Shown one piece after another: positions 1 to 64,000 of a stretch of DNA of 64,000 nucleotides. The notes beneath the pieces were generated by a model. It was not told where the DNA came from, did no database searches, and saw only the letters and a list, made by a program, of their open reading frames with translations. Within the stretch, counting starts at the first letter, position 1, and each line of letters opens with the position of its first letter. Both the position numbers and the translations under genes were made by a program. The DNA is from Cymodocea nodosa (taxonomy: Eukaryota > Streptophyta > Magnoliopsida > Alismatales > Cymodoceaceae), in assembly GCA_036874045.1 (NCBI GenBank), contig JAZBRI010000003.1:4166501-4230500 (forward strand), given 5' to 3'.

Positions 1-2500
1 AACCATTATAAAAATTCTTATTTTCTTTTGCATAATTCATAATTATCTCAAAATAATTTTATCGTTGACATTTCTAAAAGCAATCAATTCATTATTCGCC
101 TACTTCTACTGAAGTTCAATCCAACAAAAAAAAGATTATTTCATAAGTTAATGAAAGATTTCTGCATATTATAATTTTATTTTCATATTTTTAATGATGT
201 AAAATCTTTTTATACATATGTAGATGTAAAAATTAGAGATGTAGTTATATTTAATGTTGTGTAGGTTCTTTCTTTGGTAAGTATTTATGTTATTTATTTA
301 ATTTTCCATTTAAGTATACTTATGCATAATACTTAAAAATGTTGTAATCTTTTTTCTTTTAATGCATAATTTTATTCTTTTTAAGTATAATTTTTATTTC
401 TTATTCTTGAAGGTGCAAGTCGTGCAAAAATAATTACGAACAATGATTAATTGAAGGTGGATTTATTTGAGTTTAAAAATATGGTAATTAATGTTTATAT
501 ATGTTATTAATCAAACTTTTATTCTTATTTTCTAATGATAATTTAATTTTTGTTTTGTTGTAGGTGAAAATTATAGGATGATGTGTTGACATTGAAGAAA
601 AAAGATATTTAAGTGTTTTCGATATAGTTGAATGAAAATTTGGGTTGTTATCGTTACAAGAAAATGAAATATACGTACAATGATAAATTGTATTAAATAT
701 TATTTGTAGTTTTTTTGTGTGATGTTAATAAACTTTTCTTTGATTCTACAAATTTTTAGTTAATTAACATCTAATGAGCATTAAAATTTGATTATTATTT
801 ATCAATAATTAATATAACTAAATGTATATTAAATTAAATTGTATACTTATTGTGATGTCCTTATATTATGATGGTTATATCTGTCACAGTACAATCACAA
901 ATTGAGATATTGTTACAGTTAAAAATTAAGTCTGTCACAATTCTTGCTTTGTTGACTTTGGAATTATTGTGTTGCTTTCTCAAGCTGTCAGCATATCCCT
1001 GCTGTGACGAAGCTGTCACGATAGAGTAGTAGCTGTTCAATAAATAGACGTATTGTGATGGCTAAATAGTCATTATAATAAAGTTGTTGGCCGTTATATT
1101 ACGGTCGCCGAAAACCATCTGTGGTAATCTATTGCGATGCCCACCTATGGGCGTAGCTACCGAGTGTCCTACCGTAAGGAGTTTCTGACTATTGTGACGG
1201 CTTCTACAATGATTTCCCACGATGATTCCACCGGTATAGAGGATAATTCAAGAGTGGTGAAGGAACACGAGGAAGAGACTCTTCATAGAAATTGCTTAGG
1301 TGTATTTGATTATCATGTGAAACACGTAGGCTCCCTCCCTACAGCAACCAACGTAGAACTAGAACTGCCGCTTCAGTAACTATCATGTAAGTGAAAGTGA
1401 TCATGAAGTAACTTTTAAAGTAAAATTACTTCTTCTTTTTTTTATCTTGACAATGTATTAGAAAAAATTTAACTTATTTTTAAAATAGAAAAATTTGTAT
1501 TATTCAAAGTTTTTAATCTAATACAAAATGTGAATCGATATGATTTTATCTAATTTAGAAATTGATGAAACGTGCAAAATCATTTATAATAATAAAATAA
1601 TGACATAAACAACCAACAACTAACGAAATATTAATCAATTTACACTTTAAAAAATAATGACCTAAAGAAAATAAATTTATAAACATTGTTTTACTAAATG
1701 AACATCACTTCTGAAATTTAAATTTTTTAAAAGTTGTTCTCCTAAAATGCAACACAGTACCACTTAGAGCTAATATGTCCGATATATTTAACTTTTTTTT
1801 TTTACCAATCGGGTCGATACGGCCCAATATTTTGGGTTTTTTAACGGTTCGGGCCGAGTCCGACCATTTATTTTTTTGTCAAAGCCGACCATTTGCTTTG
1901 TGAAAAATTTTCAGGGAAGTTCCTACTTTTTTATTTTAAAAGATTTATTTCTTTAAAATATTTGAAAGTTTTTTCAAAAATTACTTTTTAGTCCACATTA
2001 ATTGTTTAGTCCTTATCAATATTATAATAATAGTATAATGAGATTATGGTAAAGAATTAGATGAAGGTGATTTCCAAATTATTAGTTAATTTATTGGTTT
2101 TTAAAAACATTTTATGATGAACATCATTTTATAGCAAAATATATTCTTTATTTGTGTTCATCAATTTTGGTTGTACATATCCTAAGAAAGTATTCCATAA
2201 GACTCAATAGTCAGCTACTCTTCTAACAGCCATATCGATCAATAGGCAAGGCAAAAAATGTAAAAAACTTCTCTAAAGGATAAGGCCACAAGCGAGTGAA
2301 ATAGAGGGTGAGTTTTGATTTTTGGTCATTTGTCAACCTTTGCCAGTATTAGGATTTTAAATCCCCTTCAGAGTTTGGCCTAGGTGGTATGTCTTGTGAG
2401 AAAATTATACTTTCCGGATGTTTAAATGATTGTTTTAAAATGCAGGGGAAGATTTCAATAAGACAAAAAGACAGGGATTTATGTAAAAAGTTTGGAAAGA
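1..2500. other. AT-rich intergenic DNA upstream of the coiled-coil gene
   Basis: I see no gene here; short ORFs are broken and have no recognisable motif. The stretch from about 850 to 1380 is less AT-rich and repeats short variants of TGTGACGGC/TGTCACGAT/TATTGCGATG in both orientations. That resembles the subterminal repeats of CACTA-type DNA transposons, but I cannot find both termini. The stretch 1800-1890 is a short CG-containing island (GGGTCGATACGGCCC and similar). Confidence 0.4.
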
Positions 2501-2625
2501 TATCGAAATAAAAGAGTTTCGTTTTCCCTCCCGTCTTCTACATTCTCGGGCTTCTCCTTCTTCGGTTCTTCCCATCGTCACATGCTTGTCGATTAGCATT
2601 CGCAGATTCTCCTGTTCCGTAGTCC

Positions 2626-5600
2626 ATGGATCTTCGCCGGGAGGTCGATGATTACATTCGAGAATCAATAGAGCAATCCCTTGGTCTACCGGTCTCCACA
2701 CAAACCCTCGTCCTCAAGCTCCTGGCCTCCGAGGAGTCTCGACGCCGCCTCCTGGACAACGTTTTCATGCACCAGGAACGCCTCAACGATGTCTCGAAAA
2801 AGCTCCACTTGTCCAGGGTTTGCTTCCCCCAATCTCCTCTCCCCCCACTCCTCTCTCTCTCTCTCTCCGTACTTTGATGTTTATTTTGTTGATTTTTAGG
2901 CGGAGGCGTTGATGAGCGCGCAGGCGTTGAAACGGTGCATTGAGGAGAAGGCAGCGCTAGGCATGCGTTATGCTGATTTGGAATCCCACTTGGCCAGTTT
3001 GGAAGAGGATCGGTCTTTGTACGAGAAGGACAGGGAACGAATCATGGATGCTTGCGTTGAGCTCGAGAAGGGGAATATCGTTCTCAAGATGCAGGTAATA
3101 ACCCTCTCCCTCAATTTGTTTGTTTTGTTACAATTGAAAGTTTCATCGTTTTTGCTTTCACAAATAAATATGGCATGACACTGACTTTGACTTGATCCAT
3201 GGGATAGATCTTCAGTTGTTCACTGCCATCATTTCCTCACTGCTGTGTTTCTTACTCTGTTACTCGTATGTCAAAAGTGGTGGAAACAATTCTTGCATGA
3301 CACGTTGGAGTATTCATTTTCTCGTCCAGTCTAATGGGCTTTCTTCTGGACAGATGCTGTTATGCAGGATGCCATTTGTTTTTCCCCATACGAGAACATT
3401 TCCTTATCCACTAAAACAGATTTTGATGCAGTAAAGACACGAAGTTCTGATATTATAAGAAAAACACAAAGTCCTGATTCCATTTGCTAGCAACTTGTAA
3501 TTATTAGACATATTCTAGATTCTTCTATTTTGGATTTAATGTTGCTGTAATGGTGTTGGCCGTTACAATCTGCTTTATTGCAGTTTTAATCTTTCCTTTT
3601 GTAACGGCAGCCTTTCCTAAGGCTATATATTGCCCTTTGTATTGTCTCTTGCTATGAGATGGAAACTACACCTTTTTAGCATCTTTCCTTCTTCACCTCC
3701 TCTTCCCATTCTAATTATCAAACATGGTATTAGAACATTTCTTCTTTCCTAGGTGTCTATGATGGGTGATTTTTCCTCCTTTGTTGATCCTCCATTTCCA
3801 CCCCCTTCCACCAACACTCTCATTCCCTCTCTTTCGTCCATTAGCCCTCTTCTCTCTATCAAACTCTCTCCCACAAATTACTTAATGTGGAGAGCTCAAT
3901 TTCTACCTCTTCTTCATAGCCATGACCTTCTAGGGATTGTTGATGGCTCAACTTGGTGCCCTTCCCTTGATTCCATCAACGCCCATCTCTAGCACCAGAA
4001 GGATTAGTTGGTGCTTAGTTGGCTATTAGCATCTCTCTTTGAAGATATACTTACTAGGGTTGTCAATCTCAACATGGCAACTAAAGTTTGGGAGGCACTT
4101 TGAGTTGCTATGGGTCTCCCACCCATACTTGTGTTCTTCAATTACAAATGTAACTCCACAACTTCAAGTGTGGTGATCTCATTGTGACTGACTATCTTTG
4201 CAAAGCCAAGCATATGGTCGATGAACTTGCATAAGAAAAATAGTCGCTCTTACTTATCGCCTTCAATGTTGTCATTTTCAACAACTTAGGGATAGCTTTT
4301 GGTGATATTGTTGCTACCTTTGTGGCTTGCGATACACCATCTCCTTTCTTGAACTTACCAACCTCCTTCTCAACCATGAGATTCCTATCAAAAATCATTC
4401 TGCCATTGCCACACTTGTTTTGACTACTAATGTTGCTACTACCTCTCCTCCTTTCTCACCAAGATGAGGCCATGGTTGTGGACGTGGTCATGGGCAAGGG
4501 TGTGGTCACAATGACCCTTGTCTAGTTTACGGTGTGTTTGACTACTCTCATTATTGTTGCCACTATCATGTCACTTCCAATCAATTCTTTGGGACCCTTA
4601 AATACACCATTGGCTGCCCATCTTAGCACGTATACACCCAAACTTGTTGGTTCCATGCCTCCACTCTTGTCAACTCCACCACCTACTCTTGTGGGTTGTG
4701 CTGTTGGTTTTGTTGAGTGGTATCTCAACATAGGTGCCACTCATCATATTACTAGTGATTTAAACCAACTTCAACTTCATGAACCCTATCATGGACATGA
4801 TCAATTGCACCTTTGAAATGGCTAGGGTCTTCACATTGCTAATATCGGTTATTCATCTTTCACTGCCTCTCGTTGTTACCACTTATATGATATTTTGCAT
4901 GTCCCTAGATTTTGTCAGAATTTGCTTTTTGTTAATAGATTTGTGCATGACAATCCAATATTTCTTGAGTTCCATCTTGACAAGTTCTTTGTTAAGGTCT
5001 GCTATTGTCTCTCCCTCCTTCTCTTCGAGCCAACCACTAGTAGTGATGGCCTTTACATGCTTTGCATGGATTTGGTTGCCAACTTATTTGAAAGATTTTC
5101 GTTGAAACAATGGCATCACTGTTTAGGCCATCCTCATTATTTGCTTGTTTGCTTAGTTGCTCGCCAACATGGTCTACTAACTTCTAATGGTTTTCTTCCA
5201 TAGCAATGCACAACTTGCTGCCTTGCCAAGTCTTAACGTTTATTGTTGTCATCGTTGTCTACTATTAGTTTCCTTGATGGACATCGTTATATTGTTATTT
5301 TCCTTGATTATTTCAATTAATTTGTTTGGATATTTTGTGTTGCTCACAAATCTGATGTTGCCCATATATTTCCTCTATTTTGTAAACTTGTTGAACGACA
5401 ATTTGGTCATTAGTTACAAAATTTACATATTGACAATGGTAGAGAGTTTTTTGTGCTCACTTTTTATCTCCATCAACATGACATTCATCATTGTTAGATA
5501 TGTTCGCATACTCATGAACAAAATGGCATTGCCAAGTAAAAAATTCACCATCTCATTGAAACCACCCTTGTGTTGCTTGCTCATGCTGTTGTCCCTTATC

Positions 5601-8600
5601 ACTATTGGAACCACACTTATTAACTTCCTTCCATCTCGTAGTCATTGTGACAACCCCTACCAAAAGTTGTTTTGCCAATCATCATCTTATGCTCACCTTT
5701 GGACATTCAAGTGTCAAGTCTTTCCTTTCCTTGCCCTTATTAATAGCACAAGTTCTCCCTTCATTCCTCTCCATGAATATTTTTAAGGTATGATTCTCAT
5801 TATTTTGGTTATAAATATCTTGATCCCACCACCAATAAAATAATTTTGGCTCATCATGCTCGTTTTGATGAGCATTTATTTCCTTTTACTTAGTCTTCTT
5901 CCACCTCATCGCCGTTACCCTCCTCTCAATGGTGGCTTTCCCTTTTTCCCCCACGATCTTTGTTGAATCCTTCTCTCACCCAATTTGACTTGTCCTCCGA
6001 ACCTGACTCCACCACCACTCCTGCCTCATCAGCATTTGAACTTGATTCCAAGCCTTTCTACACCAACTTGGCTCCACCCGACTCTTTTCCCACTTTGACA
6101 CCTGCTTCCCTTGCGATCCTTCCATTGCAACCCTCTCCTCCTCTTGCTTGTGCCAACAACTAAGGGTGGATTATCATGACTTGGTAGGCCTTGCTTGACC
6201 TTCACTTTTTTCCATGCTCTACCCAATTTTTGTTTTGACAGAAAAATAGGAATTGCACACAGTTTCTATTCCTTTTCAATCACCATTATGGCATGCTACT
6301 ATGTTTGAAGAGTTCTTGGCCCTCCAAGACAATAACACTTGGCACCTTGTTCCATTTCAAATAGGCATGAGTGTTATTGGCTTGAAATGGATTTTTTGGA
6401 TAAAGTGTGGTAGTAATGACAAACATCTCAAAACACGACTTGTGGTTAAAGGCTTTCATCAACAAGAAGGTGTTGACTACTTTGCCACCTTTAGTTCAGT
6501 TGTTAAAGCAACAACCATTAGAGTGGTCTTGCCATTGCTACTAGTTATTGATGATCTTTTTGGCAACTTGATAACTCCAATGCCTTCCTTCATGGCGAGC
6601 TTACTGAAACTATCTACATGCAACAACCCACTGGTTTTATTGATCATACTCGCTCATCTCAACCCATTGATAAACTACTTGATCACTACTTCACCTTTGA
6701 ACTTCCACACAACAATAGGAATACCATTTTATCCAGTAGTTTTCCCACATTTCATTTTCTTAATAGTTTCTTTTATTTCCAAACTCTAATCCTTCTAAAG
6801 TAATTATATTTTTTATCCTTTGTATTGCTACTTAAATTTTGCATGTAAAATTTTCCTATGATAGATTTATTAAAAAATTTACTAAAATGCCTACATCATT
6901 TGTCTTTTATTAAAATTCTATCATCATTGTCTTTAAGACACTTAGATGGGTAGAGGCAATGATTTTGGCTCTCACCTCTAGCTTTGGCATAAAAACTCTT
7001 GTCTCTCCCCTTGAATGCCTTGATTACCTTAGTAAAAATGTAGTATTTCCTTGCTTTTCTATTGTTTTTCTCTACTCCAACAAGCCTTTGATAACTATAT
7101 TTGAAATTTAATGTTCTTATGTTCACTTAGTGTTGAGTAAACCTTGAATGTATTGGATATTTGATTGTGATGCATTGCTTACTATCTTTATTTCATTGAT
7201 GCATCATTAGAATGTGTGATTAAGAAGGAGATTTGGGTGAAAAGTCATATCATTACAAAAAGAGAAGAGTTTACATATATATGGGGAAATGGGTAACTAG
7301 GTTTTTAAATTGATCTTGAACCTAATTAACCTAGAATGACACACATAACTCACACTTCCTCTCAAGTTATTCTCCTTCCTCACCATCAACCAGAATGACA
7401 AACTAGAATGTGTACACCATCATCTCATTTATGGTTCAAACCAATTCTCCTTGCTATATGTAGATCCTAAAAAGTACAATGAACTAGAAAAAAGGTTATG
7501 GAACATAAAAGTTGTATGGTAATACTAATAGATAAATGATTCATAGAAAATTTAGAGACATAAAGGATTTGATCAAGTCAAATTTGGGACATGGCATGGG
7601 TAAAACCTCGACCAAAAACTCAACATGATTGTCCATCAACTATACTTACACTCTAAATGTTTGGTAGATGGTGTTAACAGGTTGAAAGGTTAGCATTACT
7701 TGTCATGTGATAGGATGTCTTTGAATTTGTAATCTAAGAACCTTCATCGTTAGCTACCATGGTCATATACTTGAAGTGGAAGCTAGTGCAGTAGTGATAG
7801 AGGACATAGTAGTCTATAATTGCATGAAGTATTTATAGTTAGCTTGTAAGATGGTGACCCTGGCTGAATCTGTTGTAGATAATGCACTTGTAAAGGTATC
7901 AACTGTGTTTGTGGGCACTTGAGTTCATGCAAGACCTTCATACTTCTCTCAACATCGCTTAAGGTGATGATTAGTCTGATCACAATAAGGGCAAAGTATG
8001 CATCTCTTTCTATCAGTTTGTCTGTCTTTGTTATTGCCTTTAGATTTTAGGACATCATTCCTTGATTGTTTCACAACCATAACAACAGCTTCTTCGTTTT
8101 GAGAACTTTTTGTAGATATCTTAAGAACATGAACAAAAAAAGAGTAGATCTCAAGTGGTTTCTCCATCAAGTATCTATCCACAGGCTTGTATCATTAAAT
8201 CAAATGGTAATCTTATTTGAAAAGTTGCAACATAAAGATTTTTCATAAACTATTTTAGTGTAGTAGCATTAGTGGTAAACAACTTGTGAACATCTAATTC
8301 TTCAAATAATGACCTCATTGTGTCATAGTATCCCTATAGAGTTTGTTTAGTTATACATAAAGAAAAAAACTGTTCATAAATCTCATACACTCGAGTAATG
8401 TTCTATTTGTGTTTGTACATTTTCTTTAAGGTGTCCCAAATGACTTTGGCTAATTAGAGCATCATAACTTCTCATGTTAAATTGAGTTCTATACTATTCT
8501 CTAACTATGTAACTACTATTCAGTCATTTACAAACTAATCGTTATATGTATCATCTTTGACATCAAAAGGAGGCTTTGTGAGATGATATCTCTTCTGTAA

Positions 8601-11204
8601 GGCAGCCACAAAGGTTTGGAAACTCTTTTCCTACATGAGATAGTTCTTCTCATTCAACTTCTTCAAAGTTCCAATTAATTGATATATTCCAGAATCTTTC
8701 TGAGCTATGTAGTACTTTCAAAACTCCAAACTGTCTAAAGCCTAAGAGAAGGGATTACAACCATTGTGAAGTATTGGCCTTACTAATCAGTTCATAGGCA
8801 AATTGGTTGCCTTAGCATGGATTATGATAAGACGACCTTCTTGTGGGTTGTAGGAGAGTATGAGGCACACTTAGAACCTTGTGTAAAGAAAGCTTGTGTG
8901 TAGTGAAGAAGTATGTGTGGAAGAGAAAGAGAAGGGTGTGTTGTTCGATGACTGCAATCTGATGGAAGATGCAAGAGAGTGCCTTTTCCAATGACTACAA
9001 ATTAGTGGAGGTTCTAAGCAAGGAGAACATGTGGTTCGTTGGGTGGTGGACAAATGATAGAAGATTTAAATGCTTGTAGAGGAGTGATGAGTGGATCCTC
9101 CAGTGAGCTACATGTGGTGTTTGAATGAGCAGTGGATTAGGGTTAGGGTTACTTTGATACCATGTGATTAAGAAGGAGATTTGGGTGAAAAGTCATATCA
9201 TTACAAAAAGAGGAGTTTACCTATATACGAGGTAAATGGGTAATCAGATCTTTAAATGGATCCTGAACCCAATTAACCCAGAATGGCACATCTAACTCAC
9301 AGAATGTTTATATATATATTTGTTTTATTTATATTTGATTTAAGTATCAATGGATTATATAAGTGGGTGGTTTGTTTTATCATTTATTTATTTAAATTTC
9401 ATAATTTGTCACCTTCAATTAGGTGGCCACCTGGCTTCTTACCTCTCCCTCAAGTATTTTGACAGATTGTTGCCTTTCACCTTGATGACTATGCATAAGA
9501 AAATAAAGTTCCATTTTCAAAGAAAACTTGTAGAATCCAAGTTTTCATTGGCATTTTTAGTTCTAACTAGATCTTTTTTAAGCTAATGTATGGAAAAAAT
9601 CTAATGTATGACAAATATATTTTGTTCAACTTTTTGAAAAACACAAGCATATTTTAGACATTAGATCAAATAATCTTTACCAAGCATTACATTAACTCTT
9701 CAAACCCTTAGAAGTTACAAGTTTCTATAACGATTTTCTTTCTTCATGCAATTATTCTTTTGAGTGTGAGCTCACTCTTTTTATATGGAAAATTCAGTAA
9801 CTATTTGTAGAATTCTCAATGATGGAAGTAAATAAAAAAGAAACTAAGTGCATGATACTTCCACTAATATGGATCTAGGGAGAATTTGATTCTAATATTT
9901 TATGTAGTCTTATCCCTATAAGTGGTTGTTGATTTTTTTGATTTTAGCCTGTGACCTTTAGATCACATGAAAGAATCTTATCATTGCATCGAGGCTTACC
10001 TTCTAGAGATACTAATAAATGCAAAAAATAAAATAGAGTTGTGTCCTATTGCATGCAAAATATACAAAAATAGGAAGTTTTGGTTGAAAGCTAGATCAAG
10101 CTATCAAGAAAGATATCAAGTGCAACTTGTGACAAAAATAACGTGTAGCTTTTATAATTTATTTGTGCTTCCATATTTAACAATGCTTATTAGACGAAGG
10201 TAACTTATAATAATATTATATAAAACAAAGCTACATTGATTTGATCTTCATTGTTATCCAAGATGTTAAGGGGGTATTTGTGCACGTTAAAAAGTTCAAA
10301 AATTGAAGAAATGAAAAGTTTAGATTCTTGTGAATTGGAAAATCCAGATTTATGAGAAAACCTAGAGTGTTTGTACACATCTCTAAAAGTCAGGAAAGTT
10401 AGAATTTCCATGAAGGTTTGTACTAGGGGGAATATTTAGAATTGAAATATATTTTTTTAATCAAAGTACTCCAATAATTATTTTTTATTTACTCTATTTT
10501 TTTAACTTCATAATACTTATATTTTAAGAAAAGTTATCAATTCTTTTTATTTTTATTGATTAATAATTTCATAAACAAATTGAAAAAATAATATGGTAAA
10601 TACAAAAAGTTAAATATTTATTTTCCTATGTCTCTTTCTTTTTCTTCTTCCCCTCTTGTTCTTCTTCATTCCCATCATTGACAATCAACCCAAAACTTTC
10701 GACGAGCTCATTGAACCTCCTCAAGTCAACAAACCATTAGAGACAATGTGCAACACTTGCGATCAATGTGTCAAAGCTCCTCCATGCTTGCAAGATTAGG
10801 GGTGACGATCGACGAAACGAGAGGAAGACAAGACAAGATCAAGGGTGGGGTTGTAAGCTTGCAGATGCTTGTAGAGGTTTGTGCTTACAAAAGGTGCTAG
10901 GGCTTGCAGAGGTCAAGGAAGTATGACGATCGACGAAACAAGGGGAAGATGAGACGAGATTAGGGGTGGGGTCGTAAGCTCGCAAATGCTTGAAGGGGTT
11001 TGCGCTTGTAGAGGGTGTAAGGGTGCGTGAGGTCGTGATTTTCTTGGTAATCCGAGGGAGGGAGTTGTGAAAGTGCAGAATGTTTTTCTTTTTATATGAT
11101 GGAAAATTTTTAAACTTTCTCAAAATTCTAGACAAGCACAAACACTCCAATCACTTTCCATTCTTTCTTTTTCTTGAGATTCTCAAGATTCCAAGTGACA
11201 CAAA

Positions 11205-11236
<32 letters not shown>

Positions 11237-11935
11237 CTTGGTTGGATCTCTTTACCATTCACATGCTCCTCCTTTGATCTAGACAAGAGTGAATGAAGGG
11301 TGGATTTTATCTATGATCACAAAACAATGTCTTCATAATCAGTGACAACATTATAATTCGGAATCTTGGATATTGAACTTTTTCTTGCTCTTGCCTGCAT
11401 GTTGCTCCCATCTCTGTGTATTAGGAAATCACCAAAATTTATGAACTGGCTTTATTGGATCATTTATGGCTAATCCCATTTTGAAGTCTCATAACTAGGT
11501 AGAAGAACTCACTGCAGAGATTATATCATTGCATAAGGCTAAAGAATGTCTAAGAATTAATCTTCTCAGAGCTGAAGATGAGGTAATCATTTTTCCTTAC
11601 CATCTGATATGTTAGTCACTCTCCATATGGACTTTTGTCTAGCTTTTTATGGATTTTTTTTTAATTACCATGGTGGTACTCTTATGCTGGCTTTTTTACA
11701 TAAGGTGAAGGTACTCGATGAGCAAAACAAAGTTTTGGAAAGGGAAAATCAAAAACTTATCAAGAGTTTGAAGGAAAGACGTCACCAAGGATCTGTCTGT
11801 ATGACTTCTACCGATTCAGCTATCATAAGAAATTACATATCAATTCCTTTTGCATGTATGGGCCAGAGACCCGTGACAATTACCTGTTGCTTTATATTCT
11901 CATTCCACAGTTCTACCTACAGCGTTACAGGTTAA
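2626..11935 (+). CDS. Plant coiled-coil protein of unknown function (4+ exons, 8.4-kb intron 2)
   Basis: Four exons join in phase 0: 2626-2817 (64 aa), 2900-3094 (65 aa), 11499-11582 (28 aa) and 11705 onward, each with a GT donor and AG acceptor. The product starts MDLRREVDDYIRESIEQSLG and is a nearly continuous charged helix: a conserved opening (residues 1-40), then heptad-rich segments including YEKDRERIMDAC in exon 2, AKECLRINLLRAEDE in exon 3 and LDEQNKVLERENQKL in exon 4. From memory these match an uncharacterised plant coiled-coil family in which the same blocks follow in this order. Family members continue after the last heptads with a basic, serine-rich tail; here exon 4 stays open to a TAA at 11933-11935 without that tail. 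So the true 3' end may be a splice near 11794-11805 to an unseen exon, or the gene may be truncated. The ATG lies in a CCATGG context after a pyrimidine-rich leader (2520-2620). Intron 2 (3095-11498) contains copia, RTE and gag-only LTR elements. No biochemical role can be assigned. Confidence 0.72.
3540..3736 (+). repeat. 5' LTR of copia relic plus primer-binding site
   Basis: The segment from TGTTGCTGTAATGG (3540) to ATTATCA (3720) behaves as a short LTR: it begins TG, ends CA, and has a TATA box (TATATAT at 3624-3630) about 95 bp from its end. Four bases later comes TGGTATTAGAAC (3725-3736), a degenerate form of the initiator-Met-tRNA primer site TGGTATCAGAGC that copia elements use. The matching 3' LTR was not found. 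Confidence 0.65.
3540..6735 (+). mobile_element. Degenerate Ty1/copia retrotransposon, 3' end lost
   Basis: Copia domains occur in normal order but are broken by many frameshifts and stops. A gag start (about 3753-3990, LSPTNYLMWRAQ) is followed by a Gly/Arg-coding stretch near 4460-4510. The protease-like WYLNIGATHHITSD (about 4718-4760) has Ile where the catalytic D(S/T)GA aspartate should be. Next come the integrase zinc-finger block WHHCLGHPH (about 5110), an integrase core remnant (5270-5640), and reverse transcriptase from about 6300 (TWHLVP, GLKWIFWIK, TRLVVKGFHQQEGVDYFATF). RT stops before the YVDD box and no RNase H or 3' LTR follows; an RTE-LINE piece abuts at about 6736. It sits in sense orientation in intron 2 of the coiled-coil gene. 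Inactive. Confidence 0.8.
6736..6930 (-). mobile_element. RTE-type LINE fragment
   Basis: This piece aligns by eye with the higher-coordinate part of the RTE LINE at about 33500-33690: both share TTTTGCATGTAAAA, a diverged Tyr/Phe-coding stretch and the same order of short motifs. It directly joins the broken copia RT, so either the LINE inserted there or a deletion brought the two together. No intact frame. Confidence 0.55.
7215..7354 (-). repeat. 3' LTR of gag-only element
   Basis: 140-bp direct repeat of 9163-9301, with roughly a dozen substitutions and two small indels between the copies. It is preceded by the left target duplication GAATG. Confidence 0.85.
7940..8720 (-). pseudogene. 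Decayed copia-type gag with CCHC zinc knuckle
   Basis: Minus-strand translation gives a gag (UBN2-like) series: LNEKNYL, SFQTFVAALQKRYHL, VIWDTLKKMYKHK, RVYEIYEQFF, YYDTMRSLFEELDVH, then CPYCDQTNHHLKRC, a CX2CX4HX4C knuckle at about 7949-7990. Several in-frame stops interrupt it (for example after NYL and before EVMML), and many look like G-to-A changes on the coding strand. It is the only coding relic of the surrounding LTR element. Nothing like protease or polymerase lies between the knuckle and the 3' LTR. Confidence 0.7.
9163..9301 (-). repeat. 5' LTR of gag-only element, with adjacent PBS
   Basis: 139-bp repeat of 7215-7354. Its inner edge joins TTTGATACCA (9153-9162), the primer site read on the minus strand, with no gap. 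The outer edge is followed by the right target duplication GAATG at 9302-9306. Confidence 0.85.
9307..10266. other. Unassigned AT-rich intron sequence
   Basis: Intron 2 sequence between the gag-only element and the next Harbinger-like element. I see no coding motif, terminal repeat or recognised family. Confidence 0.4.
10804..11040. repeat. Tandem duplication, 121-bp unit, about two copies
   Basis: GACGATCGACGAAAC starts at 10804 and 10925. Both copies continue through related versions of GGGGTGGGGT(T/C)GTAAGCT and a GCTTGTAGAGG-type motif. It is internal to the Harbinger-like element. Confidence 0.7.
11205..11231. repeat. 27-nt poly-C tract at element terminus
   Basis: An uninterrupted C run occupies 11205-11231, immediately before the right TAA target site. 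It reads as an extended version of the 5-7 G/C terminus seen in related elements here. On the minus strand it is a G run capable of quadruplex folding. Confidence 0.85.
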
Positions 11936-12685
11936 CTAGGTGGAACATTATAACTTGATAGAAGCAAATATGTTTTCTCCAGCTGCAATGATTTGCATGA
12001 ATGTTTTCTACATTTTGTGTTCCAACAGTACTTCGTAAATTCCTTTTTATTTTTCTGTAAGGCTTACACCATTCATTTCATTATCCATGCCTTATAATTA
12101 TAAAACAAATGATCTATTAGTTTCTGTTTGCCAGATTTTTTTTCAAACATTTTCGGTTTTACTGTTGCATATTATAGTTAAAGCATAGTTAATGCTATCT
12201 GAAGTCTCATTGTCAAAGTATTAAGAAGCAAGAACTCTAGCTTAGAAATCTAAAGACCATTAAAGTTATTTGTGCTCATGAAATATTGGTTTTCAAGAAG
12301 TAATAAAAAGTCACAATTAAAATAAGTTGTGTGAAGGATTTGTATTTCAAATTAAATATTGTTATCTATGCAATGTTAGTTTCCTTGATGGCTTGCTATT
12401 AAGTACCAGGCATCATTAATTGCTATATTCATGGTGTTGTGTTTTGATCCGTATTGGCATAATTTTGCCGAAATGAATTTGTTTCTTGATGTGTGGATCC
12501 AATATGCATATGGTTATTAGTACCGGACCCATTTTGTACAATATTTTGATCTATTTTGGTTGGATCATTTGAATTGGTCCGTTTTTAAGCTACAGATCTA
12601 GTGTATTGTCCGGTACAGTTAATATTTTGGTTGAGATGAACATGACCTCGGTGATACACGTGGAGAAAAAACAGGACTCTGGTAT
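11936..12685. other. Region 3' of the coiled-coil gene; no gene seen
   Basis: AT-rich sequence with no recognised coding or repeat motif. It may hold 3' UTR or a further exon of the upstream gene; I could not identify the basic serine-rich tail expected from the family. Confidence 0.35.
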
Positions 12686-12689
12686 ACTG

Positions 12690-15240
12690 CAAATATAAGG
12701 TGTTTTCTTCTCTTTTGAAGCTCCAGCAATGACTTTGAGCTTTGGAATAACTCTAATTTCTTGGAACTTCTCCATGGTTTAAACAAGGTATGCTTTTGAT
12801 CTTTTCCCTTGTTTTTCAGGTTAGATCTTAGATTTTTATTTTAGATCTAAGATTATTTTCATTGTCTGCACATTTTTTGAATTTAAGAATTTTTTATGGT
12901 TTATTTTCTATTTTTTTCGACATTTTCATTTTTTTCATGCATCTATAGCAAAATTTAATGGATTTAGCTTAGGTTAGGTTGAATTTAAGGTTATTTAAAC
13001 TAGATACATATTTTTTGCAATTTTAAATTTCTAAAATGATTTTTTCTATTTCTCCACAAATATTGTAGTTATTAGGTGACATTAGATCTTCCTCGTGATG
13101 CATAATTTCTTGTTACAATCTTAATTTTTTAGAATTGTTTTTGAATTTTTGGAAATATTGAAGTTCTTGTTAAGTTAGGTTAGATCTTACCCTTTTAACT
13201 TACACTAAAGTCTCATTTGATTAGTTACATGATTTTCTTAAGCAACAATGACAACAGTTTGTATCATAATCTTATTATGTAGGGTTGACTACATGAATCT
13301 TTTTCTTCTATATATTTCTATGATCGAATCTTTGCTTAAATTGCATAAATTTAATTTTTTTCTCATAATTTCTAACCAAGTAGTTTTAATCCTTCATCTA
13401 CTTTTAGTTTTTTATATATTAATTAATTATCTTCTCTTAACTGGTGTGTCCTTTGATCTCTTAAGGATATGATCAAATTACTTAAGTTGATTTTCTCTTA
13501 TCTTATATTTAATTAGTGTAATTCCTACTTTATTTTTAATAAAATCATTTTTTAATTTATTCTTTATAATATTATCATTCCACTCATCAAGCATTCACAT
13601 TTCTACAATATTTACTGTTTATACATGACCATACTTTATAATCTAGCATTTTGAACCATAAAGTATAGTCATGCAAATAATAGTTTTTTAGAATTTTTTA
13701 AAAGTTTTAAGGACATCATCCTACCATATAATACTTCAGGAGTATTTCTCCATTTCCTCCATTTTATTTCAATGTTATGAATAACATTTATAATATTTTC
13801 ATTACTATTTATTATAAATTCTAAGTATTTAAAATTCTTATTTTTATGAATCTCATAGCCATCCTACTTTTCTCACGCAATTTTTCTTCAATTTTTGTTA
13901 ATTTACAGATTATTTCGTTGTGATTTTCGTTTTTACATGTATTTATAGAAGAATTTCGTTTTCTTTGAATTTCAGATTTTTTTAGTTTTTGTTGTTATTC
14001 TTTGAAATACTTATTATTAATTTATTGTTGAATGATATACACCTTATGTGTTTTTAGGCTAAAATATGTCTTACTTTCCTTCATTCCATAGTTCACAATG
14101 GACGTGAGAGTGATGAGCAACTTGGTGGAAGGAGTTGACCTAGGATGGTTATACATATTTTCAATGGATTATGACAAAAGGAAAAGTATTGTTGGAAGAT
14201 GACTGCTGGTGGTGTGACATGGTCGAAACATCTAGTAAGTAGTTACAACAATGTGATGAAGTGCAAGGAATGGCATTGCATTGATCAAGAAAGAGAAGTC
14301 TTGCTACCAAGCAAGGGGTTCCTAGATCTTGGTTCCTATAAGATTAAATTTCATGATATGAAGTGCCTTTTTAATATTAACTGAACATGGATTTCTATCT
14401 TGTAATTTAAATGTGACATATTCATAGAATAGATGCTCCAACGTTGAGGAGAAATTCTTTATAAGTCTTGTCTTAGATGGTCTCAACATTTGCTTTGAAA
14501 GAGACATTCAATCTTATTCATATTGTAAAGGAACAGATTGGGTATTTCGAGATTGAATTAGTGTTTATGCATTGCAATATGAAACTTTTGATGAAGCACA
14601 TCAGCAAGGAGTAGATAGTGGAAAGTTGTATCCAATTCATGTTGCATTTATCTACAGAAATTCAAGTGATAAGTTTCTAATGATGGAATGACTTGAAGAG
14701 AATAATGAGCTAATCTTGGATGAAGTATATTGCCACCCAAATGAAAAGGTTGCTAATTAAATGGGTGTAAATTTATAGGAACACATGACTTTGTTTGAAC
14801 ATTTTAGAGAGAGAACATCAAGATTAGGTGGTGCTAGTTATGATGGCACCATTATAGCACCAGATGTTGACAATTGTGGTGGAAGAGATGGAAATAGAGA
14901 ATAATTTGAAAGAGAAGATAATCAACAAGACAATTGCTTAGTCCCTTTACAAGAGAATAATATTTCATGCATGCTATGCAAGATGAGGATCATGAAACTA
15001 TGATATCATCTCAACATCAGCCATTCTATACCAATATAAGAGAAAAGGAAAAATATATAGATGCAAAAGAGACTATGTAGTCACTAGGGAGAGTGAGTGT
15101 AGATGATCTGTATGATTACACATCTTTTGAGAGTAGTTTTCATGCTTCAAATCACCAATCATTCAAGCTATCACATTTATGTAAGTTACTAGAGCCATGA
15201 ATTTGAATGGATGCAAGTGTATGAGGAAATGATGAAAAAA
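12690..15240 (+). repeat. Dispersed transposon-derived repeat, copy A (with nested RTE LINE)
   Basis: Stretches here align by eye with 34150-34750: ACTTTGAGCT...ATCACTCTAAT, GGTATGCTTT, AGATC(T/C)AAGATTATTTT, TTAGCTTAGGTTAGGTT and AGATACATATTTTTT occur in the same order in both. The coding-like FIYRNSSD(K/E) with (F/L)EEN(N/G) occurs near 14650 and 34660. Copy A is longer, with broken frames that include FRERTSRLGGASYDGT near 14805. It is split by an RTE-LINE fragment at about 13200-13880 that copy B lacks. I do not recognise the superfamily; the broken ORFs point to a transposon protein, not a host gene. Confidence 0.5.
13200..13880 (-). mobile_element. RTE-type LINE 3' fragment nested in repeat copy A
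   Basis: It aligns by eye along its whole length with 32095-32720. It shares the 3'-terminal AGGGT(T/C)G(A/G)CTACATGAATCTTTTTCT signature, read on the plus strand, that marks the end of plant RTE LINEs. It also shares the minus-strand sequence for KGKFYKAVI-type reverse-transcriptase C-terminal residues and the phrase around TTGAACCATAAAGTATAGT. Stops and frameshifts throughout. Confidence 0.65.
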
Positions 15241-15258
15241 CTTAGGTTATGATCATTA

Positions 15259-16496
15259 GGTGGGGTTTGTGCACTTGGAATCTGATGGAATTGAAAATTT
15301 TTTTCGTTAGATTTCGAGTGATGAGGTGTTTGTGCATTTTGGAATTCAAATTCTTTGAGAAATTGAATTCTAATCATGTGTAAAGTTTGAAAAATTGAAT
15401 TTCGACCTTTTAAGTTGGGAATTCATTTTCCCAAACCTTCTCATCACACCCGACATTCGTCTCTCCACTTACAAATCAAATTTAATATATTATTTTAAAC
15501 ACTTATTATAAAATTGTTATGATTATCTACAATAAAAATAGATTTTCATAAAACCAAAAGTGACGACGTAAGATGTAACATTATGATTCATTAAAGTGTA
15601 AGATAACATTTTGAAAATAAATTTGATAGGTTATTTCTAATTAAGTAGTCATATAAAAAGATGTGAATATCTACATTGACATTTTTTTTTCAATTATAAA
15701 AATACTTGAATTCATTTTTTTGTAGACATTCATGGTATTTTTATTATGAATGCTTAAGATAACATATCAAATTTAATTTTGATATATCAATTAACGAGAT
15801 TAAATATATGATTCATAAAGAAAATAATGCCAAAATCAAAAGTAAAAAAGCAAAATAAAACAACGTAATTCAAATGAGGGTAAAATGTTATATGAACTCG
15901 GTATGCCATTTTCAAATATAGGAAAAATTACTAAAAGTACTAAAATTAACATTTTCTTAAAATACTTTTAGATTTTTCAAAATATCTTAAATATAATAGT
16001 TATTTTTTGAGTTTAACGTATCACTGTTATAGTCCTATTTGTAAGATTTCTCTAAGTAATCATTTAATTGAGATGTATTTCAACTTAGATATTCTTAAAT
16101 TTTTTATCTAAGTTATAACTTCATTCAAAAACCTTTCTTTTAACTTTGATATTCCTATACATAAAAGTTACAATTCAATTTAATTTTTTCTTTTAACTTA
16201 GATATTTTTATGTTTTATCTAAGTTATAATTTCATTTAATTAACTTAATCTTGTCGTTTTAATTCATTCATTGGTTAATTACATTTTCACTAATTACTTT
16301 AATTTATTATTTCATTAAAAATCAATTATGTTCAATTTTGTCATGTACACAAACATCTAAATTTCAATTTCCATCAAATTCTTGAATGTGCATAAACACC
16401 TAGATTTCAAATTTTTTTTGTCAAATTTTGTAGAATTCAAATTCTGTTAGAATTCAAATTTTGCGAAATTCGAATTCCGAGTGCACAAACAAGCCC
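15259..16496. mobile_element. PIF/Harbinger-like non-autonomous element, TSD TTA
   Basis: The left end GGTGGGGTTTGTGCACTTGG and the reverse complement of the right end GGGCTTGTTTGTGCACTCGG form terminal inverted repeats sharing GTTTGTGCACT(T/C)GGAAT. TTA lies at 15256-15258 and 16497-16499. The interior is very AT-rich, with subterminal repeats of GAATT(C/T)(A/G)AATT near both ends, and no transposase frame. Confidence 0.65.
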
Positions 16497-16544
16497 TTAA
16501 TGTCTATGTGTTAGATATCTTGCAAGAATGCCTAGTTTAGAATA

Positions 16545-16760
16545 TTATGAGTTGATTGTTGAATACAAGACAACTTAAGCCACTACCATGTCTGTTAGGA
16601 GGCTAACAAGGTAGTAGATCTTTTGGCTAAGGAGGGTATCATTACTAAAAGAAATTGTAGGTTTGAGAAGTTTAAGGAACTTCACAAAGAAATCAAAGGT
16701 CACCATATTTTAGATAGATGGTTAATCTCCACTATAGAATGTGTTAAATCATTTTAGTTG
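16545..16760 (+). mobile_element. L1-type LINE RNase H C-terminus and 3' tail fragment
   Basis: Plus-strand translation gives EANKVVDLLAKEGI near 16590-16635, the conserved end of the plant LINE RNase H domain (EANKVADWLAKEG type). A short tail (FEKFKELHKEIKGHHILDRW) and a stop at about 16757 follow. The RNase H catalytic core upstream is missing. Confidence 0.65.
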
Positions 16761-16982
16761 TTTTTTGCTAGTGGTTTTGTTTTAATGTATTGAAGCTTTA
16801 TTAAGACCTCATCCTATAAATATATATGTCAATAGGCTAGGATGGACTAGCCTAACTCAAAGAGGTCGAGCCTATGTAGGTTGTAGGTTAGGTCAGGCTA
16901 TGTTGCCATACCAAAAATTTTGAAAATCTAGGCTTAGCTTAGCTTGCAAGCCTAGACCCATTTGAGTTGGACTAGGTTTGAC

Positions 16983-17920
16983 CTATTCGTGCGTGGGTTG
17001 ATACATCAAGTCTGGGTTCCTACTACAGTTGACGGAGAGTGATTGTGGTTCATGGATTGTAGAGCAAGGTTGCATCACTATAGGGACAAAGTTGTAAGGA
17101 GCGGAGCTATCAAATGCGGATTGCAAAGAAAGTTTGTCATTTGTATGGTTGACGATGTTAAGGGAGCTAGCGGTAGCAATGTTGACCAAGGCTAGGGGAT
17201 GCTAGAACAAACCTTTGCCATTGAGGGAGTGGCCTTGCATCGTTGAGGAAGACAATTCAAGGTGTATAGACCTTTGCTACTCGGACCTTCGAAGCTTATC
17301 ATCGGTAATGACTTTCTTAATGATATAGAGGAAGTTGCTAGTGAGGAGGTGGGAGGGGCATGCGTCTTTGTAGATTTTGACTTTGACATCAAGCTTGTAG
17401 AGGAGGATGAGCACCATCCATGTGAATCAAGTGGAGATTGATGGTAGGGGCGATAGAGGGATAATGAGGGTTTGATGGTAGCAAGGTAGTGATTATAGTA
17501 GATGTCATTAAGGGCAAGTTTGTTCTTGGAGTGCATGATAAGGATGCCTATGTGATGAGTGAGGGGGTGGAGTCCACCATTGGGGATGGCCAAAGGGGAG
17601 CACACAGGGTAGAGTCCATCACATGGAATCGAAGTCGGTGAGCTTGAGGGAAGTTAATTTGTTGAGACTTAAAGGACAAACAGGGGTAAGGTTGGACCAT
17701 TAGAAGGGGGCTGAGGGGAATAATTAAATAAATTGGCATTTAGATTTTGAATTTTTGGGTTGGGTTTGGGAAAGGAGGGAATAAATTGGGGGGATTTAAG
17801 ATTTAGGGAAGTAAAAGGGAGATTGGGATTAGGAAAAAATGAAAGGAGGGAGAATGAGAGATTGAGAAATAAAGTGAAAATAAGGAGGGAGATTAAGAAT
17901 TTAGGAGAAGAAAAAAACAT
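16983..17920 (-). pseudogene. Broken secretory-type ORF cluster of unknown identity, possibly captured by the hAT element
   Basis: On the minus strand, overlapping open frames run from 17920 down to about 16983, separated by frameshifts and a stop at about 17669. The first frame begins MFFSSPKFLISLLIFTLFLN, a strong signal-peptide-like hydrophobic segment followed by a Pro/Asn/Phe-rich stretch. The second (17605-17192) contains HHIGILIMHSKNKLALNDI. The segment is clearly richer in GC than the DNA to its right (17930-19900). I do not recognise the protein. Its position between the transposase relic and the weak left terminus fits host-gene capture by a transposon, but an independent pseudogene is equally possible. 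Confidence 0.4.
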
Positions 17921-18413
17921 TTAATTTTGAACATAAACTCATAAAGTTAAAATTAATTATTTTATTAATGAAATGAAAATTACATTAGAAGTAATGTAAT
18001 GTGACAATTCTTACATTAAATATTTTTACATTTAATTTACATTCAAATATTCAAATTCATTTGTAAAATATCTTGTTGTTTATAAATTTAAGCAAGCTCT
18101 TAGTCTTAGATGTACATTAAAACTTTTAAAATGTCTTCTTTTAACTGGACTTTTTTATCATACACTATATTTTCATTAATACTAAAATTTTATTTACATG
18201 CTACAAAAGAAACTAGAATTGGTAGTAAATCTTTATTCATTAAAGATAAAATATGAAATACATTTATTTGATATTTTCACTAATCAATTACATTAAAATT
18301 CATGAAATTAGGATTTTCTCTTGCTAAATAGGTATGGTTAATATTATTAAAATTAATTAATTCTTACCTAGTTTTTAAGATAAAAGTTTCATTATAATCA
18401 TCAACAAATAACC

Positions 18414-19910
18414 TTAAATATTATGTTTGTTGTGATCCATTGTAACATATAAATTAAACATGTTATTTAAATTTTTTTCTACATTTTCTATAATTACATT
18501 AAGTTTTATATTTAAATACTTTTGTATCATAGTTAATACTTTTTCAATAACTTTTATTTTAATTCTAGGATCTAAACAAGCACTTAATGTATATAAAAAA
18601 TGTATATTATTCCAATACATTAAAAAGATTTCATTCATTTTTAGAATTGTTGGTGTAAAAAATGGATAATTATTAAAAATGTTTACAATATTATATAAAT
18701 GATGTATTTCATAAATAGAAGTAGAATAATATATTCTAGATAAATATTCAATTACATTATAAAATAGTTTTAAAATTTTAACAAAATAATTAACAATTGC
18801 AAAATCATTCTCATCTAAAGGTATTGTATTATCATTATTTCTACTATTATAATAAGTTTTTATAAGTTCTTTATAAGACAAATAATTTTTTAACATTAAA
18901 TATAAAGAACTTCATCTATGATGAGCATTAATGGTAAATGTCTTATGTGATAACTCAAATGAATCACATACAAAATTAAATTATTATTGTCGTTTTTCAT
19001 TACATGTAATATAAGTTAATGTAGTTCTAATATTTTCAAGAAAAAGTTTTGATTTTTCCAACATTAATTTAAAATATATGATTAACCATATGGTTTATAC
19101 ATCTTTGATGAAGTAAAGCAAAACCATGTAGTGAACTTAATCTACTTTTAAACATGAGAATAATTGTACTATTATTAGAAGCATTATCAAAATTAATATT
19201 ACCTATTTTTTTAATTCTAAAAAGATTAAAAATTTTAATAAAAAAATTTATATTTTAAGAATTATAAGGATAATTTATTCTTTTCAATCTTATTAATCTT
19301 TTTTTGTAAAATTTAATTATAATCAATAAAATGTGCAATAACATAATATATCTTACTTTAGTTCTTTTCTCATAAATATTAGATGTACACATTATTGAAG
19401 TATTTATTAGAATCTATTATATTAATTAGTTCTATTTAAGTTCACTATAAATTTGTTGTTGTTTAGAATATATATTTATAGATTTCTAACATATCTTTAT
19501 AAAATCTATTATAACAGTAACAACCTTTCTCATATTATAATGTCATTGTGAAATATTGCTTTTAGAATTAAAATTAAATTTAGTTTGAATTATTTTATTT
19601 TTTTCAAGATTTCTAAATTTACAATTAGTTAAATGTTTACTTAAATGACTTATATTGTTAGAAATCTTACAGAAGAAGTCTATGTTGCAAATGTGGTAAT
19701 ATACTTTTTCCATTGTAATATCATCCTTCATAGATTTCATTTTTATCATGAACTTCAATCATAAAGTAGTTCTTTTTTTAGGTTTAGTAGTAATATTTGA
19801 AGATGTTTCAATTTTTATGGTTTGGGATTGTTGTTTCGGTTGAAAAGTTTGAAATTTGTCATCATCGACGTTGCTGAATTAGTTGAAGTTATGCGTTATT
19901 TTATAGAATT
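18414..19910 (-). pseudogene. hAT transposase relic (BED finger and central domain)
   Basis: Two blocks in order on the minus strand identify a hAT transposase of the plant RICESLEEPER/Ac type. At 19758-19543 is a BED-like finger (CNIDFFC, then HLSKHLTNC). At 18896-18414 is the central region (FYNVIEYLSRIYYSTSIYE, then LSACLDPRIKIKVIE), matching the family's F..T..LS...YPT and ASVLDPR.K motifs. The C-terminal dimerisation domain is not visible, and stops separate the blocks. Extremely AT-rich, pointing to age. Not functional. Confidence 0.75.
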
Positions 19911-20279
19911 TAAGAATTGAGAAAACTTGAGACCTAAAGAGATTGTGAACTCGAGAGTTGAGAGGAGATTGTGAATTTGTTATTTGTAGAATGGATGAGA
20001 AGATTGACTTGTGATTAAGTTAATTTATAAATCCCACCCCCAACTGGTCATAATGTTCTAGTTTGATCGAATGTTGTGCAACTTTTGACCACAACATTTG
20101 GTCGAACATTGTTGCAACATTCAAGCAGGCTGCAGGCTTGTTGGTTGTGCTGTGTTAGGTTTGCGAGCCTGAGAAAACCTAAATCACTAGCCTAGCTTGG
20201 CATGTTCTTTGTATTGGGTTGGGTTAGACCTGTGTCAAACGGGTTGGGTTGGGCTTGACCCATTTGACACCTATACCCA

Positions 20280-22296
20280 TAAATAGATTGGGGATTATAA
20301 GTAAAAAAAACCACTACCATGGTATTAAATGATTTTTCCAACGTTAATTTTATCTTTTTTTACATTTTTTGTTTAGTTTCGTGATTATTTTCTTACATAT
20401 GGATTGTGCTATTGATTGTATGTGACATTTTTATCAGTATAATTATGTATCAGTTAAATCTGATTGACTTTAAATGTCTATTATAATTTGCTATAACTTA
20501 TGTTAGAGTTTTAAGTTGAAATTCAATGTTTTCCTTAAAAATTCGATATTTTTATGATTTTGTAGTCTCCACTAAAATTTCTACTGACACTTGATGTATC
20601 TCCTTTTTCTGTTGAACTGATACTAATACTGAATTCCTTAGCCATATCATTACAACAATACTTTAAACCAGATGAAAAATATTCAAATCTATATGACTAT
20701 ATGTGAGATCTTTAGCAGTGTTTTGAACCAGGAGTTCTGATAAACAGTCCAAACTTCACTTTTTAGTGAAAATCTTCTTGGTGTATCTGTAATCTGTTAA
20801 GTGCTACACTTAGAAAATGATAATTGAGGACTGAGTTTCTTGCCTTACGAAGAAACTGAACAATATGATGTAGATTTGCTGTATAATATATCTAGTAATT
20901 ACCGAATTGGTAAAATCTCAATTGGACTGGTGGTCTCATATCCAGGAATTTTTTTGAATATGGTCTTCTATGTAATATTTATTTTTCTACATTGCTACTC
21001 AGCGTACCATATCATATCTTTTCCACCATTTTCATGTATCATTTATTTCACAGGTTAAAGCTAACTTTGTTTGAATGGGAGCACTTGGATAAAGAGGATC
21101 AACAGTGATTATTGGGAAGAATTATCATGATAATCTTTTCCACCTTGCATAGAAGCTGTACCTACCAGTTAAATATGCGAAAGAGATGTAGACAGGAGAA
21201 ACTGAACCCAAGAATTGAGTACTGTGCAAGACAAGTACTGCGAAGTTTCAATGGGTAAGATGAGTTCAGTAATCTTAGAAATTGTATAGAGCAGCATCTT
21301 CTCTAACATAAGAAAACTAGTATTATTACAAATTCTGGAAGTTCTTTTATTGATTAGTTGTTTTGGACATGTTTGCAATTTTCTTGCACAGGAGATAGAT
21401 TGTCTAGACTATAATATTCCAAGTAATGCAAAACACTAAAATGATCTAGCATTTCATTTTTATCAGCATCAAAAGGCATGTGAATTCTAGCAGATCCCGT
21501 GGTGTAAATATTTCTAATCATGAGTCTTGGATTTATTCCAAGGGTTTCTCTTCACCTCTTCCCTCATTCACCTTATTTTCCTATATAGACGATGGAATTC
21601 TTTTGAAAGTTTCCGGAGATGGACTATGATTATACACTTGTCTAAATTAAAATATTCCAATTAATGCTAAACTACTAAAATGTGCTTGCATACTATGTTT
21701 ATAAGCATCAATAAACATGTGAATGTAAGGTCTTAGGGGTAAAAACTTCTATCATGATCCTTCGATTAATTCCAGGGGACTTGCTCCCCTGCCCTCGTCA
21801 TCCTCGTCTTTATCCTTCATCTTGAACCCTAACCTTCTCTTCCTTTGTTATCTCCTTGAAATATCTACATGTTTATATCCATGAAATTCATGGTTTCATC
21901 ATTTCTCTTTTTGATCATAGACTTGTTGATTGTATATCTTATGACCACTGCTTCTGACTTGTTTAAATTACCATTTTGCTACCATATTTGAGCCCTTTTA
22001 CCCCGTCTTGTTTTTATGCAATTTTAAATGTGGATATACATGAACAAATTTCACTAGTAGTTGTCCAATATATTTAACTAATCTCTTGAACAACAACAAA
22101 GGTGTTGTACAATTTAACAGATTCGATCAAAATATGTAAAACAACTATGATTCTCAATTTTCTTGCACTATAATCCACTTTAATAGTACTGTAGTTTATG
22201 CCTCTTAGTGTATCCTTTTTTTTTCTAAGAGCTAGAGATAAGGATGGATAGAGAAAGTAGTTCCTAAGCATTTGCTCTATTTTTTTTTCCTGCTTG
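20280..22296. other. AT-rich region with exon-like fragments but no supported gene
   Basis: No family is recognised. Two weak signals are noted. An open frame at 20840-21055 starts MPYEETEQYDVDLLYNISS. A splice acceptor at about 21055 is followed by an open run ending LFEWEHLDKEDQQ and a TGA at about 21106. Both could be chance. A short clause (CATCA(A/T)(A/T)A(A/G)GCATGTGAAT-like, near 21470 and 21710) occurs twice about 240 bp apart, hinting at an old duplication. Confidence 0.25.
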
Positions 22297-22301
22297 CCTT
22301 A

Positions 22302-22529
22302 TGTTGGAGGAAGTTGTGTGTTAGGGTTATTTGAATTATGGGTTTAGTCTCACATTAGTTATGTTTATTTCTCTTATGTAGCCTTTATATATAGAGAGGT
22401 ATTTGTATTTATCTTTGTTAATGCATTAATTTATTTCAATCTGTTTTTCTTATGTGGCCTTTATATATAGAGAGGTCCTTATCTTTGCTAATATATTAAT
22501 TTATTTCCATCTATTCTTTTCGTTCACCA
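22302..22529 (+). repeat. 5' LTR of the 1.77-kb element
   Basis: It begins TGTTGG and ends TTCACCA just before the primer site. It holds a local duplication of the CTTATGT(A/G)(G)GCCTTTATATATAGAGAGG block (near 22373 and 22450), so it is longer than LTR2, which has one copy. The TATATATAGA motif is its likely TATA box. Confidence 0.8.
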
Positions 22530-23922
22530 TGATATTAGAGTTTAAGTTTTAAGAGTTTAAAAAATATGAAAAATCTAGTTAGGGAGGAGGAAAACCAGGT
22601 CACCACCCCCTCTTCCCAACCACCATCACATTGGTTCCTATTTGATGTCATCGCCACGAGCATTGTTTGTTTCTGCCCCCTTTCAACCACCATTGATCGT
22701 TGCTATCCTTTACCTATGTTGATCGCCCAAATATTCAGTTATCGCTTGCCGCTGCCACCCTTCTTTTGCATTGGTTACTTAGATTTTTTGTTGGGATCAC
22801 CTCCTTGTATTGACCTCCCCTCTTTGTCATGTGTCCAGGCCGTTCTCTTGTCACTGCTAAGCCCATCTAGGGCATTTTTTATTGCATTTAGCCTCAAAAA
22901 AGTGTTCAACCCCCCTACTAGTTTTGTCTCCATCTTTTTCCACCATCCTTGGTCATTTCTAAAGCTTCTAACATTGTTGCTGTCATTGAGAGCTTGTCTA
23001 GGGTTTCCTCATGTTAATGGAGATCCATTCTCCTTTCACTCATTTCAGCAGGGGTTTCTTCTTCTTTCTCCAACATTGACACGGGCTACCACCTCTCTTC
23101 CCCTTTGACCCCACCATAACCCACTAGGGTTTTCAAGTGGGGAGAGGAGAAACGAAGTGGAAGGAGAGGAGGGGTGCACGTGCTATTAAAAAGGGAAAAA
23201 GGAGTATGAGGGGACTTGCAAAGTTGAAAGAAAAAAGATAGAACTTAGATAAGGGAGAAAAGAAAAAAAAAAAGAGAAAAAGAAAAAATGAAAGAAAAAA
23301 AAAAGGAGAGAAAGAAAGGGAAAAAAGAAGAAAAAAAGAGGGGGAGAGAGAAGAAAAATGAATAAAAATTTATTACGTAAAAAAATTGTGTTAAAAAATT
23401 CTGGAAGTCCAAAAAATAGAGAATAAGGAGAGAAAAAACAAGAAAAATGGAGTGTTTAATATTTTATTATCAACATCTAACGAAATTAGTTGTACATTTT
23501 TCATGTGAGTCTTGATATTGTAGTAATGTTATTTTCTGAAAGTTTATTTGACCTTCATGAGATCAATATTAACATTGAACATTGTTCTATCATCTTCATT
23601 AGATGATTGATGATAGTTATATTTGTATTTATAGGTGCACATGTTAGTCTTTTAGTAGGTGCAAATGTTTATATGTTGACTAAGTGCATTAGTCTTTTAG
23701 TATGTGTAGATCTTTATATGTTGGCTAAGTCTAATAATATCAATATTTAAACTTGTTAAAGTGTGGTTAACTAAGTTTTGACCATTTTTTATGCTTACAC
23801 TATATTGCTACTTATCAGTGTTGCTGTTTTTGCTACAACATTTATTTTAATTAGTCTTTGTTTGTTATAAATTATTTATGCATAAGTCTACTGGAAGTTA
23901 GATACTACAGCTTAAAAGAAAA

Positions 23923-24074
23923 TGTTGAAGGAAATAGTGTATTAAGGCTATTTTTATTGTGAGGTTAGTCCCAAATTTGTTATGTTTGTTTCTCTTATAT
24001 AACCTTTATATATAGAAAGACTCTTGTCTTTGTTAATGCATCAATCTACTTTCATCTATTCCTTTCTTTCTACA
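23923..24074 (+). repeat. 3' LTR of the 1.77-kb element
   Basis: Starts TGTTGAAGGAAAT, carries a single TTTATATATAGA block, and ends TTTCTACA directly before the CCTTA target duplication. Confidence 0.8.
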
Positions 24075-24079
24075 CCTTA

Positions 24080-25700
24080 TGTAGTGAAGAAAGCAACTAT
24101 TGTTTTCTGTTTTAGGTTAAATGTTCATACAAGAGGTTTTAGGTTTTGGATTTTTTGGATGGGTGGCCGTTCGTTAAAATCTGTATTTAGAAATGTTATA
24201 TTGTAGTGAGTCTGATGCTGAAGCAGCTGAATCTTTCTTATACGAAGAATTCGATTTCCTCCATGTCATCTGATTGATATTTCTGCCACAGTAACTGTAA
24301 AAAGTATCATTATTATCATTAGTAATCCAATGGTAATGTAGCTTCTAGTTTAATTCTGAAGTAAAATAATATTGAAATAAACAAAACTTCATGGATCATT
24401 ACTAAATTAACTATCAGAATATATACAGAAATTTTGACATGTACACCATATTGCATATTTATTATATTATACAAAGTCATGCATGTGATAAACGTATAAA
24501 AGCGAAACTGGAGATACGCAAGGCTCATTGATTTTTCCTCAACAGAACAGAATGTTAATTCTCATTCATAATATGTTCCCATGGCCACTTTTGGTACACA
24601 GAATGGCTGCCTTATTGTTTGTTTATGCCCAGTTCTCGAATAATTTTTACCGGATAAAACAACGAGAAGGGCACTTACAAACATATCCTTACTTTTCGTA
24701 TTTTTGATTATGAATTTTCGGAAGTCCTACCAGCATTGAGCAAATTTAAATGATGGTGAAGAAGCTATACTAGAGGAAGTGGAGCATTTACTTGCATTTC
24801 ACTACAGATTTGACAAATTACTTGTATGTTAGAGTGGTTAGTGTGAGTTTCTTGTGGGAGTTTGGGTTTAACAAATGTCACTTATCCGAAGTTGTTGTTT
24901 TGCAGCTGCTTCTTGCTTCTTCTTGGGAAAAAAGACCCTCATGTTTATGTGCTTTTACAATCTCTATAACATTAACAAAACCAACTTTTACCAAACATAT
25001 TTTTGGACTGCCAAGAAAAAGAACACTGGTATACGAATTATTCTAGAATAGACCCAATAGTGTCACGTTGATGTCTAATATGAACATGACCGAAGCCGCA
25101 GATTAGCTGGGTGGGAAATCTGAAGGCTGAACTGTCAATCCAATCTGAACATGTCCGGCAGGGTTGCCGAGTTCCCGGTGGCGTTTTCTTCTTACCAGGG
25201 TTTATTCGGCATATCGTGTTCCCATGTCCTTCACATTTTTTTATTTTTATCTTTTTTTGGAACAGCATTCAGATGAGTAAATTGTATGAAAATCCAACAA
25301 ACTACCGCCTTCCTTATCAAATCCACTCCAGCGAACAAACACAAAACAACCCATGTCCTTCACATTGCAAACAAGCTAAAAGCTGCCTGGCGACTTCTCT
25401 TCCCAAAACAGCTTGTTTTCGATGATTCGATTTTAAAAGGTCTAAAAGTTCTTATAACATCGTATAGAACATCTGTAGAAGGTTTTTTTTTTTTTTGATT
25501 CCTTCGTGCTAATGTACATATTATGCCGATTATGTGGGGTGTATATATATAATAGTTTTCTCTGAAAAGAGGTAATGAGAAGAAGAAGAAGGAAAGATAG
25601 CCCGGGACAACATGCAAGGTACTGAGTGAGAGATATTTGGTTGGTGCTTGATCTTCTTCGTTTGTTGTCTTCTTTGGGGCAACGTTCCAAGTAAGGCTTC
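24080..25700. other. Region 3' of the receptor-kinase gene; one exon-like fragment
   Basis: From 24207 (after an acceptor-like TTGTAG) an acidic plus-strand frame runs SESDAEAAESFLYEEF to a TGA at about 24276. It resembles a terminal exon but has no partner exon I can identify. The DNA from about 25060 to 25210 is GC-richer than its surroundings, for no visible reason. The 3' UTR of the kinase gene should extend leftward from 25701 on the minus strand. Possible poly(A) hexamers in that direction lie near 25200 and 25233 (TTTATT on the plus strand). A poly-T tract at about 25484-25496 is also present. Confidence 0.3.
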
Positions 25701-25701
25701 C

Positions 25702-28700
25702 TCAGTTTGTGGACCCGACAAAGTCCAGCCCAGAAACGATGTGTTGGATGAGAGGCCTGTCCTTGGGGTTGCCACCCACGCAGCGACAGGCGATATCCAG
25801 GACATGCAGTAGTTGCTCCTCGTTCTGCTTGTCGTAGATGCAGGGGTCGAACACCACGGCGGCCCTGCCCTCCTCCTTCATCTGTAGCACCCATGTCACC
25901 AGTTCCCGTCGCCCTTTCCGTTGGCACATGTCCATGGGCCTCCTCCCGGTGAGGAGCTCCAGCAGGACCACGCCAAAGCTGTAGATGTCACCCTTGAAGG
26001 TGGCGACCGAGGTCTGCCCGTACTCCGGCGGGATGTAGCCCAGGGTGCCCACAAGGTCCGTGGTCACGTGGGTGTCGTAGGGGCGGATCAGCCTGGCGAG
26101 GCCGAAGTCCGCCAGGTGGGCCTTGAATTTCTCGTCGAGGAGGATGTTGCTGGACTTTATGTCGCGGTGGAGGATGTGAGGCTGGCAGGACTGGTGCAGG
26201 TACTGCAGCCCCCTAGCTGATCCCCGTGCGATCCCAAGTCTCGTGGCCCAGTCTAGTGCAGAAGCACCATCGTCTTGCCTCTCGTGCAGCCAGAAGTCCA
26301 AGCTTCCGTTCTCCATGTAGGAGTAGATGAGGATGCGGACGCTCCCCATCCTGCAGAACCCTTGGAGCATGACCAGGTTCTCGTGCTCGGCTCTGGAGAG
26401 CGTCTGGACCTCGGCTTGGAACTCCTTGTCCATCTGCCCGAAGTTCCCGGACAGGCGCTTGATGGCCACTTCCCTCCCGTCGGGGAACGTCCCCCTGTAC
26501 ACGAGGCCAAAACCGCCGCAGCCGATTATGTTCGCCTGGTCGAAATCGTTGGTGGCCGTCAGAATGTCGTTGATGGTGATGTCCTTGCCGTCCTTATTCT
26601 GGAACAGCACCGCCAAGGAAGGGCCGGAGTACTCAAGGAGCTCGTTGGCCTCCGTCTCCGCAGTCTCCGTGTTCTCCACCCTCCCGGAGTGAGCTTTCGA
26701 GAATACCAAGCAGAGGAGAGCAAGAACGATCACCGTCCCGCCGCTGATGGCCAACGACATGCCGATTATGAAACCCCTGCTCTTTCTCCGACCGCCAAAA
26801 GATGGAACAACTCCGGTTCCGTTGCATGGACGTTGACGGCTGACACAGAGGCCGGGATTCCCAGCGAAGCTGGAATCGGTGAACGTCGAGAACTGAACCC
26901 CGGTGGGAATGCGGCCGGACAGATTATTGTACGCGACGTTGAACGTTGACAGAAAGCTGAGATTGCCCAACGACGAAGGTATGGAGCCGAAGAGGTGATT
27001 ATACGACAAATCCAGTCGCTCTAAGCTGGTCATTCCCGACAACTCTTCGGGGATGGTTCCGGTGAGATTGTTGTGGGAGAGATCAAACACATGGAGCTTC
27101 TTGAGCTTTCTGAAGAGAGGGGAGATGGAGCCGACGAGGCTGTTGTGGCTGAGAAATAAGGACGGCGGGAAACTGCTGAGTTGATTATACCGCTGGCCCC
27201 CGTTTTCGTTCTTCCTGGTAAAGAAGGGAAGGTCGGCTGGGTGGGATTTTATGTTGGACTTGGCCCTGATCAAGCTCTTCATGCCAGTCAGCTCAACGGG
27301 TAGGTCACCGCTCAACGAGTTGTTGGACAGATCGAGGTAGAACAGCAAGTCCAGATTCCCGAACCACGTAGGGATGCTCCCACTCAAGCTGTTCCACGAC
27401 AGGTCCACCAGCTGGAGATTGCCGCAATGGCTCAGCCATGCCGGAACCGGACCCACGAGGCCGCAGCTGGCGACGACGAGGAGGCTGAGGTTCTTGAACC
27501 CTCGAATGCCGTGGGCGGACAAGGTCTCACCGTGGAAGGGATTCTTGGTGAGCACGATCGAAGACAGTCTGGGGCAATGCTGGAGGATCGTCAAGGCGGA
27601 GGAGATGTTGGAGAAGGAATTGTTGGAGAGCGACAGGAAGGAAAGAGCTTTCAGATTGCTGAAGCTCTCCGGGATCCCCCCGACGAGCCTGTTCCGAGCG
27701 AGGTTCAGCATCCTCAGCTCCGAGCAGGAGGAGAGGGCGTCGGGGATCACCCCGCTGAACAAGTTGGAACCGAGATCGATGGAGCTCAGCTTCTTCATTG
27801 CCTTGAAGTCGAGACCGATCTCGCCGTCGAGACTGTTGTTCTTCAATGTCAGCGACCGAAGTGCGGAGAGCTTCGACAGAGAAGAGGGCAAGACACCCCT
27901 CAGCCTGTTCGATGAAGCAGAGAAGGTTTCCAACTTGCTGAGGTTGCCGAACACGTCGGGAATTTCGCCGGAGAAGCTGTTGGAAGAGAGGTCCAGGGAA
28001 ACCAGATTCGAGAGGTTACCGATTCTCGCGCTCACCTCTCCACCGAGCAGATTTTCCTGAAGAGACAACTCCTTCAGCGATGCCAGGGCGAAGAGATCCT
28101 CCGGTACGGTTCCGGAGATACGATTGGAGTTCAGATTCAGAACATGCAGAGCACGGCAATTACCGAGACCAACCGGGAAGTCGCCGGATATCATGTTCGT
28201 CGAGAGCCTGAGTGATTGAATTGTAGGCGACGAATTACAGATGCTGCCAATGACGGCGCCTGTGAACCTGTTGGAAGAGACGTCGTAGTGGGTGAGGTTC
28301 GCCGATCCGGTGAGAAGAGGGTAGCTACCGTTGAAAGAATTGTTTGAGATGTTGAAGGAACGGATCGAAGGCAGGTAAGAATCCGGTGGAACACCGCCGG
28401 CTAATTGGTTGAGGCTGAGATCGAGGACTTGTAGCTGGGACAGACGGAACAGATCTGCCGGCAACGCTCCGGTGAGGGAATTGTTGGAAAGATCAAGAAT
28501 CCTCAGTCTTTTCAATCCAACCAGCGAATCGGAGACCGGCCCATTCAGTTCCTTGCCGGTGAGATTCAACTCCACCACCCTGACGACGCTCCCCAAACCA
28601 TTACAGACGATGCCCGGCCATCGGCAGCAGGAAGAATCATTGAGGGCGTTCCAACCTTGGATGGTCGGGGCCTTCAAGCCGGCCATGAAACCTCGGAGAG

Positions 28701-28860
28701 CCTTCAAATCCTTCGAATTGCATGTGGGCGCCGCTATCTTGGACTCTACCTCCTCCTCCTCCTCCTCCTCCTGGGAACACAAGGGGCGAAGTTGCATGAA
28801 GAAGACCAGAAGCAGCAGCAGCAGCAGCGTGCGAGGGGACGCCCACCTCCTCTTCCCCAT
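25702..28860 (-). CDS. PSKR1: Phytosulfokine receptor 1-like LRR receptor kinase, intact and intronless
   Basis: A 1052-aa plasma-membrane receptor expected to bind the sulfated pentapeptide phytosulfokine and promote cell growth. Domains in order: signal peptide (1-29, a Leu-rich core coded by CAG-type repeats on the opposite strand); a run of seven Glu (31-37); the paired-Cys LRR cap (CCRWPGIVC near 78-86); about 20 LRRs; a non-LRR island at about 530-570 (ADLPFFTRKNENGGQRYNQL); and the closing LRRs (GMTSLERLDLSYN, FNVAYNNLSGRIPTG). A transmembrane helix follows (about 697-719), then a kinase domain (about 777-1050) with GCGGFG at 780, Lys801 in VAIKRL, HRDIKSSN with Asp900 and DFGLAR with Asp918. 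All catalytic motifs are present, so an active Ser/Thr kinase is expected. Length, island domain and lack of introns fit PSKR1 rather than BRI1 or PSY1R. The ATG has a good context (GCCATGG). GC-rich throughout, unlike flanking DNA. Confidence 0.93.
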   Translation of the reverse strand: MGKRRWASPRTLLLLLLLVFFMQLRPLCSQEEEEEEEVESKIAAPTCNSKDLKALRGFMAGLKAPTIQGWNALNDSSCCRWPGIVCNGLGSVVRVVELNLTGKELNGPVSDSLVGLKRLRILDLSNNSLTGALPADLFRLSQLQVLDLSLNQLAGGVPPDSYLPSIRSFNISNNSFNGSYPLLTGSANLTHYDVSSNRFTGAVIGSICNSSPTIQSLRLSTNMISGDFPVGLGNCRALHVLNLNSNRISGTVPEDLFALASLKELSLQENLLGGEVSARIGNLSNLVSLDLSSNSFSGEIPDVFGNLSKLETFSASSNRLRGVLPSSLSKLSALRSLTLKNNSLDGEIGLDFKAMKKLSSIDLGSNLFSGVIPDALSSCSELRMLNLARNRLVGGIPESFSNLKALSFLSLSNNSFSNISSALTILQHCPRLSSIVLTKNPFHGETLSAHGIRGFKNLSLLVVASCGLVGPVPAWLSHCGNLQLVDLSWNSLSGSIPTWFGNLDLLFYLDLSNNSLSGDLPVELTGMKSLIRAKSNIKSHPADLPFFTRKNENGGQRYNQLSSFPPSLFLSHNSLVGSISPLFRKLKKLHVFDLSHNNLTGTIPEELSGMTSLERLDLSYNHLFGSIPSSLGNLSFLSTFNVAYNNLSGRIPTGVQFSTFTDSSFAGNPGLCVSRQRPCNGTGVVPSFGGRRKSRGFIIGMSLAISGGTVIVLALLCLVFSKAHSGRVENTETAETEANELLEYSGPSLAVLFQNKDGKDITINDILTATNDFDQANIIGCGGFGLVYRGTFPDGREVAIKRLSGNFGQMDKEFQAEVQTLSRAEHENLVMLQGFCRMGSVRILIYSYMENGSLDFWLHERQDDGASALDWATRLGIARGSARGLQYLHQSCQPHILHRDIKSSNILLDEKFKAHLADFGLARLIRPYDTHVTTDLVGTLGYIPPEYGQTSVATFKGDIYSFGVVLLELLTGRRPMDMCQRKGRRELVTWVLQMKEEGRAAVVFDPCIYDKQNEEQLLHVLDIACRCVGGNPKDRPLIQHIVSGLDFVGSTN

Positions 28861-29180
28861 GGCGAAGCGGACGCACCGGAAGAGAGTGCCGCCGGTATCA
28901 CTTCCGGTAGATCATCTGGAACTTCCTTCCTTCCCACCAAAGACACCCCTTACGCCGACATTAAAGGCTGAGGCACACTTGGATAAAGAGAACACACACG
29001 GCAGCCACAGCGAGAGAAGTCAGAAAGATGGAGTGGGAAAGAGAGGGTGAGGAAACGAGAAAGATTGGTTTGACCGCTTGGCTTTTGACTAATTAATACG
29101 TGTCCGTGTATGTATTATGTATATATATTATATATTGTGTGTGTGTGTGTGTGTCAAGTGTACGATACGAAACTTGGGGT
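28861..29180 (-). promoter_or_regulatory. 5' flank and likely core promoter of the PSKR1-like gene
   Basis: Read on the minus strand toward the ATG at 28860, the GC-rich leader (28861-29060) is preceded by an AT-rich alternating block (TATATATTATATAT at about 29120-29134) that could serve as a TATA element. A GT/AC dinucleotide repeat follows at 29136-29153. The placement is inferred only; no transcription start can be read. Confidence 0.3.
29136..29153. repeat. (GT)n microsatellite upstream of the PSKR1-like gene
   Basis: About nine uninterrupted GT units adjoin a TA-rich stretch, roughly 280 bp upstream of the receptor-kinase start codon. This type of repeat is prone to length change. Confidence 0.8.
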
Positions 29181-31041
29181 TAAATTAGGTGGTTGGTGAT
29201 TTTCGAAAAAAAGAAAGAAGGGGAAACAAATAGATGGTGGGGTTTGAAGATTTTTCCGGATGGAAGGAAATGTGGGGGGTTGACCGCTTGCAGCCGGTTT
29301 GGTTTATATTATTAATTAATTTAATTAGAAATTGTAATCGATGACAGAAGCAACCACTCCCCACGGGAGACAGCGACGAGGACGGCTGTGGCTGATAAAA
29401 AGTCAAACCTCCAAAAGTAAGCCCACTCGCACGCACACGATACCCCACTTATCTCTCCACTCCTCATATCTCTCTCTCTCACCGGCTAGTGGCAGTTTGA
29501 AAAAACCCCAACTGGCTTGATTGGTCATCAACAAATGTATCTGTAGTTCTTTTAGGTTGGAATGATGACAAATTTCAAATAATATTATGCTTGATTTATT
29601 AATTTGTTATATATAAACATGTTTGTGTGTGTTGATGGTGGGTGGATGTTGGAAAAAAGTGGTGAAAGATTGAATTTTTTTCTAACGAGCCATTATGAGA
29701 GGTGAGAGGTGGTGGAAGATTGAATTGGAAACCATCTACCCTTTTTCTAGAATATGTTTCCCTTGTGTGCATACTTTGCTGGTTTTGGAAGAAAAGTACG
29801 AATGGTAGGTGGGTTGACTTTGCACTAGCCAAGATCCAGCTGAGAAACTTGTGTATCTGTTTAGCTTAAAACTAACTATCCCTTGGTGATGATTTCAAAG
29901 ATGACTTGGGAGCTTAACATCACTGCCGTGCTAGGTTGACAATTGGGATTATAATTCATTGGGCGTTGTTGGAGATCTCTATCAAGGTGATTATGGTGAG
30001 ATTTTAGTCTACAACTAAAAGTCATATCGCGTTTAGTGCATTCACCATGTCACACATATCTAGTTATAATTTAGTAAAATTATGATTGATCACACTATGA
30101 TTTATAATTTAGCAGTGTATTCGCATCTTTTATGTTTCATTTTAAATGCTAAATGAGAATAACTAGGTTAAAATCCCACTTAATTGTGTTGAATTGGGTA
30201 ATAGTTGAGGCAATTTTAAAATAAAAGTATGTTCATTATATAAATCTTTCAAAAAAATCTTTTATAACCAAAGTGTAGCAGATCGTGTGGGGGATTTCTA
30301 GATGACCACGTTAACCAAACTTCCGTTATTTGATGTAAACTTTATACGTGAGATAGCTTGTTGTGAAATAAGCTTTTTCATTTTACGAAATGAATTATTT
30401 ATGTGGAGATGCTCCTCATTTGGTGGAGATGATTCTTCATCTTCTGATGTAAATTTTACGCCAGTAGACGATTCATTTTAGCCAAACTAAAAGGAATATG
30501 GCTTAACCATTTATTTATTGTTCTTACAAACCGAAGATTTCAAAATCTTTTGGACGACAAGAATCCAAAATTTGATATGGTATTGTTCGACTTCAGGACG
30601 TCAAATGCAAGTAAAGACAAAGAACGTCAATCTATACGCATGGTAGCTTTCATACTAGTTTTCCTTTAAATATTATTAATAGAACTCACCGTGTCATTGC
30701 ACTTGGGATTTTTTCCTTGTATACAAAGCAAAACGTCAAAGATGGGTAAACAATTCATGGGGCTTAACCATTCATGAAGTTTCCCAAGCAACGCGTAGCA
30801 TGTTGACGCATGAGCAGTTGTTCAAATTAAAAGAGCCCATCAATACGGAAAAGCAATTCTATGAAAGAGGAATTTTATCCGTGAAGAAAAAATAATCAAC
30901 TCAATAAATCACAACATTACCTATCCACTAGATGTAAAATAATACATAAAGCACCAAACGGTGGCAAAACACGGAAATCACTCGACCAATTAAGGCATCC
31001 GACAGAATTCTTTCTTGCCAATCAAAGTGAACCATCAAATC
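29181..31041. other. Intergenic region between PSKR1-like gene and EMC8/9 gene
   Basis: This gap separates the 5' end of the kinase gene from the 3' end of the next gene on the same strand. I see no coding motif or transposon termini. It should contain distal promoter of the kinase gene and the 3' UTR of EMC8/9 (leftward from 31041). The 29440-29475 stretch has a CTCTC repeat. Confidence 0.4.
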
Positions 31042-34000
31042 TTACTCGAAGAGATCAGGGTTCAGCCAGTCCCTGAAATTATCAAATAAAATAGTCAATA
31101 AGACGATCTTGCCGAAGGCATATGGCGATAAAAAGAGTTTTCGGATTGATATTACTTGCTAATGTCATCAAGATGATCATCAAAGTCAACAATATCTTGC
31201 CACTTCTCAGATGAAATATAATCCAACAAAATGGCGTTCGCAGATGGTTCTCTAAGTGTAAACAGGCAACTTCCATCACACCCTGCTTGTCGCCATGTTT
31301 TGGAAGAATCCCTTGTGTACAACTGAGAAAAGACACGAGAACCAACCCAAGGATTAAATCTCACTTTCTGGCTTAGGGAAATTGAAAACCAAGGAGACCT
31401 ATGTTAACAAGGCTCTTCGCCTATTATTTTCAAAACATCAGCAATAATATTTAGTTAGACTACACAATATATCTCGTATATTGATATAAATAGAAAGTTG
31501 GTAAATTCTGCTTTAGGGCAACTGCATAAATACTACATTTATTATGACCAAGAAATAATCCATACCAAAATCAGGAGCGCAACCAACCTCTATTTGGGAA
31601 GGAAGGAATGGAGTTGCAATTTCCATTTCTAAAGGGGTTTCCATTGCTAGGCAAGGGACGGTAAACTTATGTTCCAAGTATCACATATAATGTTTGTAAC
31701 CAACCCTTTATAGAAGAAAAGACAAATCTAAAAAACAAGACTAAAATAATTGTTGATAAATATCTAAAATATCCCATTATTGAGGCAAAAATAATATAAC
31801 ATGGAAGACAATGACTTGCGCATGTAACCTTTTATTAACACTTATATATTTCATTAAAAGAGAACAACATTTTATATTCAAAAGTAGATCAAATGCTAGT
31901 CAAATAGATTTTTTCTTATTAAGAAAATAGATCAGAAATGCACAACAAATGTAGCATTATATCATGACAAAGTTTAACCAAACAGCATAGACTACTAATA
32001 CTAGATGCTAGAATGAAGACTTGGAACAAAATAATAAAATACATATGAAATTATGAATTAGGTGAAGGAATCTACAACAATTTGAATCATAACCCCATTA
32101 CATGAGATCAATTACATGAATCTTTTTCTTCCAAACATTTCTATCAATGGTCAAATTTTTAATTAAATTACATAAATTTAAATTTTTTTGTAATTTTTAA
32201 CTAAGTAATTGTAAGCCTACCTCAACTTCTTTTATTTTCTTTTATACTAGTTAATTCTTCTCTCCTAACCAGTGTATTCCTTAGTTCCCTAAGGATATAA
32301 TCAAATCACTTAAACTGATTTTCTCTTACATTATCTTTAATTGGTGTAACTCTTACTCTACTTCTAATAAAAATATTTTTTAAGTTTATCCATTATAATA
32401 TTACCACTCATCTATCTAACATATGCTTCATATCAACACTAGTTTTTTTGTATATGGTCATATTTTATAGTCTAACATTTTGAGCCATAAAATATAGTTG
32501 GGTGAATAACAGCTTTATAAAATTTTCCTTTTAATTTTAAAGGTATTCTTCTATCACATAGCACTCTAGAACTACTTTTTCTCTTCAGCCATCTTACTTT
32601 AATACTATGAATAATATTTTCTATAATTTCACCATTTTTACTTATTATAAATCTTAAATATTTAAACTTTTTACTTTTATGAATCTTATGATCATCTAAA
32701 TATATATCTTCATCGTTATTTCTATTTCCGTTAAAATTACATTTCATATATTCAACTTTTAACCTATTCAATCTAAATCCTTCAGATTCTAAAGTATTCC
32801 TTCATAATTTTAATTTAAAACTAATTCTTTAGTTACTTTCATTAACTAAAATTATGTCAACAGCAAATAGTATACATCAAGATATTTCTCTTTAAATTTT
32901 TTTAGTTATTTTATCTATAACCAAGGTGAACAAATATGGACATAGTGAGGATACCTAATGTAAATTTATGTTTATTGGAAATTTTTTATGTTCTCTTATA
33001 ATTTTAATACTAATAACCACTCTTTCATATATGTCTTTTATAATATTAATATATCCAATGAGTACTACCTTTCTTTCTAAAACCCATCACAATATATGTC
33101 TAAGTGTTCTATCATAATCTTTTTCTGAATAAATGAAAACCATATAGATGTCCTTTTTTAACATTAAATTTTTTTACTAATTGTCTAAGTAAATGAACAG
33201 CTTTCATTGTTAGCCCACTTGATATAAACCCAAATTGATTTTCTATGATTTTAGTTATGTCTTAACATTACTCAATTATCATTCATAGTGTGACTTATTA
33301 AGTTGATACCACAATAATTATTACAATTCTTTATATCTCCCTTTTTCTTAAATAGAGGCATTAAAAAACTCTTTCTCGGTTCATTTAACACCTTCTTTGT
33401 CTTTAAAAATATATTAAAAAACTTAGTTAACTATTTAATCTCTACTTCACCCATGTACTCCTGCACAATAAGAATATCATCCGATCTAATAGCTTTCCTA
33501 CATTTTATTTTCTTAATTGCTTCATTTACCTAGAAACTATTAATTCTTCCAAAATAATAATTTATATTCTTTGTACTACTGCCCAAATTTTGCATGTAAA
33601 AGTTTCTTATGATAAATTCATAAAAAAATTTAGTAAAATATCTACACATCTATATTTTACTAAAACTCTACAATCCTCATAAACTTAAATTAAATCTCTA
33701 GCTTTTTCTTTCTTTTGCCTTTTTCTTTCTCCAGGCGAAGGAATTTAAAGATTGAAAATAAATATAGTTGGAGATAAAAATGTAAAAAAGGTAGAAAATT
33801 AGAATTAGATGGAGAAACAAATCATGCACAAAATGAGAAAAACATTTGCATTAAAATCATAACCAAGAAAATTTTAAGTGAACTCAACAGGATAGAATGA
33901 CAAGTTAAGCATGGTGCCCTGTTTCAATCTGTGTCACCAAAATTTCAGTGATATGGATTGATTGTTGTATTGACTAATCCAATAACGACATGTTTATTGA

Positions 34001-37000
34001 TTTCAGACAAGTATTAGGCGATATTGTGATCCATATCAGTCAAATCAACTGATATTGGTCATTTTTGTGCTTTCAAGTAATGCTATTGTCAATACGGATG
34101 AAATTTCCACTGAAATTGTCAAAACATTAATGACAAGGTGAGAACCTATAAGCTCCTGCTACACCAAGATATTTTCTTTTGGACTAAATCAGCAAGAACT
34201 TTGAGCTCCAGAATCACTCTAATCTTCTTGGATCTACTAATCTTGTACAATGTATGCTTTCAGTCCATTTTCCTCTTATTCAAGGTTAAATTTCAGCCTT
34301 TTGTATTAGATCCAAGATTATTTTTCCTAGTTAAACATAGTTTTTGTAATTTATGTATTTTACACAGTTAAATTTTTGGGTTTTTTTTCACACTTTTTGG
34401 TTGTTCATGTGTTCATAACAAAAAGTTAATAGATTTAGCATAGGTTAGGTTAAATCTAAGGTAGATACATATTTTTTTTACAATTTTAAAATTTTCAGAT
34501 TTTTTTTCTATTTTTCAAGAAATATTGTTGTTACTAGGTGCAATTCATTAGGTCTTTTGCATAATAGATTAGATCTTATGTTATTTAGAATTTTTTGTAA
34601 TTTTCATTTTTACATGCATTTATAGAAAAAAGATTGAATCCAATTGATATTGCATTTATATACAAAAATTCAAGTGATGAAGACCCAATGATCGAATGAT
34701 TTGAAGAGAATGGTAAGCTGGTTTTGGGTAAAGCCAAGACTAGTCACTCAAGTAACAACAATGCCATAATAAAAGTTGAAATTCAACATTCCAATTGTTG
34801 GAAAATATAATCCCATGTAAACTAATTCAAAGATAAAAATGAGTTAATCTAGAAAATAAACTAATTATAGCTAATTGATTTTGATTTAGATGTCTATATT
34901 TCAACATGGTATCAAAGCAAAGAGATTCTAGCAAGTTCACTTGAAAAAATATTTAAAGGACCTGAAAAAGGACACAAATGAGAGGAAGTGTTGGAAACTA
35001 TAATCCCACATGAACTAACTAAAAGATAAGAATTAATTAGTATAGAAAAGGACCTCTACACTTATTGATAATTGATTTTGAGGTAGATGCTCATATTTTA
35101 ACACCAACAATTTCAAAAGAATGTAAACATCATCTGGAAATCCCAGATGATTAAAAATGAATCCAGATGTCAAAGGAGAAAAAGAAAATTACTGTCACAC
35201 TAACTAATAACAAGTTCTAATTGAAATCTACAAGTAATATTTTCATGTCAAATGATAACTTTATAAAGCTTAGAAATATGTTCAATGGGAGATATGAAGT
35301 GCAAGAACAAAATTTATTTGAAATACATTATACAAGAAGCTATTTTTCCATAGAATCCCAACATCAAAACCATGTCAACGGTAGTTCCTTTGATGCTTGC
35401 TCTTGCGTAAAAGTTATTACTAAAGCAACATGAAGCGACTAATATCAAATTAGGCTTAAATATAGACCCAGTTTCCAACATGGGGCTATTTTTCAACACC
35501 CCTTTATTTATGAAATTTTTTAAGGTCCTACAAGTGGTCATTATTTTTGAGTTAAGTAAATCTGTGAAGACTTGAATCCAGGCCAAGTCTCATTCCACTT
35601 TCCAATATGGGATTGTTTTGACAAAATCTAATCAATTAAACCCTCTTGTAACTTCAACAATGATTGTGGGGTGAGATATTTTGCTTATTTAAGAACCTTT
35701 GGGGATTTTCAATCCCTACAAAGGTCAAAACACTAACTCGGATACCTCTCCAAAATAATACCCTTACAAAGGTTAATTAAGAAAACAAATGTTGGGTGAG
35801 AAATCCTACTTGCAATCAATATTTGCACAAGGTTGAATTTGGACAACAACTCCTCCTAAGTTGTCCTTTTGCTAAGTTTCTTTAGAATTTTGTTTAAATT
35901 GTCAACTCACTATTTTTCAAAAGGAACATTTGAACTTCATTAGTTCATCACATATTCTCATCAATGAAGTTCTATTTACACAGTTAAAGATAACAAAAAA
36001 ATTTGAAATTTCATGATCTTACATAGAATATAGTGATGGATAGAAATAGATGAAGGTTTATTTTGTTGTTGCCATTGAGTAATTATTTTTGTATCAATTT
36101 TATAATATTCAACTTTGTATTAAGTAGTGTTGTTGACAAGGCAGAGTGTCCTATCTCATGTGCCTGGGCGATGCCATGCAAGTGAGTTAGTACCAAGACG
36201 TGCTAACGTGGTGGACCCCAATTGAGATGACAAGAGAGGTGATAACTTTAGAGACCCCATCACGCTACATGAAGTGAGCCTTCTTAAAGATAGACAACCA
36301 ACACAAAATGAGAAAGAATTCAGTGAAAATATTTGATTTTGTTTGAGTTGAGAAGATTTGAAATTACATAATCTAATGAAGAACTTAGTGGAGGGAAACA
36401 AATGGAAAGAAGAAAATGTATTTTGCTTCTGGAGAAAGATTTCTTGTTCTTTTTCTGAGTCTCTCTTTTTTCGAATCTAAGGATATAATTATCACCATAG
36501 GTTTGGCATTGTCTCTTTGTTTTGGATTTTCTGGGATATGCACTTTAAGAGGTTTGTTACTTTGCTGTTCGTATGCTACCGTATGGACGATTGTATGATC
36601 TCCCGGAACCTTGCTTTTTTTTTTTATATTTCAACTGACTTGTTATCACAAGAATCATCATATTGCTGATGCAACAACTCCTTGATCACAGTATAACTTT
36701 AAGTGACTCAAAAAGCAGAAAGCATCAGTCTGACATCGGAAAAATTCAAACGAAACATAAAGGAAATTTTTACCAAAAAAAAAAAACAGAAAGGCAATTC
36801 GCAGGACATTTCTTACCTGCAAAACTGGCTCCCTGTCCTTTTCCTTCGGCAAAGACCCGAGTTTCTTGTTGTCCAACTGCATATGCAATCCAAAATAGAA
36901 GAACATATTCATCAAAAGGAAAATGAAAACATAAATATATAGACAATGACAGCACCGGTGCAAACCAAGAGCACAGCAGCACGAGGGAAGTATCTGAAGA

Positions 37001-37413
37001 TGTGATCCCCAATCTTCCTGGCAGCGTTTCCGAGATCGTAATCGTCGAATCTTTCATTAGCATGGTAATACCCTACAATGCTTAACCCCTCCACCCCGAA
37101 GTGTTCTTCCACCTGCAGCAGCAGACCATCGCAGACAGACACCGTAAGCCCTAGTAGAAGAATTCCGGGAACAGGTACTTGGAGCAGAAGCGTAGACGGA
37201 GAGTACTTGAATGAGGGCGAGCTCGAGGGCGGGGAGGAGACCGATCTGGGAGTGGGAGAGCGGAACAGCCTCGGTGATGTGGACGGTAGCATCGTCGTCG
37301 AGGAGGCGGCCGACGAGGAGGCCGTTGACGGCGGAGGTCCTGTACTTGAGGGCGTGGAGGACGAGCTTTAGGTAAGCGCTCTGCGCAATCTCGTACTTGC
37401 ACTCGCCTCCCAT
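31042..37413 (-). CDS. EMC8/9: ER membrane protein complex subunit 8/9 homologue (UPF0172), five exons
   Basis: Exons on the minus strand: 37413-37207, 37112-36966, 36876-36817, 31322-31156 and 31072-31042. All introns are GT..AG, and the joins keep frame to give 203 aa, the usual family length (about 200). The sequence matches the plant member from start (MGGECKYEIAQSAYLKLVLH) through NGLLVGRL, LSIVGYYHANERFDD and LLDNKKL to SANAILLDYISSEKWQDI and the terminal DWLNPDLFE. It is an MPN/JAMM-fold protein lacking the metal-binding set of active deubiquitinases. Family members form part of the cytosolic side of the EMC, the ER insertase for multipass and tail-anchored proteins. Introns 1, 2 and 4 are 94, 89 and 83 bp, whereas intron 3 is 5494 bp and carries an RTE LINE and a TRIM. 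The first exon is GC-rich. The last exon is only 31 bp and would be missed by simple ORF calling. Confidence 0.93.
32090..33690 (-). mobile_element. RTE-type LINE, longest copy in the window, 5' truncated
   Basis: Minus-strand translation at 32771-32472 gives the C-terminal reverse-transcriptase region of plant RTE LINEs: EYMKCNF, HKSKKFKYL, KNGEII, VRWLKRKSSSRVLCDRRIPL and KLKGKFYKAVIHPTIFYGSKC. These match the family's EYM.C.F, KFRYLGS, LCD.K.PLKLKGKFY.T..RP and YG.EC motifs. Further decayed RT lies up to about 33690, and the 3' terminus (CTACATGAATCTTTTTCT near 32115) is the family's end signature. Stops follow YGSKC. It lies in sense orientation in EMC8/9 intron 3. Confidence 0.75.
34060..34750 (+). 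repeat. Dispersed transposon-derived repeat, copy B
   Basis: Shorter relative of 12690-14760 (see copy A), without the nested LINE and with an internal deletion joining the TTAGGTTAAATCTAAGG region to the FIYKNSSDED-coding region near 34660. Located in EMC8/9 intron 3. Confidence 0.5.
34796..35103 (+). mobile_element. TRIM: complete 308-bp miniature LTR retrotransposon
   Basis: LTR1 (34796-34906, 111 bp) and LTR2 (34989-35103, 115 bp) both start TGTTGGAAA(A/C)TATAATCCCA and end in AACA. The interior is only 82 bp: a perfect primer-site start TGGTATCAAAGC at 34907, a short spacer, and the polypurine tract AATGAGAGGAAG directly before LTR2. The flanks CCAAT (34791-34795) and CCAAC (35104-35108) form a target duplication with one mismatch. 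The layout matches terminal-repeat retrotransposons in miniature, which carry only the cis signals for reverse transcription. It is antisense to EMC8/9 within intron 3. Confidence 0.88.
35110..36816 (-). other. Remaining EMC8/9 intron 3 sequence
   Basis: Between the TRIM and exon 3 I see no coding motif. Around 36130-36250 is a short GC-richer piece (GTGCCTGGGCGATGCC and neighbours), possibly a decayed repeat. Confidence 0.35.
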
Positions 37414-39064
37414 CTCGACCGGTCGACCGCCGCGATCGATTTCTTCCTCGCTCTCCGCAGAAGACTCGAGTACTTCTATTTGAAGGGGTGGGGGATTTGT
37501 GCACCTCAATCCAAAGGAGGTTCATGTAAATACTTTTATTTTGATTACAAATTAAGCTTAAAATCACGATTATTTTTGTTTTTACCAGAAACGAAGGATT
37601 TATTTTGGATGAAATAAAATATTAAAAATATATTTTACAAAACCACATTTCTCAGGGAAAGTGTAGTTCTTTATTGTCCACTCTATGCTTTAAAGAAGCT
37701 GTTTGTTTACTCCTTTCATCCTTAAGGTAGAATTTAAAAGGAACCTTTCCAGCACAATTATCTTGTTTAAAGACAAATGGAAAATAAAATTTCCTCAACT
37801 TACTTTCTTTTAATTTTTTTGACCATATATTTTCTTTTTCTTCGATTTCTTTGATACAGTCACCTCCATGATGTCTCTTTTGTTGAGAAGATTTATTGAT
37901 AATCCAATGTAATTAACTAACTAATAAGTCCAGAGTTTATGTAGGGGGCCGTTTATTGTTTTAACATGCATATTTCTATAATGTTGGATACGATTCATTA
38001 AGAAGTTCTAAACCACAAATTAATTTTAGGTTTAGTTGTTTGTAATCTACGTTTGAATGTAATATAATTATATTTCTTAATGAGTTTACGATATTTGATT
38101 TCTATGATCGATAGTTTTAAACTTTGATTATGAATAAGAATTTAAGTTCTTTGACACATCACTCGACATACTAAATATGAGTTTAAATAGTAAAATTAAT
38201 TTTTTATGTAATTTTATAATTAATATACATTTGATTATCGAATTAATGTTAATTAATTACATTATATTAATATTATAGTCAACAACACAAGGCTTAAGAG
38301 AATATACCAAGGTGGTCAAAGAAAGAGAAAAAGGAAATTATATTTAATGGGTAAATAGTTTGTGGTAAAATATATATTTAGATGATATATACTTGAACTA
38401 TAGGGTAGGAGACAATGAAAGAGGAGACTGTAGGAACCTTAAAAAATAGTGAGTAAACACCATATCTGACCAACAAACATGCTTGAGGAAACTAAAGCTC
38501 ATGCACAAACAAACACTTGTGCTTGAGCAACAATACACACTTGAGGAATGATAATGATGAATCTGATGTAGAATTGCATGTAAAGGTAGAATAAACTTAA
38601 ATCTAAGGATAAATATTCTCTCACCTATAAAGCTCTGCTTTAAGGTGTGAAAAAAGTGATCCCAGGAAGGAGGACGACTCGTACATGAGTGAAGTGATCT
38701 TGTGCATTTGGGTAGCAGAAATGGTATAACCATATGTTTGTTGCTTGGAATGTCGAGAGAATCGCATGTTGACCATTTATAGTCAAATTATGATTATTTT
38801 GATGATCATCGAGATATTTTTATTGCAACCTATGAGTTTCAACTAGAATAATGGATAAGGAAATAGTGAAACAAGTGTTTTGCAAAAAAGGAAATGGAAG
38901 AAGTTGATAATGGAAAAACAAAAATGAAAGAAAATTTTCACTTGAACACTTGATTGACTGGTCAAACATTTTGAGAGGTAATTTGCTCATCGTGGCTAAG
39001 AAATCTTTAGCTGGTCAACTTCTCTAGAGTTTTCAATATTTTTCTGTCTTTGAAATCCTGTGAA

Positions 39065-39095
<31 letters not shown>

Positions 39096-40890
39096 TCTGT
39101 TGATTTAATTTAATAATATGTGTAATTGATTAATATAAATAATTAATTTTTTTTACTAATAAATATTTAATTTATCACTTAATTTTATTAAAAATTAAAT
39201 CTATTTAATTTTATCATATACATAAATACATAAATTTTAATTTTTATTAGATTGTTAAATATACATAAATACTTATATTTTAAATTTTTTCTATTAAATT
39301 CTATAAAATTCAAATTTTAAATGTTCAAATAGACTTTTATACTTCCATTCACATCTTCCCCACCACTCTCCAGATTTGTCTCCTGTTGTTCACACTAAAC
39401 CGTGACTGTTCTCCTCTCGTTCACACCAGGACTACGCTACAACAATAGACTCATCCTTGGGATTTGGTATGGAATAAGCTGTATCTCTACTTCTGTTACT
39501 TAATGACCATCTGTTATAGGCCTAAGATAATCAGTCCTGGAAGACTGATTTGATTTGGGGGGAGCCCATCCAATATTAAGTTTGCGTTGGTGTTTTTGTC
39601 ATCAATATGTGATCATGTTTGTAACATTCTCGTATATTTCCAAAATCGATGTTTACATTAGTGACTTATTTTGAACTTTGATCGTTTTTAACTCACCTTA
39701 AACTTGTGCCTTTCAACGACGGCTTACTTTGAAATCTAGACACTACTATACCTAAAAAATGATGAAAAGAAAGTTATAAAAAATTGATAAAAAAACAAGT
39801 GTTTATGTACAATAAAGAACGGAAAAAAATAAAATAAAATACAATTATTTAACTCTTACGACAGGTATATGATATTTACAATAAAAAATAATGAAATATG
39901 ATTTTTATGATTTATGACGGTAAAAGATGGTTTTTAAGATAGAAGATGACAAAATATGATTTTTATGGTAAAAGATGACTTTTATAATTTATGATTTATG
40001 AGAAAATTGAAAAAACCTTTTATTTAAAATATGATAAGGATGAGTTGTTACTCTTGAATTCTTTAACATTTCTCAATATTAGAAATAAGGTATAAAGAAA
40101 ATTATTTTCCAAAAAAGTTAAAATAATAAATTTATTAAACTTTCTTTTACTTTTCATCAAATAAAAATACTTTACATTTTATCTTAACTTTCTATTATTT
40201 TCTTTTTTATTTTTTTCCATCACATTTTACCATACATAAACTCTCTCTTGATCTACACATGACAATGATGAAGTCAAACCATCCTCCATCCCCAACCCAG
40301 CCTAATCTTGAACTGAATAATGCTATGGTCCTATGAAACTTGTTGAGATAAAGGATAAGAAGGTTAACCTTAAGATTAAAGATTTAAATAAGTTTTTTTG
40401 TTAGGCCAAATAACGGTTGACTGGTTTCATGTGTATAAATTTACAGTTGAAAATGTTGGAATTATTGTGAAATGCGTCACTTGCATTAAATTCTATCTTT
40501 TTTGAGTCTCTCTTTGTAAACTTTTGATTTTTTTTTGAATTAAATATTTGCTAATTTTAAAAATACGATCATTTGAATTAAACATATTAAATGGAAAAAG
40601 TTTAATTCTGCCATTAATTTGAAAACACTACTAACTTATTTTAAAATAACCGTTAACAAATGGCCTTGGTGAACTTTTGGGATAAAGCTCATGGAGGTTA
40701 TTTGTGAGTATGTTATTTCAAAAAATGATTAGATATACAAATATTGAGGATAGTCAAACATGCCTCTCCTTCTATAGTTGATAAGCTTTCATCTCTCCTA
40801 TACGTTTTTAGGTAGCATGGATCTTCTTTTTTTCTACTTCATCTTACTTGGGTTTGCTTGTAATTGATAAAAGCTTAAATTTGTTGACTA
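37414..40890. other. AT-rich intergenic region upstream of EMC8/9
   Basis: The first about 100 bp should be the EMC8/9 5' UTR and core promoter (minus strand), but no TATA element stands out. The rest has no gene. A (GA)n repeat lies at 39066-39088. At 39110-39340 the sequence resembles the interior of the Harbinger-like element near 16230-16450 (TACATAAATA(C/A)(A/T)TA..., AAATTCAAATTTT), suggesting a fragment of that family. Around 39730-40250 the repeated GATTTTTATGA and TAAAAGATG motifs indicate simple-sequence expansion. Confidence 0.35.
39066..39088. repeat. (GA)n microsatellite
   Basis: About eleven uninterrupted GA units. Confidence 0.85.
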
Positions 40891-40894
40891 TTAA

Positions 40895-41525
40895 ATGGGT
40901 GTTTGTATATCAAGAAAATAGTAGAAAAAAAAAGATGAAATATTACAGAAAATGATGAAAAAGAAATAAGTAATGGAAAATTAGTAGAAAATCAAAGTGT
41001 CTATGTATAGAATAAAAAATGATAGAATTTGAAATACATGTGTTTATATACAAAATAAAAAATCATAGAATGTAAAATATATATATTCATTCACAAAATA
41101 AAAAATGTTGAAATTGATAAATTAAATATTTTTTGTATTTATCTTTAAAATAGAAAATAATAAAATTTGTCATAAATAATATAAGATAGAGTCATTTATG
41201 ACAATAATTATAACATAAAATATATTTCACACATATTTATTGTTCTACATCTCTCATAAAATCAATTATTATCTATTAAAGACATAAACAATTTTCATAT
41301 CAAAATTATATGTTGCTAATATATTTTGTGATAATTTACATTTTTTTTTTTCATTAGTTTTGAAGATTAGAAGGTTGAAAAAATAAATTTTTTTTCTTCT
41401 TATATATCGAGAGAAAATTGTAGAATCCTTTGAAAATTTATTTGTTATACAAACATTTAAAAAATAGTAAACAAATTTTCGTCATTTTTTTTTTTTAACA
41501 TTTTCTAAATATACAAATACCTCTT
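40895..41525. mobile_element. MITE of the same PIF/Harbinger-like family, TSD TAA
   Basis: The left end ATGGGTGTTTGTATAT and the reverse complement of the right end AAGAGGTATTTGTATAT are inverted repeats. TAA flanks both sides (40892-40894 and 41526-41528). The interior is extremely AT-rich with repeats of AAAAATGAT(A/G)(G/A)AA and GTGT(T/C)TATGTA. No coding capacity. Confidence 0.6.
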
Positions 41526-41939
41526 TAATGTAGTCGTTGATCGATATTTTTTAAAAAGAAAAACCTCAAGCTATATATTCAACGATGTTTAATATATCAA
41601 GATGTTTTTAATCGATGATATCGTAAGAACAATGAACTCGGCTTGTATTTCAGTGATTGCACTTTTAAGGAAATCTTAAGTTATAAAATCGATTATGGTA
41701 GTTTAGAGTGTAACAATTTCAAGTATTTTTTTTTTGTTATGTCATCTACGCTAATATGTATGTTGCACAGTCTCTTTATAAAAATAGGAAAATATCATTA
41801 TTTACGTCTATAAAAAAATTAATTATAGATGTCTATTTATAAAATATATAATTTAATAATATTAAACGGTTACAATGAATTTTAAATAAATTTGTATTTA
41901 TCTTACCCATCTATTATAAAAAACAATATTTTTTTTGTT

Positions 41940-42290
41940 CGACAGGGTACGTACGAATCGGGTATACAAACCCGAAACCCGAATTCGCGAACCGGGGTTA
42001 GAAAAATGCCGCCTCGTGCTCGTCAGGGTGGAAACGACGAAAGGGGGAGGGAAGCCGGACCAGACTTCTACGGTTGTACGAGCGGCAGGGTCGGGAAGCG
42101 CAAGCTAACAGGCGGCGATGTCGGAAGTCTCCTCCGGGCTTCGAATCCTTCTGCATCAGCATGTCAAGGAACGAGCTCATGTTCACGTCTCCTGCCACGC
42201 CGACCGCGATCGTATTATCGTATGCCTCATCTCGCTCTCTTCATCCATTGGCCTGTCGGAATGCTATTTTTAGCAGGTGAAATTTTTAAA
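41940..42290 (+). other. Small CpG-rich island in AT-rich DNA
   Basis: From about 41945 to 42270 the base composition switches sharply to GC-rich with many CG dinucleotides (CGTACGTACGAATCGGG, CCGAATTCGCGAACCGG, GGCGGCGATGTCGG). The flanks are strongly AT-rich. Intact CpGs are rare in methylated plant transposon DNA, so this could be a gene first exon or promoter, or a recently arrived fragment. Confidence 0.5.
42118..42273 (+). CDS. Candidate short ORF or first exon in the CpG-rich island
   Basis: An ATG at 42118 in a GGCGATGTC context opens a 51-codon frame: MSEVSSGLRILLHQHVKERA, then HVHVSCHADRDR, ending ...SECYF with TAG at 42271-42273. The N-terminal part reads like real protein, with no low complexity. 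A possible splice donor at 42205 (CGATC then GTATTA) would remove the less convincing C-terminal part, and another lies just after the stop (CAG then GTGAAA). I do not recognise the family, and no downstream exon is visible because a dispersed repeat and an LTR element follow. It may be a stranded first exon of a displaced gene. An overlapping larger frame (41892-42449) is less convincing because it runs through the AT-rich repeat. Confidence 0.3.
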   Translation: MSEVSSGLRILLHQHVKERAHVHVSCHADRDRIIVCLISLSSSIGLSECYF

Positions 42291-42400
42291 ATAATATTGA
42301 GAAAACAAATATTATTGAAAATAGACCTGTTTCCAAGCTATATTTTCAAAAATAGACCTCGTTACTTGATGGGCCAACTGCTGGGTTCTACATGTTTTAT
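42262..42400. repeat. Dispersed repeat, inverted relative to 56285-56410
   Basis: TTTTTAGCAGGTGAAATTTT, AAAATAATATT and ATTGAAAATAGACCTG here match the reverse complement of 56285-56410 (TTTTTTAGCATGCC side), which also ends with CTCGTTACT. Unclassified, probably an LTR or DNA-transposon end. Confidence 0.5.
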
Positions 42401-42622
42401 TGTTGGAAGTCGATACTTAAGCTGGAAAGCACTAACAGAGAGTTGGTAAAGTTGTTTGTTAGAACTTTGAGAATGTCAGGATCGTTAAGTGAATTTGACG
42501 GTCTAATTGGGTTATAAAAACCCAACTGTTGGACGCAAGGGAAGTGCCCTAGACAATTGATGGGGCTGTCTCCACCTTCCACCTGTCCTGGAGGTCTTCT
42601 TTTGGGATTTTTGGTGGTTTTA

Positions 42623-43112
42623 TGTAATGAACCTCAGACTAAATCACGAATCTCACAAAGTCACATAAAATGTTGAACGTCTGGGGTGGTTGTTGGCTCC
42701 TCCAAGCTCTCTCTATGGTTGGTAGCTTAGGCTGCCGACACATCAAGATTGGAGCTTTAGGGACAGACAGTGGTGGTTCGACTTGTCCATCATTGTAGCG
42801 GTCACCGCTCACCAAGTTAACCGAATGTATTTGGGGATGGAAATCTGCTCCTGGGTTCACCACGGGAACCTTATTTAAGCTTTAATGATAGTCAACAAAA
42901 TCATTACATTGGAATGGGGGGCCATACCATCACATACTCTATTTTCATCACACATTTACTTACTTATAACAAAATCTAGACTAATTTCAAAAGGTGCTCT
43001 TTGGCGTCTATTGGATTTCTCGTACTCTACCGTTTGTGCTTCATTTGAACCTACCTTCTTGTGTTGTTGGCATCTTCATTTGAACCTGCTCGTTTCTGCT
43101 TGGTCTATGACA
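42623..43112 (-). repeat. 3' LTR of the 3.66-kb element
   Basis: 490-bp direct repeat of 45770-46279, beginning TGTAATGAACCTC and ending TCTATGACA. It carries more CG dinucleotides than LTR2 (AACGTCT, GCGGTCACCGC, TTCGACTTG), where many are TG or CA, as expected from methylation decay. Confidence 0.85.
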
Positions 43113-43247
43113 TTCCTCCCCCCTTAAGATTAGTTGACGTCCTTGACGAATGGCATTGATTGCACCTTGAGTCGGTCCATGACATTCCTCCCCCCTTAAG
43201 ATCAGTCGATGTCCTTGACAACTGGTGTCAGTTGCACCTTGAGTCTC
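43104..43247 (-). repeat. 72-bp tandem duplication of LTR end plus polypurine tract
   Basis: The block from (T/C)CATGACATTCC through CCCCCCTTAAGAT to TTGCACCTTGAGTC occurs twice at a 72-bp offset (43109 and 43181). The element thus has two copies of its polypurine tract in series, each preceded by a TGACA that mimics the LTR border. Confidence 0.75.
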
Positions 43248-45769
43248 TCGGTTGATCCAATGCCTTAGGAGATTCACCATGTGCATTCCTTGTTGCTTGT
43301 CCTCCCCTAATTCTAATATGGCCTTTGGCAGCTTCATTCTTGGTTGAATGATAGCAGGGAATGTTGGCAAGCCTTGCTCCATTTTGGTTGTCTTTATGGG
43401 TGCCACACTTTAGATTTTTGGAAAGAGTCCCATAGAACTTATTGTAATCATCCTTGTCTTCAAAATTTTTCCAAGAAAGCCCAAGGCACTTTTTCACCAT
43501 CTTCTTCCTAATAATCTTGGGGATCTTGTTCCACTATAGCTTTTCTCTAAATATGTTTAGTGGTCGGTCATTGGAGTCCACAACACCCCATTCATGGAAC
43601 ACTTCCTTAGTCATCTTTTTCTTCTTGGAAGTTGTGCCCTTCTCTTTAATTTCATTAACGTTACCTTTTGCTTCATCCTTTTTCCCCATGTTGCCTTCAT
43701 TGTCAGTCATCTTTTTCTTAGATGTTTCCTTTGTCCATAGGTGAGTTGGGTAATTAATGAATTTCGAATGTTTCTTTACATAGTCTTTTAGTCTTCTCTC
43801 TTCTAGATGGTCAAGCTAATTAACCTTGAGGTAGAGAGTAATCTTGGTTCCCCTTCCCAGAGGTTCACCAACCCTAGTACCTAAATCACTTATTTGAGAC
43901 TCCCAATTAAATTGTTTGCATAGTTTCTGTTTTTGTGATGTGAAGCCAATTGAAACCTAGCCCTTCATTATGGTGTTCCTTAGGGTCTTCATGAGTTTTG
44001 ATGTCAACACAAGGCAATTCACCCTTGACGTTGTGCCTATGTTGTAAGAGAGCGAAGTATTGAACATATAGCTTTTCAACTATCATGGTATTGAACCTGC
44101 TAAAGTTACTGTGGGTGTCTATATGGCTTAGGGTCTTCTTCCAACCTCCTTCCTCCAATGACTTATCCTACCTTAAGCTTGTCCACCTTGTGGCTTGCCA
44201 AAAAAGCTTAAGGAGGTCCTCTCCCATTGCCATGGCTATAAAATGTATCTCCAATTGTGATCAAATCGAAATTAGGATAATCTGGTGTAAGCCAATGTGA
44301 AAGTGCAATGGAGATGAGCTTGTGAACATAGGTGACCCAAATTCAATATGATTTGATTTGTGTGTCTTGTTTGTTGCTAACTTCAACAACCCCCTTTCCC
44401 ATCCCAACTTGATCAAAGAGTTGCCTAGCTTTAAGGGATTGGAGACCCGCCTTAGTGTGGATAACAGAAAGCTTTAAAGAGCTTACATGAATGGTATTAT
44501 ATGTGCCTGTAGGGACACTCATCAACTACACAAATGCCATTTTTTTTTTGCCAGTGTGAGTCCTCTCCAAGCATGCCACCATCTTCACCTCCAGTAACCA
44601 CAACCTTTTGGGAGCTTGAAATGGAGCTAAGTTGTGGACAAGTAAACATCTTATTTTGGTGGTCATGTTTCTCATGAAATGAAATCTTTTCAACTTTTAG
44701 GAAATGACCTTCCTCTCATGTAAGACTTGAAGAACCTTTCAAGGATGACAATGGACAAACTAGGTAGAGTATTCACCTCCTTTGTCACATTGCTGTTCTC
44801 ACCCCTCTTCTCACCCCTCTCTTCCATCCTTTTGCTCCTGTAAATGCTAATTTGAAGCCTCCCTAGAAGCCAACAATGCTCCTTAGGCAACCCAAGTTTA
44901 GTATAGTTTGGTGTCCTCTCCAAATGAAGCCCCTCCTATTGTAGACATAGTGAAAGTGTAAAATCTATAGTTGGTAGTTTTCCCCTTCTCTTACAGTAGC
45001 CCAAGGGTCTTTCATGGTGGCGGTGGTGGTGGCACAACAACCAATGTCCCATATTTTCCTGATCTTCGTCCTCCCCTTTCTCTTCTTAGTGCTCTTTTCT
45101 TTCAATTCTTCACTTTTATGAGAGGACATACTCTCTAAGAGTAACATGCCCATTGTTTCCTCTTTAGGCCTTGATTCCACAAGAGCTTTGAGCTACATGC
45201 AAGAGATGAATCAATTATCTCTTCATCTTCAACCCTGTGTGGTCTAATTGCATTGAGAAAACTTCTCTTTTCCTCCAACCTCCCAAATGGTGTTGTCACC
45301 ACAATTGTAGTCTTCTTTGGGTCGAAGAGATGGGGAAACCCAATAGCCAACCTTGCCCTTGAAATTGGGGGCAAGGGAAACTCCCCTCTTTTTCCCTCAC
45401 CACTATGCAATTGTGTATGCTTCCTCCTTGGACTTTTACATGAGATTGGATCTCACTTCCAATCTTGTAGGACCATTGCTAGTACCTGTATTTGGAGTGT
45501 CTATGGCCTTAGCTAGCAATAGTTGCTGTTGCCAAGTTGACCCCTTCTTACATCTTCTCTTCTCTTGGTTATAGTGTGGGAAGTCTTTGCCCACTGTTCC
45601 CTTGACTATGACCTCATTTCTTGCATCAACTCTTGTAGTAATATGTGATTCTCCATTGTGTTTCATCTTTGCTCTTTGTGCATCTTCACAAGAATTTTTT
45701 TAACTTTGCTTAACTCCATTGTTGAAGAATTGTCATCATCCTTGTTGATCTTTTGCTTTGATACCAATT

Positions 45770-46279
45770 TATAATGAACCTCTGACTAAATCATGAATCT
45801 CACAAAGTCTAATGGAACGTTGAATGTCTAGGGTGGGTGTTGGTTCCTCCAAGCTCTTTCTATAGTTGATAGCTTAGGTTGTTGATGTTGATGGTGGTGA
45901 GTTGACACATTAAGATCAGATCTCTAAGGATGGACGGTGGTGGTCCAACTCATCTGTTGTGTGGCGATTGCCATTCACTAAGTTGACACAAATGTATTTG
46001 GGGATGGAAATTTGCTCCTAGGTTCACCACAGGAACCATATTTAAGCTTTAATGATAGTCAGCAAAATCATTACTTTGGAATGGGAGGCCATACCACAAC
46101 ATACTCTATTTTCGTCACACATTTACTAACTTATAACAAAATCTAGACTAATTCCAAAAGGTGCTCTTTGGTGCCTGTTGGCTTTCATGTACTTTATTGT
46201 TCGCATCATCTCTCATCCCACCTTTTCATGTTGTTGGTGTATTCATTTGAACTTGCTTGTTTCTGCCCTGTCCATGACA
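45770..46279 (-). repeat. 5' LTR of the 3.66-kb element, with adjacent PBS
   Basis: 510-bp copy beginning TATAATGAACCTC and ending TCCATGACA. It has an extra stretch (GTTGATGTTGATGGTGGTGA, near 45880) absent from the other LTR. The primer site at 45754-45766 is three bases from its inner edge. Confidence 0.85.
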
Positions 46280-46284
46280 TTTTA

Positions 46285-47185
46285 GGTCAATCAAAAGTAG
46301 TAAATCAAGAAGGTATGTGCATACATCCACATTTTCACATTTTCACTTTATTTCTCTCTCCATGTTCTCATTGTAAAGCTTTGATGATTATATGTAGTTG
46401 TATTATATATTTTAAGTCATTTTGTGAAGTTTTATACACATTGTAGATCTTTGTAATTTTTTTACTTATATTTGCATTTTAGATGATTAGAATATTTTTG
46501 GCTCAATATATTGGAAATTAGGTGAAAATTAGGATATTGACATTTGATTGTTGTAATGTGTTGTCATTAATAATTAGAAATTTTGTATAGTTGGATAAAA
46601 AAAATCTAATTTTGATAATTTTCATTTGATTTATTCATTTGGGATGATGTCTTGTAAAATGTCAAATTGTATGATGCCTATATTAATTTATTGAGGTGGC
46701 AGTGTTTTTATGGGCAGAAAAACTCTAAAACATTGAGGATATTCGTACATCATTGGCTTATGACGTTGAAGTAAATTGGTAGATTTGAAGAATGGGATTA
46801 TGAAGTGACTGGATATGTTCAAGAATATTACACTAATAAATGATCATGTAAGTGGTTGTTGTATGGTGGAACAAGTTGCATGGACATTGTAGATGATGCT
46901 AAAATGAGGTTATGATAGTTTGAATGATAAAGTTCCAACTGTGGAAGTATATTTGTGGCAAATAGACCAGTTGTATCATTCAATGTTTCAAGGTTATCCA
47001 GTGATGAAATTCATTCGTATATTGGATTCTGATATTGATTCTACATGTTTTAACAATCTTGAGGGTGATTTTACTCATAATATCATGTGATGTATACCAA
47101 GTTTTGACACAAGAGTTCCAAGTAAATCAGCGCAATATCCTTACGGACAATGGCAATGATATTTATCTTCAATTGTTAGTCAAAC
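46285..47185. other. Unassigned region between LTR element and LINE
   Basis: Plus-strand broken coding-like phrases occur at 46740-47090 (TATGACGTTGAAGTAAATTGG, GAATGGGATTATGAAGTGACTGG), suggestive of a decayed transposon protein, but I cannot assign a family. No host gene seen. Confidence 0.3.
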
Positions 47186-47189
47186 CTTT

Positions 47190-50100
47190 TTTTTGAAAAG
47201 AAATAGGCTGAATCTTGTCAAGGAATAAGCTTCATCCAGTTACAAAAGGAGGATGATTAAAAAGATCTACCAAAAACCAAACCACCAGGATATAGATTAC
47301 AATGAGGTCACCTCCCAATCAGATAACAAGCTAGTGGAAGAAAATAAAAGATCCACTTTTCCACAGTTGCCTTCTTTAAAAATGCAGCTGTTTCTCTGGA
47401 CCAAGTGCACCAACAGATTGTATGGATGGCTAGCCTAAACCTCTGCACATCCACCTTAGGTCTCCCCTTGGTTATCTACCTGGAGGCTTCAGAAGATTGT
47501 CAAAGGACTTAAGGTTCCATCTGCTCATGAGCAATGTGGGCAACATCTGACTCTAGACATAATGCACCACCATACAAGATGCTCCCTGTCCTCCTCTCCC
47601 TGGCCACAAAAGCAACATTCCAGATTAGAAGTCAAAGCCCACTTCTTTACTTTTGTGATAAAGTGGTTGTGTGCCAATAATCAGATGAAAAACCTAACTT
47701 TGAGTGGTGATTTGCATCTCCACACTAGAGTGAAGGCTTTCTAGTTGTCATCCCTGAAATCTGACATGCTTTGAAAACAACTGGAGACAGTAAAAGAGCC
47801 ACAGTTCCCTCCCTTCCATGAGATGCAATCAACTCCACCTGCTGGTTTTTGAGACCTTTGCAAAATATGAAGCAATGCCACAAGATCCTCCATTTCCTTT
47901 AAATTCCTTCTCAAGCCCAAGTTCCAGCTCCATGAAGAGTGCTCCCACACTCCTAAATTGGCAACTTTGGCCTTTTTCCTCAAGCAGATATTTTAAATGT
48001 TAGGGAAAGAACTAGTCAACATTCTCCCCCCCCCACTCACCTCTCATGCCAAAAAGTATTCCTGCCATCTCTAATTGTGAAACTAATATTTTCATTGAAA
48101 AAAATCCTGTAGAGAAATAGTTGTCCTCCAGAATTCAAAGATTTGCTGTAGGAATGCTTGCTCTGAAAAATTCTGTTCCAAAATGCCTCCTTCTGGACCT
48201 GTTTCCATGACCACTTACACAGCAAAGCATTATTAAGAGTCCTGAGTGGTCTAATTCCCAGCTCTCCAAATCATCTAGGCTTGTATACCTCCTCCCAGGC
48301 AACCAGAGCATCTTGAGAACCCTGTTTCACCTCCATAACCATCTGTGGGAAAAAGCCTCCAAAGCATTGATGACCCCCTCTAAAAGGAACACTGACATAT
48401 GAAACACGGGAATACTGTTGAGTATACTTTTAAGGAGAGTGAGCCTACCCCTAAAGCCTAAAAAGTGACCTTTCCATCCCTCCAACCTCCTCTCCACCTT
48501 ACCAATGAGATTCCTCCAATCAGCCCTAGAGGGCCTCTTAAAAGAGAGAGGCAGACCAAGATCCTCCACCTCTGCAACCATCCTTCCTTTACAACCCTGT
48601 TGCACATAAAAACCATCATGTTGACCCCTAAATTGAATAGAAATGGCAACAAAGGTTCTTTGTCTGACTCCACATCGAAAGTTAGAGTAACCTTTGGTGT
48701 GCCCATTGATAAGAAGAGAACCCCTTGCTGATGGTAAGATGTTCTTTGCTCATTTCACCCATTGATCTAGGAAGTTGTGGAGCTTGAGAATGAGGTCTGA
48801 TTGCTTGGTGTGCAAGTACTCGGTCAAGGAATTCTTATGCTGCCACAAAGCCTTCAACTAAGCAATGACCTAGAACAAATGCACTTTGGTCTGGATGTAA
48901 AATATCATTCACCACAGAGAGCGGTCTATCTTGGTGATAATATTCATACCAGTATTCGGTAAAACTGATGGGGTGAAAGTCATTCACATCTACTGTTCCA
49001 ACCTTCTTGGGAATGAAAAACAAAAAACTATTGCTGATAGGGTCACAGTCAATATTCTCCCTCCACCATTCATTCATGGCATCCAGTGAGGCATCTTTAA
49101 CAATGGAGAAGAAACTTTGGAAGAAACAAGGGGGAGAGCCATCTGGACTTGGAGACTTTTAACCTGCCAAGCCAAAAATTGCGTTCCTGATTTCAGATTC
49201 TGTAGACTGTCTAGTAAGATCCACTTTCTCCTGAGAAGAAATCTTTGGCAAAAAATCTGGTCTATGGCATGGTTTCCAACCTGATTACTTCATGAAAAGT
49301 TTTTCATAAAAATCAGTAACCACCTGTTCAGCCTGCTTACCTTCATAAACTTGCTCCACAGCGCTAATTCTGTTGATTTTATTGATATGTCTTCTGCTAT
49401 CAGAACACTTATGGAAGAAACTAGCATTAACATCCCCCACTTTAAGCCAGATTTCCCTAGATTTCTGCCTCCAATCCAATTCTTCAAGTTTCAGAAGACG
49501 TTCCAATTTAATTTTAGCCACTGCCCTGCCCTTTCTTTTTCCATCTGATGATTTCTGGCAATCTTATCCAACAGGTATTATTTATGAGTTCTACATTGTT
49601 TTCATAATTCCTTTGCCATTGAATTAGTTAAACCTTGATAAACTTCATTTTTTGTGCAACTGCCATGCTTTTGCTAACTGGGACATTCCAACTAGAAGAG
49701 GTCAGTGACCTGAATGCATCAATCCTCAACCAACGAGCCTTTAAGTGAAAAGGACCTCTGTTGAAACTAACTGCAGAAGAGAGAAGGGGAATATGGCCCG
49801 ATCCTACTCTCACCAGGCCCTCTACTTTACAGCAAGGGAACTTGTTCTCCCAAGGTTCCATCAACCAGGAAGTGATCAAGGTGCGAGGAAATAGGTGATT
49901 TCTGTGGGTTTGACTACGTTAAAGTACACACTTCCACTGGAAAATCCAGAAGCTCCTCAGAGTTAATCCCATCTGTAGAGACGCACATCTTTCATGAACA
50001 CACTGCCAGAAAACTTCTCTATTGGAGATCTACTGCAGTTGAAGTCCCTCATCATCAAACAAGGCTGGTTTCAGTGCAATCAGACATTATATATCTCGTT

Positions 50101-51120
50101 CCATGCAGTAACTCTTGCCTGTCTGTTATGGGATCTGTAAATAATAGTGCAGATCCATTTGAACCCCTCATCACCTCCAGAAGGCTAAAAACTATGAAAT
50201 CCCCCATAGAGAATCAACCAGGGACCAGGATTTGGAGTCCCAAGTCTAAAGAATTCAACTTGATGCCCTCATCAATGGTGTGGAGATGACTCTATCAAGT
50301 CTTCTACCCCCATCCTTCTTAGCCCCAAATTGTCTACTAATTTTTTTTTTGTTTTCTGTAATGCTAACACCAAAAATCCCCCACTTATAAGCCAAATCAC
50401 TCACCAATGCTGCTTAGCTTCTCCCCTGCGGCCCCTTACATTCTGAGTAAAAACTTCATGGATTAACTCCATTGCTCCCTGATGCATCCTCTGCATCCAA
50501 TCTGTTCCAGGCCATTCTAAAATTCGGTATCCAATCTGCATCAACATGAAATCCCATGATCCCCTCTGATAGATAATAGCTACGTCATCCCAAAGCTTCT
50601 CTTCTTTTAAAGGTGACTAGAATGGATTTAAGGGAGAACAAAGTTCACTATCATTTGCAGGTGTACCTTGGCCTCTACCTAGCTTGCCCTCATTTTCCAA
50701 TGGCAATGAATATCGCTGAAGTGACTGCCTTCAAATTGGCCTATGCTCAGGAGAGGTGTCCATGAAAACTTGGGCATTTGTGCCCCTGCCAGCATCCAAT
50801 CATCCTTTGTAGGTGTTTGCTTCAATTGCAGTGCTACCTTCAACTCTCTTCAAATCCAAGCAACCCCTTTCAAACTCCCTGTCTTGAATAAAAATGTTCG
50901 ACCCATTAGACTAACAACCCATACTTGGGCTTGGCACCCAAGACTTTTCATAAAATGAAAAAGATCTATAGAATTAGACCTTTGAATATTATCCATCTCC
51001 CTTGGTATAACCATGTCAATCACATCACCACCCTCCCCTTGACCACAAGCCACCCTCCCTTTTTGATGGCCCCCTCCAATGGAACTTCCTTTCAATGCAG
51101 GTCTAGTGAACTCCACTCTT
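47190..51120 (-). mobile_element. L1-type LINE, nearly full length, inactivated
   Basis: Domains in order on the minus strand. The N-terminal region is at 51110-50700. The endonuclease end (TLTWSNPQKSPISSHLDHFL, then SGHIPLL) is at about 49950-49740. A linker is at 49521-49285 (EELDWRQKSREIWLKVGDVNASFFH). RT is at 49077-48835 (NSFLFFIPKK, DFHPISF, ILHPDQSAFVLGHCLVEGF) and 48605-48327 (GLPLSFKRPSRADW, WKGHFLGFRGRLTLLKSIL, IPVFHMSVF). A zf-RVT-type tail is at 47983-47560, and a short A run ends the element at about 47187-47195 (T run on the plus strand). Frames are broken between every block and the YADD box is not intact. A typical plant L1 insertion with several stop codons; no target duplication could be fixed. 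Confidence 0.82.
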
Positions 51121-51131
51121 GTGCACAATTC

Positions 51132-51310
51132 CCGTTGGGAAAGGAAACGATGGAAATTGTTGGAAATGTTGGGAAATGAAAAACTTGGAAAATGAAAGGA
51201 GATGATGGAAAAGTTTAAGTGTTTGTGTACGTCAGGAAATGATGAAAAATAATAGGAAATTTTGATATGTTTGTGTAGAATAGTAAATGAATGATTGGAA
51301 ATGACATGAA
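51132..51310. repeat. Partial terminal copy of the Harbinger-like family
   Basis: GTGCACAATTCCCGTTGGG followed by GAAATGTTGGGAAATG repeats the first about 180 bp of the adjacent element (51319 on) as a truncated direct copy. The LINE 5' end at about 51120 joins it. Confidence 0.6.
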
Positions 51311-52588
51311 GGGGGTGTTTGTGTACAATTCCCGTCAGGAAAGGAAATGACAAGAATTGCTGGAAATGTTGGGAAATGGAAAACTTAGGAAATGATAGGA
51401 GATGATATAAAAATTTAAGTGTCTGTGCACGTTGGAAAATGACGAGAAATGATAAATTTTTTTGACATGTTTATGTAGAACAAGAAATGAAATGATCAGA
51501 AATGACATGAAATTTTAATTTATTTTTGCATAATAAGAAATGATGAGAAATAAAATTTTTAATACTTTTTGAAATAATAAATAATAGTACAACTTGAAAA
51601 TAATATTTTAAATAATATAGTATATATGAATTATATTTTAAGTAATATAATATAATATAATATATAGTACACAATTATTTTGGTATGAATAATGTTTTCA
51701 TCACAAATATACAATGCAAACATACTATAAAATATATCAAAAGGATAATAATGTAGTATAATTATTTGTAATTAATTTATTGATTAAGTTTTTAATTAAT
51801 GAATTGAAATAATTAATCAAAATATAATTAATTAATTACATTAATCAATTAACAAGGTATATAATTTTTATCTTGAATAATTAGATCATTCATATACTTC
51901 TATCTCAAAAATATTTATCTTCATCCATTTTTCATTCTTTCCCATTTTTCCTCCTTTCTCTTAAAAGTTTTATTTTATTTCATTATTTCTCACAAATAAC
52001 TTTTATTTCTTTTATCAAAAGTTTTTTTTTTTTCACCATCAACAATCCATCTTGTTTGGCAACGTTTGCCTGAGCGGCAAGTAAGAGCGGTGAGCAGGAG
52101 TAACGAGCGGCGAGTGCAAGCAACGAGCGTCGAGCTGCGAGCATGAAAAGCTGCGAGCAACGAGCGGCAAGTGCAATGAGCACGAGCGTGGTGAGCTGCG
52201 AGTAGTGCGCAATGAGCATGGCGAGTAGCGAGCGTGGCAAGCGGCAATGCGACGAGCAGCGAGCACGAGCACGGCGAGTGACGAGCAATGAGCACTAGCG
52301 TGGTGAGCGACGAGCAGTGAGCACAAGTGTAGCAAGCAGTAAGCACAAGTGTAGCGAGCAGTAAGCACAAGTGTAGCAAGCAGTGAGTGCGGTGAGCAAC
52401 GAGCAGGAGTGTGAGTGCGGCGAGCAACGAGCGGCAACAATTTCTCGAAATTTCCTAAGGTTGCGGAAGGGGGGAGGTTGGAAAGGTTGGGAAATATTTT
52501 TGTGAATATTGGAAAATCTTGGGAAATCTTTTCCCAAGATTTCCTTTCCTAAGATTTCCCAACCTTACTAGAATGCACAAACCCCCCC
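51311..52588. mobile_element. Harbinger-like non-autonomous element with internal GC-rich minisatellite
   Basis: The left end GGGGGTGTTTGTGTACAATT and the reverse complement of the right end GGGGGGGTTTGTGCATTC are terminal inverted repeats, flanked by GAA on both sides (51308-51310 and 52589-52591). Subterminal regions carry mirrored GGGAAAT/ATTTCCC motifs. The middle is AT-rich (51520-52060) and then changes abruptly to a GC-rich minisatellite. No transposase. It belongs with the elements at 10270, 15259 and 40895 by its GTTTGTG core. Confidence 0.55.
52072..52437. repeat. GC-rich minisatellite built from GAGCGGCGAGC-type units
   Basis: Degenerate tandem units of (G/C)GAGC(A/G)(A/G)CGAGC and CAGTAAGCACAAGTGTAGC fill about 365 bp between AT-rich flanks. 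Near 52320-52385 a 22-bp unit (GTAGC(A/G)AGCAGTAAGCACAA) repeats nearly exactly. The matching place in the neighbouring copy (about 53195-53280) is only about 85 bp, so the array has expanded or contracted. Confidence 0.8.
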
Positions 52589-53435
52589 GAAATTTTAACG
52601 TGTTTGTGCATAATAGGAAATGATGAGAAATAAAATTTTTAATAATTTTTGAAATAGTAAATAATAGTACAACTTGAAAGTAATATTTTAAATAATATAG
52701 TATAAATTAATTATATTTTAAGTAATATAGTATAATATAATATATAGTACACAATTATTTTGTTATGAATAATCTTTTCATCACAAACATACAATGCAAA
52801 CATACAAAGATACATATAACTAATTTCTTATGCTTGCAATGGTGAAGAAAATAAAATATATCAAAAGGATAATAATGTAGTATAATTATTTGTAATTAAT
52901 TTATTGATTAAGTTTTTAATTAATGAATTAAAATAATTAGTTAAAATGTAATTAATTAATTACATTAATCAATTAACAAGGTATATAAGTTTTATCTAAA
53001 ATATTTAATTTTTATCTTGAATAATTAGATCATTCATATATTTCTATCTCACAAATGTTTATCTTCATCCATTTTTCATTTTTCCTCATTTCTCTTAAAA
53101 GTTTTATTTTGTTTCAATATTTCTCACAAATAACTTTTATTTTTTTTATCAAAAGGTTTTTTTTTCACAGTCAACTGTCCATCTTCTCTGGCAACGTTCG
53201 CTCGAGCAGCGAGCCTAAGTGGCGAGCGGGAGCGACGAGCGTTGGCAGTAGCTACTGTTGGAGTTGCGAACGTTTTGAGGGTTTTTAGGGAATGATTTCC
53301 TGACCTTACCGAAGAGAGGAGTTGGGAAATCATCTCCCAATGATCTTTTTATATGGGGAAAACCTTGAAAAGGTATTTCCCAAGACTATCTTTCCCAAGC
53401 TTTCCTAGTATTGTTGGGAAGCATAAACCCTCCCC
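52589..53435. repeat. Second, 5'-truncated tandem copy of the Harbinger-like element
   Basis: From GAAATTTTAA at 52589 the sequence repeats 51509 onward (offset 1080 bp): AATAGTACAACTTGAAA, ATATAGTACACAATTATTTTG, AAAGGATAATAATGTAG, CTCACAAATAACTTTTAT and the GC-rich block occur in the same order. It ends AAGCATAAACCCTCCCC. It has an insertion (ATACATATAACTAATTTC region near 52810) and a much shorter minisatellite. Confidence 0.75.
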
Positions 53436-53954
53436 TGCAATCCACACACGACTATATGCACATTCATCTCTCTCTTATTCTCCTCTACCCGATCAGTTGG
53501 CACACTTGGCACCCCTCAAAGGCCTTAATAAAGGCTCAAGGAGCTTCCAACTCTCCCTTCTCCCACTTGGGGACATGGAAAGCGACCTAGAAATGTCCTT
53601 AAAATTAATCTTACTTTCTTGGGAATTGTCTCCATGGCCCCAAAAAGCTTGACTAAAACCATCATAGCCTCTAACTTTGATTAATGCTGGGAAGCACAAA
53701 CCCTCCCCTGCAATCCACACATGACTATATGCACATTCATCTCTCTCTTATTCTCCTTTACTCGATTAGTTGGCACACTTGACACCCCTTAAAGGTCTTA
53801 ATAGAGGCTCAAGGAGCTTCCAACACTCCCTTCTCCCACTTGGGGACATGGAAAGCGACCTAGAAATGTTCTCAAAATTAATCTCACTTTCTTGGGAGTT
53901 GTCTCCATGGCCCTAAAAAGCTTGACTAAAACCATCATAGCCTTTAACTTTGAT
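53415..53954. repeat. Tandem duplication, 273-bp unit, two copies
   Basis: TGGGAAGCA(T/C)AAACCCTCCC begins at 53415 and 53688. Both copies continue almost identically through GACTATATGCACATTCATC, GGAGCTTCCAAC and CTTGACTAAAACCATCATAG. Each unit starts with the terminal sequence of the preceding Harbinger-like copy, so the duplication includes the element border. Confidence 0.85.
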
Positions 53955-54740
53955 CCCAATGTAGTTTGCTTGTTAATCTCTTGCAATTTGCTTGAGGATC
54001 CTACTAGTTGCTCAATAATAGAGATGTTCTAGAGGTCGAAGGGATCCCTAAAAGTTGCAACCAAACCACTCTTCTTGATTTAGCAACTATTGATGTTGAA
54101 CTCCTTTCTTCTCCAACCATTCCAAAGTGAAGCCACAATCCCTAGAAATGCCTTCTTACAACAAGGAATCCCTCCAAACCTCATTGGAGAAGCTCACAAA
54201 GTCCCCACTTAGGATGCTTTGAACCCACCAATGACTAATGACACACCATCTCCATTGCAAAAACCCAGTAATGTTTGATGCTTCTCATCTAGTAGATTGC
54301 AAACTTGGCACCACCTGAGATGTTCCCAGGTCCAAGCAATTTTTGGATTCCAAGATATCTTTACTTGAGTTGCAACTTCCCTTGCTTCTTGCTCAATAGT
54401 GAATGATCAAGCCAAACCTTGTTAGACCAAATATGACTCTTCTAGCGGTTGTACTTATTGCCTTTATGCCCCATGTTACTGCAAAAGTGACGAACAATTG
54501 GGCCTAGGTTGCCATTGTGGAGCCTCACCCCTCGAATGCCCCATTGTTGCTCACACACATTGTCCCTCCTACATGCAATCTTTTTAATCAATTGTTAGTT
54601 GAACTGTAATAATTTGATTCATATAAATTTAAATGAACTCTTGTTTACTTAGACTTTTGCATGATCATCTAAACACCTTTATGCCATATCATCTACCACA
54701 TGCATACATAATATCATTTGAAGTTGGTGGATTGTTGTAT
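53955..54740. other. Unassigned sequence before the MULE fragment
   Basis: Moderately GC sequence without an intact frame. It could be the reverse side of a decayed LINE or LTR-element coding region, but I see no diagnostic motif. Confidence 0.25.
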
Positions 54741-55390
54741 CCACATTTTTTATGATTGTCAAGGAAGGATCAACCACCCCCTTATGATTTTGGAGATGTA
54801 CGAGAAAATGTATATATAGAGGAAAATACACAGAGCATTACCATTGATAATGACATTGATGTGAATGATGAGGAAGGAGAAGAGAATGATGGGAATGACC
54901 AACCAGAAAATGAGCCTAACATTGTTAATAGTTTGACTATTGCTTTAAATGTTGAAACTAATGAATTTGTTGTAGTTATAAGCAATAATTATGTAGAATT
55001 GTTGGAAGATTTGCCAGATATTTTTGAGGATGAGCAATAGATAGACAACTCCATTATAGAAGATTTGCAATTGATTTTCATGACATCAGAAAAGGGCTAA
55101 GTCTATGAAGATTTTGATCACATGCCAGTTAACCAAGGGCATGAGTTTTGGTCCGAGAAGATTTTTATTTCCTAGGATGTAATACATACACTACATTTGT
55201 GGCATATGAAGCTCTATGTGTAGTATATAGTGTCAATATCAATGAAGAACAAGTTACTGTGAAGTGTATTCATGAAGGTTGTCATCGGAGACTTCACACT
55301 TCTAAACCCAAGGGCAAAGAATACTTAAAATTGAAGAGTTGTTTTTTCAACCATATGTGGAACAATCCCATTTACTATTTTAGACCATAG
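54740..55390 (+). pseudogene. Mutator-like (MULE) transposase N-terminal fragment
   Basis: Plus-strand frames give an acidic leader (54756-55040, rich in Asp/Glu/Asn) and then, at about 55200-55370, the MuDR-type DNA-binding domain: VNINEEQVTVKCIHEGCHRRL, HTSKPKGKEYLKLKSCFFNH. These match the family's VKC....C.W.L.AS and F.I.....H.C pattern, though the final Cys of the motif is replaced. The catalytic DDE domain is absent; the frame ends at 55388 and a copia remnant follows. Confidence 0.7.
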
Positions 55391-55559
55391 ATAGTCTAGC
55401 TTTTCTTACATATGTTGGCTCACCTTTTGTAAAGATGAGAGTGTCCATGTTGATTGGAAAAATTGTGGAGATGATGAAGGCAGAGAAGAGAATGGGCAAC
55501 TTGTCAAAAAGCATGACAGACAAATAAAGCATTGGATATTGTGGAAACAAAGAATAAGT

Positions 55560-56120
55560 GAAAATAGATGATTCATTAACAAACATAAAGTCTTTATATA
55601 TAAAGGCTATAAAGAGAGAACAAATACTATATAAGAGTAATGTAAGACTAAACCCACAAGAAACCCCAACTAAACCTAACCTTTAGATCCATATAAGGAT
55701 CCAATTATTTATATACTTTAACACTCTTCTTTAAGCTGAAACATATATATTAGTCATGTTTAACTTGGTGCAAAGTGTGTTGAGGACTCCAACACCTAAT
55801 CCTTTGGTGAGCATATCTAGTAACTGTTCTGAAGATTGTGTGTGGGATATAGAGATAACTTCACACGTCATCATATCATGAATGTAGTAATAATCAATTT
55901 CATTGTGCTTTGTCCTCTCATGGAATGTAAAGTTATTTATAATGAATATAGTGGCCTGTTTGTCATAGTGCATGTTTATAGGAGTCTCAACGTCAAACCT
56001 AAGTTCCATCAGAAAGGACCTTATCTACATCATCTTATAAGCTGTTTAGGCCATGAACTTGTATTTAGCTTCAGGTTTAGATTTGGATACTACTTTTTGT
56101 TTCTTGTTGTGTCAAGTTGC
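55560..56120 (-). mobile_element. Ty1/copia 3' remnant: RNase H C-terminus and LTR start
   Basis: Minus-strand frame 56009-55731 ends copia RNase H: FHERTKHNEIDYYYIHD, then SEQLLDMLTKGLG, matching FHERTKHIEID.H..R and AD..TK.L. After the stop comes a purine-rich tract (TTAAAGAAGAG) and TGTTAAAGTATA at about 55722, the likely start of its 3' LTR, which contains a TATATATAAAG promoter-like block near 55600. The rest of the element is missing. It lies about 400 bp upstream of the THO1 start codon and points away from it. Confidence 0.7.
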
Positions 56121-56284
56121 AAAGTTTCCTTCAACATCACTACATTAGTTTTAAGTGAATTTGTTGTCATTCTTGTCTCTTGTGTAACTAGAGTTAAAAA
56201 AGCCTTAATCTTGAGATGATTGTAACTTTGTCAGAACTCAAAACGTAAGCTATTGGGTACTATTGATGAATTTTTTTAAAAAAG

Positions 56285-56410
56285 AAAAACAGAAAACTCA
56301 GCGGCTGACTCACTGTGTTCTTCTCACTATAGTAACGAGTTTTATCAGGTCTATTTTTAATAATATTTATTTTTAAATATTATTTTAAAAATTCACCTTT
56401 TTTAGCATGC
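56285..56410. repeat. Dispersed repeat, inverted relative to 42262-42400
   Basis: GGTCTATTTTTAATAATATT and AAAATTCACCTTTTTTAGC are the inverse of the copy near 42.3 kb. It lies within about 200 bp of the THO1 start codon. Confidence 0.5.
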
Positions 56411-56494
56411 CAACTTTGAAGTCAAGAACTTTTCTATTTTTCTTGTTCATCGTCCTTTTATCTTGAAAACATCTGTCACTGCAGGGGAGATATT

Positions 56495-59400
56495 ATGGTA
56501 ATCCTAGTATAATCATGATTCTTTTTCTCTTTCCTACCATGCAAGAACCATACTTTTCTGTCCCTTTCTCAAAGTCAGATCTACTTTTGTTTTTCTTTTG
56601 TTGTCTGTGTATTAGGAGATCTTTAGAAATGCCATGCAGCAGCCTGGACCACCATCAGGTTTTGCTCTTCAGACTCTGCAGGATGCAATTAAACCTGTGG
56701 TAAATACCCTATGTTCTGCACTTATCTATGGTTACAGCTTAATTTTTCAGTTGTTCTGATCCTGGACTGTTCATTATGTTCACAATCATCAATCGGCATG
56801 TGGGTCAATATCTTGATTGGTTCTTGTTTTGTTTTATAGAAGCAAACAATTCTTGTCCAAGATGAGAACCAGTCCCTTGAAAATGCCCTTCGGACGCTGC
56901 TTCAGGAAATTGTGGTGTGGTTCTACACTTGCAAACATTTTTATTCTCATTAGCAATTTATTCTTTTTAGAAGTTAAAACCATACCTATCAAACTTATAT
57001 TTAATGTCTTGATATAACCTATACTTTTTCAAAGTCAGCTGTGTCTAATTAATAACACTTGAAAGACAACCGCCATAATCACACATTCTAACTGATAAGA
57101 AATGGAATTAGCTTTATTATACCAATGAAAAAAAAAATCTGCTTTATTGTGAAAATAACTTTCCACAGATTTATGGATTTTGGTGCACCAATAATAACAT
57201 AGAAATGTTATATTGCATTTCATAGATTTAAGAACAATAAGCATTGTGCAATTAACTTTTCTGGAAGATTGTTTCTCTAGTGTCCTTGTAATCTTATAGG
57301 CATATTTTTTAAATATCTAGTTATATGCTCAGTTAATCAGTAAGATATTCTACTACGTATTAAACTTTTAAATTTAAGAGATACCCAATGCTAATGTTAT
57401 GTAACATTTAATAGTTGAAATGTTGTAAAATTTGTTGATTTTTAATACCTTTAGTTCAAAGTTTGACAGTTGTTCAATATAAGTGAACATTTTAATAAAA
57501 AGATGACCATTTTCTCCATATATTTTTTTGTAAAAGAAAGTTACAGTAAACGGGTTCTCTTTATTGTTTCCAATTGGTGCATTCTTCTTTGTAGCTTTGG
57601 TTGCAAAAGATTCCTTCTTTGTATATCTTACCAGGAAGAACTTTCCTTTTTATCTGTCAAAATGAGACAATACAGTTTTGATTGCTATAGAGACCTCTTC
57701 TGCTTCCTCTTGTTCCCATCCTTTTAATCTCCTCTTTGCCCATTTTAATTTTGCCCCAAATTTCTTTGTTAGATCCCACGTGGAAGAATCTATGTCATCA
57801 AAACCCAACTTCTTTGTTAAATTTTTTACAGAACCCAGCTTCTTCATACCAAGAAACTTTGAATTTAAACAGAATTGGATCCAGTCTTCATTCTCCCCAG
57901 AAGAAAATAATAACGGCTTATGGTCTGATGTAATTTGAAATAAAAAATCAGTGAATGAGTATGGGATAAAGACCATAATCTGTTCCATCCCTCAGTCGTG
58001 AAAATTCTATGTTTGCCTGTCTTGGATTCACGTGCATAGTTAACCAGGTAAAACTGCTACCATTTCAGTGAAGTTCCAATCATCTCAGTTATTTAATCAT
58101 TAAACTCTTCCATGGCTGTGGTGATCCCAGAGCAGGCTGAGTTTCTATCACTTGTGTATCTGGTAACGAAATCACCACCAACCATCATCTTTGAAATATT
58201 CAAATTGGCACATTTTCTCTCATTTTTTTACGTTTTGTCTATTTTTTCCCCTATTGTGTTGATAGACTTTTCTTGTTTATTCACTATATATTAGTTATCA
58301 TATCAAGAAAACCATGCTTTAGCCCTAAAAAAAGAAAAATAAATATTAATTTCCCTTCCAAAAGATTTCCATTGCTATGTACAAATGTAAGTATAGACGT
58401 CTAAAACTATTTGATTACAAACTGTAAGAAAATATTTAAATTTATGTAATTTTATTGAATATTTGATATTAAATAGAAATACTTGGAAGAAAAAGATTTA
58501 TGTGGTTGACTTCATGTAGTAAGATTATGATTCAGATTGATGTTATTTTATGTACAAACATTATGTCTTGAGTGATCAATGCTGAACTTTTTTTTCAAAA
58601 CTAAATCCTCAATCTATTTATGGGGTGGGGTCCTAGAAAAACTCAGTTTTTCCTAACAAAAAAACCTACTTAAAACAACAAAAGAAAACAACCTTGCAAC
58701 AATCTAGCATAGTCTGCATGTTGGTATCTTCCATCTATCCAGAATATGATTGCTTTTGATTTTCGTAGGTAGCTCCTTGAACTTTTGGAATGGACAGCAT
58801 GTTCCGGTGCTAATAACCTCTTTAGCTAGAAGATTTACCACCTTGTTAGCCTCCTGTAGGCATGTCTAAAGGAGTACACTTGTGAGATGAGATGATTAAG
58901 TGGTTGCTAGAAGTTCAAGATATTGCTAGATGGACATCTTCCTTCTCCAATGGCATCATACAAGATTTTGGAATCAACTTCTTCCTCCACTTGCTCCTAG
59001 GCAATTCCACTTGTTATACATAAATTCAGTCCCTCAAAAAGTGCTCTTGATTCAGCATGAATAGCACCCCACTCCTGAAAGGCATTGTAGAATGCTACAA
59101 TCATCTTCCTTGGCTGCATTGAAGGATTCCTCCTCTTGCCATACTCTCCTGATGAGTTGTTCTAGTTGTGTTGAGCTAATACTTGCCATCATGAGGATAT
59201 TCCCAATGTATCCACCTCACTTCCTTATTTATCATTCTTGTTTGTATTCTGGATAAACTAAATGCCTATTCACAGTCAGCTATATTTTGTAGCTTGAAGT
59301 TAAAACTAAGGGTTGGGGAGAAGAAAAGATGTTTTTTTATATTAGAATATGTCTCCCCTTATATAGAGAGGAAGAGAGGTACAAAATAAGGAAGTAAATC

Positions 59401-62400
59401 TAAGTATGGAAATACAACCAATTTGGGATTACACAATCTCTAAAACAAGTAATACAACTCAATACTCTCCCTTAAGCTAGACGTGGAGAATACACATCAA
59501 TTAGCTCCAGCTTATTGTAAAATTTTGAGAAAGGTCTTGTATGGAGTCCTTTGGTAATAATATTAGCTAGTTGCTTAGAGGATAGAGTAAACAGGGTTCT
59601 CGAATATAGTAATAATCAATCTCAATATGTTTAGTACATTCATGAAACTTGTTGTTGGCAATGTACATGATAACTTGATTGTCACAGTGCATGACCATTA
59701 GAGTCTAGACCTTTACTTTGAGTTGAGTTGGTAAAGAATGTATCCAAGCTAGTTTACTTCCTATTTGAGACATACTTTTGAATTCAACTTCAACGTTAGA
59801 CTTAGAGATCACATTTTGTTTCTTGCTTCTTCATGTGACTAAGTTTTTCTCAACGTATGTGTAGTAATCAGAGGTTGATTGTCTATTCCCTCAATCTCCA
59901 ACATGATTAGAATTAGAGTAAACTATTATATTTAAATGTCCTTGTTTAGAGTAAAGAAGCCCTTTGCCAAGACATCCTTTAAGGTATGCAATTACTCGAA
60001 AGATTGCTTGCCAGTGAACAAGTCTAGGTACCTGCATGAACTAACTAAGGAGCCTAATAGCAAATGAAATATCGAGATGAGTTATAGTGAGATAAATTAA
60101 CTTCTCAATTAATCTATGATATTGACCAACATCGCTTATGAAACCTGTAGAATCATCCTAAAAGGGTAGATTAGGATCAATGGGTGTTGTCTCTGACTTA
60201 CACCCTAATAAACCTATTTCCTTCAACAAATTCATAACATATTTTCTTTAAGAAAGAACTAGTGTGCCTTTTGAATAGGCAAATTCGTTCCCAAGAAAAT
60301 ACCTGGGCTTTCCCATGTCTCGAAGCATAAAGTGTGAAGCTAAGAGATGCTTGGTTGTTTGAATGCCTATAGAATCATCACCTGTCAAGATAATATCATC
60401 AATATATACAACAAGAATGGTATACCTTTGGGAATTCTTTTGAACAAAAATGGAATTGTCAACTACACATTTCTGAAACCCTTGAATGCTCATAATTAAA
60501 TTTAGCTTGATAAACCAAGTATGAGGACTCTGCTTGAGCTCATAAATTGCTTTCTGTGATTGATAGACCTGATTCTCCTCCTGAGCAACATAACTTGGAG
60601 GTTGCTCCATGAAAATCTCCCTTTGGAGATCAATATAAAGAAAGACATTGTGTACATCTAGTTGAGACATCTCCTATGATTTGCTAATAACAATGGCTAA
60701 AAGAATATTGATAGAACTGAGGCGAGCAATAGGTGTGAAGGTTTTAGAGTAATTAATGCCAAGGGTTTGTGTGAAACCACGTGCTATGAGCCAAGCCTTG
60801 TAGTGGTTAACAGAACCATCAACCTTGTACTTGATAGTGAAAATCCATTTGCAACCAATCATTGAGATATTAGCTAATCTATGTATCAATTCACAGGACT
60901 CCCTGTCTTGTAATGTTTGCATCTCAACATCCATGACTTTCTTCTAAGAAGGAAGGGTAAGCACAATCTAATAATTCTTAAGTATAAATTCCTTAAGAAG
61001 GGTAATGACAAAACATTTGTAATCAAGGGAAAGTGAGTCATAGGAAACAAAGTTAGAAATAGGATGAGAAGTAGTGGGGTGATTACCTTCAAGGTTTGTA
61101 GGATTTGCATTGGAAGAGGAAGGAGATTCAGCTAGAGGTAAAAGGTCTTGGTGTTCGTTGTCTTTGTCAATAAACTTGCAAGGGATGTTGTGGTGGATTT
61201 GGAGGGGGAGCTAGTCAAGATGTATGAGTGACAGACTAGGGTTCCACAAGAATAGGTAAAGGAATAGACAATGTGGAAATGGAAGAAGTCTTTGAAATAG
61301 AAGTAGACTCGAAGAAGTAAGGGGTATCTTCTTGAAAAACAATGTCGATTGAAATGAAATATCGACATGTTGGAGGATGATAACATTTGTATCTCTTTTG
61401 ATTTCTAAGGTACCCGACAAAAACACACTATAGAGACCTTGGAGACAACTTATCCAACCTTGGAGAAAGATTTAAGCTATACACTCGAAGACTTTAGGAG
61501 GCATAAGAAAAGTTCCTTGTTCGGAGAAAGACGTCATAGAGGAATATATTCTCCCAAAGGGAAGAAGGCATACAATTTATCAAATAAGTTGTGGCAACTG
61601 CATTTGACTATAAGTATTTAGATACATTCATTTCAATTAGAAGGATGCGAATAATGTCTAAGATGTGACAATGTTTACTTTCATCAGTCTCGTTATGTTA
61701 AGATGTATGTGCACAAGTAGTGTGATTTAAAATATCTTGATTAGTGCAAAAAGAAGTAACTTATAGATTGAACAAACTTGAGAACATTGTTCGTACGAAA
61801 GATTTTTGGAGTTGAAGCAATTGCGTATGGATTTTAGTAAAGAACATGCAAATACATTAATAATATTTTGATGCTTTTTCAACAGGTAGAATTAAGAAAT
61901 TTGAGAAAAATCATCAACAAAGATAATATAATAGTGAAAATTAGAGATAGACGTGACCCTAAAAGATCCTCATATATCACAATGAATGACATCAAACAAC
62001 TTAGAAGTTGTCATCAATTCTCAACTACAATAGGTAATACGATATTGCTTACTCATAATACAAGATTGATAAGAAAAAGACCCAACATTGTTGGTTATGC
62101 AAGGTGGTGTATTGACAAATCTAGTGTCGTAACAATGGGGTTAATAATGCATGGTTAGTTGCCTTTTTTGGTAATGGGGATGTTGAAGCAGCTTAGCACC
62201 TTTTTTCAGGTGTCCTTTGCTCATCTTGGAAGAGCTTGTGGGGGAAAACTTGGAATTATGTGGATGTTGCAAATTTTGGGACGTTTGGATCAGGGGTCAC
62301 TAATTGAATGGATGGAAAAGGGTAATTTGGACATGCTACCTCACGGTCATATGGTGGATAAGAATGTTGAACAGAAAAGGAGGGTTTTAAATAGCATTTC

Positions 62401-64000
62401 TTTTGTCGTCACAAAAATGGAAGGAGAGGTTATTCTTACTGCCATTCAAGTGTTCTTTGTTCCTCTACTTCAAATTGGAGAGTCTAATGAGATTATGGGG
62501 TATTGATTGTCTATTATTAATTTTAGGTTTGTTATTGGGACCTATGGTTAGGTTTTGTTGACCTTTTGTTTTTTTTATTGGTTACTGTCTTTTCATGTTG
62601 ATTAGCTATTGATCCTTTGTTTTGTACTATTTTTCTTTTATTCTTAGTAAAATTGAATATCGATGTGCCCAACAGATATTAATTATGTTTATTCTTAATA
62701 TCATTAGTGTTTTGATGCTTATAAAAGTTCCTTTTTATTTTTAGTCATCTGCCACCATGTCCAGTGAAATGGTCATGCAATTTGGTCAGTCCATTGATGA
62801 AGCAGACGTAGCTTGTGGCCAAATTCCACGTCTTCTTGGTTTGATACTCCCCTCATGCTATTTTCTTCAATTACCTAATATTTTTCGTTGCTGGCTCAAT
62901 GTTATTTGATTGTTGTTTTATTTCTTGGTTTGATATCTACTTTTGATGCTCTATTTTTTGAGGGTTGGGTTGAAAAAGAGGGTGGGTTTTAATGCAACTC
63001 TAAGTTTGCTTCATCGTGTCTCCAATTGTGAAGGTAAAGTTATGTACATTTAGTTTCGATAGTTATTAAGGCACCTAGGTGGTAAAACAGGGCACCTAGG
63101 CAGTAAAACAGGGCACCTAGTCAATTCCTAGATGGTGGCTAAGCATTCATTTAAATAACAATTTTTTAATATTTATGTATATTTTATATGTATTTGTATA
63201 TAAATAATAATAATGTGTATTTTAGATTTATTATTTTCTAAATAATATCGAAATAAATGAATAATCTTAAGACAACAGCAAAATTCAAAGTATGTTAATG
63301 CTGACATGCATATTTTTGTAAGATGTATGATTATATATTTCTTTAATTATGTATATTTTAGTAATTTCCATCAAATGTGTGTATTTATATTTTGAGCAAC
63401 AGCTATTAAGCAAAGAGAGTACATTAAAATGATAGAAATCAGGGAGCCTACAAAAGCCATAGGCAGACTGGAAACTAAACTTGAAAGACCAAAGAGCATT
63501 GCTCAACTACCTGATAAGCCTTCTTTATGTCACCAGGTTCTCAAATCAAGCAATTAATTCAACCTAGAGAGGATGCCACTCTCTCACTACTCCCTTGTCC
63601 ATTCAACCATACATTCCACATTTTTGGATTTAAAGTAGGCTTCATCCTGAGTTACACTATGACATACCTTGTTATCCTCGGTAAAACTCTTGTCAATTCT
63701 GAATCACCTAGTTTCCTTCTAAATGAAACATCACATGCAATCTATCTTGGAATGCCCAAAACATTCAGCAACATCTCAATGAGTGGATGATACAATGGTG
63801 CAGAGCATTGGGAACAACTGTTGCAAAGGGGAATCACCTACCTAAACGTTATTCTAGGAAGAAATACCCTCCCCACTGCAATATATGTGCCTAACTTAAC
63901 AACCTCTTCAACTTCCATGACCTCTATCAAGATACTAAGGCCTTATTTATGTATATTTTCCATCAAAAAATGAAACAACATAAGATCTAGAAAACAGTGG
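56495..64000 (+). CDS. THO1: THO complex subunit 1 (HPR1/THO1), 5' part, runs off the window
   Basis: Exons: 56495-56497 (ATG only), 56616-56699 (28 aa), 56840-56914 (25 aa) and 62745-62838 (31 codons plus one base). All have GT..AG borders and joining frames; the rest lies beyond 64000. The product starts M, then EIFRNAMQQPGPPSGFALQT, LQDAIKP, KQTILVQDENQSLENALRTL, LQEIV, and then MQFGQSIDEAD...GQIPRLL. It matches plant THO1/HPR1, which continues with a LYLCEKEHVEGGM-type segment not seen here. THO1 is a core subunit of the nuclear THO/TREX complex, which packages nascent mRNA for export and supports small-RNA production. Placing the start at 56495 rests on the family's ME.F opening and a perfect ATG-GT donor; an in-frame Met at residue 7 is the alternative. 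Introns 1 and 2 are 118 and 140 bp, and intron 3 is 5830 bp full of antisense transposon relics. The promoter abuts transposon remnants. Confidence 0.88.
57650..58190 (-). mobile_element. L1 LINE endonuclease fragment in THO1 intron 3
   Basis: Minus-strand translation gives a GDF motif (in MVGGDF, near 58180) and then FTDFLFQITSDHKPLLFSSG (57960-57890), the SDH..LL signature of LINE apurinic endonucleases. A Lys/Trp-rich linker follows (AKLKWAKRRLKGWEQEEAEE). No RT follows. Antisense to THO1. Confidence 0.65.
58600..59230 (-). mobile_element. L1 LINE RNase H fragment in THO1 intron 3
   Basis: Minus-strand phrases EWGAIHAESRALFEGLNLCI, EEEVDSKILYDAIGEG and a Trp/Leu-rich continuation match the plant LINE RNase H domain (A...AE..AL..GL, DSK...). 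It ends in tail sequence near 58610 (CCACCCCATAAATAGATTG on the minus strand). It is broken by stops. Antisense to THO1; it may belong with the endonuclease piece as one rearranged LINE. Confidence 0.6.
59310..62070 (-). mobile_element. Ty1/copia retrotransposon relic in THO1 intron 3
   Basis: Minus-strand domains in order: integrase region (about 62070-61860), capsid-proximal FLSGTLEIKRDTNVIILQH (61426 on), RT start (60934-60674: GCKWIFTIKYKVDGSVNHYK, LIARGFTQTLGINYSKTFTP) and RT core (60670-60248: VHNVFLYIDLQREIFMEQPP, YELKQSPHTW, VVYIDDIILTG, HFMLRDMG). The YIDD catalytic box is intact, but stops and frameshifts separate the blocks, and LYIDLQREI in place of LHGDL.EEI shows decay. RNase H is largely lost. 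A polypurine tract (CTTAAGGGAGAG on the minus strand, about 59470) and the start of the 3' LTR follow, with a TATATA-type box near 59360. Antisense to THO1. Confidence 0.78.
62159..62506 (+). other. Unassigned 115-codon open frame in THO1 intron 3
   Basis: An uninterrupted plus-strand frame (MPFLVMGMLKQLSTFFQVSF start) directly follows the copia relic. It probably lies over the reverse strand of that element's protease/gag region. No motif recognised and not supported as a gene. Confidence 0.2.
62839..64000 (+). other. THO1 intron 4 (start), AT-rich with a possible LINE tail
   Basis: No further THO1 exon is found before the window ends. At 63400-63540 the sequence (CAAAGAGAGTACATTAAAATG, AAACTTGAAAGACCAAAGAG) resembles reverse-strand 3' tails of plant L1 LINEs. 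If so, a minus-strand LINE fragment continues off the right edge. Confidence 0.35.
63064..63130. repeat. Short tandem repeat, about 23-bp unit, three copies
   Basis: GGCACCTAGG(T/C)(G/A)GTAAAACAG occurs twice in full and is followed by a partial third GGCACCTAGTC. CACCTAGG-type palindromes are common in decayed plant repeats. Confidence 0.65.

Follow-up and report, generated by a model that had tools for sequence, protein, structure and literature searches.

A 308-bp element lies in an intron of the EMC8/9 gene

The window, by which we mean the whole 64-kb stretch of DNA that was analysed, carries on its minus strand an EMC8/9 gene of five exons, the limits of which were set by consensus GT/AG ends and the reading frame. 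When joined, these exons encode 203 residues that match human-type ER membrane complex (EMC) subunits 9 (E 4e-28) and 8 (E 3e-23), both solved structures. EMC8/9 is a housekeeping gene. Its third intron contains, between exons 3 and 4 and antisense to the gene, a short element in which two direct repeats flank a small interior. The features of the gene and of the element are as follows.

31042..31072, minus strand: EMC8/9 exon 5, with the stop codon
31156..31322, minus strand: EMC8/9 exon 4
31323..36816, minus strand: EMC8/9 intron 3, 5,494 bp, ends from GT/AG and frame
34791..34795, unstranded: 5' target-site duplication CCAAT, four of five bases matching 35104-35108
34796..35103: whole element, 308 bp, two direct repeats around an interior
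34796..34906, plus strand: 5' LTR, 111 bp, TGTTGG...TTCAACA, from self-comparison and LTR profile
34907..34988, plus strand: interior, 82 bp, non-coding
34907..34919, plus strand: primer-binding site TGGTATCAAAGCA, directly after the 5' LTR, from base counts over 40 aligned copies
34980..34988, plus strand: polypurine tract GAGAGGAAG, adjoining the 3' LTR
34989..35103, plus strand: 3' LTR, 115 bp, with USE-like ATCCCACATGA (2 mismatches) and TATA-like TATAGAAAA
35104..35108, unstranded: 3' target-site duplication CCAAC, one C/T difference from CCAAT
36817..36876, minus strand: EMC8/9 exon 3
36966..37112, minus strand: EMC8/9 exon 2, open frame matching PF03665
37207..37413, minus strand: EMC8/9 exon 1, open frame matching PF03665

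The first-pass annotation had placed a TRIM inside the EMC8/9 gene, with a 111-bp and a 115-bp LTR, 82 bp of interior and a near-perfect 5-bp target duplication. Its coordinates and lengths proved exact, and the mapping of the five exons makes the location intronic. Self-comparison of the whole window paired the two LTRs with E = 5e-17, far beyond chance. The 5' LTR aligned with positions 1-115 of the 115 positions of an LTR profile (E 6.6e-21), which includes this same LTR, and a search of the 64-kb window with the profile revealed no further copy besides 34796-35103. The features that characterise a TRIM are present: the LTRs are direct repeats with TG...CA ends within a total of 308 bp, well under 1.5 kb, the primer site and the polypurine tract stand at the LTR borders, and the 82-bp interior encodes no retrotransposon protein. 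The primer site is presumably of the Met-tRNA type, with 11 of its 13 bases matching the initiator-Met complement. Base counts over the 40 aligned copies showed that purines also predominate at the polypurine-tract positions elsewhere in the family.

The same EMC8/9 intron also contains, on the minus strand at 32475-33430, open frames that we take to resemble a broken plant LINE polymerase; the part at 32475-32801 gave no Pfam match. In the self-comparison of the window, 32074-32689 was 74% identical to 13251-13856.

Copies of the element are dispersed over the genome

The copy number was studied in the assembly that contains the window, 28 contigs totalling 374.6 Mb, whose gene content and snRNA promoters suggest a flowering plant. 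With the window unit as query at least 41 genome matches were obtained (best 40 of 146 candidates scored), while the sister copy L009 gave at least 45 (best 40 of 232) and the L009 LTR at least 51 (best 40 of 167). Including the window, 75 regions merged to at least 74 distinct places on 21 of the 28 contigs; among them are arrays as well as full copies, and in two cases a solo LTR bears a target duplication. A genome-wide count had been proposed in the first-pass annotation as the way to tell a mobile family from a single-copy unit, and by this count the unit is multicopy.

Among 17 further LTR places, eight have two LTRs and nine have one. L128 and L124 look like true solo LTRs, with flanks that match at 5/5 and 4/5 bases, respectively, while the flanks of the single LTRs L127, L135 and L138 do not match. 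L126, L133, L137, L046 and L047 were considered as lone LTRs and rejected because the TRIM interior is present (on one side in L126, L133 and L137), so that these are copies in which the 5' LTR has decayed or been lost. Array L010 consists of three LTRs about 200 bp apart, with GCCAT on both sides of the whole array. Tandem TRIM arrays are already known from the portions consulted of PMC4717578. In a separate observation, L032 and L034 are 91% identical, have similar flanks and lack a target duplication; it looks as though they had been carried along in the copying of a larger repeat.

Target duplications and empty sites

In a first set of copies, the flanking 5-mers matched at four or five of five bases in 18 of 27 cases; these 27, which include the window copy, are the copies of the 40 that were aligned through both edges. 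A wider examination of 57 places provided 48 that were edge-complete with at least two LTRs, and here 30 matched at four or five of five flank bases. As a control for chance, the same degree of matching was found in 4.2% of 20,000 mismatched flank pairs. At 18 of the 48 edge-complete places at most three flank bases match, which we read as decay or rearrangement.

Empty sites were found for L009. Its joined flanks, used as query, gave 42 matches, of which 12 cross the junction uninterrupted. Six of these 12 sites were aligned and the insert is absent from all of them. Three keep TTATCTCTTATA exactly, with a single TATCT; in L145 one base is different, and L146 and L141 have diverged further. 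These sites show directly that insertion of the family generates a 5-bp duplication. For the window copy, no empty site was found in its own genome, where its joined flanks match only themselves at the junction. About 60 bp upstream of the insertion there is an older repeat.

Age of the window copy and of its family

Over 111 ungapped sites, the two LTRs of the window copy agree in 79.3% (K2P 0.245). This corresponds to an age of 9.4 My at 1.3e-8 substitutions/site/year, and of 18.8 My at the alternative rate of 6.5e-9 substitutions/site/year, both of which are probably overestimates. The faster rate follows PMC3281118, as given in the portions consulted. Base composition bears on these dates: C and G positions deviate from the majority in 31% and 30% of cases, three times as often as A (10%) and T (9%), an excess that is expected of methylation decay and that probably makes the dates too old.

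The family as a whole has a similar appearance, with a median LTR-LTR identity of 76.1% in 40 copies. For 55 multi-LTR places the median was 76.3%, where the first LTR was compared with the last and a few partial or array LTRs were included that lower the value. The best pair seen, in L009, reached 86.0%, in a sample of best matches to old query copies; younger copies may therefore exist, although none was seen. The earlier suggestion that the family moved fairly recently does not sit with these identities: since no young LTR pair was seen, recent movement is unsupported, though possible for the family. The element in the window is one aged copy that has since decayed.

Relation to known TRIMs

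Structure, target duplications and multicopy dispersal agree with the TRIM identity that the first-pass annotation had assigned. We consider it nearly certain that the unit belongs to the TRIMs (terminal-repeat retrotransposons in miniature) as an aged copy: a non-autonomous LTR retrotransposon measuring about 0.31 kb that is presumably moved by a helper and makes a 5-bp target duplication. The TRIM landscape of 48 plant genomes and 156 families, as far as set out in the consulted parts of PMC4717578, is among the closest comparisons. The flowering-plant TRIMs described there share with the unit the non-coding sequence, the LTR pair, the primer site and the purine tract, as well as the 5-bp target duplication, the tandem arrays and the presence of copies in genes. 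The earlier description of the unit as one of the smallest possible LTR retrotransposons was roughly fair; smaller ones have been published, namely SMART (FRetro129) with 292 bp (PMC3281118, in part) and the 233-bp TRIM CcaRetroS9 (PMC4717578, in part).

Another close comparison is SMART, a 292-bp LTR retrotransposon of grasses. According to the portions consulted of PMC3281118, SMART shares with the unit a size of about 0.3 kb, TGTT...AACA LTR ends, a 5-bp target duplication and solo LTRs, and it is frequent in introns, where the unit is also located. Its LTRs of 85 bp and interior of 122 bp, however, set it apart by dimensions from the 111-115 bp and 82 bp measured here, and in the same portions of PMC3281118 SMART is restricted to grasses. 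We therefore regard membership of the unit in SMART as very unlikely.

Even less probable is that the unit is a TRIM with an internal Pol III promoter, of the kind found in Cassandra (5S rRNA) and Helenus (tRNA). In size and layout Helenus-1_SMo comes close, with an LTR of 120 bp, an interior of 85 bp and a 5-bp duplication (PMC10886601, in the portions consulted). The same portions describe tRNA-like sequence in Helenus LTRs, whereas the LTRs here show none, and present Cassandra as a small non-autonomous LTR element like the unit, but of 565-860 bp and with 5S-like LTRs. The tRNA- or 5S-derived LTR sequence that is the feature of Helenus, Cassandra and Ajax (TRIMp3) was not encountered in 110 LTRs of the family: ARAGORN reported tRNA matches in none of them, and B-box-like and 5S-like matches were not above flank controls. 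An A-box-like pattern occurred on the plus strand of 84/110 LTRs versus 157/228 controls and on the minus strand of 100/110 versus 166/228, a slight excess of a pattern too loose to mean much.

Finally, a pair of diverged direct repeats some 193 bp from each other in an AT-rich intron could at first sight pass for the product of a local tandem duplication that is not mobile, but this reading was rejected as virtually impossible because repeats and interior are dispersed on 21 of 28 contigs with target duplications, and because the sister copy L009 has empty sites.

The unit is thus best described as a TRIM of a known plant type, one aged copy of a dispersed family, and is essentially ordinary. 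Set against published families by description, the family is either new within the TRIMs or already named under another label. Its contribution, mainly of value for annotation, is a small, old TRIM family in a plant-like genome, for which target duplications and empty sites have been measured, and it shows that 0.3-kb elements of such kind prove real under a genome-wide check.

Proposed propagation by a helper element

For the transcription, the priming tRNA and the helper enzymes of this TRIM family we infer the following course. The anatomy agrees with the usual way in which TRIMs replicate. The LTR promoter would give rise to an RNA on which the tRNA-type site takes the primer, and this RNA would be copied by the reverse transcriptase of a putative helper, probably of the Copia type, whose integrase would insert the product with a 5-bp target duplication. 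The window copy would in this manner have landed antisense in the EMC8/9 intron, from which it would be spliced out together with the intron, and would then have decayed.

A helper, which would be a longer element with a matching LTR or interior and a reverse transcriptase, was not seen among the at least 74 places. At L131 (see also L140), the one case of a different downstream sequence, a family LTR and a primer-like site are followed by different sequence, and the next 1.4 kb contain no long open frame. According to the portions consulted of PMC4717578, longer relatives were found for only 11 of the 289 TRIM subfamilies, so that the absence of a helper here is not unusual.

Many LTRs carry a USE-like box of the snRNA type

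The majority LTR contains GTCCCACATGG, one mismatch away from RTCCCACATCG, which we take to be the plant snRNA upstream element (USE), together with the TATA-like box listed above for the window copy. A related form of the USE appears in the consulted portions of PMC6181210. With up to two mismatches, the USE was present in 15 of 33 LTRs chosen for alignment, compared with 0.65% of dinucleotide shuffles; because these LTRs share descent, the 15 matches amount to one event rather than 15. Among 110 LTRs, 43 have a USE with at most two mismatches, 29 have one with three mismatches and 38 have none, while a TATA-like box with no or one mismatch was found in 85. Where both boxes were found (68 LTRs), the gap between them was 27 bp in 38 cases and 25-29 bp in 65. 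The boxes of the window copy are decayed, with 4 and 2 mismatches, and no USE match with at most one mismatch exists anywhere in the 64-kb window.

The spacing of the boxes was compared with that in snRNA genes. Two host U2 genes have a perfect USE and a 33-bp gap to TATAAAA (the Pol II rule), and the gap in barley U3, which is read by Pol III, is 25 bp (PMC6181210, in the portions consulted). The 27-bp gap of the LTRs fits neither rule exactly and is nearer to that of Pol III. The four best host U6 genes (L048-L051) have their USE at -64/-65 and no clear TATA at the usual place.

On this basis the TRIM LTR might use an external promoter of the snRNA-gene type, composed of USE and TATA-like box and, in view of the small distance between them, perhaps transcribed by Pol III, although we think this unlikely. 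Similar boxes occur in the LTRs of plant Copia elements, which are Pol II elements, and this counts against the snRNA-type reading, as does the decay of the boxes in the window copy. If true, the snRNA-type reading would place another class of TRIM promoter alongside the internal ones derived from tRNA and 5S sequence, and would explain how so small an element could have a complete promoter without an internal small-RNA gene. Searches of the literature for TRIM or LTR combined with snRNA promoters found nothing relevant, and searches for the LTR word strings returned no transposon paper by title.

Other features of the window

Outside the EMC8/9 gene, 25705-28911 on the minus strand holds a large LRR receptor kinase gene, its long frame uninterrupted by introns, with LRR, LRRNT_2 and kinase Pfam matches, which we presume to be PSKR-like. 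Remnants of other mobile elements were found on the plus strand at 6250-6786, where a Copia polymerase is recognisable (RVT_2, E 5.5e-11), and on the minus strand at 18417-18911, which resembles a hAT transposase (E 3.2e-10). A 273-bp unit occurs as a tandem pair, with 94% matches, at 53415-53954.
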